A stretch of DNA of 64,000 bases from positions 1,724,800-1,788,799 of the forward strand of contig CM041198.1 of assembly GCA_023078555.1 (NCBI GenBank), given 5' to 3'. Below the pieces are notes generated by a model, which worked only from the letters and a program-made list of their open reading frames with translations, was not told the origin of the DNA and did not search any database. Origin of the DNA: Ulva prolifera (lineage: Eukaryota; Chlorophyta; Ulvophyceae; Ulvales; Ulvaceae). The position numbers and the translations under genes are program-made. This document shows, in pieces, positions 1 through 64,000 of the stretch. Each line of letters starts with the position of its first letter. The first letter of the stretch is position 1.

Positions 1-689
1 TTTTGTGTCTTTCGGCGTTCGCCCGCGGGCAGTGACGATGCGACGATGAGGCTGCGCTCGAGTCCAGACGAGGCACTCTCGGCAACTATCGCAACCAGAA
101 GTCATCCCAGGTGCCAGAACTCACAGATCCCACGTTAGATGTTTTATTGTGTTATGTTGTGCGTTCCTGGCCAGCTTGGTCCGGCAACACCCATTGCCGA
201 CGCCGTAGCTGTGCTGCGTGGTTGCCGAACTATTGCGCACTGCTTGTTTCTACATGCTTTGCCCGTTTCACACCCACAGAATGCATACCATCTCGCTTAT
301 AACATCTGATTCCCGATTCTGGCGGGCAGTTGCACGAGCACACGGTAGCTGCGTGAGTGTGTGTCTTCTCGCGCCGCGATGTTTAGTTTCGGGCTGTGCT
401 AGCAATGCCAAGACGCCGAACTGCGCGGCATGTTGCCGCTCAAAGACAGTTATTGTGTGCCTTTTCCTTTTGTTTACGGGCTCCGCGATGTTCAGGCTCC
501 GCGAGCCCGTGCCGTCAGCGTTCTTGCTGTGCGGCTACGCCTGATGCACGACTGTAGCGCATGTTGTTGGGCCCGCAGGCCCGAGCCCGTGCATACACTT
601 GTAGTCATCACAGTCTGTGTGTGTGTGGCGAGCAGACCGCGAAACGTGCAAAGTCTGGGGGGGATCCCGGCGGATGCCCTGACGCACGC

Positions 690-795
690 CCAATGCTTGT
701 CCCACGTGAGTGTGCCTGGCAAACTCCCACGGTCAAACGGGCTGTACGAGCCAAGCGCTTGTCCCACGTGGGTGTCCCTGGCAGCTCACGGTCAA
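690..795. repeat. Imperfect tandem duplication, two units of about 46 bp
   Basis: Units at 690-736 and 751-795 share the core CTTGTCCCACGTG followed by a TGGCA and CACGGTCAA block. Each carries an E-box/G-box-like CACGTG palindrome. They lie upstream of the LINE-A reading frame. Confidence 0.7.
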
Positions 796-1182
796 GTGGG
801 TGGTTCGGTGGGGGTTCTGTGTGCTATGTCGCGCTCTCCGAATTAAGGGTGGAGAGGGCCTCATAAGAGTAGCCTCGTTCGCTGCCCTCCCGAGTAGACA
901 GCCTGAGGGCGTAGCTGGCGGAAGCCCGCCACCCCCGAAGACGGCGTACCACGTTAATGACCTGTCCTGCTTTTTGCACGCACACCACAATGCTCTTGGG
1001 GTCTGACTCGTGCGGCCGCTGTGTCCCGATGCCAGCTGCCCGGCCCAGAGTGTTCACAACAAAAGCACAGTGCATGATTCAAAACGCCCTTCCGGGCGAC
1101 TTCTCCATCTCCGGGTCCGGTGCGCGAGTAGCGCGCGCCCGGCCTTATGCCGGGCTTGTTGGTGCGAGGCAGTAGCTGTGTT

Positions 1183-1282
1183 GTGGAGTGTGGTGTCTGG
1201 TCTGGGTTCCGGCTCCTACAGTCCGGTGTGCGTCGTGGAGTGTGGTGTCTGGTCTGGGTTCCGGCTCCTACAGTCCGGTGTG
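1183..1282. repeat. Near-perfect tandem duplication, 48-bp units at 52-bp period
   Basis: Units at 1183-1230 and 1235-1282 are essentially identical (start GTGGAGTGTGGTGTCTGG, end CAGTCCGGTGTG). They lie just before the LINE-A coding region and may be leader or promoter repeats. Confidence 0.85.
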
Positions 1283-1593
1283 TGGCGTCTCTGCTCTGTA
1301 TTCCGCGTAGGTACACTGGGCTGGGGAGCCCTTGTTGGGCATCCGTACGTGGAAGTGCTGTCAAGTGTTCTCTGTGCTACGTGTTGCAGTCTCCTGCGCG
1401 GTCTGTTTTGATGGTGTGGTTATGTTGGGGGGCGGGCGGTGTCCTCCCCCTCCCCCATTCTGGTGTCTGCTTGACTAGTATGTGGTGGCTGGTGCAATGT
1501 CGCACAGCCACGTGCGTAGTTGTCCATGTGCGCATGCTCGTTTTCGATCCGTACCGCAACAGCCTGGTCCTCTCCCCTCCAACACGACTCTCT

Positions 1594-4500
1594 ATGACTG
1601 AGACAGTGAACGCGCCTGTGATGCAACAAACCGGCATAAGGCATCAGCAGCACAATGAGCATGAGGAGGTGATGCAAGTTGTGCCACCGAATCGCGTAGT
1701 GTTCTCTTTCTTTGGCCCTTGTGACGTTGTCTGCCACACGGGCGCATTCCTCTCCGTGACCTCACACAGCGCCACCCTCTCAATGCTTCAGGCCGCCCAC
1801 CGTACACGACACAGAAATAAAACAACTGGGCAGCCATTCCTCCTGTTGTCCGTCTACAGAAGACTCGACATCGCGAAAATTATCGCACAGGGCGTGGTTC
1901 CTTTTGCCCAAGCATGCTCAGAGGCACTGCTTCCTCGGGGCTGCCGCACGGCTCCCTCTGCCAAAATAGAACTCACATACATGATGTATCCACAAGGCGA
2001 TGGCCGGAACAAACCACTCCGCGCTCGCCCCCACCCTACCACCACCGAACCTGCAACCGCGGCGAACCGCTTTGCACCTCTCGCCTCTGCACATGACAAC
2101 CAGGCGGGTATATCTAAAGCACCAACATGTGTCACGCTTGGAAGCTTAAATGTGAATGGTATGTTTACACAATCCTTGTCATCTAAACATGTGGATGTTT
2201 GTGCATTTCTGTCATCAAAACATGTGGACATTTGTTCAGTCCAAGAAACCTGGTGCGACTTGTCGGACACAGAGAAAACTTCTATGCTTGCCGCGCACGG
2301 GTATACTGCATATGGTGCTCCGGGATACACAACTCAAACAAGGACCGGCGGCGGCACAGGCATCATTGTGAAAGACACACTGTCACACCTTACACACACA
2401 CTATCCTGGGGTTCCAAGAAAAATCATCAGACGACCTGGGTACAATTGTGCGCCGGCAGACACACAACCAAGACTGCAATCGGAAGTGTATACATTCGGC
2501 CGGTGGCACACGCCCGTCCTGCAGACAGCGACAGGTTTGCTGCTGAGCTGGAAGCTCTCACACACGACATACACTACTTGACTGACAAGGGATTCCACAT
2601 CATTGTGTGCGGGGACTTCAACGCCAGGATTGGGAATGCACAAAACTCACATCATATTCCACTACATAATGAAACGTTCCGTAACTCACAGGGCTGTCGC
2701 CTAATAAACATGGTAGAACAATGCAATATGCATGTCATGCACAACCACACTGCCTTTTCGCCGACATGCATGCATGCCGGCGGCACCTCTGTTGTTGACT
2801 ACTGTCTGACGAGCTCTGCATGTAGGGACCGTTGCAGTGCACCTGCAATCCACTCTGCTGGGCAGTGTCTCTCTGATCACGCGCTGCTCACACTATCACT
2901 GTCACTGCCACATGCCACACACAGAAGCAAGCGCAAATGCGCCCGATCACACAAAAAACGGTGGAATAGGAAAGCAATGCACAACGAGGAGACAGTCGCA
3001 AAATTTGAGACAGCCCTGCAAGCGCCCCTTGCGCAGTTGCTGCACGACATGGACTCATGTAGCATGCCGCATGCTGAAGCTGCCAACACTTTCACATCTG
3101 CCCTGGCAAACATCCTACGTACCGCAGGAGAGCAATGCTTTGGGAAACACCAGGTACGGACCCATCGCGTGCAATGGTGGAACAAAGAATATGCAGACCT
3201 CAGACGCGAATGCTGGACCCTTCATGAGACACATTGCCGGACCGGCAGCGACACTGACAAGCTAGCATTCCAGCAACGCCGAGGTGCAAAGAACCAGCTG
3301 AAACGCGATCTTAAACGTGCATACACCAAACAGCAAGCCAACCATGTCTCTAAAACGTGCACGCCAGGACTTGAGTCTAAAGTTTCATGGGTGTCTGCGA
3401 AACGTTTGTTGAAACTGCTAACCAGGGGTGGCTCGACGGCCGAGCACCCCGTGCCTTCTGTTATGTCTGGGGGAGTCCCCACTGATAATATAGACACAGT
3501 GATGCAGGTTTTCTCGAATCACTACCAATCTGAAATGAACCCGGTCCCACATGCCACATTCTGCGAGCAAACTGATGCACATGTCAGAGACACATTGCAC
3601 GCATGGCGCCAAAATGAGCCTCAACACAACCAAGAGATGGATGATGCCTTCACACTTCACGAACTTCAACAAGCACTTGCTACAATGCACAACTGGAAAG
3701 CCGCAGACCACGATGATATCATCTGCGAACTACTGAAGGCCGGGGGGCCGCAATTGCAAACCGTCGTCCTGCAGCTCCTCAATTTCTGCTGGACGCACGA
3801 AACCATTCCCAATGCGTGGTCACTCGGAACAATTGTAAGCCTCCACAAAGCCGGGGATGCAACAGACCCCTCCAACTACCGGGGTATCACACTGCTTTCA
3901 ATATTCCGGAAGCTTTTCAGCACACTACTCAGGTCCCGCCTCCAAAACAATATAACCCTCCGTGAGTCCCAAGCCGCATTCCGCGAGGATCGCGGCTGTG
4001 TAGACCATGTCCACACCTTTGCACGCATTGTCCGGGCGGCCGCCGCGGCGGACACTCCACTTTATGCTTTCTTCCTGGACATCCGGAAAGCATATGATAC
4101 TGTGTGGCGCGACGGTCTGTTGTACAAACTACTCCAGAAAGGAGTGACAGGCCGCCTCGGTCGGGTCATCGCACACATGCTCTCAAACACGAAATCGAGG
4201 GTGCGCTTCCAAGACCAGGAATCACCATACTTCCCCATCACCCTCGGGGTCGGCCAAGGCGACCCCCTGTCAACCATTCTCTTTGATGTGTTCATTGATG
4301 ATCTGCTCGCAACACTGCACACCCGTCCAAAAGAACTCTGCATTCCCCTTGACTCACCAGACACCGATAAAATTTCCGGACTCACTTATGCAGATGATGT
4401 CAATGCAATGTCCTTGACACCGGCAGGGCTTCAGGGACATATTGATACAATCGATAAATGGTTGTTTCAATGGCGCTCCTTACCAAATGTGTTGAAGTCT

Positions 4501-5856
4501 AAAACTATGGTGTTCAATCAGCCGCAGGGCGGCGCACCAGTTGTCTTCCAGCTGCGGGGGTCGCAGTTGGAGACTGTTCACACCTACAAATACTTGGGTG
4601 TTTTCTTCCAGACAAATGGCTCTTGGTCTGAACATATGCATCATGTACGCGCAAAGATGAACAAGGCACTTGGCGCGTGGCGGCCAGTGCTGCGTTGCCA
4701 CTACCTCCCGGTGACCGCCCGGCTCCGCCTTGTTTATGCGTTCATATATACTCCTGCTTTGTATGGGGCTGAGGTATGGATTGGCCCAAAAACTGAACTC
4801 GACAAACTTGATACCATCTGTAAAAAGGCAATCCGCATGGTGTTTGGTCTGCACCAGTTCGATTGCAGGGAGGAGATTCTTTTTTCCGACACGGGCCTCC
4901 TGCCTGTGAGCTCAATGATCAAGGCAGCTAAACTTTGCTGGTACGCAAAGCTGACACACATGGGGGCGGAGCGATTCCCGGTTGCGGTGGAATCCACCGC
5001 GATTCGGGGTCACTCTCAACGGGGGCCGGGGGTGGGCGGGGACTTTCACTCCCGCATCACGGCCATTGCGGCAGAACTGAAACGATATGCACACATCAGA
5101 CTTGCCTTACAGGCTCCACCCGAGCCTGAGCATCGCCGCCGACGTGGGCCACCCAGGGTGTCCAAACGTCTCGGCATGCATGATCAGCCGTCCAAACAAA
5201 GCCCTCTCACAATCACGTACTCAAATCTTACCCGTGAGAAGGTCGTGGCTGTCATGTGGTTGGCATACCTTGAACAACGATTTGAGAAGCGTGGTCGCGA
5301 CAATAAGGTCACTGGAGAGTGGTTGCGTGGTGTGATAACACACGAACTAGGGTCACTAGCCCCGTTTATGGACTCCGTTGAGCCCGGTCTTGTGCGTGTG
5401 CTAATGTCTGCTCGTTCGGGTCTGTCTCCTTTCTTGTGTAGGCACCGTAGTGAAAAGCATTTGGAATATTCACGTGCTGCTGATGTCTTCACATCCTACA
5501 TCGCACGTGCACCCATCGGGGCAGTTCTGCCACCTGTCCCAGTGGCACATCGTGATCGGCATGTCTCCGCCGTTGCGGTTTTGGTGCGGCAGTTGCTCGC
5601 ACGGCCAGGTCCTTATGACAGTGCCTCTGGTGTTTCGTGGTCTGATGTAGCGGTTGTGCTTATTGTCGGTGTTGATGGTGTTGGTGGTGATGCTGGGGTG
5701 TCGGGTGTTGCAAATCGCCCGTCCCCTCTCGGTGAATTGGCTCGTGTTGTTGCATTCTGTGGCGCAAGTCAGAGTTTGCGGCAGCATGTTGCTTGGATGC
5801 CTCTTTCGGTCCCGGATTTCGGAGTTGTCAATGTCCAAATGGATACGGCTATGTAA
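1594..5856 (+). CDS. LINE-A polyprotein: endonuclease and reverse transcriptase
   Basis: The start is set at the first Met (MTETVNAP) before recognisable sequence; the frame is open from 1147. The endonuclease begins near 2137 with LGSLNVNGM and carries QETW (about 2242), ICGDFNAR (about 2608), VVDYCLT (about 2790) and LSDHALL (about 2870), the usual metal and phosphate contacts of APE nucleases. The reverse transcriptase carries NYRGITLLS (about 3877), AFREDRGCVDHV, FFLDIRKAYDTVWRDG (about 4070), GVGQGDPLS (about 4250), LTYADDVNAMS (about 4382, catalytic aspartates) and YKYLGVFF (about 4587). The C-terminal 380 residues have no clear zinc knuckle or RNase H. An 11-residue direct duplication (LSSKHVD twice) sits just before QETW. 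I do not assign a clade. Confidence 0.85.
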   Translation: MTETVNAPVMQQTGIRHQQHNEHEEVMQVVPPNRVVFSFFGPCDVVCHTGAFLSVTSHSATLSMLQAAHRTRHRNKTTGQPFLLLSVYRRLDIAKIIAQGVVPFAQACSEALLPRGCRTAPSAKIELTYMMYPQGDGRNKPLRARPHPTTTEPATAANRFAPLASAHDNQAGISKAPTCVTLGSLNVNGMFTQSLSSKHVDVCAFLSSKHVDICSVQETWCDLSDTEKTSMLAAHGYTAYGAPGYTTQTRTGGGTGIIVKDTLSHLTHTLSWGSKKNHQTTWVQLCAGRHTTKTAIGSVYIRPVAHARPADSDRFAAELEALTHDIHYLTDKGFHIIVCGDFNARIGNAQNSHHIPLHNETFRNSQGCRLINMVEQCNMHVMHNHTAFSPTCMHAGGTSVVDYCLTSSACRDRCSAPAIHSAGQCLSDHALLTLSLSLPHATHRSKRKCARSHKKRWNRKAMHNEETVAKFETALQAPLAQLLHDMDSCSMPHAEAANTFTSALANILRTAGEQCFGKHQVRTHRVQWWNKEYADLRRECWTLHETHCRTGSDTDKLAFQQRRGAKNQLKRDLKRAYTKQQANHVSKTCTPGLESKVSWVSAKRLLKLLTRGGSTAEHPVPSVMSGGVPTDNIDTVMQVFSNHYQSEMNPVPHATFCEQTDAHVRDTLHAWRQNEPQHNQEMDDAFTLHELQQALATMHNWKAADHDDIICELLKAGGPQLQTVVLQLLNFCWTHETIPNAWSLGTIVSLHKAGDATDPSNYRGITLLSIFRKLFSTLLRSRLQNNITLRESQAAFREDRGCVDHVHTFARIVRAAAAADTPLYAFFLDIRKAYDTVWRDGLLYKLLQKGVTGRLGRVIAHMLSNTKSRVRFQDQESPYFPITLGVGQGDPLSTILFDVFIDDLLATLHTRPKELCIPLDSPDTDKISGLTYADDVNAMSLTPAGLQGHIDTIDKWLFQWRSLPNVLKSKTMVFNQPQGGAPVVFQLRGSQLETVHTYKYLGVFFQTNGSWSEHMHHVRAKMNKALGAWRPVLRCHYLPVTARLRLVYAFIYTPALYGAEVWIGPKTELDKLDTICKKAIRMVFGLHQFDCREEILFSDTGLLPVSSMIKAAKLCWYAKLTHMGAERFPVAVESTAIRGHSQRGPGVGGDFHSRITAIAAELKRYAHIRLALQAPPEPEHRRRRGPPRVSKRLGMHDQPSKQSPLTITYSNLTREKVVAVMWLAYLEQRFEKRGRDNKVTGEWLRGVITHELGSLAPFMDSVEPGLVRVLMSARSGLSPFLCRHRSEKHLEYSRAADVFTSYIARAPIGAVLPPVPVAHRDRHVSAVAVLVRQLLARPGPYDSASGVSWSDVAVVLIVGVDGVGGDAGVSGVANRPSPLGELARVVAFCGASQSLRQHVAWMPLSVPDFGVVNVQMDTAM

Positions 5857-5874
5857 TCATGCATACATACATAC
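5857..5874. repeat. (CATA)n tract between LINE-A and R1
   Basis: A short tetranucleotide tract follows the LINE-A 3' end and directly precedes the 5'-truncated RLE element. It may be an insertion target, a tail made during reverse transcription, or both. Confidence 0.8.
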
Positions 5875-8800
5875 AGCTCCTCAGAGATTTCAACGATGCC
5901 AGCGACGCGTCAAACATCGACGGAGCACGACTGGCCCTGGGCCGCGTCCTCGACTTCCCTGGTAAGGTTCTGTCGCTGAAGGGAGGGGACGGCACGGCGC
6001 GCCGCGCTCGTACATGCATCACGCTGTTCATGGACGGCGAGGAGCCCAGGCTGGCGGAGCCCACTCCGAGCCAGAAGCGCAGAATGAATCAGAACCAGGA
6101 TCGCCGCCTGGCGGGCTCCGTCCACAGGTCACTGAGCGACGGTAATGTCCGCAAAGGCGCAGAGAAAGTGGAGGCGCCGCCCATCGCCAGGTACACCCCG
6201 GAAGTGCATGAGGCGCTGCGGCACCTGCATCCCGCAGAAGCGCTCCCCCCCGACACCCAGCCCGCCGAGCCCGCGCCCCCGCTGCAAATCGACGAGGCGA
6301 CGCTCCGCGCACTGCTCGACAAGCTGCCTAAGGGCAGCGGCCCAGGCCTGTCGGGGTGGACGTATGAGCACATCCGGGCTGCTGGCACGGCCTCCACGGC
6401 CGCATTCACGGAGATTCACCGCTTCGTGAACGCGGCCCTCGCCGGCCGGCTGCCACACCTCCCGCGCTTGCTGGACTGCCGCCTCCTCCCGCAGGAGAAG
6501 CCACAGGGAGGCGTCCGCCCTATCGCCATTGCAGAGACGTGGCAGCGCCTGGTAAGCCTGTGCGCCATGACCCTGTGCAGTGGCCTGGGTGCCTCCCTCG
6601 CGCCGCTGCAGGTGGGGGTCGGGGTGCCAGGGGGCGCGCAGAACCTGGGCCATGCTGCGCGCGCCGTGCTGCAAGCGTGGGACGATGTCGTGCTTGTGCA
6701 GCTGGACTGGAAGAATGCATTCAACATGATGTCCCGTGCAGCCATCTTGGAGGCCGTTGCGTCTCACAAGCCTGCGCTGCTGCCCTTCGCCACCATGCTT
6801 TACAGGTTCCCCGCAAATCTCTACATCGAAGGCGCACCGCCCGGCACCGCTGCAATCACGTCGCAGCGCGGCGTGCGTCAAGGCGACCCCATCAGCCCGC
6901 TGCTCTTCGCCCTGGCCCTCCAGGGCCCCCTCCAGGCAGTGCAGGCCCAGCACCAGCCACCCGGGAGGGAGGTCACGGCCGCCCTCATGGCGTATCATGA
7001 CGACTGCACCATCGCCGGGCAGCGCGTGGACGCCGCCGCCGCATTCCGTGCGCTGGTCTCGGCAGCAGAGCCCCTCGGGCTGGAGCCCCAGCTGCACAAG
7101 TGCACGGCCTACTCGCGCGACCCCCAGCATGCGGGATCCGTCGCGGCCGCGCTCGGCATAACGCATGCCACGGAGGGCACCGTCATCACCGGCACGCCCA
7201 TCGGCACCCCGGCGTTCGAGTCGGCGCACGCGGAAGCGACGGCCGACAAGGTGTGCGCCACCATCGAAAAGATGATGCGCTTGCCCCTGAAAGCGCAAGA
7301 CCAGTTCTTGCTGCTCACGATGTCCTGCCAACGCCGTATGCTGCACTACGCCAGGGCGGTGCCGTGGGCGCACATTTCCGATCACATGCGCCGGACGGAG
7401 GCGTCCGTCCTGGCTGCGGTGAATGAAATCATGCGCGTCCCGCGGGACGACACTCGTGCGGCCGCACAAGCCGTCCTTCCAGCGCGCCTCGGAGGCCTGG
7501 GCGTCACGTCCACGCCGCAGGAGGTCGCGGACGGAGCGTACCTCGCTGCAGCGGCGGTGAGCCAAAAGGCGTTCGCAGGAGGCCCCGAGTGCATGCAGCC
7601 GTACCGGGGGCCGCACGGGCAACAATTGCAGGAAACTTGGCAGGCCCTCAACGTCGCTCAGCAGCTCCATCCGGAGCTGCCCGGGCCGGCGAGCGGCGAC
7701 ACCATCGCCAAGGTGTTACCTGGTATGCAGCAGCGTATCACAAAGTTGGTTGCCCTGCGCCGCCGGGCAGCTCTGCTTGCCAGCCATGACGTCGCCACAC
7801 TCGAGGGTGCATGCAACTTGGCACGGCTTCGCAGCTGTGCTTGCCGTGCAGCCACCCTTTGGTTGAGCACCCTGCCGCTCTCCCAGGCGCTGCGCATGAC
7901 TGACATTGAGTTCATGCTGTGCATCAGGTATCTCCTGGGCATGTCCCCAGCCCCTCCCAATGCGGTCGGCTCGCGCTGCGAATGTGGCACTCTCATACAG
8001 CCGCATGATCTCGATCACGCGATGAATTGCACACACAATGCGGGGACCTGGACTTCGCGCCACAATATCGTTGAAAAACAATGGCGCGAGATCGGGTCCC
8101 ACGCGTGTGTGGCATCCACGCGCATCCCGCGCACAGCGCCGTTCGTCCGCGCGCGGCTCGCGGCCGCATCGAGGCAGATCCATGCTGGCCCGTTGGGCCC
8201 GCCCCCCCCTGCTCCGCCCCAGCCCGCCTCCCAGGTCGCGGGCCCTTCGCGTGGGGCAGCCTTGCCCGCGGCGCCGATGCCTGCAGCCCCGCCGCCGCCG
8301 CCGACCGCGCGCGCGGACGAGGCGCCGGCACCTACGCCTGCTCCGGCCGCCGGCGCCGATGCTGGACACAGCGCCCAGATGGGGCGCCACGCGCCAGACG
8401 CAGCGCAGGCTGCGGCCCTGGCGGCGGCGGCGGCGCCGGGTGGTCAGGATCCAGCGGGGCCTGGGGAGCAGGCCGCTGCCGCGCAGGCAACGGCGCTGGA
8501 TGAGGTGTTCAGGGCAGTGGCCCAGGAGAAACTGGGGGACATCATGTTTATGCCGCCGGGCGACCCTTTGTGCATAGGAGATGTGTCGGTTGTGAACCCC
8601 TGTGCTGGTTCCTATTGCGGCCGTGCGGCCCGCGAGGACGGGGGTGCTGCGGAGACGCGGGACGTGCAGAAACGCACTGCTTATCGTTTGTACGACCCTG
8701 ATGCGTATGGTTTCGTGCCGTTGTCGCATGAGACGCATGGTCGCTTGGGGCGGCCTGCCATGAATCACTTGAATCGGCTGGCGGAGGTTGCGTCTCGGTG

Positions 8801-9028
8801 TGGTAAGGTGAACCGTGCTTTGTTTGTGACGAATGCTCTGCGCCGGTTGAGTGTGGCATTGTGCAAGGGGAATGCTCTTGTGCTCCGTGCGGGGCTTCAA
8901 TCTTTGGCTGGCATCACCGGCCGAGCTGTGGTACGTGCTCGTGCCCGGCCTAGTGCCATGATTGCGTGAGTGGATTTGCGTGTGTATTCCTAGCAACGGC
9001 TCGCTGCCCGGCCTCTGTCCTTTGTAAC
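5875..9028 (+). mobile_element. R1: 5'-truncated RLE-type non-LTR retrotransposon
   Basis: From 5875 the sequence matches full-length R2 starting at R2 position 10011, so the leader and the zinc-finger N-terminus are absent. This is typical of incomplete target-primed reverse transcription. The body is nearly identical to R2 and R3. The 3' end is CTCTGTCCTTTGTAAC, followed by (TACA)n. It is followed head to tail by R2. Confidence 0.9.
5877..8969 (+). CDS. Truncated RLE retrotransposon polyprotein (R1)
   Basis: The frame encodes the reverse transcriptase and the C-terminal endonuclease of the same protein as R2 but starts at the LLRDFNDAS segment, about residue 158 of the full protein. The open frame runs back to 5793 only because it reads through the LINE-A tail in another frame; that fused stretch is an accident of insertion, and no start codon of its own is evident. 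RT motifs are as in R2 (LDWKNAFN, RGVRQGDPISPLLF, AYHDDCTIAG). No internal stop is seen. There are only scattered residue differences from R2, for example Ala for Thr in EALRHLH. Confidence 0.85.
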   Translation, partial: LLRDFNDASDASNIDGARLALGRVLDFPGKVLSLKGGDGTARRARTCITLFMDGEEPRLAEPTPSQKRRMNQNQDRRLAGSVHRSLSDGNVRKGAEKVEAPPIARYTPEVHEALRHLHPAEALPPDTQPAEPAPPLQIDEATLRALLDKLPKGSGPGLSGWTYEHIRAAGTASTAAFTEIHRFVNAALAGRLPHLPRLLDCRLLPQEKPQGGVRPIAIAETWQRLVSLCAMTLCSGLGASLAPLQVGVGVPGGAQNLGHAARAVLQAWDDVVLVQLDWKNAFNMMSRAAILEAVASHKPALLPFATMLYRFPANLYIEGAPPGTAAITSQRGVRQGDPISPLLFALALQGPLQAVQAQHQPPGREVTAALMAYHDDCTIAGQRVDAAAAFRALVSAAEPLGLEPQLHKCTAYSRDPQHAGSVAAALGITHATEGTVITGTPIGTPAFESAHAEATADKVCATIEKMMRLPLKAQDQFLLLTMSCQRRMLHYARAVPWAHISDHMRRTEASVLAAVNEIMRVPRDDTRAAAQAVLPARLGGLGVTSTPQEVADGAYLAAAAVSQKAFAGGPECMQPYRGPHGQQLQETWQALNVAQQLHPELPGPASGDTIAKVLPGMQQRITKLVALRRRAALLASHDVATLEGACNLARLRSCACRAATLWLSTLPLSQALRMTDIEFMLCIRYLLGMSPAPPNAVGSRCECGTLIQPHDLDHAMNCTHNAGTWTSRHNIVEKQWREIGSHACVASTRIPRTAPFVRARLAAASRQIHAGPLGPPPPAPPQPASQVAGPSRGAALPAAPMPAAPPPPPTARADEAPAPTPAPAAGADAGHSAQMGRHAPDAAQAAALAAAAAPGGQDPAGPGEQAAAAQATALDEVFRAVAQEKLGDIMFMPPGDPLCIGDVSVVNPCAGSYCGRAAREDGGAAETRDVQKRTAYRLYDPDAYGFVPLSHETHGRLGRPAMNHLNRLAEVASRCGKVNRALFVTNALRRLSVALCKGNALVLRAGLQSLAGITGRAVVRARARPSAMIA

Positions 9029-9045
9029 TACATACATACATACAT
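9029..9045. repeat. (TACA)n tract at the R1/R2 junction
   Basis: A tract of about four ACAT units separates the R1 3' end from the R2 5' end (CTGTCGTCTGTGCTG). Confidence 0.85.
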
Positions 9046-9197
9046 CTGTCGTCTGTGCTGTGTCGTGGTCCCGATGTAGACGCATGCCAAAAGAACCCGG
9101 CTGCGGGAGGCAGCAAAAAGAAAACGAATAGGCCCTTAGTTGTGTTCTGTCGTCCGCTGTCGTGCAGCTGCAACGAATACGCGCGCCAGCTGCCAGT

Positions 9198-9423
9198 GTT
9201 CCGTCGTTCTGCAGCCCCACTAGAATGCCAGCGGACTGACCGCCAGTGGCCTGCAGCCTTGCCCATTTGGAACACCTAGATGTCTGTTCTATGTTTCGCC
9301 TGGCCTTCCTGGTGACCCGCTTGGCTGTGCAGCCGTCATGTCGGCGCGGGCCGCTGGCTGCCCGCGTGCCGTTGTCCGGCAGTCCCACTGGCAATCCTGC
9401 GGACTAGCCGCAGGTGATCTGCA
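9198..9423 (+). repeat. Two related leader segments with a small hairpin
   Basis: Segments near 9198-9256 and 9369-9423 resemble each other: a CAG..CCCACT block, a CGGACT block, then CTGCAG. The second contains a 7-bp perfect hairpin, CCTGCGG..CCGCAGG, at about 9396-9415. The same arrangement is in R3. This could be structured RNA at the 5' end of the element. Confidence 0.5.
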
Positions 9424-9544
9424 GATTTGATTCGTTAAAAGTGTTGTGTGTTTGTTGTTTTAGTTTTGTGCCGTCTGGCCGGTTCAATGGCCCGTTAGAC
9501 TGCACCGTTAGTGTGTCCGCTTTCAGCGGAACGAGTCCCTGCGT

Positions 9545-12500
9545 ATGAGCTTTCAGTGTCCATATGACGGATGCAGCGCTAGTCTCTCCTCCCATTCAAG
9601 TCTGTTCACCCACATCCGAGGAATCCATCGCGACGGGCCGAGGCTGCCCACTGCGAAGCTGCACGAACTCAATGCCGCGTACTGCTCTCACTGTGGCATA
9701 TTCGGCTCCACCAAGACCCCTAAGGCGCATAAATGTGTGGGAGGTCAGAACAGGAGCTTGAGGTCAGGTCACTGCGTGCTGCCCGCCACACATCCGGCCC
9801 GACAGCCCGCCCCAGCCCAACCCGCCCCAGCCCAGCCCGCCCAGCCGCAGCCCGCCCAGCCGCAGCCTGCCCAGCCTGCCCAGCCGCACCCCCATCAGCC
9901 ACCCCGTCACTTCACCGAAGCCCCCGCCGCCGCCCACAACACCGCCCAGCCCAGGCCCTCCCCGAAGGTCCCGGACACCGTCCATCCGGAGTTCGGCGAC
10001 GCAACGGCCGAGCTCCTCAGAGATTTCAACGATGCCAGCGACGCGTCAAACATCGACGGAGCACGACTGGCCCTGGGCCGCGTCCTCGACTTCCCTGGTA
10101 AGGTTCTGTCGCTGAAGGGAGGGGACGGCACGGCGCGCCGCGCTCGTACATGCATCACGCTGTTCATGGACGGCGAGGAGCCCAGGCTGGCGGAGCCCAC
10201 TCCGAGCCAGAAGCGCAGAATGAATCAGAACCAGGATCGCCGCCTGGCGGGCTCCGTCCACAGGTCACTGAGCGACGGTAATGTCCGCAAAGGCGCGGAG
10301 AAAGTGGAGGCGCCGCCCATCGCCAGGTACACCCCGGAAGTGCATGAGACGCTGCGGCACCTGCATCCCGCAGAAGCGCTCCCCCCCGACACCCAGCCCG
10401 CCGAGCCCGCGCCCCCGCTGCAAATCGACGAGGCGACGCTCCGCGCACTGCTCGACAAGCTGCCGAAGGGCAGCGGCCCAGGCCTGTCGGGGTGGACGTA
10501 TGAGCACATCCGGGCTGCTGGCACGGCCTCCACGGCCGCATTCACGGAGATTCACCGCTTCGTGAACGCGGCCCTCGCCGGCCGGCTGCCACACCTCCCG
10601 CGCTTGCTGGACTGCCGCCTCCTCCCGCAGGAGAAGCCACAGGGAGGCGTCCGCCCTATCGCCATTGCAGAGACGTGGCAGCGCCTGGTAAGCCTGTGCG
10701 CCATGACCCTGTGCAGTGGCCTGGGTGCCTCCCTCGCGCCGCTGCAGGTGGGGGTCGGGGTGCCAGGGGGCGCGCAGAACCTGGGCCATGCTGCGCGCGC
10801 CGTGCTGCAAGCGTGGGACGATGTCGTGCTTGTGCAGCTGGACTGGAAGAATGCATTCAACATGATGTCCCGTGCAGCCATCTTGGAGGCCGTTGCGTCT
10901 CACAAGCCTGCGCTGCTGCCCTTCGCCACCATGCTTTACAGGTTCCCCGCAAATCTCTACATCGAAGGCGCACCGCCCGGCACCGCTGCAATCACGTCGC
11001 AGCGCGGCGTGCGTCAAGGCGACCCCATCAGCCCGCTGCTCTTCGCCCTGGCCCTCCAGGGCCCCCTCCAGGCAGTGCAGGCCCAGCACCAGCCGCCCGG
11101 GAGGGAGGTCACGGCCGCCCTCATGGCGTATCATGACGACTGCACCATCGCCGGGCAGCGCGTGGACGCCGCCGCCGCATTCCGTGCGCTGGTCTCGGCA
11201 GCAGAGCCCCTCGGGCTGGAGCCCCAGCTGCACAAGTGCACGGCCTACTCGCGCGACCCCCAGCATGCGGGATCCGTCGCGGCCGCGCTCGGCATAACGC
11301 ATGCCACGGAGGGCACCGTCATCACCGGCACGCCCATCGGCACCCCGGCGTTCGAGTCGGCGCACGCGGAAGCGACGGCCGACAAGGTGTGCGCCACCAT
11401 CGAAAAGATGATGCGCTTGCCCCTGAAAGCGCAAGACCAGTTCTTGCTGCTCACGATGTCCTGCCAACGCCGTATGCTGCACTACGCCAGGGCGGTGCCG
11501 TGGGCGCACATTTCCGATCACATGCGCCGGACGGAGGCGTCCGTCCTGGCTGCGGTGAATGAAATCATGCGCGTCCCGCGGGACGACACTCGTGCGGCCG
11601 CACAAGCCGTCCTTCCAGCGCGCCTCGGAGGCCTGGGCGTCACGTCCACGCCGCAGGAGGTCGCGGACGGAGCGTACCTCGCTGCAGCGGCGGTGAGCCA
11701 AAAGGCGTTCGCAGGAGGCCCCGAGTGCATGCAGCCGTACCGGGGGCCGCACGGGCAACAATTGCAGGAAACCTGGCAGGCCCTCAACGTCGCTCAGCAG
11801 CTCCATCCGGAGCTGCCCGGGCCGGCGAGCGGCGACACCATCGCCAAGGTGTTACCTGGTATGCAGCAGCGTATCACAAAGTTGGTTGCCCTGCGCCGCC
11901 GGGCAGCTCTGCTTGCCAGCCATGACGTCGCCACGCTCGAGGGTGCATGCACCTTGGCACGGCTTCGCAGCTGTGCTTGCCGTGCAGCCACCCTTTGGTT
12001 GAGCACCCTGCCGCTCTCCCAGGCGCTGCGCATGACTGACATTGAGTTCATGCTGTGCATCAGGTATCTCCTGGGCATGTCCCCAGCCCCTCCCAATGCG
12101 GTCGGCTCGCACTGCGAATGTGGCACTCTCATACAGCCGCATGATCTCGATCACGCGATGAATTGCACACACAATGCGGGGACCTGGACTTCGCGCCACA
12201 ATATCGTTGAAAAACAATGGCGCGAGATCGGGTCCCACGCGTGTGTGGCATCCACGCGCATCCCGCGCACAGCGCCGTTCGTCCGCGCGCAGCTCGCGGC
12301 CGCATCGAGGCAGATCCATGCTGGCCCGTTGGGCCCGCCCCCCCCTGCTCCGCCCCAGCCCGCCTCCCAGGTCGCGGGCCCTTCGCGTGGGGCAGCCTTG
12401 CCCGCGGCGCCGATGCCTGCAGCCCCGCCGCCGCCGCCGACCGCGCGCGCGGACGAGGCGCCGGCACCTACGCCTGCTCCGGCCGCCGACGCCGATGCTG

Positions 12501-13105
12501 GACACAGCGCCCACATGGGGCGCCACGCGCCAGACGCAGCGCAGGCTGCGGCCCTGGCGGCGGCGGCGGCGCCGGGTGGTCAGGGTCCAGCGGGGCCTGG
12601 GCAGCAGGCCGCTGCCGCGCAGGCCACGGCGCTGGATGAGGTGTTCAGGGCAGTGGCCCAGGAGAAACTGGGGGACATCATGTTTATGCCGCCGGGCGAC
12701 CCTTTGTGCATAGGAGATGTGTCGGTTGTGAACCCCTGTGCTGGTTCCTATTGCGGCCGTGCGGCCCGCGAGGACGGGGGTGCTGCGGAGACGCGGGACG
12801 TGCAGAAACGCACTGCTTATCGTTTGTACGACCCTGATGCGTATAGTTTCGTGCCGTTGTCGCATGAGACGCATGGTCGCTTGGGGCGGCCTGCCATGAA
12901 TCACTTGAATCGGCTGGCGGAGGTTGCGTCTCGGTGTGGTAAGGTGAACCGTGCTTTGTTTGTGACGAATGCTCTGCGCCGGTTGAGTGTGGCGTTGTGC
13001 AAGGGGAATGCTCTTGTGCTCCGTGCGGGGCTTCAATCTTTGGCTGGCATCACCGGCCGAGCTGTGGTACGTGCTCGTGCCCGGCCTAGTGCCATGACTG
13101 CGTGA
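9545..13105 (+). CDS. RLE retrotransposon polyprotein, 1186 aa (R2)
   Basis: The N-terminus has a C2H2 finger (CPYDGC...HIRGIH, residues about 5-28) and a second Cys/His cluster (YCSHCGIF...HKC, about 47-65), then a Pro/Ala/Gln-rich linker (about 85-125). The RT spans about 280-620 with LPKGSGPGLSGWTYEHI, GGVRPIAIAETW, LDWKNAFNMMS, RGVRQGDPISPLLFAL and the catalytic motif AYHDDCTIAG, where His precedes the two aspartates. A CxC...H....C knuckle (CECGTLIQPHDLDHAMNC) lies near residue 865. After an Ala/Pro-rich linker comes the likely restriction-like endonuclease: GDPLCIGDVSVVNP, a lysine (QKRTAYRLYD) and FVPLSHETHGRLG. The start is the first Met, four residues before the first finger cysteine. 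It should bind, nick and prime DNA at a preferred site. Confidence 0.9.
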   Translation: MSFQCPYDGCSASLSSHSSLFTHIRGIHRDGPRLPTAKLHELNAAYCSHCGIFGSTKTPKAHKCVGGQNRSLRSGHCVLPATHPARQPAPAQPAPAQPAQPQPAQPQPAQPAQPHPHQPPRHFTEAPAAAHNTAQPRPSPKVPDTVHPEFGDATAELLRDFNDASDASNIDGARLALGRVLDFPGKVLSLKGGDGTARRARTCITLFMDGEEPRLAEPTPSQKRRMNQNQDRRLAGSVHRSLSDGNVRKGAEKVEAPPIARYTPEVHETLRHLHPAEALPPDTQPAEPAPPLQIDEATLRALLDKLPKGSGPGLSGWTYEHIRAAGTASTAAFTEIHRFVNAALAGRLPHLPRLLDCRLLPQEKPQGGVRPIAIAETWQRLVSLCAMTLCSGLGASLAPLQVGVGVPGGAQNLGHAARAVLQAWDDVVLVQLDWKNAFNMMSRAAILEAVASHKPALLPFATMLYRFPANLYIEGAPPGTAAITSQRGVRQGDPISPLLFALALQGPLQAVQAQHQPPGREVTAALMAYHDDCTIAGQRVDAAAAFRALVSAAEPLGLEPQLHKCTAYSRDPQHAGSVAAALGITHATEGTVITGTPIGTPAFESAHAEATADKVCATIEKMMRLPLKAQDQFLLLTMSCQRRMLHYARAVPWAHISDHMRRTEASVLAAVNEIMRVPRDDTRAAAQAVLPARLGGLGVTSTPQEVADGAYLAAAAVSQKAFAGGPECMQPYRGPHGQQLQETWQALNVAQQLHPELPGPASGDTIAKVLPGMQQRITKLVALRRRAALLASHDVATLEGACTLARLRSCACRAATLWLSTLPLSQALRMTDIEFMLCIRYLLGMSPAPPNAVGSHCECGTLIQPHDLDHAMNCTHNAGTWTSRHNIVEKQWREIGSHACVASTRIPRTAPFVRAQLAAASRQIHAGPLGPPPPAPPQPASQVAGPSRGAALPAAPMPAAPPPPPTARADEAPAPTPAPAADADAGHSAHMGRHAPDAAQAAALAAAAAPGGQGPAGPGQQAAAAQATALDEVFRAVAQEKLGDIMFMPPGDPLCIGDVSVVNPCAGSYCGRAAREDGGAAETRDVQKRTAYRLYDPDAYSFVPLSHETHGRLGRPAMNHLNRLAEVASRCGKVNRALFVTNALRRLSVALCKGNALVLRAGLQSLAGITGRAVVRARARPSAMTA

Positions 13106-13164
13106 GTGGATTTGCGTGTGTATTCCTGGCAACGGCTCGCTGCCCGGCCTCTGTCCTTTGTAAC

Positions 13165-13180
13165 TACATACATACATACA
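13165..13180. repeat. (TACA)n tract joining R2 to duplication copy 1
   Basis: The R2 tail runs directly into ACAAAGGAGAGAGGCC, which is the left edge of the tandemly duplicated segment. Confidence 0.8.
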
Positions 13181-15130
13181 AAGGAGAGAGGCCGGCCATG
13201 ATCGCAGGAACCACCGCAGGAGGCAAGCGTCTATGCTAGACTACTAATTCACCATTCTGTGCACGCCCATCAGGGGCAAATGCGCTGCAGATGAGAAAGC
13301 TTTCTGGTACTATAGTAAACAAGCTTTCCGAAATTCGAAAAAACGCAGGCACCCGGCTTCACAAGGATGTATGTTTACATGAATGTTTCCTCAGCTGTAT
13401 TTCCTCAACTTGCACAGCCATACAATAGAACTGTAGCATTGGCACACAAGATGTGCACAGAAGGGCATGCCACTTGTGAACTAGCTAGTGAATGAATATT
13501 CAATAAAATGTGTTATCGAACAGACACAGCACAACAGTCCCTCTTGAAGCAGCTTACTAGTCAGGCGGCGGTCGTGAAGGCAGTGCGGGTGACAATGATG
13601 CAATTGTTCTTGTGCGTACATACTTGTGCGTATAACAGAGGAGGCGAGCCTCGTGGGGGCGGCGAGGGCACCGGTGGCCACTTCCCACCGAGTACTCCAG
13701 CAGCCGGGGGTGTATGAACCTCGGTGGGAAGTGGTCACCGGTGCCCTCGCTGCCCTTCCACATCCGGCCGTCGTTGCCTAGCCTCGTCCGCCTCGTCACC
13801 GCCTCGTCACCGTCGCTGCCTTCGCCGCCTCTACGTACCGCCTGTGTTACCCTCACCACCCTGCAGGATCCAGCTGGATCCCCGCATCTGGCATATGCAT
13901 GTGCTTGTTTTGCTTTTCGCCAATGATATCCATGGCCGGATCACTGGAGCTCCTCGAGAGTCCACGTATGCATGTGTATCATCACGGTGTTCAGTGTCAC
14001 CACATACATGCGCTGCGACGATGCATGGTCGCTGTGGGAGTCATCAGCGCGTGGGAGATCTTCTCCAATTCGATCGAACTGTTGCTCGAGTTGCACCGTC
14101 GTCTTTGCCGTACACACGTGCACGCCTTGAGAGAATAAATTCAGCGCACCGCAGTTGATCCCTTTCAAACAGCCACATTCAAAGACTAAATACCTTCAGC
14201 AACAGCTCCTCAGAAGCCCTCTTCTCAACAGTCGAAGTGCTCTACACCCACCTCGAGTCCGGTGGTGACTTCCATCTCCCAGCTGTGCACAGGTATGCAG
14301 CATGTATCAATCTGATATAGTTCGGATTCAACGGTGCTCTGTTCGTGCCTGCAAATGTGTTCAAGCTTGCTGCCTACGTGTCCAGTCGTTTCTTCTATGG
14401 CCGAGATCAGACTCCACGTGAAGGCTGCCTGCGATGCCTGCCATAATGCTCTACTCAAAACTACGTGATGTAGTAAACGATTCTGCGACGGTTTTGCACG
14501 GTATTTTCCCATGCGAGCCTGCGAGGATGCAAAGTCCTGGCGTCGAACCCATGCCAGCGGGCGTGTTCCACGACAGCGGTAGCGTAGTGTGACAACATTT
14601 GTTTCCCTGATTCGGCTGTTTTGTTCAGTACGGGCGTGATGTGAGGTGGGCCATGGAGCTCGACCGCGCAGTGCCAAGCTTGCCCCCGCGTGCCGGGCTG
14701 GTTGTACTCAAGTTTGTGATTAGATGTGCAACGTTTGATTGCTTAATACGCGCGTCCAGATCTGGCTGCGAGCAAAAGTGATTCTGTTGGCACGCGGATC
14801 CTCACTCCGCTTCTTTGTCGATGGCGCTAAGTGCTGTGCGTGCTGCTGCGAACATGTGCACTTCCATACTTCACGACGTCCTGCGCTGCCCGCGACACAT
14901 TTCACACCCGGAACGTACACGGCGTGAGTAGAGGTGCCTTGCAGCGGCCAGCTTCCCGAGCTGCGGCCGAGGCTTGTGCGCTTGCTCGAGCGCGAATGCA
15001 TGCGATCGATCTCTAGGGCACGCGCGTTCGCAGCGCGAGCCTGCACTGGGGCCCCATGGGGGTGATGTCACAGGCACACGCATCTCCCGCCAATGCACCG
15101 ACCCTACCAAGATCGCTGTGCAGGTATCCA
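13181..15130. other. Upstream region of CCT gene copy 1, no gene seen
   Basis: Apart from the hairpin at 13661-13751, I see no supported coding region. Open frames here are short and composition-driven. The promoter of the CCT gene should lie within it, but I see no decisive element. Confidence 0.5.
13661..13751. repeat. Inverted repeat, about 32-bp arms and 27-nt loop
   Basis: The left arm (13661-13692, GGCGAGGGCACCGGTGGCCA...) and the right arm (13720-13751) are complementary with about one or two mismatches. RNA from either strand would fold into a long hairpin. It is repeated in copy 2. Confidence 0.85.
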
Positions 15131-17125
15131 ATGGCTTGCATGGCTGAGTTCGACGACGCAGCGAGCCTGTTCGAGGACCTTGAAGATTCCCTCGGTCAGG
15201 GCTTCTACGGCTTCATCGAAGATCTGGACATGGATGACCTGTTTGACCTGGTGTGACCTCCATCCAAATGCCAGCTACATGCAAATTCCTCTGCCACCAT
15301 GCACAGCGTAGTGACGGTGTCAATGCCGGGTGGCTCCAGCTGCAGGCGGGCCTCTCTGAGTCACTCATGATCAGGCGCCATGCACTGTCATGCAACATAT
15401 GTACAGGGGCACGTGGGTGTCGTCTATGTGAATGGCACAAAGCGAAGACGGCCTGCCTCCACAGAGGTGCTGCCTGTGTTTGATGATCATGCTCATGAGC
15501 TACAAGCATCGTATGCAAAGGTCCCTCTTGCCGCCATGCCTGCAGCTGCATCAGCCCGCTCGAAGTGCCTCCACTTCACCGGCATCGCCATATGCACACA
15601 CGCTGGCCATGTCATCCATGCCTGTCCAAGACCCAGCATGCGACTGTGCAAGCACTAGTGCAGGATGATGGCATCATGATGGGGAGCGATTCCGAGGGTG
15701 CTGACAGCGACCGCCACACCGACTCTGTCATGGAGATGAATGATCACAGTGATGACAGCATGGCCGCCCCGGACGACTCGGTGCGACTGCCCCCGACACA
15801 CTGCCGCTGCTCCCCCTCCCCCATTTGCTGCTGCCGGCCTGCATCGTGTCAAGCATGTGCATGGCTCCAGTGTGCTGGCAAGACTCTCCCGCCTGTGTGT
15901 CTGCTACACGTATGTGCACACCGTGACAGCTCCATTGTTAACCAGCAGCATCAGTGCAGGTTGAAACCCTGGGGAGCGTGCCACCGGCTGCTGGCCCTGA
16001 ATGCCACGCCTACAGCGACATGTCCATTTCCGAGCTCGAGTTGGACCCCACCATGTCCCCCGACGACCCCGGAATGGAGTTCTTGGAAGAGTTGTACCAA
16101 GTTATCTCACGTGAGGTGTGGCACACAGCGGCCTTTTGCAGTGGAACCACAGACGCAATCACGTGTCCTGCCTTGCGCGCACATTGTTGCTCATCACTGT
16201 CCAGAAACATGACGCGCAGCAGCTGTGCAGGATGCATATGCTGCCCCGGGGACAGCTCCACCGGCGGCCAGCCAGCCCAGCACCGCAGCGGGCCCAGCAC
16301 CTGGCGGGCGCGGCCAAGGTGGCAAGAAGCAGCCAGAGATTCCATCACAGCTGCTGCTCGCGGCACTGTTCAAGCACACTGAGGTAAGCATGCCGCCCTG
16401 CGCTGCGACCGTCCACATGCAGTCTGTAGCCACAACACACGTATGCCTGCACACGGCATCCAGTGGCGCTGCTAGAACACGAGCCTGTCACAGCCGCAGC
16501 ATACACCCCAGCTAGCATCGTACACAGGCTGACGCATGCATGTGAGGGGGACTAACCGCGCTGCCCGGGTGTGCAGGGGGTCGAGCTCCAGCGTTCGTAC
16601 ATGCCTGAGGCTCTCGATGTCCACTTTGAGCAAGTGAAGGACAACATCATCCGCGCGGCGGCATACTGCGTCGCGCAACAGCTGCCGGCGAGCCGCTCGC
16701 CACCACAGACACAGATGCCTATCGCCATGCCAGCGCAGCCGGTGGAGCCCTGCTACCTGCCCCCCTACCTGCCCCCCCGCGCTCGGATGTACACCTCGCA
16801 GCAGGAAGCGATCAACCTCGCCGGGTTTGCCAGCATCGCATGCGCACGACCCGCATGCACACGCCCGACTGCCAACCCCGACTGTGTGGAGACGTATGTC
16901 CCAAAGTCGCTGCGGCGCGAGGTCCAGCGGGAGCTGCGAGAGAAGAAGGCTCACCGGGCCATGGCGAAAGAAAAGCTGCGTGTGAAGAGGGCCTCCTTCA
17001 AAGTCACCAACAAGGTCAGGTACCCATATCGGCAAGCCAGTGCGCAGGGCCGGGTTCGTCGCAACGGGCGGTTCCTGTCCAAGGCCGATGCTACGGGGGC
17101 TGCAATGGCACCAGGGCAGGCATAG
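15131..17125 (+). CDS. CCT-motif protein (CONSTANS/TOC1-like), copy 1
   Basis: Proposed exons: 15131-15250, 15664-15780, 15960-16115, 16231-16383 and 16577-17125, giving 364 residues. All introns are phase 0, with GT donors and acceptors ending GTGCAG. Exons 1-3 are strongly acidic (ASLFEDLEDSL, DMDDLFDL, SDSEGADSDRHTDS, ISELELDPTMSPDDP), as expected of a transcription-activating region. Exon 5 ends in a basic CCT motif, residues about 295-355: LREKKAHRAMAKEKLR, KRASFKVTNKVRY and QGRVRRNGRFLSK. This matches the family pattern KR-x(3-5)-F-x-K-x-RY...R-x-x-GRF-x-K. No B-box or response-regulator domain is seen, so it is a CCT-only type. Such proteins usually act in the nucleus in light, clock or metabolic control. 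The start could also be the Met at 15140. Confidence 0.78.
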
Positions 17126-20032
17126 ATGATGATGAGATGCGGTGCGGCCATGAGGAGAGTGGTAGGTGGTTGGTCGAGGCGTGATGAGTTGAGGAAACCT
17201 GGTCTGAGATATGATGCTCTCAGCCTCGTGAGTTGAGGATATGACACAGCGGGGCTCGTTGCCGCCTCCTGGAATAGGAATGCTAGTGTAGAAGCACAGA
17301 CATGAGCGCATTTGTGGCGTAACATGCAAATAAGGAGAGGTGGCTCTATGGTAGTTGAGAGGTGAATGGGGTACGTGAAGATGTAACCGTCCAAAGTATG
17401 ATGCTTGTATGCAGTCGCAATGTCGTGGTGCTGGTCTACATGTGTAGGCAAAGCAGCACTGTGTGGCTTGATGAGATTCTGTGAGGTGTATCCTCGTGGA
17501 CTGTGCATGCACCCAGGTGGCTGCAGCCTCAAAATTCTCAATTTGTCGCACTGCTGTATGCGTGGATAGCACTTACCATTCTACCTGCACACAAAAACTG
17601 TAGCTCTGGCCGTTTGTGGACTGGATGGGCTTCTGCCAAACAATGCTCTAAATCATTAGGAGTTGTGTTGGCATGCTTGGGCCACTCCACACGAGAAACT
17701 GAAAGGAATAGAGTTCGACTCGAGCAATGCTGGCAATTCATTCAGTGGATACTTGGTACCATTTTCAGTGGCTCAATGCCACAACAACGAGGCTCAATAG
17801 TGTCACCTGTTGGTAGTCGAAATAGTTGCAGCAGATTGAGAGCAGGAGTGCTGGTTGCTTTTCCTCGATGTATCTAGAGTTTGCCAGGACTACGGAGTTT
17901 GATACCTGGAGAACACAGATATGCGGGTACCACGATGGCAAGGCACTAGAAGTTTTCAACGAGCAGAGGGTCATGTGAGCTGTGTGAGGACAGATTGCTA
18001 CTCTCGCTTAGATATGTGCACTCTTTGCAATTTGGAATGCAACGAAGAAGCTCTTATCTCGTGAGGCACGTAAGACACGAGCGTACTTCTTAAGGTTAGC
18101 TGAAGTGACGCAGGACCATACCGCGGTGGTGGCAAAGTGGGTGTGCCATGACTCTCAGAGCTGCTTGTGCTGTCGTGCAGTGGCTGTCAGTTTGCTGCAC
18201 CAGTCCCTTCACGCCTTGCAGGACCGGAAGATTAATTCCAAACACCGTAGACTTCCATGCATGTTCTGATAGGTGGTGACGGGATGTTTCTTCAACGAGT
18301 TCTAAGCACATAACTATCGTCTACTCCCGCATTGTGCAGCGAGGCCCACAGCGAACCCCCATAAATCGTCAAACATATATTTATGGAAGGCATGAACTGG
18401 TTGCTGAGCATATGTTTTCTGTTCATCATGCAGAGGTCGAGGTGAACACATCTGGCCGCAGATGTGCAAGGCGGACGCTGTTGCCCCCATACTCGCAGCG
18501 CACACTTCCGGGCGTAGACGATCTGACGTTGGACGCCTTTATGGAGGAGTGGCGGTCCATGTGTCTCGCGTGAACAGCAAGTATGTTCGTCTGCACGTCG
18601 CCTTGACTGAGCACCCTTCTGGACACCTCTGTGCCTATGACATGCCGAGCCGTTGGCACAGGCCTTTCCTTTAACGAGAAGCTGACTTCTTCCAATTCCA
18701 TGCCAGATAAGTGATCGATTTGAGAGGTTCATTTATCATACTTCACATCTGCAAAGGCGACAAGTTGTGTTTGACAATGCTTTCGAAGTCGTTACTGGTC
18801 GGCTTTCTCGCGCTCAATCAGTGACCTCGTCCCCGCTAGATCTCGAGATGAGGCATGCAAGACGTCATGCCTGCGGCTCTGCAACTCAGGGCAGGTAGTC
18901 CGCAAGCGGCGGGAGTCCATCGATTGGCAAGAGACACACAGCGCACAGTCTGCTTGCTTCTTTAGCTGTGCTGCCCGCCTCGCCACCTTTTATTCTCGTA
19001 ACGTACAGAGTAGAGTGTGTAGTTCAGAACTTGTGCGGCCCAGATGTGCTGAATCGCAGTAGCTAGTCCGACCCCCATGGAACAGCCTCCGGCCTTCCTC
19101 AGCTCCACCTAATCTGGCACACGCCTGCTTGGGAGCTAGACCATGAGCGTACGTACAGGGGCCGTGCATGCGCCAAGTAACAGGCATGCACAACATGATC
19201 AGCCAACCAGGTCTGGGGCTGGATAGTCTAGTGAGGTGTGTGGGCCATGGCAAAGGGGGCATAGGTTCCAATGTGCATGAGCCTATGAAGAGCATACTGC
19301 CTGCGGCTGATGACTTGTTGAACTGCAAACAACTATTTTTTCGGCCGCCTTGCCACCAGCAGCAGCCCCTTCATTCATATCACCAGCGGCAATGTCGCCT
19401 CCGATGGCAGCGCCAACACCAGCCATACTTGGAAATTACTTTACTAAGCAGCGGCATGCACTGTTCAGACGGCATGATGAAGGTGCTGTTTTCTTGTACA
19501 CCGACCGCGCCTCCAGGCTGAGATATATGATAGCTATAGCAGTGGCAAAGAGATCCTGACAGGACTCTGCAAACATGTAGGTCTTCAAATCTGGCAGCGG
19601 CCTCGTCCCAACAGCCTGAGGTGGCCTGTTGGATCATCGAGACAAGGGTCCAAAGGGCCCGGTCCATCAAGCATGTCTCCCCCCCCGGACTTCTGCTTGC
19701 CCCACAGAACATCGCACCAACGACAAGTTTGGCACCACCAGTCCAGCCACTGGGACGCCCTGGTATACAGCAGCGCGATGCTGTGCACCAGTCCTGATTT
19801 GCAGACTTGCGGTATCACACGGCGCCGCTCGTCTCTGCCGCTGTCTGCGTCCAAGCCATGTGCGCCCGTCACTCTGAGTCAGCGAGGTCAAGGCCCAGGC
19901 GGCCGCGAAGGTCGACCTCTCGGAGGACGAAGTGGCTGACGCAGCGGCTGATGTAGAGCAGCTGCGGGTGGTGCAGGGAACAGCAGAGGCTGCAGTGACG
20001 CTGTACATGCACATGTATACATATATGCAATT
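17126..20032. other. 3' half of duplication copy 1, no supported gene
   Basis: This holds the presumed 3' untranslated region of the CCT gene, then diverged repeat sequence. Minus-strand frames near 18.1-18.7 kb have counterparts at 24.95-25.8 kb, but the matching stretches fall in different frames in the two copies, which argues against a maintained gene. The stretch at 19046-19500 is the counterpart of 31618-33350 without the two insertions found there. Confidence 0.55.
17382..17386 (+). terminator. Candidate TGTAA polyadenylation signal, CCT copy 1
   Basis: TGTAA lies about 257 nt after the stop codon. It is the usual green-algal polyadenylation signal, but the pentamer is common by chance. 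Confidence 0.35.
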
Positions 20033-20515
20033 ACAAAGGAGAGAGGCCGGCCATGATCGCAGGAACCACCGCAGGAGGCAAGCGTCTATGCTAGACTACT
20101 AATTCACCATTCTGTGCACGCCCATCAGGGGCAAATGCGCTGCAGATGAGAAAGCTTTCTGGTACTATAGTAAACAAGCTTTCCGAAATTCGAAAAAACG
20201 CAGGCACCCGGCTTCACAAGGATGTATGTTTACATGAATGTTTCCTCAGCTGTATTTCCTCAACTTGCACAGCCATACAATAGAACTGTAGCATTGGCAC
20301 ACAAGATGTGCACAGAAGGGCATGCCACTTGTGAACTAGCTAGTGAATGAATATTCAATAAAATGTGTTATCGAACAGACACAGCACAACAGTCCCTCTT
20401 GAAGCAGCTTACTAGTCAGGCGGCGGTCGTGAAGGCAGTGCGGGTGACAATGATGCAATTGTTCTTGTGCGTACATACTTGTGCGTATAACAGAGGAGGC
20501 GAGCCTCGTGGGGGC

Positions 20516-20606
20516 GGCGAGGGCACCGGTGGCCACTTCCCACCGAGTACTCCAGCAGCCGGGGGTGTATGAACCTCGGTGGGAAGTGGTCACCGGTGCC
20601 CTCGCT
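20516..20606. repeat. Inverted repeat, second copy
   Basis: Same 32-bp-arm hairpin as at 13661-13751, unchanged in the second duplication copy. Confidence 0.85.
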
Positions 20607-21985
20607 GCCCTTCCACATCCGGCCGTCGTTGCCTAGCCTCGTCCGCCTCGTCACCGCCTCGTCACCGTCGCTGCCTTCGCCGCCTCTACGTACCGCCTGT
20701 GTTACCCTCACCACCCTGCAGGATCCAGCTGGATCCCCGCATCTGGCATATGCATGTGCTTGTTTTGCTTTTCGCCAATGATATCCATGGCCGGATCACT
20801 GGAGCTCCTCGAGAGTCCACGTATGCATGTGTATCATCACGGTGTTCAGTGTCACCACATACATGCGCTGCGACGATGCATGGTCGCTGTGGGAGTCATC
20901 AGCGCGTGGGAGATCTTCTCCAATTCGATCGAACTGTTGCTCGAGTTGCACCGTCGTCTTTGCCGTACACACGTGCACGCCTTGAGAGAATAAATTCAGC
21001 GCACCGCAGTTGATCCCTTTCAAACAGCCACATTCAAAGACTAAATACCTTCAGCAACAGCTCCTCAGAAGCCCTCTTCTCAACAGTCGAAGTGCTCTAC
21101 ACCCACCTCGAGTCCGGTGGTGACTTCCATCTCCCAGCTGTGCACAGGTATGCAGCATGTATCAATCTGATATAGTTCGGATTCAACGGTGCTCTGTTCG
21201 TGCCTGCAAATGTGTTCAAGCTTGCTGCCTACGTGTCCAGTCGTTTCTTCTATGGCCGAGATCAGACTCCACGTGAAGGCTGCCTGCGATGCCTGCCATA
21301 ATGCTCTACTCAAAACTACGTGATGTAGTAAACGATTCTGCGACGGTTTTGCACGGTATTTTCCCATGCGAGCCTGCGAGGATGCAAAGTCCTGGCGTCG
21401 AACCCATGCCAGCGGGCGTGTTCCACGACAGCGGTAGCGTAGTGTGACAACATTTGTTTCCCTGATTCGGCTGTTTTGTTCAGTACGGGCGTGATGTGAG
21501 GTGGGCCATGGAGCTCGACCGCGCAGTGCCAAGCTTGCCCCCGCGTGCCGGGCTGGTTGTACTCAAGTTTGTGATTAGATGTGCAACGTTTGATTGCTTA
21601 ATACGCGCGTCCAGATCTGGCTGCGAGCAAAAGTGATTCTGTTGGCACGCGGATCCTCACTCCGCTTCTTTGTCGATGGCGCTAAGTGCTGTGCGTGCTG
21701 CTGCGAACATGTGCACTTCCATACTTCACGACGTCCTGCGCTGCCCGCGACACATTTCACACCCGGAACGTACACGGCGTGAGTAGAGGTGCCTTGCAGC
21801 GGCCAGCTTCCCGAGCTGCGGCCGAGGCTTGTGCGCTTGCTCGAGCGCGAATGCATGCGATCGATCTCTAGGGCACGCGCGTTCGCAGCGCGAGCCTGCA
21901 CTGGGGCCCCATGGGGGTGATGTCACAGGCACACGCATCTCCCGCCAATGCACCGACCCTACCAAGATCGCTGTGCAGGTATCCA

Positions 21986-23980
21986 ATGGCTTGCATGGCT
22001 GAGTTCGACGACGCAGCGAGCCTGTTCGAGGACCTTGAAGATTCCCTCGGTCAGGGCTTCTACGGCTTCATCGAAGATCTGGACATGGATGACCTGTTTG
22101 ACCTGGTGTGACCTCCATCCAAATGCCAGCTACATGCAAATTCCTCTGCCACCATGCACAGCGTAGTGACGGTGTCAATGCCGGGTGGCTCCAGCTGCAG
22201 GCGGGCCTCTCTGAGTCACTCATGATCAGGCGCCATGCACTGTCATGCAACATATGTACAGGGGCACGTGGGTGTCGTCTATGTGAATGGCACAAAGCGA
22301 AGACGGCCTGCCTCCACAGAGGTGCTGCCTGTGTTTGATGATCATGCTCATGAGCTACAAGCATCGTATGCAAAGGTCCCTCTTGCCGCCATGCCTGCAG
22401 CTGCATCAGCCCGCTCGAAGTGCCTCCACTTCACCGGCATCGCCATATGCACACACGCTGGCCATGTCATCCATGCCTGTCCAAGACCCAGCATGCGACT
22501 GTGCAAGCACTAGTGCAGGATGATGGCATCATGATGGGGAGCGATTCCGAGGGTGCTGACAGCGACCGCCACACCGACTCTGTCATGGAGATGAATGATC
22601 ACAGTGATGACAGCATGGCCGCCCCGGACGACTCGGTGCGACTGCCCCCGACACACTGCCGCTGCTCCCCCTCCCCCATTTGCTGCTGCCGGCCTGCATC
22701 GTGTCAAGCATGTGCATGGCTCCAGTGTGCTGGCAAGACTCTCCCGCCTGTGTGTCTGCTACACGTATGTGCACACCGTGACAGCTCCATTGTTAACCAG
22801 CAGCATCAGTGCAGGTTGAAACCCTGGGGAGCGTGCCACCGGCTGCTGGCCCTGAATGCCACGCCTACAGCGACATGTCCATTTCCGAGCTCGAGTTGGA
22901 CCCCACCATGTCCCCCGACGACCCCGGAATGGAGTTCTTGGAAGAGTTGTACCAAGTTATCTCACGTGAGGTGTGGCACACAGCGGCCTTTTGCAGTGGA
23001 ACCACAGACGCAATCACGTGTCCTGCCTTGCGCGCACATTGTTGCTCATCACTGTCCAGAAACATGACGCGCAGCAGCTGTGCAGGATGCATATGCTGCC
23101 CCGGGGACAGCTCCACCGGCGGCCAGCCAGCCCAGCACCGCAGCGGGCCCAGCACCTGGCGGGCGCGGCCAAGGTGGCAAGAAGCAGCCAGAGATTCCAT
23201 CACAGCTGCTGCTCGCGGCACTGTTCAAGCACACTGAGGTAAGCATGCCGCCCTGCGCTGCAACCGTCCACATGCAGTCTGTAGCCACAACACACGTATG
23301 CCTGCACACGGCATCCAGTGGCGCTGCTAGAACACGAGCCTGTCACAGCCGCAGCATACACCCCAGCTAGCATCGTACACAGGCTGACGCATGCATGTGA
23401 GGGGGACTAACCGCGCTGCCCGGGTGTGCAGGGGGTCGAGCTCCAGCGTTCGTACATGCCTGAGGCTCTCGATGTCCACTTTGAGCAAGTGAAGGACAAC
23501 ATCATCCGCGCGGCGGCATACTGCGTCGCGCAACAGCTGCCGGCGAGCCGCTCGCCACCACAGACACAGATGCCTATCGCCATGCCAGCGCAGCCGGTGG
23601 AGCCCTGCTACCTGCCCCCCTACCTGCCCCCCCGCGCTCGGATGTACACCTCGCAGCAGGAAGCGATCAACCTCGCCGGGTTTGCCGGCATCGCATGCGC
23701 ACGACCCGCGTGCACACGCCCGACTGCCAACCCCGACTGTGTGGAGACGTATGTCCCAAAGTCGCTGCGGCGCGAGGTCCAGCGGGAGCTGCGAGAGAAG
23801 AAGGCTCACCGGGCCATGGCGAAAGAAAAGCTGCGTGTGAAGAGGGCCTCCTTCAAGGTCACCAACAAGGTCAGGTACCCATACCGGCAAGCCAGTGCGC
23901 AGGGCCGGGTTCGTCGCAACGGGCGGTTCCTGTCCAAGGCCGATGCTGCGGGGGCTGCAATGGCACCAGGGCAGGCATAG
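21986..23980 (+). CDS. CCT-motif protein, copy 2
   Basis: This is a paralogue of the gene at 15131 with the same five-exon structure: 21986-22105, 22519-22635, 22815-22970, 23086-23238 and 23432-23980, 364 residues. Exons 1-4 read identically to copy 1. Exon 5 has two residue changes: Ser to Gly in AGIACARP, and Thr to Ala near the C-terminus in DAAGAAMA. The CCT motif is unchanged. All splice sites are kept, so both copies look expressible and this is either a very recent duplication or a gene-converted pair. Confidence 0.77.
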
Positions 23981-25852
23981 ATGATGATGAGATGCGGTGC
24001 GGCCATGAGGAGAGTGATAGGTGGTTGGTCGAGGCGTGATGAGTTGAGGAAACCTGGTCTGAGATATGATGCTCTCGGCCTCGTGAGGTGAGGATATGAC
24101 ACAGCGGGGCTCGTTACCGCCTCCTGGAATAGGAATGCTAGTGTAGAAGCACAGACATGAGCGCATTTGTGGCGTAACATGCAAATAAGGAGAGGTGGCT
24201 CTATGGTAGTTGAGAGGTGAATGGGGTACGTGAAGATGTAACCGTCCACAGTATGATGCTTGTATGCAGTCGCAATGTCGTGGTGCTGGTCTACATGTGT
24301 AGGCACAGCAGCACTGTGTGGCTTGATGAGATTCTGTGAGGTGTATCCTCGTGGACTGTGCATGCACCCAGGTGGCTGCAGCCTCAAAATTCTAAATTTG
24401 TCGCACCGCTGTATGCTTGGATAGCACTTACCATTCTACTTGCACACAAAAACTGTAGCTCTGGCCGTTTGTGGACTGGATGGGCTTCTGCAAGACAAGG
24501 CTCTAAATCAGGAGTCGTGTTGGCATGCTTGGGCCACTCCACACGAGAAACTGAAAGGAATAGAGTTCGACTCGAGCAATGCTGGCAATTCATTCAGTGG
24601 ATACTTGGTACCATTTTCAGTGGCTCAATGCCACAACAACGAGGCTCAATAGTGTCACCTGTTGGTAGTCGAAATAGTTGCAGCAGATTGAGAGCAGGAG
24701 TGCTGATTGCTTTTCCTCGATGTATCTAGAGTTTGCCAGGACTACGGAGTTTGATACCTGGAGAACACAGAGACGCGGGTACCACGATGGCAAGGCACTA
24801 GAAGTTTTCACCGAGCAGAGGGTCATGTGAGCTGTGTGAGGACAGATTGCTACTCTCACTGACATATGTGCACTCTTTGCAATTTGGAGTGTAACGAAGA
24901 AGCTCTTATCTCGTGAGGCACGTAAGACACGAGCGTACTTCTGAAGGTTAGCTGAAGTGACGTAGGACCATACCGCGGTGGTGGCAAAGTGGGTGTGCCA
25001 TGACTCTCAGAGCTGCTTGTGCTGTCGAGCAGTGGCTGTCAGGTTGCTGCACCTGTGCGTCAACGCCTTGCTGTTGCAAGAGAATTAAATCAGATGCCGT
25101 AGACGCCCATGCATGTTCTGACAGCTGGAGACGGGACGTTTCATCAACGATTGCTAAGGACAGAATTATCGTAGCAACTCCCACATTGTGAAGCGAGGAC
25201 CACAGCGAGCCACCGTACATCATCGAGTTAAGTATTATACTATATAGATGGCATGCTCTGGTTGCTAAGCACATGTCTCCTGTTCATCATGCAGAGGTCA
25301 AGGTGAACACTTGGGCTGCAGTTGTGAAAGGCGGACGCTGTTTCCGCCACAAGCGCAGCGTCCAGTTACGGACGACTCTTGCGTTGAGGGTCTGCATGAA
25401 GGACTGGCGGTGATTTATGTCTCGCGTGAACAGCAAGAGCGTCGGCACGTCGCCTGAACTCAGCACCCTTCTGGACACCTCCGTGCCGATGTTTTTCAAG
25501 GCTGTGGCACAGGCCTTTCCTGTCACGAGAAGCGGGGACCGTCCATTTTCTGCCAAATCAGCATTCGAGTTAAGAATGGATTTATCAAGCTGCATACCTG
25601 CAACGGCGACGAGTTGTTTTTGGCGACAATGCTTTCCAAGTCGTTGCTGGTCGGCTGCTGCTCTTTTGCGCTCCATCAGTGATCTTGTCCCCGCTAGATT
25701 ACGAGATGAGACATGCTGGACGTCACGCCTGCAGCTCTGTAGCTCAAGGCAGGTGGTCCGCAAGCGGTGGGCGTCCATCGATTGATAAGAGACACACACT
25801 TCAACATAGACTGTTCAGGATCATAGACCTGTGGACATGTGGGCCCCAGATG
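23981..25852. other. 3' half of duplication copy 2, no supported gene
   Basis: This is diverged from 17126-19046. Minus-strand frames up to 170 codons (25287-25799) occur, but the corresponding copy 1 sequence shifts between frames, so I do not call a gene. It ends at ...CCCAGATG, where the retroelement block begins. Confidence 0.5.
24237..24241 (+). terminator. Candidate TGTAA polyadenylation signal, CCT copy 2
   Basis: Same position relative to the stop codon as in copy 1. Confidence 0.35.
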
Positions 25853-25854
25853 TA

Positions 25855-28800
25855 GTTACAAAGGACAGAGGCCGGGCAGCGAGCCGTTGCCAGGAATACA
25901 CACGCAAATCCACTCACGCAGTCATGGCACTAGGCCGGGCACGAGCACGTACCACAGCTCGGCCGGTGATGCCAGCCAAAGATTGAAGCCCCGCACGGAG
26001 CACAAGAGCATTCCCCTTGCACAACGCCACACTCAACCGGCGCAGAGCATTCGTCACAAACAAAGCACGGTTCACCTTACCACACCGAGACGCAACCTCC
26101 GCCAGCCGATTCAAGTGATTCATGGCAGGCCGCCCCAAGCGACCATGCGTCTCATGCGACAACGGCACGAAACTATACGCATCAGGGTCGTACAAACGAT
26201 AAGCAGCGCGTTTCTGCACGTCCCGCGTCTCCGCAGCACCCCCGTCCTCGCGGGCCGCACGGCCGCAATAGGAACCAGCACAGGGGTTCACAACCGACAC
26301 ATCTCCTATGCACAAAGGGTCGCCCGGCGGCATAAACATGATGTCCCCCAGTTTCTCCTGGGCCACTGCCCTGAACACCTCATCCAGCGCCGTTGCCTGC
26401 GCGGCAGCGGCCCGCTCCCCAGGCCCCGCTGGATCCCGACCACCCGGCGCCGCCGCCGCCGCCAGGGCCGCAGCCTGCGCTGCGTCTGGCGCGTGGCGCC
26501 CCATGTGGGCGCTGTGTCCAGCATCGGCGTCGGCGGCCGGAGCAGGCGTAGGTGCCGGCGCCTCGTCCGCGCGCGCGGTCGGCGGCGGCGGCGGGGCTGC
26601 AGGCATCGGCGCCGCGGGCAAGGCTGCCCCACGCGAAGGGCCCGCGACCTGGGAGGCGGGCTGGGGCGGAGCAGGGGGGGGCGGGCCCAACGGGCCAGCA
26701 TGGATCTGCCTCGATGCGGCCGCGAGCCGCGCGCGGACGAACGGCGCTGTGCGCGGGATGCGCGTGGATGCCACACACGCGTGGGACCCGATCTCGCGCC
26801 ATTGTTTTTCAACGATATTGTGGCGCGAAGTCCAGGTCCCCGCATTGTGTGTGCAATTCATCGCGTGATCGAGATCATGCGGCTGTATGAGAGTGCCACA
26901 TTCGCAGCGCGAGCCGACCGCATTGGGAGGGGCTGGGGACATGCCCAGGAGATACCTGATGCACAGCATGAACTCAATGTCAGTCATGCGCAGCGCCTGG
27001 GAGAGCGGCAGGGTGCTCAACCAAAGGGTGGCTGCACGGCAAGCACAGCTGCGAAGCCGTGCCAAGTTGCATGCACCCTCGAGTGTGGCGACGTCATGGC
27101 TGGCAAGCAGAGCTGCCCGGCGGCGCAGGGCAACCAACTTTGTGATACGCTGCTGCATACCAGGTAACACCTTGGCGATGGTGTCGCCGCTCGCCGGCCC
27201 GGGCAGCTCCGGATGGAGCTGCTGAGCGACGTTGAGGGCCTGCCAAGTTTCCTGCAATTGTTGCCCGTGCGGCCCCCGGTACGGCTGCATGCACTCGGGG
27301 CCTCCTGCGAACGCCTTTTGGCTCACCGCCGCCGCAGCGAGGTACGCTCCGTCCGCGACCTCCTGCGGCGTGGACGTGACGCCCAGGCCTCCGAGGCGCG
27401 CTGGAAGGACGGCTTGTGCGGCCGCACGAGTGTCGTCCCGCGGGACGCGCATGATTTCATTCACCGCAGCCAGGACGGACGCCTCCGTCCGGCGCATGTG
27501 ATCGGAAATGTGCGCCCACGGCACCGCCCTGGCGTAGTGCAGCATACGGCGTTGGCAGGACATCGTGAGCAGCAAGAACTGGTCTTGCGCTTTCAGGGGC
27601 AAGCGCATCATCTTTTCGATGGTGGCGCACACCTTGTCGGCCGTCGCTTCCGCGTGCGCCGACTCGAACGCCGGGGTGCCGATGGGCGTGCCGGTGATGA
27701 CGGTGCCCTCCGTGGCATGCGTTATGCCGAGCGCGGCCGCGACGGATCCCGCATGCTGGGGGTCGCGCGAGTAGGCCGTGCACTTGTGCAGCTGGGGCTC
27801 CAGCCCGAGGGGCTCTGCTGCCGAGACCAGCGCACGGAATGCGGCGGCGGCGTCCACGCGCTGCCCGGCGATGGTGCAGTCGTCATGATACGCCATGAGG
27901 GCGGCCGTGACCTCCCTCCCGGGTGGCTGGTGCTGGGCCTGCACTGCCTGGAGGGGGCCCTGGAGGGCCAGGGCGAAGAGCAGCGGGCTGATGGGGTCGC
28001 CTTGACGCACGCCGCGCTGCGACGTGATTGCAGCGGTGCCGGGCGGTGCGCCTTCGATGTAGAGATTTGCGGGGAACCTGTAAAGCATGGTGGCGAAGGG
28101 CAGCAGCGCAGGCTTGTGAGACGCAACGGCCTCCAAGATGGCTGCACGGGACATCATGTTGAATGCATTCTTCCAGTCCAGCTGCACAAGCACGACATCG
28201 TCCCACGCTTGCAGCACGGCGCGCGCAGCATGGCCCAGGTTCTGCGCGCCCCCTGGCACCCCGACCCCCACCTGCAGCGGCGCGAGGGAGGCACCCAGGC
28301 CACTGCACAGGGTCATGGCGCACAGGCTTACCAGGCGCTGCCACGTCTCTGCAATGGCGATAGGGCGGACGCCTCCCTGTGGCTTCTCCTGCGGGAGGAG
28401 GCGGCAGTCCAGCAAGCGCGGGAGGTGTGGCAGCCGGCCGGCGAGGGCCGCGTTCACGAAGCGGTGAATCTCCGTGAATGCGGCCGTGGAGGCCGTGCCA
28501 GCAGCCCGGATGTGCTCATACGTCCACCCCGACAGGCCTGGGCCGCTGCCCTTAGGCAGCTTGTCGAGCAGTGCGCGGAGCGTCGCCTCGTCGATTTGCA
28601 GCGGGGGCGCGGGCTCGGCGGGCTGGGTGTCGGGGGGGAGCGCTTCTGCGGGATGCAGGTGCCGCAGCGCCTCATGCACTTCCGGGGTGTACCTGGCGAT
28701 GGGCGGCGCCTCCACTTTCTCTGCGCCTTTGCGGACATTACCGTCGCTCAGTGACCTGTGGACGGAGCCCGCCAGGCGGCGATCCTGGTTCTGATTCATT

Positions 28801-29973
28801 CTGCGCTTCTGGCTCGGAGTGGGCTCCGCCAGCCTGGGCTCCTCGCCGTCCATGAACAGCGTGATGCATGTACGAGCGCGGCGCGCCGTGCCGTCCCCTC
28901 CCTTCAGCGACAGAACCTTACCAGGGAAGTCGAGGACGCGGCCCAGGGCCAGTCGTGCTCCGTCGATGTTTGACGCGTCGCTGGCATCGTTGAAATCTCT
29001 GAGGAGCTCGGCCGTTGCGTCGCCGAACTCCGGATGGACGGTGTCCGGGACCTTCGGGGAGGGCCTGGGCTGGGCGGTGTTGTGGGCGGCGGCGGGGGCT
29101 TCGGTGAAGTGACGGGGTGGCTGATGGGGGTGCGGCTGGGCAGGCTGGGCAGGCTGCGGCTGGGCGGGCTGCGGCTGGGCGGGCTGGGCTGGGGCGGGTT
29201 GGGCTGGGGCGGGCTGTCGGGCCGGATGTGTGGCGGGCAGCACGCAGTGACCTGACCTCAAGCTCCTGTTCTGACCTCCCACACATTTATGCGCCTTAGG
29301 GGTCTTGGTGGAGCCGAATATGCCACAGTGAGAGCAGTACGCGGCATTGAGTTCGTGCAGCTTCGCAGTAGGCAGCCTCGGCCCGTCGCGATGGATTCCT
29401 CGGATGTGGGTGAACAGACTTGAATGGGAGGAGAGACTAGCGCTGCATCCGTCATATGGACACTGAAAGCTCATACGCAGGGACTCGTTCCGCTGAAAGC
29501 GGACACACTAACGGTGCAGTCTAACGGGCCATTGAACCGGCCAGACGGCACAAAACTAAAACAACAAACACACAACACTTTTAACGAATCAAATCTGCAG
29601 ATCACCTGCGGCTAGTCCGCAGGATTGCCAGTGGGACTGCCGGACAACGGCACGCGGGCAGCCAGCGGCCCGCGCCGACATGACGGCTGCAAAGCCAAGC
29701 GGGTCACCAGGAAGGCCAGGCGAAACATAGAACAGACATCTAGGTGTTCCAAATGGGCAAGGCTGCAGGCCACTGGCGGTTAGTCCGCTGGCATTCTAGT
29801 GGGGCTGCAGAACGACGGAACACTGGCAGCTGGCGCGCGTATTCGTTGCAGCTGCACGACAGCGGACGACAGAACACAACTAAGGGCCTATTCGTTTTCT
29901 TTTTGCTGCCTCCCGCAGCCGGGTTCTTTTGGCATGCGTCTACATCGGGACCACGACACAGCACAGACGACAG
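25855..29973 (-). mobile_element. R3: full-length RLE-type retrotransposon, inverted
   Basis: On the minus strand the element runs from the same 5' end as R2 (CTGTCGTCTGTG, at 29973) to the same 3' end (CTTTGTAAC, at 25855), followed by TACATCTGGGGCC. It is nearly identical to R2, including the leader. The 3' flank here is a single TACAT, not a long tract. It forms the left part of a block of about 5.8 kb inserted in duplication copy 2. Confidence 0.9.
25914..29474 (-). CDS. RLE retrotransposon polyprotein, 1186 aa (R3)
   Basis: The protein is the same length as R2's, with an intact frame and the same fingers, RT motifs (LDWKNAFN, RQGDPIS, AYHDD), CCHC knuckle and RLE region. Differences from R2 are few: for example EALRHLH where R2 has Thr, a changed stretch in the Ala-rich linker (GGRDPAGPGERA), and KRAAYRLYD where R2 has Thr. 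Three copies with open frames and high identity imply recent activity of the family. Confidence 0.9.
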   Translation of the reverse strand: MSFQCPYDGCSASLSSHSSLFTHIRGIHRDGPRLPTAKLHELNAAYCSHCGIFGSTKTPKAHKCVGGQNRSLRSGHCVLPATHPARQPAPAQPAPAQPAQPQPAQPQPAQPAQPHPHQPPRHFTEAPAAAHNTAQPRPSPKVPDTVHPEFGDATAELLRDFNDASDASNIDGARLALGRVLDFPGKVLSLKGGDGTARRARTCITLFMDGEEPRLAEPTPSQKRRMNQNQDRRLAGSVHRSLSDGNVRKGAEKVEAPPIARYTPEVHEALRHLHPAEALPPDTQPAEPAPPLQIDEATLRALLDKLPKGSGPGLSGWTYEHIRAAGTASTAAFTEIHRFVNAALAGRLPHLPRLLDCRLLPQEKPQGGVRPIAIAETWQRLVSLCAMTLCSGLGASLAPLQVGVGVPGGAQNLGHAARAVLQAWDDVVLVQLDWKNAFNMMSRAAILEAVASHKPALLPFATMLYRFPANLYIEGAPPGTAAITSQRGVRQGDPISPLLFALALQGPLQAVQAQHQPPGREVTAALMAYHDDCTIAGQRVDAAAAFRALVSAAEPLGLEPQLHKCTAYSRDPQHAGSVAAALGITHATEGTVITGTPIGTPAFESAHAEATADKVCATIEKMMRLPLKAQDQFLLLTMSCQRRMLHYARAVPWAHISDHMRRTEASVLAAVNEIMRVPRDDTRAAAQAVLPARLGGLGVTSTPQEVADGAYLAAAAVSQKAFAGGPECMQPYRGPHGQQLQETWQALNVAQQLHPELPGPASGDTIAKVLPGMQQRITKLVALRRRAALLASHDVATLEGACNLARLRSCACRAATLWLSTLPLSQALRMTDIEFMLCIRYLLGMSPAPPNAVGSRCECGTLIQPHDLDHAMNCTHNAGTWTSRHNIVEKQWREIGSHACVASTRIPRTAPFVRARLAAASRQIHAGPLGPPPPAPPQPASQVAGPSRGAALPAAPMPAAPPPPPTARADEAPAPTPAPAADADAGHSAHMGRHAPDAAQAAALAAAAAPGGRDPAGPGERAAAAQATALDEVFRAVAQEKLGDIMFMPPGDPLCIGDVSVVNPCAGSYCGRAAREDGGAAETRDVQKRAAYRLYDPDAYSFVPLSHETHGRLGRPAMNHLNRLAEVASRCGKVNRALFVTNALRRLSVALCKGNALVLRAGLQSLAGITGRAVVRARARPSAMTA

Positions 29974-30042
29974 ACGTACGACAAAGTTACAAAGAGCATG
30001 TATGTAGTCTCATGTATGTATGTACGAGGTGTATGTATGCAC

Positions 30043-30111
30043 GATTACATAGCCGTATAGAAGGTGTAGAATATGTCTGTGCATCTCGCGCAGCTCTGCC
30101 GTTGGCCCCAG
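30043..30111 (-). mobile_element. Short element fragment with LINE-A-like 3' end
   Basis: On the minus strand a segment of about 70 bp starts CTGGGGCCAACGGCAG and ends ATACGGCTATGTAATC, the same last 16 bases as LINE-A. It is flanked on both sides by ACAT-type tracts (30112-30129 and about 30002-30042). The rest does not match LINE-A. It is either a truncated member of a related family or a short non-autonomous element. Confidence 0.6.
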
Positions 30112-30129
30112 ATGTATGTATGTATGCAT

Positions 30130-31617
30130 GATTACATAGCCGTATCCATTTGGACATTGACAACTCCGAAATCCGGGACCGAAAGAGGCATCCAAGCAAC
30201 ATGCTGCCGCAAACTCTGACTTGCGCCACAGAATGCAACAACACGAGCCAATTCACCGAGAGGGGACGGGCGATTTGCAACACCCGACACCCCAGCATCA
30301 CCACCAACACCATCAACACCGACAATAAGCACAACCGCTACATCAGACCACGAAACACCAGAGGCACTGTCATAAGGACCTGGCCGTGCGAGCAACTGCC
30401 GCACCAAAACCGCAACGGCGGAGACATGCCGATCACGATGTGCCACTGGGACAGGTGGCAGAACTGCCCCGATGGGTGCACGTGCGATGTAGGATGTGAA
30501 GACATCAGCAGCACGTGAATATTCCAAATGCTTTTCACTACGGTGCCTACACAAGAAAGGAGACAGACCCGAACGAGCAGACATTAGCACACGCACAAGA
30601 CCGGGCTCAACGGAGTCCATAAACGGGGCTAGTGACCCTAGTTCGTGTGTTATCACACCACGCAACCACTCTCCAGTGACCTTATTGTCGCGACCACGCT
30701 TCTCAAATCGTTGTTCAAGGTATGCCAACCACATGACAGCCACGACCTTCTCACGGGTAAGATTTGAGTACGTGATTGTGAGAGGGCTTTGTTTGGACGG
30801 CTGATCATGCATGCCGAGACGTTTGGACACCCTGGGTGGCCCACGTCGGCGGCGATGCTCAGGCTCGGGTGGAGCCTGTAAGGCAAGTCTGATGTGTGCA
30901 TATCGTTTCAGTTCTGCCGCAATGGCCGTGATGCGGGAGTGAAAGTCCCCGCCCACCCCCGGCCCCCGTTGAGAGTGACCCCGAATCGCGGTGGATTCCA
31001 CCGCAACCGGGAATCGCTCCGCCCCCATGTGTGTCAGCTTTGCGTACCAGCAAAGTTTAGCTGCCTTGATCATTGAGCTCACAGGCAGGAGGCCCGTGTC
31101 GGAAAAAAGAATCTCCTCCCTGCAATCGAACTGGTGCAGACCAAACACCATGCGGATTGCCTTTTTACAGATGGTATCAAGTTTGTCGAGTTCAGTTTTT
31201 GGGCCAATCCATACCTCAGCCCCATACAAAGCAGGAGTATATATGAACGCATAAACAAGGCGGAGCCGGGCGGTCACCGGGAGGTAGTGGCAACGCAGCA
31301 CTGGCCGCCACGCGCCAAGTGCCTTGTTCATCTTTGCGCGTACATGATGCATATGTTCAGACCAAGAGCCATTTGACTGGAAGAAAACACCCAAGTATTT
31401 GTAGGTGTGAACAGTCTCCAACTGCGACCCCCGCAGCTGGAAGACAACTGGTGCGCCGCCCTGCGGCTGATTGAACACCATAGTTTTAGACTTCAACACA
31501 TTTGGTAAGGAGCGCCATTGAAACAACCATTTATCGATTGTATCAATATGTCCCTGAAGCCCTGCCGGTGTCAAGGACATTGCATTGACATCATCCTCGA
31601 TTTCGTGTTTCGTGTTT
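30130..31617 (-). mobile_element. LINE-A copy 2: 5'-truncated and internally deleted, inverted
   Basis: From 30130 to about 31592 the minus strand matches LINE-A copy 1 from about 4393 to its 3' end. Upstream there is a jump: 16 bases AAACACGAAATCGAGG match copy 1 near 4186-4201 and are joined directly to ATGATGTCAATG, so about 190 bp are missing. The 5' end abuts duplication copy 2 sequence (TGCTGAATC) at about 31618. The 3' end is followed by (CATA)n. Confidence 0.85.
30132..31592 (-). pseudogene. Truncated LINE-A reverse transcriptase fragment
   Basis: The remaining frame starts at DDVNAMSL of the YADD motif and continues unchanged to the C-terminus (FGVVNVQMDTAM). The endonuclease and all RT motifs before the catalytic Asp pair are absent, so the product cannot be a working polymerase. 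It is almost identical to copy 1 over the shared part; one difference is Ser for Thr in FFQSNGSW. Confidence 0.85.
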
Positions 31618-31781
31618 TGTGCTGAATCACAGCAGTCCAGCCCCCTTGCAATACCCTCCGGCACACCTTACTCTGGGCCACGCCTGTTTGGGAGGTACAC
31701 CATTAACTGTGCATGCGTCACAGCACCTGCAGGCATCGCATGATCAGGCACCTGGGCCGGGGTACGCTGGCGTGGTGTGTG

Positions 31782-32904
31782 TTACAAGGACAGAGGCAGC
31801 AAGGCGGGCAGCACCGCGAAAGAAGCAAACAGACGAAGCAAACACCCAGCCACCCACACACGCGACACCCACCACGCCCAGGAAACCCATCACCGGCGCA
31901 GCAAACGACACAGATCCGCAGACCGCCAAGCACACACCCACACACGCACACACAGACCCCACGGCCCACACACAACAGCACAACCATTGTTGTTCCGGCG
32001 CTCGGGGCTGGCCTGGTCGGGGCATTGGGGCGGGGGTCCTGGGGGCCCCCTGCGGCTTCCGTGTTGGGCAGGCGCCAGCCAGGCCGCTGCATGGGGCTGC
32101 CGCTGCCGCGCGGGCGGCGGGGTCGTGTAGCGTATTGGCGTGTGGGTGTGTGTGTTGGGGGTTGGGTCTGGGCCGCGTGCGGGTGCGTGGGTGCGTGGGT
32201 CGAGGGTCAGTGTGGAGGTGCGTGTGGGGGTTGGTTCGTGTGGGTGTGTGTAGGATTGGTTCGTGTGGGTGGTGTTTAGGAGTGTGGGGGTGTGTGGGTG
32301 CTTGTTGTGCCTTGGTGTTGGCTGTTGCTCTCCTTCTACATGCGCATTGCGTTTCTCGTGCTCTCCCTTTTGGTCCTGGTGGTGCTACCGGTCCCTCCGG
32401 CTTTTTCCTTTGTAATACACAACAACACATGTGTTGCAACCGCCAACACCACGTGTGGGTGCGTGTGGGAGTGTGTGGGAGTGTGGGAGTGTGTGGGTGC
32501 TTGTGGTGCCTTGGCGTTGTGAGTGGGAGTGTGTGGGTGCTTGTAATGCCTTGGCGTTGGCTGTTGCTCTCCTGTTGCGTGCGTATTGCGTTGGGGGTGC
32601 TCCCCTTCTTGGTCCTGCCAGTGCTACCGGCCCCTCCGGCTTTTTCCTTTGTAACACACAACAACACAACCGCCAACACCACAACGCCCGCCGCCGTACG
32701 ACAGGGCCACGCCCAACACACTGCTGCCTGAGGCCGCCCATCATGGCCGCCCGATTGCCGGGGGCCGATCTACCCCGAAACCCCACCCCCACCCCCCGAG
32801 CCACAGCACACCACGCCAGCCCGGCACACCGCCGCGCAGCCTCGCCGGCCCACGCCGCACCGTACCCAGGACAATGCATCGCCCAAGCCGTCTCCGCAAT
32901 CCCG
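31782..32904 (-). mobile_element. 1.1-kb non-autonomous G/T-rich insertion with 10-bp flanking repeat
   Basis: GTGGTGTGTG occurs at both 31772-31781 and 32905-32914, and the duplication copy 1 counterpart (19231-19242) has this site once. The insertion's left end is TTACAAGGACAGAGGC, the reverse complement of a 3' end like that of the RLE elements (CTCTGTCCTTGTAA). I therefore read it as a minus-strand retrotransposed element that borrows the RLE 3' tail. It has no coding capacity I recognise. The left part is A/C-rich and the middle and right G/T-rich on the + strand. Confidence 0.7.
32318..32676 (+). repeat. Two related segments of about 125 bp ending in a CTTTGTAA tail
   Basis: Segments at about 32318-32440 and 32553-32676 share GTTGGCTGTTGCTCTCCT, a CTACCGG-CCCTCCGGC block and TTTTTCCTTTGTAA, and both are followed by ACACAACAACAC. 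Their ends resemble the RLE 3' tail, now in + orientation. Confidence 0.75.
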
Positions 32905-33761
32905 GTGGTGTGTGTGCTATAGAGCAGGGTCGAATGTGCATGAGCCTGTGCAGAGCACCTGGTCCTGCTGCAGCTTGTTGGTTGCAGTTCATGACTCGGA
33001 CCACCAACAGGACAGTACCACCACCGAAATGTTGGCGGCAGCACTGCCACCAACAAACAGCCACGGCATGCGGTCCTACTGCGGCCTCAGATCTCAGAGG
33101 ACCCAGCTTTTGTGGCAATCCAAGTGGTATAGCGGTCATATCACTGGATTGCCACACCCATTCATTTGGAGTTGTTCCTCTTCGGACGCGATTCAGTCCA
33201 TCCAGCTGGATTTTCCTTCCATTACTTTTCCAGCGGCCGTACTGCCACCAGCAGCAGCAGTACCAGTCACACCACCGGCAAGTACCACCAGCGGCAATGC
33301 GGTACAATGCACCAACACTGTTCGGACATGCAAACGCTGAACGTGTACTCTATTGGAAAACTGCATCGGGCGCTCACCCAGCAGGTTGTGTGGCTGCAGT
33401 ATTATCCTGCAGCACGAGCTCGAGCGAACTATGCAGACAAACAGGTTGGCCTGAATTGAGTGCGCAAATTCCTGGCAACGTTATGGAGGCGATGTTTGTA
33501 TTGCCACGTGGCGTGGTGCGTGCTGCGCCTGTGCAGTGCACGCTGCTGACTAGGCTGACGCAACTGGCAACGGCAAGGGGTTGGCGCTCGCTCGCGCCAG
33601 GCGCACGTCCGAACGGATCGCAGGCGCCTCAGACAGCTCTGACATGCGCCAGAAATGTCTCCACACTGAAGAGATCCCTCAGAATACCAGTGAAAGGTTG
33701 CTGGGTGTAATTCGAAGGACATCCACCGAGTAACAGGTTCAAGCGCTGGCGAGGCTCTGTA

Positions 33762-33890
33762 GAGGGGGTCAACCACTCCCGCTACATGGTGGGCCCACCT
33801 ACGGCGCGCAAGATCGGCTGCGATTTTGGCCGCTTGGGGAAGACTTTGGCTATTTTCTATGTTGAATGGGGATTCGTAGTGTGTCATCTC
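33762..33890 (+). repeat. Long inverted repeat, left arm
   Basis: About 130 bp beginning GAGGGGGTCAACCACTCCC and ending GTGTCATCTC. It is nearly the reverse complement of 35061-35190, with a handful of mismatches. The arms lie about 1.17 kb apart. Confidence 0.9.
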
Positions 33891-34741
33891 ACTCGGGTGG
33901 GGAAAATGGCCCATGATCGTCCATATGGCTCGTCTGGTTGGGGAAAATCGGCCTTTCGCGACGCTGGCTCCCCAACCGGCCCAGACGCTCAGTCGCCTCC
34001 CCAAACCTCCCCAAACATTCACAGGCGTCCCCAAACGCCTTTAAAATGAGCTCTTTAAAGCTCTTGTTGGTGATCGCAAGGCTGTATGTGCATTTTTTTC
34101 GTTGGTGAGGCTTCATGAAGCTGTATACTGCTGAGTTTCCTGGAGGCTGGCCACTAGTGACGCACGCTATGCAATTTGAGTCGTATTAATCCCTCTAATA
34201 ATGCTGGATAGGTCCGAATCTCTGGATATCCGGACAGGGCGTCCTACCTGCGATCTGTGTGTAGCATGGGATAGTGGCTCAAACTGAATTATACACGAGA
34301 TATCAAAGCTTCACTGGCTAATCCTGATTGATCGTCACTCTCGTAGAACTTTTGATATCGGCATGGGGCGCATGAGTATCTTGATTCCTGTGACAGGCCT
34401 GACAGGCCCTTGTGATGGAGCATGATCCGGAGCTTTGCAGTCCACCTGCTAGGTGTGTACTTCTCAACGAAGACGTCAGCGTAGGTATGCTTAGGTCATC
34501 TTTTGCGTAGTGTCACTGGAGACGTGTTGAGTTACTCTGGCCTGCTGTGATCATGCCTCGCCATTGTACACTACTGAATCATTTCAATAGAGCGGTGGAT
34601 GCTGGATACACGGTGGATACATCATTGATGCGCATTTGCGGTATCATTAGAGTGACATGCTGTGAAATAAGGTGTAGATGTGACGGTGCATTACAAAACA
34701 TGGGCATTCCCCATTGCACATAAAATTGAGGCAAGGTCCTT

Positions 34742-34785
34742 CAACACGCAATATTCAACACGCAATATTCAACACGCAATATGCT
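34742..34785. repeat. Three tandem copies of a 14-bp unit
   Basis: AACACGCAATATTC is repeated about three times without gaps. Confidence 0.9.
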
Positions 34786-35060
34786 GCCAATCAATGCTGA
34801 CATGTCGCCTCTGCGTGAGCGCCCCGCCATGTCGGCCCGATCAGCTAGCGCGCCGTTGAATAGTGCCTCATTTGCCGAACGCTACCCACAAATGTGACAG
34901 AAGCAATATGTCATAACCCGGTGAGTATCATAGCATATTTTGAGTGTGCTACGTGTTCTCGATGCAATGGCACACGTTTGGGCATGAACGACCCTCGTTT
35001 GGGGAAAAGCGCGGAAATTCGACAAAACCCGGGTTTGCGATGGGGAGACTCCCCAACAGC

Positions 35061-35190
35061 GAGATGATACACTACGAATGCCCATTCAACATAGACAACA
35101 GCCAAAGTCTTCCCCAAGCGGCCAAAATCGCAGCCGATCTTGCGCGCCGTAGGTGGGCCCACCATGTAGCGGGAGTGGTTGACCCCCTCT
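35061..35190 (-). repeat. Long inverted repeat, right arm
   Basis: Partner of 33762-33890. The interval between the arms has many CCCCAA and TTGGGG motifs and no long reading frame, as in a fold-back or MITE-like DNA element. Confidence 0.9.
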
Positions 35191-36702
35191 CTGTAGCAGC
35201 ACCTGCTGTGCAAGGCAAGGTAATACCTTGGCTATACAAGCACTCAGTCTCCTTAACGAGCCAGAGCAGCTGAGGGGATACTTGATGTACATGCCGTTGA
35301 TGCCACTGCGACTGCGTTCCGCATGTAGCTGTCGAAGCCGATCTACCACTGCGAGTGGCGAAAGTGGATTAGGTGGGCGCTGGTCACAATGCCGCGACAG
35401 ACCCTCCGAGCATGAGGCAGCCTCCTCAGTCGGCTTTACACATCATTCGGCAGCGTCTACGTAGCATTCTGGCCTCACGACATTTCCTGTTAGCTGCGTT
35501 GAGCGACATGCGCCCATCGTCTTTCTGATTCATTGCTTGGTGCCGTTCTGAGCTTTGCCGCTTTAGCGAGCATATATACAGACCTGAAATATGGAGAAAT
35601 ATGCTCATGCTGGCTGACGCATGGCGTAGCAAGTTGCCCTAGGGCTTTATGTCCTGACGTCCCTACACCATCCCTGGGTGCGAGTTTCGACTGCAGCTGC
35701 TCCAACGCCTGCATGGAACGTTTTAATGCAGCACAATTTGCGCTTCAAGAATGTGTTTGAGGACTGCGGAGTCTTCCTGAGCTGCGTCATCTTTGTCCGT
35801 GCATGCCCATGAGAGATGCGGGCGGATGTGCGACATCTTGCCACCCCTCAAAAGGTGGACGTACAGACTAGCGGCAGCTGCGATAGCGATTGATTTTGCA
35901 CCTATGCCTGTTTAGTTCCTGCTCTGCCAACCTCGTTGATGCCCTGCGTAGCACGCATGCACGGTAGAGTCTGTGAACTCGCACGTAACGTGCACGTCTC
36001 GCCTGCTCTGATAGGAGGCCTCGACGTCATCTGTACGCACTTTACTCTGATACGCCAGCTTAGTCTCACACCGGGGACGGTCTGCGTTTTGAAGATTCCT
36101 GCATCGACATGCCCAGGCTACAGATACATCGTAGAGCTCAACCCAGTGATTTCCACAGGCACGCCAGTCAAGGCTACGGCGCAGCTCCCGCCCGGTAGCG
36201 GCTGCGGCCTTGCCCACATTCATGCGAGCAGCCGTCCCCAGGCGGCGCGCGTGGCGGCCACAGGCCCAGGAGATGCTGCCGCCCCAGGCAGATGTGAAGC
36301 CTGAGCCGACCTCGAGCTCAGAGAGTCTTCCGGTGTGCACCACCGGCTGAAACACAAGCATCTGAAAAACCTTCTTCGCCCCACAAACTGCACCAGGCTC
36401 TACACGTCATTCCAGCATGTTGGAAATTGATGTCCCGGCGGTGGGCCCGGGGCTCGGCTCGCTACCCCATTGCCACCCAGAACACCATACGATATCATCA
36501 TAGTAGTTCCCCGCCTCATTGCTATGCCATGGGACAGTCCAAGCTCTTGTAATTTTGCCAGCGCCCACTCTGCCACCACACACTCGATCCGCTCCCGACT
36601 CCAGGATTGCCCCCATAGGAGTGACGATGTGGTCATGCATGTGTCACAAGGACATGCTGGAGGCTGGTAGCACCGCCGGGGAAGCACAGGCATGGCACCG
36701 TC

Positions 36703-39700
36703 ATGCATGTGTGTGCACGTACGCCTTACACCCCCGCCCATCTGCAGGGCACCCCGCCTTTCGCCAGGCCCACGCCATTCTCCCGGTGCACCTTGACTCG
36801 GCGGACCACCTCTCCTGCAGCACCACCACCACCACCACCACCACCTCCTGTAGCTAGAGCCCCGCATGCGGCACCAACGTCACGTCGACCGCCTCCGAGC
36901 GCCACCGCAGCGGCGCACGGCACCCAGCCTCCGGCGGCTCCGCCGCGGGGGGACCCCCCGCAGTGCACGCTGTGCTGCGCCGCGCGCTGCGAGCCGCCGC
37001 CACCCGGCGCCACGGCGGGCGCCGCGGCGCCCTGCCGCCGCTGCTGCCGCATGCTCGAGGTGCTGGAACCTTCCGGCGGCACGGCCCCTGCGCTGCGCGC
37101 TGCGCTACGCGCTGCGCTGCGCGAGTGCGGCGCCGGCGAAGAGGACATGCTGCTGCTCAAGGCGGCGCTGCGCCACGCGCAGGCGGCCGGCAGCCCGCCG
37201 CCGGCCGCTGGGGGCCCGGACCCACCCCCCCCGCGCCCGAGCGGCTCCCACCCGGCTCACGGGCGTGACCTGCCGAACCACGGGGCGGCGGCGGCGGCGT
37301 GGCCGGCGGACATGAAACTGGACAGCGCTGGGGGAGAGGCCGTGGTGGTGAGGGCCCTGGAGGGCGCGCCAGACGAGGCCCCCGTCATCTGCACCGTGTG
37401 CCGCGTGCACACATGTTCGCTGTCGGCCGTCCGCGCGGGGCGGCGCTACTGCGGCCGCTGCCAGCGCCTGCTCCAGCGCGCGCGGCAGGGCGCGAACAGC
37501 CCGTGCCAGATGCGGCACGTGCGCGCCGCGTTCACGCGCCTCGGCAGCGGCGCGAGCGACACGGCGGTCGAGAAGGCGGCGCTGGAGATCGCAAGCGGGC
37601 GCGCGGCGCGCGCCGACGGCGACGTGCGCGAGCTGATGCGGAAGCACTCCGTGCAAAAGAGCGCGGCGGCGGGGCCCAGCCGCCGGGTGAAGGCGGGTGC
37701 AGACGGGGGGGCCGCGGAGGCGGTTGCCGCTGTGGCGTGGGAGCGGCATGCGGCGCGGGGTGGCGCCACGGCGGCTCCGTGCCCCTCCATATGCGCGATT
37801 TGCCAGACGCGAGAGCGCACATGGTCTGCCGCACACGGGTTCGGCGGGTACTGCCAGTCATGCAAATCGGTGCGGGAGCGAATCGTCAGGGCGATGGGCA
37901 AAGCAGACACCCTCATGCTCCGCGCTGCGTATGCTGAGCTCGGGCCAGATGCGCCGTTCGAAGACGTGGTCGAGCGTTTGCGGCGGCTGGGTCAGGGTGC
38001 AGGTGGCACAACGGCTGTCGATGGAGATGACGTAGCAAGCCCGGACGGACGGGGCAGGCCTGAGTGTGTGGCTGACGGTGGGTGTGGGGATGACGTGGCG
38101 CAGGGGGCCCCGGCGCCGGTGGCCGGTCAGAAGCCCCCATGCCGCATCTGCATGCAAAACGAGCGCCGCATAAATGCTTCATACTGCTCCTCGTGTGATA
38201 CGCTGCAGCACAAGATGAAGGGTGTGGCCGGGGCGACAGCGCTGCTGCGCGCTGCGTATGCTGAGCTCGGCCGGGGTGCGCCAAGCGAGGATGTGGTTAC
38301 GCGTGCGCGGCAGATGGCTCTGGGTGAAGGGGGGGTGGCTGCTGCCAAGGGGCGAATTGCAGCGGGGTTGCCGAAGCGGGCGGCGGCGGCGGCGCAGCCG
38401 CCGCCGCCGCCTCCGCCTCTGCCGGGCCAGCCCCTCTGCAGCGTCTGCGAAGTGCATGCGCGGCACGGCAACAGGCCGTACTGCCCCCAGTGCGACCGCA
38501 TGCGCAATCACATGAAGGGCGTGCCCAGGTCGGTGCGGCTGCTGCGTGCTGCGTTCGGAGAGCTGGGCGGGCACGCGCCGCCGGAGGCCGTGCTGGCGCG
38601 TGCGCGACGCCTCGCCGTCGCCCCGGAGTGCGCGGAACTCCCCGCAGCCGCGCCTATCGGCGGCAGGCCGCAGCGCGCAGCGTGTGCGCTCTGCCTTTCT
38701 GTTGAGCGGCGCCACTCCGTGTACTGCGGCCGGTGCGACAGCATGAGGAGCACGCTCGGCTGCCGGGGGGCTGTGATCAAGCTCCGGGTGGCGCTGGAGG
38801 AGCTCGGGGTTTCTGCTGACCGGGGGGCGCTGATAAGCCGCGCCCGTGAGCTTTTGCATGAGGAGGAGGAAAATCGTGCCGGCGGAGGGGCCCCCGCGCG
38901 ATCCGCCTCGCCAGAGGGCCGCCGTTCAGCGGAGCGCGGTGCAGTCAAGGAGGAGTCTGACTCGCCAGGCGCCGAGTCAGCAGATGGTGATGAAGTAGAG
39001 CCGGGCGGGAGCTTGTCTGAAGATGGGACAGAAGACAGCCTGTCGAGTGATGAGCAGGGGGCTCATGCATGTGGAGATGCCATGGCGTACCCTGGCGCGG
39101 TGAACAATGCAGCCACAGGGGAGGGGCGCGATGGAGGGCCGGGCGCGCAGCGGCGCGTGTGCGGCGGGCAGCAGCGTGTACTGGCTCCGGGGCTGGGAGA
39201 TGCGGCGACTCGTGTGGCGGCGGGCCCGGGGGCGGCTGCATGCGTGGCGCTGCGGGGGATGCCGCCGGAGCTGGCAAAGCATGCGGTGTGGCGGGCGGAC
39301 CTGCACCGCAGCTCCCTGCTCGTGCTGCACCGCCGCGTCGCACAAGTGGTCCAGGTGCGCTACGCCGAGTCTTAACGCGTGAGGCTCCTGAACGCGTGAT
39401 CTGTACAGTGCTGAGCACCACAGCCACGCCGTCCACGACAGGCCTTCGGTGCATGGGCGGGGTGACGGCGCATGCGCGAGTGCGTATTTGCTTGAAAAAG
39501 CTGCCCCCCTCCCCCCCCCCCCCCCCTGCCCGCCGAGCCGCACTGATGCTTGCACCGGCACGCGACAGCTCTCTCACGCCGGCTCTCCGCTGCGGCACGA
39601 GATGACGCCGAGCACCGCAGCCCGGCACGCCTCGCCCCTATCATGCATGTGATCCATGCATGTGTGTGTGTGCAGGGCCAGCAGTACGTGTACTGCGCGG

Positions 39701-42700
39701 ACGTGAGCGCGGGGGTGGAGGCGTTCCCGATTCCGGCGGTCATCGACGACCCCGCCGCGCTGCGCGCCTCCGGCGTGGGCCCCCCGCCCCTCTTTCCGGA
39801 TGGCTTCACCTACACGACCGACCCCGCCGCGCTGCCGATGACGCCCGCAGCGCGGGCGTTCCTGGACACCGTGTACCCGGCGGCCAAGGCCGCCGACATG
39901 TGGGCCGGCTGCCGGCGCACGCACATCCGGGGCGGGCGTACGCTCCTGCCGCCATGAAGGGAACTGCTTGTGCATGTGTTAGTAGTGTGTGCTGTCATGG
40001 CGACACAAGTTTGAATGACGTACATTGCGCTGGGGTGAGGCGGGACAGCCAGTCTAGTTCCGCCCTTCCTTTTTCTGTCCGGCAGGTTTGCAGGCAGTCT
40101 GGTTTCCTGCGATCTACTGGTACCCCATGGACACGCGCATGGCAGCAAGTGTATGACGCACGCTGTGCTGCAGTGGCAAGCCTAGCACGTCCCGGGGGAG
40201 TCAGCCTGGACCCACACCTGCGGCTCAAGGTATTGAATAACCACACGCCGTTGGTGGAGTGCGAGCCGGGCTGCTCCTGCCCCCTCAAGTCGTGCGCTCC
40301 TCAAACCCCCATGTCGCAGCCTTGATGTACTCTCTCCTATGCTGTGCGACCGTCAGGGTTGTGCGGCGTGTCCATGGGGACATGCTCAAGGTCAGGATGC
40401 ATGTTGCGCGGACCCCACGAGGCCCCTACGGCAGCACTCCAAGCGCGGCTCTGACCACACAGGGCAAACACGAGGCTCACATGCAGGGTGACGACGCGCG
40501 GCATGCACCTGCCGCTTCAGATGTTCCTCCACCAGAACCCCGACGGGTCCCCGTCGGCCGTCGGCTGGGGCGTGCGCTGCGCGGTCGCCGTCGCGGCCGG
40601 CACCTTCGTCGCCGCGTTCACCGGCATCGTGGCCGCGAACGCCGAGGTGCCGCCGCGCAGCCGCTACGCCGTCTGCCTCGATCATTTCCTCGACGCCGCC
40701 GGCGGCCGCGGCCCGTCCCCCCTCACGGCGGTGCGGCCCGCACTGTGCGTGCTGTGCGTGCTGCGCATGCAAAGATGTACATATCTGGCAGTGTAATAGC
40801 AACGTAAATGCGGATTGACTGAGCTGTATCCTGAAGAGGACATTGAAAACTCATGGGACCACATGCCGAAGTGTTGGGGGGCTGCCGTGTGGCAAATAGA
40901 TCTGAATGTCTGGTACTTTTCTGATTGAAGGAGCCCGACACTGGCGTGGTACCCTGGCCTGGCCTGCCGTGGACGTGCGTGTGCCTCAGGCGCGTGGGGG
41001 GTTGTGCTCACGGCAGAGGCTGCGGCTGTGATGTATGTCATCTGTCCGTACGGATGCATGTCTCATGCAAGTGTCCAGGAGCGGACAGTGTTGTGCAGTT
41101 TATCGACCGTACCTGTGCGGATGCGCGAGTGGTCGCAGCGGTTCGAGACAACAAGGTGTGCAGAGTAGAGTATGCATAGCATGCTCCCCCCCCCGCCTTG
41201 AACAGCGGGCCAGTGCGCTGGTGGCGTTGGCTCTGTGTGGCCGAACCCGGGGTTGCCGGTGCATTCTGACAGATGCTTGCCGCGTGTGCAGGCCCAGCTG
41301 CCCCGCTTCCCAGTCGTTCCCGTGCAAACGCTGCCGACGGCGCCCCGCCGGCTGAAGCCGATCAACTACGCGGCTGTGCCTGATGGCGCTCTGGCCACCT
41401 GGCGCTACGGCGGCATGCAGCCGGCGCCGTCGCCCCTGTTGCGGCCGCCGCAGTCCACGGATGCAATTGCGGTGAAGCCACTGGCTACCGACGCCGCAGC
41501 GCCGCCGCCCGAGGCCGCTCCGGCGGCTGCGGCGGCAGCGGACATTGCACCGCCGCCGCCGGCCGCGGCCGCCCCAGCGCACGCGCCGTGCAGCGCGCAC
41601 GCAGCCGCTCCGGCACCTGCAGGCGGCAGTGTGGAGCCGGCTTGTGCGTTTGCAGTCGCCGAAGCGCATTCACCGCATGCGTGCGTGTCGACGCCTGCGC
41701 CGGCTGCCCCGCTGCGCCCCTGTTCAACGCCGCTGTGCTGTGCCGAGCCCAGCACGCCGACACGGGCGGCGCCGGCGAGGTCTGCCGTCAGCGACGCGAC
41801 CCCGTTCGCGCAATGCATGAAGCCCAGCGCGCACAGCGTGGGCACCCAACGCGGGCCGTCCGCGTCCCCGGTGTCTACATCGTGCCATCTGCCTGCGTTC
41901 TCCGGGTCCCCCGCACACGGTGCGGCTGCTGTGTCCCCCACAGGGACGCGGCTGCCTCCCACACCTGCGCAGAGTCTGACCCCGGTCGGCGGCAGCGTTT
42001 TGTCAGACGTTCATGGGGCCGCAGAGGCGGGGTGGCAGCGTCCGCTGTGGCAGCAGCCGGGCGTCAACACGCATCTCGGCTGCGCCAACCTTCTCCCGCC
42101 ACCGGTCGCGCCGGTGACGAAGCCCAGCACGCAGCACGGTATGCCAGCAGCCACAGCAGCCGGTGCCGAGCACGCGGTCGGGCATGCATGTGAGCTGACT
42201 CCTGCCGAGGCAGCAGCGACCGTCGTTGGCCGTGAAGTGCGCATGGAGCGGGGTAGCCACGCAGCCACACTGGCTGCTGCGCATGCTGTGCATGCTGGGC
42301 GTGCTGTGGCTGAGTGCGGTAGCCCCTGCGTTGGCCCCTGCGCAGCCAGTGCACGAGACCCGAACTGCGGCGGGAGCGGCGGCGATGTGCGCGGCGTGCT
42401 CTGCGGCATGGGGGACGCGGGCACATGCGCCGTGGCGGAGGTGAATCGCGGGGAAGATGTATGTGAGGCGGACCTCGAGGAGCTGCGCTGCGTGCGGCGT
42501 GCCCTGCTGTGCCTGAGCCGCCGCGGCGCACAGCATGTGCCGACCTTCATGTGGGACCGGCTCGTCGAGTCCAGGGTTTTCCGCGCCATCGGCCACGGCC
42601 GCAACCGGCCCCATGACCCACACCCCGTAGCCGCGGCGGCGGCACCAGCTGCGGACACCGTGGCGCGCGTGCATGCCGGTGCCGCCCATGAACCAGCTGC

Positions 42701-43689
42701 CGGTGTGGCGCATGCTGCGGCGAAGGTGGAACAAGCCGCGCCGTCGCCGTGTGCCATGCCCGAAGATGTGAACGGCCGTACATTTCAGGGTGCGCACCCT
42801 GAAGGCGGCGAGGGGCCTGCCACCAGGACGCCATGCAAGCGGGAGATCGTGGCTCTGCTGGCAGACGGGGTAGACGTGCTGCCGACGTCCGCCGCAGGGT
42901 CAGCGAAGCGGCGCCGGGTGGCGTTGCATGCAAAGTGCGACGCACCTGGGGCATGCCGGTGGGCGCCGTACCGGTGCGTCCCCCTGCCCTTGCCGCATTG
43001 TCTCGGAACCCTGAGCCTGCTCACGCAAACCCGGCGCGTGGACACAGCAACACGGATCCGCCTGAATGTACACGTAAGCACCTGCCGACCCCACCTGCTG
43101 CTGCGCACCCCTCTCCAGAAACATTCTCCACGTCTGAGCGGCTGCCTAAAAAGCATGCATACATACATATTGTGGACTTACTGGCCACGCCGTCCACGCA
43201 CGTGTCCTTGACGCTGTTGCCGCGGGGCATATTCCGGTGTCGTGGCATGCAGCGGCCGTAGCCATACGACGTGTCCCTCGTTCATCTGCCGGATTCCTTC
43301 TGGTCTTTGTTTGTTGCCACTAGTTCCCCTCAGTATTGTATGGTTTTTCCAGGCATATGAGTTGTCATGCATGCAGGGGCCGCGCGGACCTGCCGGGCCC
43401 AGACGCGATCCCCCCGGACGCGGAGCACCTCGTGATCGACGCGGAGCGCGCCGGCAATGTCGCGCGCTTCCTCAACCACAGCTGCGCTGCCAACGTCGCG
43501 TGCCAGAGCGTGCTGCTGCCGGGCGCCGGCGGCGCGCTGCTCTACGGCGTCGCGCTGTTTGCGGACCGGGACGTCCCCGCGATGACGGAGCTGCGGTGGA
43601 ACTACTACGGCGGCTCGGCCGGGGAGGCGGAGGGGGGGAGCGTGGCGTGCCGCTGCGGCAGCACGACGTGCCGGAAGTGGTTGTACTAG
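36703..43689 (+). CDS. SET-domain histone lysine methyltransferase with N-terminal CxxC modules
   Basis: Proposed exons: 36703(or 36748)-39354, 39676-39937, 40174-40291, 40487-40730, 41099-41155, 41292-42958 and 43377-43689. Phases agree and give about 1,770 residues. Exon 1 holds about six modules, C-x2-C...YC-x2-C followed by a helix like LLRAAYAELG (near 36964, 37390, 37789, 38139, 38439 and 38677). Then comes DVSAGVEAFPIPAV (about 39700), the SUVH/SUV39 pre-SET entry, and VECEPGCSCPLK (40252), a reduced pre-SET Cys cluster. SET-N is LPLQMF...VGWGVRC...GTFVAAFTGIV. SET-C has ARFLNHSCAANV, the AdoMet-binding/catalytic NHSC motif, and ELRWNYYG. Post-SET is CRCGSTTCRKWLY just before the stop. 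About 555 Ala/Pro-rich residues interrupt the SET domain. It likely methylates histone H3, with Lys9 the best guess. The start is uncertain because an upstream exon may exist. Confidence 0.75.
39505..39530. repeat. Poly(C) run in intron
   Basis: A nearly pure run of C broken by one T lies in the first proposed intron of the SET gene. Confidence 0.9.
40804..40875 (-). mobile_element. Short LINE-A-tail-like repeat in SET gene intron
   Basis: Read on the minus strand it contains GGCATGTGGTCCC, then TTTTCAATGTCC and GGATACAGCTCAGTCAATCC, matching the tail consensus GTCAATGTCCAATAGGATACGGCTCAGTAAAT seen at the other sites. It sits in the intron 40731-41098. Confidence 0.75.
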
Positions 43690-43978
43690 GATGCGATGCA
43701 TGATGTTGCAGAGTCGCTGTGTCGCCTGGCCGCGCAAACAGCCCGACCCGTGCGTGAGCCGTGAGTTCGAGGGTTGTAGATTGCGGCTGAGTACAGTAAC
43801 GATTGCAGATGAGCGGGTAGGTGAACTGGAGCTGTGGGTGCTGCTAGCGCCCCGTCAGAGAGCACATGGGGGGCGGGTGTGGCTGTGCTCGAGAGCACAC
43901 AAAGGGGTACTGCATGCCCAGTCCACTCCAGAGTGGGTTGTGTTTGCGGCTGGGACAGGGTGTTGTCGCGTTTGCGGA

Positions 43979-43983
43979 TGTAA
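43979..43983 (+). terminator. Candidate TGTAA polyadenylation signal of the SET gene
   Basis: About 290 nt downstream of the stop codon. The call rests on the pentamer and its distance only. Confidence 0.3.
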
Positions 43984-44730
43984 GAACTGTAGAATAAGTA
44001 GTGGGGGCTTGGAACGCTTCACGGGCTGCAGGCTGTGCTCAACATGAGGGCACTTGCATCACCGTGCTCATCTTTGACATTGCAGCCGTCCAACAGGCCG
44101 AAGCCTGTCAACAGCAGTGCGGGCCTGTGCATCTGAGCATCTGCCCGTTCATGCCAGTGCGGTCGGTCTTGATCACGGCTTTCCCGCCTCCGTCCATTCT
44201 TCATCTTGGATCCACCTCGGCCCCGGCCGAATCGATGACGGGTCACGTCATGAGACAGCACACGTATGCAGTCGCAGAGAGTTTGTGTGTCATGCCTTTG
44301 TGGCCAACAAGTTGATGGAGTCTTGGATCCGATTCCACGATTCCACGAATCGAACAATGGGAACATCTAGTGGACGGTATGAAACAGCCGCAACACATGC
44401 AATCGCAACAACCTCGTCAAAAACAAACAAAACAAAAATGGCAAGGGGGCATACCTCTGGCTTGTCGTCCACCATCTGTTGGGCATCTGCTGGCTGCGAA
44501 GGCATGAAAAATATGTGTACCGTGGACCACTGCCTCCCTGCTGAGTTGGCGTTGCTAGCATACGTGCTCTGTACGCAGAGTCCACATGGAGTGTACCTTC
44601 AGCGTTGCTCACTCTGAAATGAAATACTGCAAGAGAGTGCGGAGCAAACACTCCAGCAAAATGCAGAACGAGTCGCTGTTTCCTCCCAGCTGGCATTGTT
44701 TCAAAGCATGTTGATGAGACCACTGGCATT

Positions 44731-44826
44731 CGGCACTACGTGGCATATGTATGCCCGTTTGAATTGGAGGCGTCAATGCCCTCATCAGGATACGGCTCAG
44801 TAATCTCAGATGGACTTTACTTTGCT
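44731..44826 (+). mobile_element. Short LINE-A-tail-like repeat, intergenic
   Basis: The order of blocks is GGCATATGTATGCCCG, GGAGGCGTCAATG, CAGGATACGGCTCAGTAAT, then TTTACTTTGC. It is the same block order as at 54153 and 57731. Confidence 0.7.
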
Positions 44827-46504
44827 GCGTTTTTCTTGGGGCCCAAGAACAATCGTCGCCAGGGGTCAACGTTCAGCATGACCCCTGCATGGCGGAGATA
44901 GCCAAGCCAGCTGCAGGGGTGAAGCTGCAAGTGCTCGGGACCACCGGCTTGCGATGCATCTCCATGCATCGCCGCTGATAGACTGTTGCAGCTGTACAAG
45001 GAGCGCACGCTCGTGTGGTGATATGCACAGCCGTCTGCCGGGAGAGGAGCATCGCCTGGCGAACAGATGACGGCATGGCAGTGCCTCACGGACCACGAGG
45101 TAGCACAGCCGATGGGAGCCAAAGGGGGTGGCTGCAGGGCCAGTGTGCGGACCCAGTTCTGCGAACAACTTGTTCCTCTTGGGTGCCATGCGCGGTGTTG
45201 AGCTCCTTCGCAACTGCGATTGCGGTGAACGCTACAGCGAGAACTGATGGAGCCACGTATTGTGAGCAGGTTGCAGGTGGGCTGAACCCAAGGCACTCAC
45301 TGCGCTGGACCTGGAGAGTGACTGAGGTCATCTTGTTTCAGATACGAGAGGTTGGGACTACTGTGAACGCCGGCAGCAGCAGTGCACTTGCAATTCTCAG
45401 GGACGAAGGAAGTGCTGAAGTGGACCTTAAAAACACTTGCAAGAAAAAGAATGTTTCAGGCTTTGTCACGCCTGCAACAGATCTGCAAGGGCGGCTTGCG
45501 GGAAAGTAGATTGAAGATGGTCGAGCATCCAGGATCCGCGAGGCGGGACGAAGCCAACGTCTGCCATGTTGTCCATGCCGCGAACAGCAACGACAACTGA
45601 TAAAGCCAGTAGACTCTCCAAAGCAAGCGTTGAGTTGTCCTCGGCCATCTGTTCATGAGCAACAACTTGGCCAACGACATGGAAACCATGGACCCCAGCC
45701 ATGCCAGTAGCCGCGACAGCCCAAAGGGTCAAGGCCGTGCATGCTGCCCATGAAACTGCCAGACTCAGGTTCACGATCAACAGAGTGCTTGTGAAGCTAG
45801 TCAGTGGAGGACAAGGCATGCGGATGATGCTAGGCCGCCAGAAGACACCCAGGAACAGGTACAGGCCATGGCACACGAGGACGGCGTCTGGGATGACTAT
45901 GCTTCATGTCGGTCAAGGCACACCATCAAGGACGAGAACGCCATGTATATGGCCCATGACCTAGCACCAGTGCAGCCAGGGAGCACGGCAGTGTATACAT
46001 CAGGACGTCTGCCATGTTATCCATGTATACAGCGCTTCCAGCTCTCCGAACTGGCATGTGCTGCAGCAGGCAGACTGCATCGCAAACGCCTGCACCATAG
46101 ACTGAAACGGCAACAAGGAGATCAGCATGATCTGCTAAATCGAAGCTTGTGCGACCACAGGAGAAGGTGTGTATACAGCGCGGGTGGACAAGGCTGCTGA
46201 AGGCACACCCAACACACATCCTGCACACTGCAATCGGTAACACACCGGCTCTGATGTATCCAATTCATCAGCAATAGATGCACATAACTAGGCTCACGCG
46301 CGTTTCGTGACACCAACATGCGGTTGCTGCTGCGCTGTGGCTCGCAGCTCGTTACAGCTATGGAATGTATGCAGGACCATCGATAGGAATGAACCCGACC
46401 TTCAGCATATCACGTCGGCAATAGGCATGATTTAAGTGATCTTGAGTAGGATGCAAGCCGCGCTCTGAATCCTCGTGTGCTTGAGCAACATCAGAGGCCC
46501 CATA

Positions 46505-46530
46505 TACATACGGCCTAACGGCCGTATGTA
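46505..46530. repeat. Perfect 11-bp inverted repeat with 4-nt loop
   Basis: TACATACGGCC, TAAC, GGCCGTATGTA. It resembles two facing copies of the retroelement tail motif CATACGGC and could be a hairpin or the scar of facing insertions. Confidence 0.85.
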
Positions 46531-49500
46531 TTCAACCCCAGATGCGAAGCATCGAATCAAGTGACATGAGAAGACGGCAACCACACGACTTCGTTAGTTG
46601 CTGGGTGCATAGTGGCTTCTGAGTGGGTCGTGTGGGCGTGACGGAAGCGAGGGCGCAGGTCCGTTGGATCGTTGCTATCTCCCGGGATAATTGTGTTCTT
46701 GACGTACTTACTGCTTTCGCGATGCTGCCCGCCTTCCCCCGTGGTTTCTTCCACCACTGTGGTCACCATGCCAGCCTCGCGAACGTGCAGTCACGTCCAA
46801 AATCCATTCAAGAGCATCAGGATAGCAGAAAAAGCGCAACGAAGCCTCAGTGTGTTGTTATCTTGCAATTCACTGCCTTCATGGCGAACAGGTTGATGCG
46901 TCCTGGTGACGCTGTGGCGTCGCCTCACCGTTGAGCGGCTGCATTGCTCACAAGCACGTCGTATCTTGGCAGTGCAGCTTCAAATCGGCTTGCATGTTGT
47001 AAATCGATACAACTGCATTGCCCATGGCCCATCCTGTCACCGCCAGCAAGAGATAGCAGTTATTCATCCCATCAATAGGGATTCAGACATCGATCACGTG
47101 TGATAAGCGTTGGCGCGAGGGTGCCTGGTCATGACTTGCACACAACAATTACACAAACACCACTGCTACATTCTGCGAAACATTACGATCTATATCCCGC
47201 TCTCCAGCAAGCTCACCATGTGGCCGATGTCGAAATTCTGTTCCTCGGCTATTGTAGCAGAATTGCTATTCACGAGGGGCTGCAGACGATGCATCTGGTA
47301 CTTGCAACCGTAACAGGTGACACCAGTACCCCTGGAGTCCTTTCCTGTCCGAGTAGATACATTTTCTGTGGCTCTCTGGCTTGCAGCCATTTTGAAAGCG
47401 TATGCTCCGAGCAGCAGCGCGCTCTGCTTCGCTGTGGCTGACTTCGAGTGGCCTGGGCGTGACACCGATACGTTTGGTTTAGCATTGTTTTCTTACCTCA
47501 TGATTTTGTGCCGGTACGTTCTGCAGTTTTCGCGTGTTTCCGCAGCGAGCACAAACGCCCGAGTATTTTGTTGACATCCTCACGCCCGAGACAAGCAGCG
47601 ACAGCGCCCCTTCGCGAATCTAAGGATTGAAGAATCTCATCGTAGGATGCATATGCAACGGTCTAAGGTTTTAGACGTAAGTCTCGAACGTCCACCTCGA
47701 TGGTCAGGTCCGGCAACGCAGTAAAAGTCGAATCGGCCATGGTATCTGCACGCACGGCGACTTCGAAGCCAATGCCAGGATGACCGGATATAAATGAGCG
47801 TTTTTTTGGCGCTTCTGCTGCTGTTCTGATGCTCGTGAGTGGAAGTTGGGCGTCGCTGCGCGCTAGCGAGGGTGGCTTGGTGGTGGAGGGGGACTGTGGC
47901 TCGATATTGTCCGAGGCACGTGCGGCGGCTGTGACCGACTCTGTGCGAATGACGTGTCGCAACCCATGCATGCAACCGGCTAGGCGGTCGCTGATTGCAT
48001 GGGCCGCCTGTCTCCATCGGGGTTTTGGCAGCGCCGCTGAATCGGAAACATGTCGTCATCTTTGCGCAGACAAACACGTGTAAACAGACATATGGTAAAA
48101 GCAGACGAAGGAATCCACAGCGGGCCTTTCAGGTCAAGTCGCTATACATGATACCATCACAGGCTAGGCATGGACACAACATCCATATGTAGATCTAGAG
48201 TCCACGGTATTCGTTGTATACCGTAGCAGATATTCCTGTTCATGTAAAGGTTCATCAGAGTCTGTCCCCGGACTCCAAATTTTGACGGCTGCCCCGTGTT
48301 GTAGCCGCAGCAACGACGAAATGGTACAATATGATAAAAACATGCCATGTTTTATGGTATGAGATGATTTATGTGATATGATTTATGCAATATGATTCAT
48401 ATCGCATAAATGAGCATAGTATATGACTAGAGCACGGCATCGTGCACGTTGTGAAGTCCATCAAGACCCTTCAAGTCTTGCGAAACAAGTAGGCATGGTA
48501 CCATGCCGGTCAGCATCATGCAACATCGTCAACGTTTTCATTGTCTTGGCCATTGCATGGACGTTGGAAACCGCTGTGAAATGTTTCGGTATTGCCTCAA
48601 GTAGCCCACATTGAGAGATCAGGTCACTGTGGAGGCAAGCTTCATGAGAAGCGATAAATGATACAAAACTGTTTTCCAACTAAACAATCAGGGCCGCGGA
48701 GCGTAGAGACGTGAGGCGGGCAGCTTGCAGTACCGCAGTGGCTACAGGCTGCACACGATCTCGGAACCAATCTGTTCTCGTAAGGTTTTGTCTGCCCGAC
48801 GCGTCGCGCGTCAACGGCATGATCGCTCCCGCGACAGCGTGGGCACTATGCACATCTCGAGACCTGAAGTCACGGCGCCAGCGCCGGCAGCGAGCCGCGG
48901 CCTTCTTACTTTATCTGTGCGACGACTGGACAGCAGTCTTCATTTTGTCTGGTACCACACACCGGTGCGTAGTTGACGGTGTCGACAATCTGCGACACAT
49001 GCTCGCCCTTTGCTAACACAGTGTTTCAGCAGCACCACCACCGCTGAGCGCCGGTCCTGGGAGTCATGGCCTGTACTAGAGTAAATCTCTTCGGCTTTGG
49101 TGAGTATGATAATCAATGTTCCTTCTTCGGCGAGGGTGGAGCACCTCTGCCGGTACGACATTCCGCCTATCTCAGTTCCATTTGAATCCCCGCCAACCGC
49201 GCATTCAGACTACTGTACGATATGACATTTCATTGCTGACTTTGTGTAGCCGTGCAATTCGTGGTCTGCTACACCACCTGAATTTGTCGACTGACGGCAA
49301 CATATCGTTCGACGCGTTCCCAGTGTTTCCCGGTAAGGCGGGCTCAGCAGCCTGCAGGCAAAGCGAGCATCGCACACATACAACCATGTTTATCACCGGC
49401 GTAAACTTCATGACTGCCGCCAATGATTCATCTCGTGCTGGTCGCGGCGTGCGTGTTCTCTCATGAACTGCGCACGTAGGCGTCAGGCCTGTCGCTTCTT

Positions 49501-50760
49501 CGCTGCCGTGTGATCCCGTATCGCTAGCAAACGCATATCTCGATACCTTCGTGGAACTTTCTCTCGCCATGTAGCGTTAAGCGTGCCAAACATGTGATGT
49601 GATGCGTAGTCTGAGCCCGATCGCGACCTACGCTTGCGAGCGTGTTGCACTACGTTCTGGCCATGGAATCCAGACAGGCAGATTTTCTACTGCTATGATG
49701 CAGCGGCATTCGTATACGACATCATTATCACGATGCTTTAGCCCATGGATGCCGTTGTTCACTTATGTGGTTCACTCGGTTCAGCCCAGTCCAAAGACCT
49801 GCGAACGCAGCTGCATCCGAACTTCCGTCGGTGAAACAGTTGCAGCAAGCTCATTTTAGCTGTGCTAGGAATATTGCGTGTGCTAGGAATACATATGTAT
49901 GCTGAGATTATGCAGTGGTGATGGTCCCACCACTGCTGTTGCCACCTCTAAGGTACCTACTACTCCAGGCTGCAGTCTGATTCCTGTTTGCAAATTTGAC
50001 CGGATTATCGCGGCCCTGTAGTTGACTTGTTGCAACGAGCATGCTTGAGATGTTTGAGCAAGTATGTCGCATTGCACGCTTTCACTCACGGGCTGACACG
50101 ACTGCACAACATTGGCAGCAGCATGTCAGCAGATGTTGAATCGAGAAACAGTTGGAGCTTCTCTGCTTCACCTGGACCAGCAAGCAATGGTGCCACAGAA
50201 TGCACATCAGATTACATGCTCCCGGATCATGTACCGACTGTGATGCCAATTGTGTGCCCGACATTGAATCTCACACAGCTCTACACACGTCAAGGACTGA
50301 GCTGCCCGTTTTTATCTTCTGCTGCTGCATGATGGATGGATGGTGATAGCATACGTCTCTGCTGGCATTTCTTTTCGGCACATTAGCGGCATTCGCATAG
50401 CACAGCTGACCACTCTGGCACTTGCAATGACGTAGCTAGGACTGTCTTCTATGTTGACGCAACTGTATCAGAAACCATGTCAAGCGAGTTGTTGGCCTCA
50501 GCCTCTGCAGAGTGAGTGCATGGCGGCTGCCCGAGTCTCACGCCACACAGCAGCTTTGTGGCATTCACACAGCATCCATGATGTCTCTTTCGCTGTCATC
50601 ATTTTCATGGAAAGGCTGCTGCTTGTTGCCGATTTCATTCCTGACCATTCCTGAAAGCTGAATACAAAGCCCTAACCAGCACCTGGCTCGTGGCGGTGTG
50701 TAAGAGTGATATTCTCAGATGTGAACTGTTTACTGTGCCGTTGTGGCATTTCACTCTCTG

Positions 50761-53700
50761 ATGTGTTTGGGCATGCTGCAGGAGGGAGCAGGATGGGCCA
50801 TCATTGTCGGATTCGGGTTTGTGTTCAGTCTGATCACATCGCTGATTGTGTATGTCGATTACACGTTTGGTGGAACCGCCATGACGTCGGAAGAATTTAA
50901 CACAGCAGGTGACCGGCTCGCTCCTCCTGTTCACTGCCTGGTATGGCGACATGTGCTCCAGCCACCAGACCGCATGCTTCAACTCAGCGGTTTCCGTCTC
51001 ATGCAGGTCGGAATATCAAGACGGGTTTGACAGCTTCGGTGATTGTTTCACAGTGGTAAGTGGTACTGGCTGCTCCCCCGGGCTTGATGCTCCATGTCAC
51101 CCCCTTTCCCCCGTGGGCAGGATGCGCTGCATGCATGTGCCCTGGATGGCCAATATCAATCAGTACTGAGCACGCATTGCCTCCCTGCCTGGACCCCAAA
51201 CCCATGGATCCTCCGTATGCAGGACATGGGCAGCGACTCTTCTGCAGTCTTCGAACGTCGCCTGGAAGTTTGGTGTGTCCGGGTAGGCCTCTCCCCGTCT
51301 GTTTCTTGTCCCAATGCATCGCTGCATGGTCTCTGTCAGCACCAGCATGGTAGTGTCAGGCTGCATCTGTTTGAGGTGCTGCAGCATGGACACAATGCTG
51401 TTGCAGCGGTGGTGCAGTGGTCGTGCACGGCCTGGTCTCCTCCCGGCGTGCAGTACTGCAGTCATGTTGCATTGAAACACATGCATTAATAAATTTACGG
51501 AGCTGTCCTCTATGGAGCCCCAACGGGGATGTCCACTGGATGCGGTATTACGTTTGCGGAGACGTGCTGGGGAAGCTTTTTGTCGCTAGGAATGTCTTAC
51601 ACTGAAGCAGTGCTGGGGAAGCGTCCTGTCAGTAGTCTTGTCCGAGCACGGGTGGCTGATACATCTGCTGTCAGCTGCAAAATGTGCAGCAGGGGACACG
51701 GTCCCACCTGCTCATTCAGTCTGGTTTGTGCTGAAAGATCGTCTGGGTGTCGATACAGACGGAACCTGGGTTTCAGATGCGCATTATCCATCAACATTTA
51801 CAGCACAGAAACCGCTGATGTGTGATTGATATGTGCAGACCCTTCTGGTATGCCGCTGGAGCGACCATCCAGGTGCTGCTGTTTGCCATCCTCGCCATTC
51901 ATGTGAAGCTGAAGGCGCCTCGTGCTCACACTGGTGTGAATCAGACTCGCGCTGCTGTCCTGCACATTCCCTTTTCCGAAGCGACATTGACCCCGAAATT
52001 CGAGTGACATGCTGTTCTCCCATGTGTGTGCCGCTCTTGCATGCTCGTAGGACACGATACTCTGACCGGCTCGGTGGCAGCAACTTTTGTCCCTGAAATG
52101 TGCGTTGATTTTTTCTGCTATGTTCCTTCCGACAAATTCGTGAGTGCAGTTCTGGAGATCGTCAAGGCGAGATGGGGGACCACAGCTCATCTGGTCTTCA
52201 TGTTCTTTGCGATCTGCACCAACATCCTTGTGTCTGCGGTGTGCTACCGCCAACATCCACTGCCCTGCTGCCATGCAGCCATGTGCAACTGCTTTACTTG
52301 TGTCACCATCTGCAACAGATTCACACATCATCCCACAGCACATGGCCACACCTGCCCTCAGATTGCACAGCAAGCGTGCCATAATCGCTCACACAGTGGT
52401 TGTCGCCGGCGGTGCTACCTGCCTTCCTTGCTTGCTCCTGTTGACACAGTGGTCGTCTGCAGATGTTGATTCTGGGTGGGGCAGCGGTTGTGAATGCCCT
52501 GACGGGCGTCGATCTGTACGCAGCAAGCATGATTATTCCTGTGGGTGTCATCCTGTACACTGCTGCTGGAGGCCTCAAGGCAACCTTCATGTGCGCCATC
52601 TCACCCGAAAGTGGCCGCGGTGGCACCTCGCTCACAACTGCTGTATCGACCCACCTCGACATGCTGTGTGCCTGGGTCACTGAGAGATGTTTTATTTGTT
52701 TTCACCAGAGGTGCATGCGGCTTTGTTTGACAATGGGCTTGAGTCCGCCCTTCGGTGTTGTACAACCCACATCCAACCTGAGAAACTGTGTCCAGGGCGT
52801 CATACATCCATACGAGCATCGTGTACATCGCACTCGTGATCTTTGTCTTCAAGATCTATGCCTCTGACGAGGACTCTATTGGGTCTCCATCAAAGGTGCG
52901 CCACAGCATGGCTCTTGTGTGACATCGGCAGCACCAACATCTCCCTCGTGCCCCTGCCTTGGTGGTCGATGCGATGAACAGCAGAGCCTGGGACTTTCTG
53001 GTACGAACACGCAATAGTGGCCGCTCGTTGCATGCATGCACGCAGGCGCTCAGGATGATGTGTAGGTATGGGAGAACTTACGGGCTGTGGCTGTCAGCCA
53101 GACAGCTGCGGCGGACGCTGCAGCGGACGCTGGAGATCCACCCCCTGCCGATTACTTCCTCGCTGACAATTACAACAACTCCTACCTGACCATGCTCTCA
53201 GAGTCGGGCCTCATCTTCGGCGTGATCAACATCGTTGGAAACTTCGGAACGGTCTTCGTTGACCAGGTGCGTGTCTTTCATCTCTCCTTGCTTGGCACAC
53301 TCTGTTCCAGTCTCTCAGAACTCCCACTTCAACTTGCTATGTGTGGCCTTGGAAGCTCAATTTGAATGTGACCTGTGGCGTGAGGCCTCTGCTGCTGTGA
53401 TGGGACCTCGAATGGCGTTGACCTCTCGCCAGGTCGCCTGGTATCTGTGGGTCCACCATCCACCAGTCAGACTACCTGCTGCAGTCTTACTGGCAAAGCG
53501 CGATCGCTGCGAGCCCCTCAAGCTCTTACAAGGGATACATTCTCGGTGGCCTCTGCTGGTTTGCGATCCCTGCGTCCCTGGCGACCGCTCTCGGCCTCGC
53601 ATCCCGTGCCCTCGACCTGCCTATCTCTGTGGACGAAGCCAACGCTGGACTGGTGCCACCTGCGGTGTGAATCATCTGTCACTTCCTTGCACCTGCAAAA

Positions 53701-56208
53701 GCATCTTGTGTGATGCCATCATGCCTGTTTGACTGGCCAGTGAATGGCGCCACTGGCGCTGTGCTTCATGCATGTGCACATGTCAGCATCTTTGTATGGT
53801 CAGCTGAGACCAGGAAAGAAACTTCAGAGGAACATCGTACGTGGGCACATTAGCCAGCATATGGCATGCATCATATGCTTATTGCAGTATCATGCCGCTA
53901 TCCACATACTCTATGGCTGCAGGTTGCTGTGCACTTGATGGGCAAGGGCGGGGCAGCGCTCGTGCTGATCATGCTCTTCATGGCTGTCACTTCCACTGGC
54001 AGTGCAGAGCAGATTGCTGTGTCGTCCCTGTTTTCGTACGGTATGTTTTTGCATTCCCAAGCCAATTTCCGGGCCAAACTCCGCCCACCAGCCTGCCTGG
54101 GGGATGCTATGATGCTATGATGCTGTTTGGTATGACTGTCTGCAGATCAGTGTGGCACGGCATATGTGGTCCTGTTCGGAGCTGTCAATGTCCTTTCAGG
54201 ATGCGGCTCAGTAAATCCAAGTTCACTTTTCTCTACTGTACTGTGAGCAACAGGTGCTTGCTCTGCTGTGCAGATGTCTACCGGGAGTACTTCAACAAGA
54301 ATGCCACTGGAAAAGATGTACGCTTCCAGCATGGATGAGCATTGTTAGCTGCTGTTTGCTGTCCATGTCGGGTGACAAGATGCACTGTAAATGGGGTTGT
54401 ACTTGCAGATCATCCGCGTAAGCCGGTATGCAGTCATCGCCTACGGCGTCTTCATGGGAGTGCTCGCAATCATCCTGCAAGAGATCGGCCTCTCTCTTGG
54501 CTGGGTGTGATTCCGGTGATGTTTGCAGACGTGTCTGGGGTCCATCTGGCCAAAAAATCACCACCTGTTCACAAGGCCACTGCATAAGCACACACACACA
54601 CACACACACAGAGTCTGAACGCAAAGAAATGCAGCATTGCATATGACTCGTATTCACTCGTATCGAAGTACTTCACAAATGGTGGTTCTCTGCCCCAGCT
54701 ATGACAGGCCAGGTTGGTGCAGGTGTACTTGTTCATGGGAATCATTATCGGTTCAGCAGTGTTCCCCATCTACTGTTGCCTCACCTGGAAGAAGACGTCT
54801 GCCTTGGCTGCCATCTCTGGTATGACAACCGCCAGCTCGGGCAAATTGCAGCACAACTACATCAGAGCCTGCCTTGCGGTCAACTGCTCTGGGATAATTA
54901 GATGTGCATTGCTCTATGAGTGTTGAGGCTGGATATGCTGGCTGTACATGTAATAATGTATGTACACACATGTGCAAAACTCTGCGGTGTGCAGGTGCTG
55001 CTGCCGGTCAAGTAGCGGCCATCATCTGCTGGCTGGTCGTATGCCAGACTGAGATGGGAGAGATCAATGTTGACAATCTCGGAGCTGATTACCCCATGCT
55101 CGCGGGTAACGTGGCTGCACTGGGCGTGTCGTGCATCGTGACGACCATCATGTCATTTGTCGCTGGAGAGGACTTTGACTGGGATATTATGCGCAACGGC
55201 ATCAAGATGATTGAGTACGACGGGACCGACAAACTCGCAGACGATGGCCAGGACTCGTTTGAGGCACTGGAGCGAGCACTGAAGTATGTTTCTCTGCCCT
55301 GTTATTTGCTGTGTTGTGGTTGATAGTCCATGCATCCGATTGACGCCTACATCGTTCTGGCATTTGTGTGGGGGTACATCCCAGAGCGTGACACAGCACC
55401 CCAATGTATTATTTCCTGGTGTGGTGCGAAAGTTGAGTGACTTTTGGACATTCGAGATGTATGCTGGTGCGGGATGCAGACTGCAAATGGCATGTTCTGG
55501 CTGAACTGATGCACTGATTACAGGTTCACCACCATTTACGGAACTGTGCTCACTTTCGTGCTGGTGGTGCGCCTCTCCTTTGCTCAGCATGTCGGTCAGC
55601 AGTCCAACATCATTTTTTTTAACATCTAGGCTGTGCCTGCACCGCTGATGCCTTCAGCGCTCCAGAATAGGCGTCAGAATCAGGCAGTGCGGCAGGTGAT
55701 CTCAGAGCACTGATCTGTTGCGATACAGGTCCTGTGGCCTGTTTTGGCGCTTCCTGCAAGAGATTTCAGCGAGGGGTACTTCACCTTCTGGACCATCATC
55801 ATGATCGTCTGGGGCTTGGTCGCGACCGTTGCGATGATCTTCATGGTACGCTCAGACGGATGAGTGCTTCCTGTTGAACCTGCATAGTTAACTTCCAAGG
55901 CGGGGGATCTGTACCTTGGTCAGCGCGGTCCTGAATGAGGTTTTGACCCCCTGGATCATATGTGAAGATTTCCAAGACGTAAATAAATAAATAAAAATGC
56001 CATGCAGCCTATCTGGGAAGCTAAAGATGCAATCATCAAGACAGCTGGTAATGTGATCAGCTGCCATAAGGTACCGCATGACATACCAAGCGAGACATAC
56101 ATGTCCTCCAAGCATGGTGGTGATGAGTGGAAGAAACAGCACAAGGACGTTGAGAAAGCACAGGCCGCGGAGGTGGAGGCGGGAAACAAAGCAGATGGGA
56201 TTGTGTGA
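50761..56208 (+). CDS. DUR3: DUR3-type high-affinity urea transporter
   Basis: Sodium:solute symporter family member that moves urea with a cation across the plasma membrane. Proposed exons: 50761-50908, 51007-51055, 51223-51282, 51839-51933, 52150-52238, 52463-52590, 52796-52895, 52932-53000, 53066-53266, 53485-53664, 53923-54040, 54274-54317, 54409-54504, 54723-54819, 54995-55283, 55524-55566, 55729-55845 and 56008-56208. All phases agree, giving 707 residues, the usual plant DUR3 length. Diagnostic stretches are [119 protein letters not shown] and [15 protein letters not shown]. There are many hydrophobic helices and a hydrophilic C-terminal tail. The start could be the Met at 50761 or 50773, or an upstream exon could exist. 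The weakest boundaries are around 52932-53066. Confidence 0.93.
54153..54236 (+). mobile_element. Short LINE-A-tail-like repeat in DUR3 intron
   Basis: The blocks GGCATATGTGGTCC, GGAGCTGTCAATGTCC, GGATGCGGCTCAGTAAATCC are the same order as in the other copies. It lies in the intron 54041-54273. Confidence 0.8.
54589..54610. repeat. (CA)n microsatellite in DUR3 intron
   Basis: About eleven CA units in the intron 54505-54722. Confidence 0.95.
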
Positions 56209-56395
56209 TGCAGCAGGGCAAACGTGTCGACACGACTGTGTCAGTGGAATGCAGCGAAGAAGTGCGTCTTCTTTATGTGAGATTCAAAAATGACAGACCC
56301 TAAGGTACCTGTGTGCATAGCCACTGAGGTTTGTATCTCGTTCTGAATGAGAGGTCATTCCAGTGCAATGCCAACAGCGTAAGCAAATGATGCGA

Positions 56396-56400
56396 TGTAA
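56396..56400 (+). terminator. Candidate TGTAA polyadenylation signal of DUR3
   Basis: Lies 188 nt after the stop codon, in the convergent spacer. Confidence 0.35.
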
Positions 56401-57730
56401 TGGGGTCAACACTGGCTTGCTGGCTTTGATGCAGCAGGCGTCCAAACTGTGAGTTGGTCAGCAAATGGGTCCTGAAGTGGAGGCCAGTGATGAATCATGT
56501 GTGCTGATTTGATTATAATAGGAACATGTCGGGGTCGGCGAGACATAAGATCCTCTGGCGTTTGCAGCCAGTATGAATGGGGCATTATTCCGGTGGGATT
56601 CCAGCAAAATGAGCAGTACCTTGCAACATGCCACATATGTAATGATCCTGTTCAATGTCACAACTGGCTTGAACATATGACGGGTGATAGTTTTGCTCTC
56701 CCATTTCAATCGAGATGTAGCCGTTATGTCGGGCATATTGGCAAGAACTTGGGGTGCATTGCATGATCATTGCTGTTGCCTGATCACCTCCGATACCGCC
56801 AGTCATGTAGAGCCAAAAACGTACCCTTTTAGTGGGCTATCATATCAGGCTTGCCCAAGAATATGTATGGAAATCGATGATGTGGATGAAATAAAACGAT
56901 TGTGAATTGTGCAAAAAGCCACACGTGCGTGCTCCAAAAACATGCAGCATCGCTTATGTAAGTACACTTACTCAGCAAAGCACGCCTGCATTCTTCGACT
57001 GACCCGAACAGGGTGATTTCAGAAGTGAGCAGAATGTCGTGGAATGAGGTGTGTCCCTTGCGGAAGTGACTAGAGGTGTAGTGCATAGACACCGGCATCT
57101 GCGCCGCAACCAGCCGACAAGTCCAGTATACCTGACAGTATCCAAACGAATCCAGATTGTTCACGAACTTTGTTTGCAGAGGTGTGGTGCAGTGCATAGC
57201 TGCAGCAGTGACATGTGATGCAGGAAGTCATGCTTACACCCCTGTACATGCACGGTTCCCAATTGACATCTCGGACCAATGTGCGCCAGTGGCCAAGCCA
57301 ACACATGCAGCCTTCGTGCAAGAAGTCGTACTGCTGGACCAAACTGATGCACATGGCGGCGCTACGCCTGTTCACATCACACCAAACTCAACCTTCAGCG
57401 GCTGTCTCAATATTTGTTGGACTTGGCATGGGCCAAAATCAACAGATATCAGCAGCACACCATCAGCGTGACCACAGGCTGAACATGCAGCGCATTCTAC
57501 AGCCATGTTTCCTGGTCAACGTACCCATACCTTTAGGAAATTGACCCCTGTCCACCGCCATCATGGGAAATTTTCCCTGCACCCAATTCGCAGAAGAGTA
57601 GGCCTCATTTATAACTTGTTCACAAGTAATCAACATCATGACAGTACAACGACACATTGCAATTTTTGTCATGCGGTCTTCTGTCCCCCAAGTCATGGTG
57701 GTGGCTCTCAGCACATGCTGATGCTCATGT

Positions 57731-57810
57731 AAAGTAAATCTACATTTACTGAGCCGTATCCTATTGGACATTGACAACTCCGAGTTAACGGGACCACATA
57801 TGCCGAAGGG
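57731..57810 (-). mobile_element. Short LINE-A-tail-like repeat, intergenic
   Basis: On the minus strand: CGGCATATGTGGTCCCG, CTCGGAGTTGTCAATGTCC, GGATACGGCTCAGTAAAT, TAGATTTACTTTA. This is the cleanest copy of the family. Confidence 0.85.
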
Positions 57811-58208
57811 GTAAACCACCCCTTCACAGATGAGTCTCCGTGTGCAGCCGGTTTCACAGGAATGTTAAGCACAGCAGCCAGCCTCTACAGCAACGCCCTG
57901 ACGAACCTACATCTTTTGTTGCGCTGCCACAATCATGGACCGTCTGCTCAGGGTCATTCAACCCATGTTATTGGGATGAGCGCTTCTATTCCAGGCACGT
58001 CGACGCTGGTTGAAGCGGGCAAGCGTGCCCTGTGGTTCTTTGAACCACACTCGAAGCGTTCGCCCGTTTGAACGATGTTGATCCAAGATCGCGGATTGAT
58101 CCATCGCACCAAACCTCAGCAAGCACCCTGTCTCTCCTGCGCTCAAAGCTGAGTCCAGTTGCGTGGACGACCTCTTGAGTTCTTGCAATCGTCACGAACA
58201 TTCAGCCA

Positions 58209-61200
58209 TCATGCAGTCGAGATCACCACGACCGGCTGGCCTCGAGTGACGGTGGAGCCCTTCTGTGACAGGACAGCCACAACAGTTCCTGCACAATACT
58301 GTGCGCCTTCAGCTTTGGCGCAAGCCTGTGGACACATCCGCAGGACTGCAGGCGGAGGTGTGCCGATGCATGGACCCCCGTCGATCGACCCAGCAGAGCA
58401 AGAGCAGTCAAGGCTTCAAAAACCACAAAGGTTCAGCACAGCACCTGCAGTGGCTGCAAGGACGGGCGTCTCCATCTTCATGGCTTCAAGCACAAACAGG
58501 TGGTGCCCAACAGCGACAACGTCACCGGTGTTGCAGCTCATCTCCCACACATGTCCTGGGAACGGCGCGGGGACCTGCAGATGCGCCCAGCATTCACTCA
58601 CTGGAAAGCAACTGTCAAGCAACTGTCCCGGCGCGATGCGTGTGCTAGAGGTTGACACAGCGTCCCGCACCTTTTCGAACTCTGGCCCGTCAAACTGCTC
58701 GAGGCTGTCGGCGGCATCGTCGCTCGCCCCGCCCTTCCCGCCACCCGGGGTATACCCGGCAGCCTCCAGCGTTTCCAGGATCTGCGCATCTTTCGCCATG
58801 ATCGTGGCTGCAGCTGCAGCCTGCCGCTCGCGGAGGGCCTCAACTTGCGGCGCAATGCCCTCGCAGAACTGCCCGTGCTCAGCAAAGTCAAACAGCTCCT
58901 CTGTGGCCTCGATGTGGTGCAGGCCCGCGGCAAAGTCACGCCGCTGCCGCGCCAGCTCCTCCTCTGTGACCTCGTAGAATCGAATCTGGTCGAAAATCTC
59001 CAGCAGCCAGGGCTTGCCGGGCCGGAACGACGCTGAACTGCAGAAGGTGTTCCAGATGGGCAGGGATCTGCCCATCAGCTGGTACCCGCCGGGACTGTTC
59101 ATCGGATAGATGCACAGGTAGACACCCCCCAAGCCGACCGTGCCCTGCACCCGCAAGTCTAGGTAGAGCAGCTGCTTCAGGACATGTGGAACGGCATTGC
59201 GGGGAGAGATGCTCACCTCCCAGGTGAATGTTCTGGCCGGGTTGTACTTCGGACAAGACAGCCTGTGCAGCGGGTTGACAGGAACCGCGCATGGAGCTCC
59301 GAGATACACATCTCCCAACCCAAACACCTGTAAACGGCAAAACCACCGTGAGCATTGAGCAGGCCTGCACGAACGAGGACCCGCTCGGCTGGCGACAGCC
59401 TGGAGGGTGTCAGCCAGTGCTGGGTCGCCGGCCCGATCACATGTGACAATTCCGAATATTCAGGTCTAATTTCTGGGTGGCAGCCCTGGACATGCCACAA
59501 AGCGGCCCAACACTGGTGTCAGTGGCATGGCCTACCGGTCAACAGGCGTTGCAGTCGAGGCCGTGCATGCATGTGCAACGCCTGTTCAACATCAAGGCAG
59601 ATGCCAGGAAGCAGCGGACCATGTACGATGCGTCAAACATGATGCGCTTCACTTCCTCCGCGCCTCCGTCCAGGCCGTTGATCTCAGCTACAAACGGCAC
59701 GTTGTCTGGCAGGTACGCCGCCTCTGACCGCACTGACTGCGAGTACTTCTGCATCGCGTCTCTGGAGCACGAGTCTGCGAACGCCATGGGCAGCCGCAGC
59801 ACCCGTGACTTGACTTTCAGGTTCGACACGTCAGGCATCGCAGCCTCCGCCCTGTAAACCAGTGTTGGGTCGCTTTGCAGCATTTTCAGGGGGTTCCACC
59901 CAAATAATAGAGCTGGATATTCGAAATTGTTCAGTGTGATCAGGCCTGATGACCCAACACTGCTGTAAACCACACACACGCCTCCTGAGACACATCGCAT
60001 GCATGCAAAGTAAATCTGAATTCACCAAGCTGTATCCTATCAGACATGGACAACTCCGATTTGACGGGACCACATATGCCGACTTAGCAGAATCGATGGT
60101 GCCCAGGCAGTGCGGCGGGCACGTAGATGCTGCTGTCTGCCTGAGGTGAAGCCTTCAGGCTGGCTCGATCGGCAGCATGTCACGCATATACTCATTGACA
60201 AGCACGGCCAGCAGCTTCCTACCTTTCCAGGAGCGCCAGCATCTTCTCAAGAGGTAGGACCATCGGGTCGTACTCCAGCAACACTGACCGCACACCCGGG
60301 TTGCTCTCCACGAAGCCCTCCGGGGCATTCTTCTGCAGCCACTTCTCCAATTCTGCCACCTTTGCACGCGAGAAGAAGTCCAGCACCATGTCGCCAAACT
60401 CCACAAACACGTATCGGTCGCCTGCTAGCCGCCAGATCGAGTCCTTGCTTCTGCGAAGCACAGCCTGTGCCGGCTCTGCTCCCTGTGGTGGTGGTTCCAC
60501 CTCCTGCAACCGCATGCACGCCCCTCCGCAGCTGCCAACACAGTGACCTCCACATTGTGCTGTGATACAGATGCGGATCCATGAATTCAGAAAAAAGAGG
60601 GCATCTAGTGCATGCTCTTCTCGACGGGGCAACGGCATGTCGAAGACCCCGGGGCCTTAACCAGACGTGCATCTAGAATCTGCCTCATGCCCATTCGCGA
60701 TCACTAGCGCACGCTGAGAGGCACACAAGAGGGTCCTCAGATGCATGGTCACGCAGCCAATGGGGACACACTGGATGGCTGTCAGCAAGCAGCGGCTGGC
60801 CGGTGGTGGCTGCCTCGTGCACGGCGGCGATGCGGTCGCGCAGCAGCCGCCGCTTCGCCATGGCAAAGTCGACTGTCGTGAGACAGAACTTCACCTTGTC
60901 TCCAGGCCGCACTTGGCCCCACTTCCACATCTCGGGCTGCATGCATGGCCTGAGCGTTACGTAACCCTGGCAGTTGTGGATGTGCAGCGCTCGCTCACCA
61001 TGCGCATGCCAGCGCTCGATCATAGCACAACAGCAAAGGGATGAGCGCTCGCGATACCTGCTGAAGGGAAGCGGGAATGGCGTTGTGCAGAGACGATTCT
61101 GCCGCCTGCACGTCCCTCGAAACAACCAAGTTGCCATACAGCGTCGTGTGCAAGGTGCGCTGCGGCGGATGCATGCCCGATTCCGAAAGCAAGCCTTCGA

Positions 61201-63930
61201 TGCCATGCACACGCGGCCCCAGGAGTTCTATCCTGGGGCTCAAAAGACAGAGGCGAGGATCCAAGCGTGCAGGGCCGAGCGTGCAGCAGCATGGCGTGCA
61301 AGGCACTCAAAGGGTGTTGTGGCGTGCAAGGCACTCAAAGGGTGTTGTGGCGTGCAAGGCATTCAAAGGGTGTTGTGGCGTGCAAGGCACTCAAAGGGTG
61401 TTGTGGCCTGTCTACCACTCTTGAACACCATGCTGATGCCACGTTCAGAAGGGGAACACAACATCACAGCAATGCAGACGAGCATGCAGAGTGCGCACCA
61501 GGATAGTAGTAGCCGGGCAGACAAAGCCGCCAAGACTGGGGCCATCGGCGCACAGGATGACCGGCATGTCACCCGTGAAATTGATCGTGCCGAGGGGGTA
61601 CACGTGGTCGTGGACGTTGCTAGGGTGGGCTCCGCCCTCCCCGCCGTCGCTGCGGGCAAACTGTGGCTTCGGGCCTGAGAGCCGGATCCCCAGGCGGTTT
61701 GAGTTGTAGTGCACTTTATACTCAGACGACGTGAGTATCTGAAAGCACACACCCAGTCAATGTCCAATAGGATACGGCTCAGTAAATTTAGATTTACTTT
61801 ACTTTACACACCCGTCTCAGTGATATGTACAAACCTGGCCACCTTGAGAGCGCATGCAACGTGGCGGGGTGGTCTGGAAAGAGACTGTATCTGGCAAACA
61901 AGTGATAAAATACACACACAATACACACAAGGGAGAAGGGGGGGGGCCTCACTTCCATGTCGGCTTCAGTGAAGTAATCTGGAGCAGCCTGTGGCCCCTG
62001 CAGCATGTAAACTGTCCACAGGGAGCCGTCCTCAGAAGCCTCGCCGAACGCCGGCCGCCACGGCTCCGCCACCGAGGTGTGGTGCACGTCATTGCCTGGA
62101 CTGCCAAGCTCGCAAGAGTCGCCCACCTGCACCGCACACGACACCCTCCTGATTCCCAAGCGAGGCCTCCGCACCGAAGCAGCATGCCACCACACCACGT
62201 TGAAGTTTGAGGAGCAGGAACTCGATGCAAAAGAGCAAGCGCTGTCGATACGAGGAACACGGGATCATTCTGTTCCGCCTAAACATCGCAGGCTCGCGGT
62301 GCTGACCAAGTGCTGAGTCACACTGCTGAGGCGCTGAGGTGCAAACGCATGCCAGTCAGTGCCAGCCACGGCGTCCTGAGCTCATAGCTCCAAAACAGCC
62401 AAAAACAGGGCAGACCCGATGTCCAGCACAGTCACCTGGGGACTGTGGCCGCTTGCAGATGCCGTGTGGTCAGGCGCACCTGCAACGGGCGCCCCTGGTA
62501 GCCACCTAGGTTGCCGGAGGGGAAGGTGGAGCGGCTCCCCAGATACAAAGGGGCGTCGAAGCCACCATCCACTGCGATGTAGCACCGGACGCCCTGCGCT
62601 ACAGCGCCGACAGAGACGATGTCGCCAGCAGCCACTTGGAAGTTCTCCCACATCGGGCGTGCTACGGCAGAGCCACCTGATGCCACGTTGACGGGCGTTT
62701 CGCCGCCACACACCGCGACAGTGGCCGCGCGATGGAACTTCAGCCGGGGCCCCCTCAGCGTCACCTCGAGTGCCGCGGTGCGGTCGTCGTTGCCGCAGAG
62801 TGCGTTGGCATACTGCAGCGACAGGGCGTCCATCGGCCCGGAGGGTGGCACCTGTAGACACGATTCGGCGTACATCGGGTGCATGACCGAGTGGGCGATG
62901 ACTGACCTCGTGCGATGAAGGCCTCAGGCATACGTCGCGGTGTGCTGGAGCAGATGTGTAAAGGCTGGCCCAAGGCACGAGACAATCATGGCTAAGGGCC
63001 ACCAGTGGCCAGACCCCTAGGTTCATCCGACTGTGTTCCGCAGCATGCATGGGGTCACATGGCGCGCAGCATGCATGCGGGCACATGGCCAGACTGGCAG
63101 AGAGCACACCCCTACAGACCACAGCTTGGTGCGCCCTGGGAAGTCCTGGACTGTTGTCGACACACCCGCGTCCAGCACCTGCAGAGGCAGTTGCACGTTG
63201 GCGTGCCGCAGGCGGACAGCGGACGGCACCGCGCACCCACACCGCCGATGCCACGGGGCAGCCTCGGGACATCATGTGCCCTGTCCGTATGTGCCAGACG
63301 CTCGGACATGACGGCGCCGACAGCCCGCCGCGCAACAGCGCCGAGAGCTTCCCACTCAAACGCACCGCGCATGCAATGCACTACACACCCTTACGGAGGC
63401 TCCACAAACGGATGAATTGCGGCACCAGGTGTTCATGTGAGGAGGCCGATGCATGTACGCGCAAAAACCGTGTCCTGTCATAGTGGATGTAGCTCTGCCA
63501 GAACATGCTGCAGCGTTGTGTACGGCCGTGCATGCATGCTTGTGGGACCCCATTCACATCGCGGCCCCCCCCCCCGGGGGGTCGTAGCCCGCCCGACGCA
63601 CACACGCAGGTGGAGGGGAACACACACACCTCCACGAAGCTGGGAGTAAACTCCAGGTGTGAAAGCAGCGTCGTGTCGTACTGCGACCCCGCAAACAGCG
63701 CACTCCCCAGCACACACTCCAGGAGCTGCGCGTTGGTGGCGATGCCCTTCACGCGCATGCGCGCGAGCGCCTCGGCCATGCGTTCCAGAGCCTCCTCACG
63801 GCTGCTGCCATGCACCATGACCTTTGCCAGCAGCGAGTCGTAGTTCGGAGTCACCTCGGTGCCTGCCGCGATCCACGTGTCCACGCGCAGCCCCTCCACC
63901 TCCGGCCACGCCACCTCTCCAATCGTCCCA
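58209..63930 (-). CDS. DUR1: Urea carboxylase, C-terminal part (continues past the window edge)
   Basis: Biotin enzyme that carboxylates urea to allophanate using ATP and bicarbonate. Exons on the minus strand, in order of translation: 63930-63630, 63178-63110, 62851-62480, 62126-61953, 61738-61499, 60936-60772, 60503-60223, 59851-59620, 59327-59217, 59144-58445 and 58288-58209. All phases agree, giving 907 residues plus stop. Exon one is the end of the biotin carboxylase domain ([20 protein letters not shown]). Next comes the KipA/AHS2-like half ([79 protein letters not shown]), then the KipI/AHS1-like half ([54 protein letters not shown]), then the biotinyl domain with EAMKMETPV (about 58461-58490), whose Lys carries biotin. 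The ATP-grasp core lies beyond 64000. Nothing resembling allophanate hydrolase follows, as expected when the two enzymes are separate. Confidence 0.93.
60007..60084 (-). mobile_element. Short LINE-A-tail-like repeat in urea carboxylase intron
   Basis: On the minus strand: CGGCATATGTGGTCCCG, CGGAGTTGTCCATGTC, GGATACAGCTTGGTGAATTC. It lies in the intron 59852-60222. Confidence 0.8.
61293..61407. repeat. 28-bp minisatellite, about four units, in urea carboxylase intron
   Basis: The unit begins GGCGTGCAAGGCACTC and ends GGGTGTTGT. Four head-to-tail copies are nearly identical (one C to T). It lies in the intron 60937-61498. Confidence 0.95.
61756..61808 (+). mobile_element. Short LINE-A-tail-like repeat in urea carboxylase intron
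   Basis: A 5'-shortened copy: GTCAATGTCCAATAGG, then ATACGGCTCAGTAAATTT and AGATTTACTTTACTTTAC. It lies in the intron 61739-61952. Confidence 0.8.
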
Positions 63931-64000
63931 CTGCACCCACGCACAATGTCTCCCGATATCCGCGTTGACCACCTTTTGACCACCTTTCGCAGATTGAGTG

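Follow-up and report, generated by a model that had tools for sequence, protein, structure and literature searches.

Tandem cysteine modules of an unrecognised kind very probably joined to an SUVH-type methyltransferase gene in the green seaweed Ulva prolifera

Results

An Array Exon with Six Tandem Modules

The stretch of DNA analysed (the window, 64,000 nucleotides) corresponds to C3:1724800-1788799 of the Ulva prolifera genome (88.9 Mb, 44 contigs). The plastocyanin of this genome, from two exons joined by hand, matched PDB 7PCY, the protein of Enteromorpha (now Ulva) prolifera, without a difference over 98 residues and 1IUZ less closely, as expected of U. prolifera or a very near relative. 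The parts of the gene it carries are listed below with their main support; A, B and C (C3 2.24-2.28 Mb) and b (C3 2.40-2.41 Mb) designate its paralogues. Domain E values of the modules refer to a non-window profile, whose 10 rows came from a module alignment built jointly with the window rows.

36748..39354, + strand: large exon, its six tandem modules set apart by Pro/Ala-rich linkers (open frame; splice-signal reading)
36958..37191, + strand: module 1, the most divergent and weakest (domain E 0.012)
37387..37605, + strand: module 2 (domain E 2.2e-5)
37789..38004, + strand: module 3 (domain E 1.9e-12; AF2 model)
38134..38331, + strand: module 4 (domain E 1.3e-18; AF2 model)
38431..38622, + strand: module 5 (domain E 8.5e-19)
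38680..38868, + strand: module 6 (domain E 1.4e-10)
39250..39354, + strand: segment lying between array and pre-SET exon (window vs. gene A 1e-7, vs. gene C 5e-4)
39676..39921, + strand: pre-SET lead exon (GQQYVYCADVSAGVEAFPIPAVIDD...; 79-80% to gene b; present in four genes)
40194..40286, + strand: pre-SET Cys segment (VECEPGCSCPL; 61% to gene b; splice points approximate)
40485..40727, + strand: SET first half (GWGVRC...; DIM-5 and Pfam SET matches; paralogue comparison)
41292..43073, ends approximate, + strand: Pro/Ala-rich insert of about 594 residues splitting the SET domain (open frame)
43378..43689, + strand: SET second half (RFLNHSCAANVA), post-SET CRCGSTTC and stop (PF00856 at C3:1768222-1768404; 72% to gene b)

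An open frame of 916 codons (36625-39372), followed by an in-frame stop at 39373, contained six C-x2-C...C-x2-C units. Their first Cys codons lie at 36964, 37390, 37792, 38140, 38437, and 38683, and the two C-x2-C motifs are separated by 19, 16, 16, 11, 11, and 10 residues in modules 1 to 6, respectively. An acceptor AG in phase 0 (36746-36747) precedes the array exon, whose start is more likely at 36748 than at the ATG at 36703; the donor after 39354 reads GTGCG, as it also does in three paralogues. Further 5', at 36222-36333, the sequence may contain an initial coding exon, which would include a KPEP stretch.

All six tandem Cys modules that the first-pass annotation had read in exon 1 were found, at most 6 bases from the positions given there and far beyond chance expectation. 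The spaced double-CxxC pattern occurred six times in the array frame, whereas 1000 shuffles showed it 0.085 times on average and never more than 2 times. The non-window profile recovered the six window modules in place (whole ORF E 1.6e-66, 217.6 bits), and no other window ORF did better than E 0.14-0.15; 38 of 1000 shuffled versions of the array frame scored at all with this profile, the top value being 8.3 bits. Leave-one-out searches inside the window, each with one sequence, also recovered every module (E 3e-24 to 4e-7).

A Module Family in the Ulva prolifera Genome

Module loci were traced by single-module searches of this genome together with profile scans, so that the counts given here are lower bounds. 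Modules were read at ten loci: the window gene, genes A, B, C, and b, a copy of gene B on C4, two genes at C1 8.10 Mb, C1:2968101, and C3:9473441. A third C1 gene (8103869) and places on C6 and C7 (the latter with a stop) count as search matches only. The modules at C1:2968101 (5e-13) and C3:9473441 (1e-12), as well as two modules of gene C (8e-12), were recovered by profiles built without them. Across all 16 modules of the alignment, four Cys and one Arg never varied. The array of the window gene, with six modules, was the longest found in the genome; gene b has four, A and B three each, C two plus a weak one, and the two stand-alone C1 genes that were read have two each. In the tree of modules 14 of the 20 inner branches were open and the pairs W1-b1 and B3-C1 alone were starred, so we make no claim about module history. 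Searches with modules 4-6 gave 6 pattern matches in viruses and 121 in prokaryotes, with no relative among them; these single-protein scans reach close relatives only.

Two further observations concern this family. The stand-alone genes at C1:8099784-8109729 lie in tandem, and the two that were read carry Cys-less helical repeats before the modules, which by eye look like the second half of window module 1. At C4:4079287, the copy of gene B is frameshifted and contains an SRA piece and modules, the first of them 69% identical.

Predicted Fold and Family Assignment

AF2 models obtained from the six window modules as sole input reached a pLDDT of 87.1 and a pTM of 0.73 for module 4, and 77.5 and 0.60 for module 3. 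In both models a bridge is predicted at residues 4 and 12 and the second C-x2-C begins a helix, with two further helices behind it; module 3 shows an extra short helix in the loop. The two predictions agree in topology, a cysteine knuckle followed by three main helices, which presumably resembles a treble clef. Foldseek searches of the PDB gave no significant match to this topology (best E 3.0 for module 4 and 1.9 for module 3, the latter among the 50 best of 79 matches), and a search of viral models with one module model gave a best E of 3.0.

Neither Pfam nor NCBIfam, nor the PDB sequences, nor either of the two fold libraries yielded a credible relative for the module, which upholds the earlier view that it could not be recognised as a type such as PHD, CXXC, RING or B-box. 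When the 16 modules were scanned against Pfam at E values up to 10, each zinc family appeared in at most two of them. The best was zf-UDP (E 0.012, 2 of 16 modules), whose 16.1 bits fell short of the cut-off, 27.1. No accepted profile match was obtained for PHD, RING, CXXC, GATA, or other Pfam zinc families in the same 16 modules, and C2H2 was absent from the Pfam scans of both the array exon and the modules. The TilS substrate-binding domain (PF09179) passed its Pfam cut-off on the exon (22.5 vs. 21 bits) over a stretch of 37 residues where module 5 is helical, and appeared in 1 of the 16 modules scanned singly (E 0.018); we judged it to be a chance helix match. Likewise, the best PDB profile matches, the designed helical filaments DpHF7 (2.9e-5) and DpHF18 (0.009), covered the helical half only and were put down to helix similarity. 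The module is possibly a new domain family.

It could instead have diverged from a zinc family already described, for example the GATA-like treble clefs or a ribosomal-type zinc ribbon, a reading compatible with the others considered here. The helix starting at the second C-x2-C in both AF2 models, the gaps of 16-19 residues in modules 1-3, which we take to be near the GATA spacing, and a match to eL43 (E 0.074, profile positions 2-47) speak for it. We nevertheless regard it as quite improbable, given that Pfam zinc families appeared in no more than two modules, at 0.012 at best, and that neither the PDB fold searches nor the profile matches of the Cys part reached significance.

What the modules bind was considered from the same data. 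The computed charge at pH 7.2 was positive in 15 of 16 modules, a weak sign of DNA binding. Alternatively, the modules would contact proteins, such as a ubiquitin-like partner or one another, and so act as the scaffold of a complex, any targeting being then indirect. Helices make up much of the module, the non-significant PDB matches include UBA (2cp9, 2dal, 1wgn, 2jy5, 7u4z), CUE (2ekf), and RuvA chains, and the Cys-less repeats of the stand-alone genes resemble, by eye, the helical half. However, all these matches were at E 2.4 or worse, and the invariance of the four Cys and the Arg and the basic character of most modules also speak against this reading. We therefore consider protein binding unlikely, although it keeps an appreciable share of our belief.

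The Array Exon and the Pre-SET/SET Exons

The intron before the pre-SET exon was alike in the window gene and in A, b, and C, with phase 0, a GTGCG start and a GCAG end, and in all four genes possessing this exon an open frame holding one or more modules lies directly 5' of it. In gene C that frame holds a single weak module (domain E 0.003), and its two good modules are located 5-8 kb further up. The pre-SET exon of the window was related to those of C (82%), b (79-80%), and A (59%); a fifth match, at E 0.69, was taken as chance. The segment linking array and pre-SET exon in gene b matched those of A and C at 0.019 and 0.07 only. As the same order and a like phase-0 intron are found in four of four genes, array and pre-SET/SET very probably constitute one gene, in agreement with the joining of exon 1 to the pre-SET/SET exons proposed earlier from the window. 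The array frame does continue to the in-frame stop at 39373, as it would if array and SET were two separate genes, but given the shared order and splice signals we hold that arrangement to be very improbable.

Exons of the window gene joined by hand matched PF00856 (3.6e-12, profile positions 1-104 of 105) and, over residues 88-287, DIM-5 (3.6e-20) and SUVH6 (4.1e-18), with Clr4 and SUVH4 chains also among the matches; the first 87 residues of this query, the pre-SET lead, lie outside the PDB match. VECEPGCSCPL aligned with DIM-5, its last Cys hinging on the splice point chosen, and no PF05033 match was obtained, be it on the joined exons, in the genome or in the control genomes. The window SET contains NHSC (RFLNHSCAAN) and a post-SET CxCx4C (CRCGSTTC). 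The Tyr of the DIM-5 motif Y-x-G-E, which has a catalytic role, is Phe in the window gene and b, Ala in A, and Tyr in C and in an SUVH gene on C5. No family was found in a Pfam scan of the insert that splits the SET domain. Its ends were alike in the window gene, b, and C, and that of b was longer; the comparison, made on fetched regions with the low-complexity filter off, was noisy and the similar ends alone were used.

The frames of the window gene were intact through the array, the pre-SET, both SET halves, and the post-SET. NG86 dN/dS ratios between the window gene and its paralogues b and C, rough because the exons are short, were 0.32 and 0.13 for the pre-SET, 0.61 and 0.35 for the SET first half, and 0.37 and 0.42 for the second half; pairs with gene A gave 0.29-0.94. 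By these ratios the enzyme exons of the window gene are under constraint.

In gene A the second half of the SET (C3:2260948-2260715) has lost its end as well as NHSC (RFLKRTRAHAGNVAVQ), and the search for a SET in gene B found none. These features and the ratios of up to 0.94 with gene A indicated that part of the family is decaying.

SRA Domains in the Paralogues

Searching the genome for SAD_SRA with E values of up to 0.1 gave eight places, distributed over C10, C5, and C3, none of them inside the window; those on C3 lie 5' of the modules in b, A, and B. The SRA of gene C was found by tblastn (0.002) and by an exon profile built without gene C (5e-11). The genome-wide search had overlooked it, and a weak SRA can thus escape that search. 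For the window gene no SRA was detected by genome search, tblastn or exon profile, the best profile value being E 0.051 on the minus strand. The last SRA piece and the modules of gene B share one open frame. In gene A some 13 kb lie between the upstream SRA and the modules, and the two would belong to the same gene.

Joined SRA pieces, which were unequal in extent and came from few genes, scored 110.4 bits in the C5 gene, 86.2 in b, 41.2 in A, 32.9 in C, and 30.5 in B, so that three paralogues, b, A, and C, exceed the 30.7 bits that Pfam sets as cut-off and B falls just below it. No SRA was found in the window gene, which has the most modules. The C5 locus (C5:1369117-1371802) is a compact SUVH gene with a strong SRA, whose best PDB match was SUVH5, and a SET; no module was found in the C5 stretch fetched, and the gene perhaps represents the ancestral form.

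The presence of an SRA 5' of the modules in A, b, B, and C indicated that the array was added to SRA-type genes. The first-pass annotation had the array replacing the SRA. As a general rule this must be discarded, since the four C3 paralogues keep an SRA; the window gene is the only one to show none. The grading of the SRA scores, from these few genes and unequal pieces, would fit a replacement still in progress, with the SRA perhaps yielding to the array.

Large, recent direct and inverted duplications, 96-99.9% identical, occupy 4393-31595 of the window (for example, 9041-13169 inverted to 29978-25850) and end about 5 kb upstream of the gene. They make a loss of the SRA by rearrangement possible, and the window gene could then be a 5'-truncated or decaying member of the family with no new targeting design. 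The nearness of the duplications, the distance of about 13 kb between SRA and modules in gene A, and the broken SET of A, the missing SET of B, and the frameshifted C4 copy all fit such an account. It sits poorly with frames intact from the array to the post-SET and with dN/dS below 1 against both b and C, and we consider it unlikely.

Discussion

On the sequence evidence, the fusion of an unrecognised tandem module with an SUVH-type enzyme is very probably real and, judged from four genes, conserved. We interpret the window locus as encoding an H3K9 methyltransferase of the Su(var)3-9/SUVH type, whose array would be a targeting device specific to the lineage, a reading to which we give a probability of about 0.5 and in which activity, zinc, DNA binding, and targeting are all putative. 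Six tandem Cys4 modules, of a family expanded in the Ulva genome, would precede the pre-SET. Each would probably hold one zinc ion in its predicted knuckle, the second C-x2-C opening a helix and two helices coming after. DNA or nucleosomes are the most likely ligands of the array, and the array would direct the enzyme to certain sites, perhaps rich in transposons. It would have been added to an SRA-type SUVH, the SRA seeming weaker in array genes and being unseen for the window gene. We counted the DNA_methylase (PF00145) matches of the genome in support of this explanation. Weighing against it are the Phe that the window gene and b have in place of the DIM-5 Tyr, the lost NHSC of gene A, the missing SET of gene B, the TilS match, for which chance is our sole explanation, and the UBA-like bundles among the non-significant fold matches.

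More speculatively, and in our opinion rather unlikely, the zinc-and-helix domain expanded in Ulva would provide changing DNA-reading arrays that take over from the SRA, so that silencing would be aimed by DNA sequence and not by methylation, as an independent algal counterpart of SUVR5 or PRDM9-like systems. One genome holds graded forms, namely SRA only, strong SRA with array, weak SRA with array, and array without detectable SRA, which makes a swap of targeting devices testable.

Like SUVH4/5/6, the window gene has a SET and a post-SET, and its paralogues carry an SRA; it differs from SUVH in the array before the pre-SET, in the long insert splitting the SET and in that no SRA was found. 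By eye, its DxSxGxExxPIP lead presumably resembles SUVH as well. SUVR5 of Arabidopsis has no SRA, finds DNA through three C2H2 fingers and mediates H3K9me2, according to the portions of that work available to us (PMC3469426). The window protein would likewise be an SRA-less Su(var)3-9 enzyme directed by tandem zinc fingers, but with six Cys4-plus-helix modules instead of the three C2H2 fingers described there, no C2H2 match, and a chlorophyte host (PMC3469426). In the accessible parts of a survey of SET proteins in 16 Archaeplastida species, Ulva not being one of them, the class IV Su(var) arrangement SRA-preSET-SET appears in chlorophytes, and Table 3 places zinc fingers with a Su(var) SET in land plants only and contains no such array (PMC5725981).

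Our literature searches, for which subscription papers were mostly outside reach, returned no report of such a module array and no paper for Ulva together with SUVH. To our knowledge, little is known about the aiming of H3K9 methyltransferases in algae. What is new here is an array joined to SRA-type SUVH genes in a green seaweed and not simply replacing the SRA. The SET of SETDB1-type enzymes is bifurcated by a long insert, and the window gene is like them in this one feature, the only one compared.
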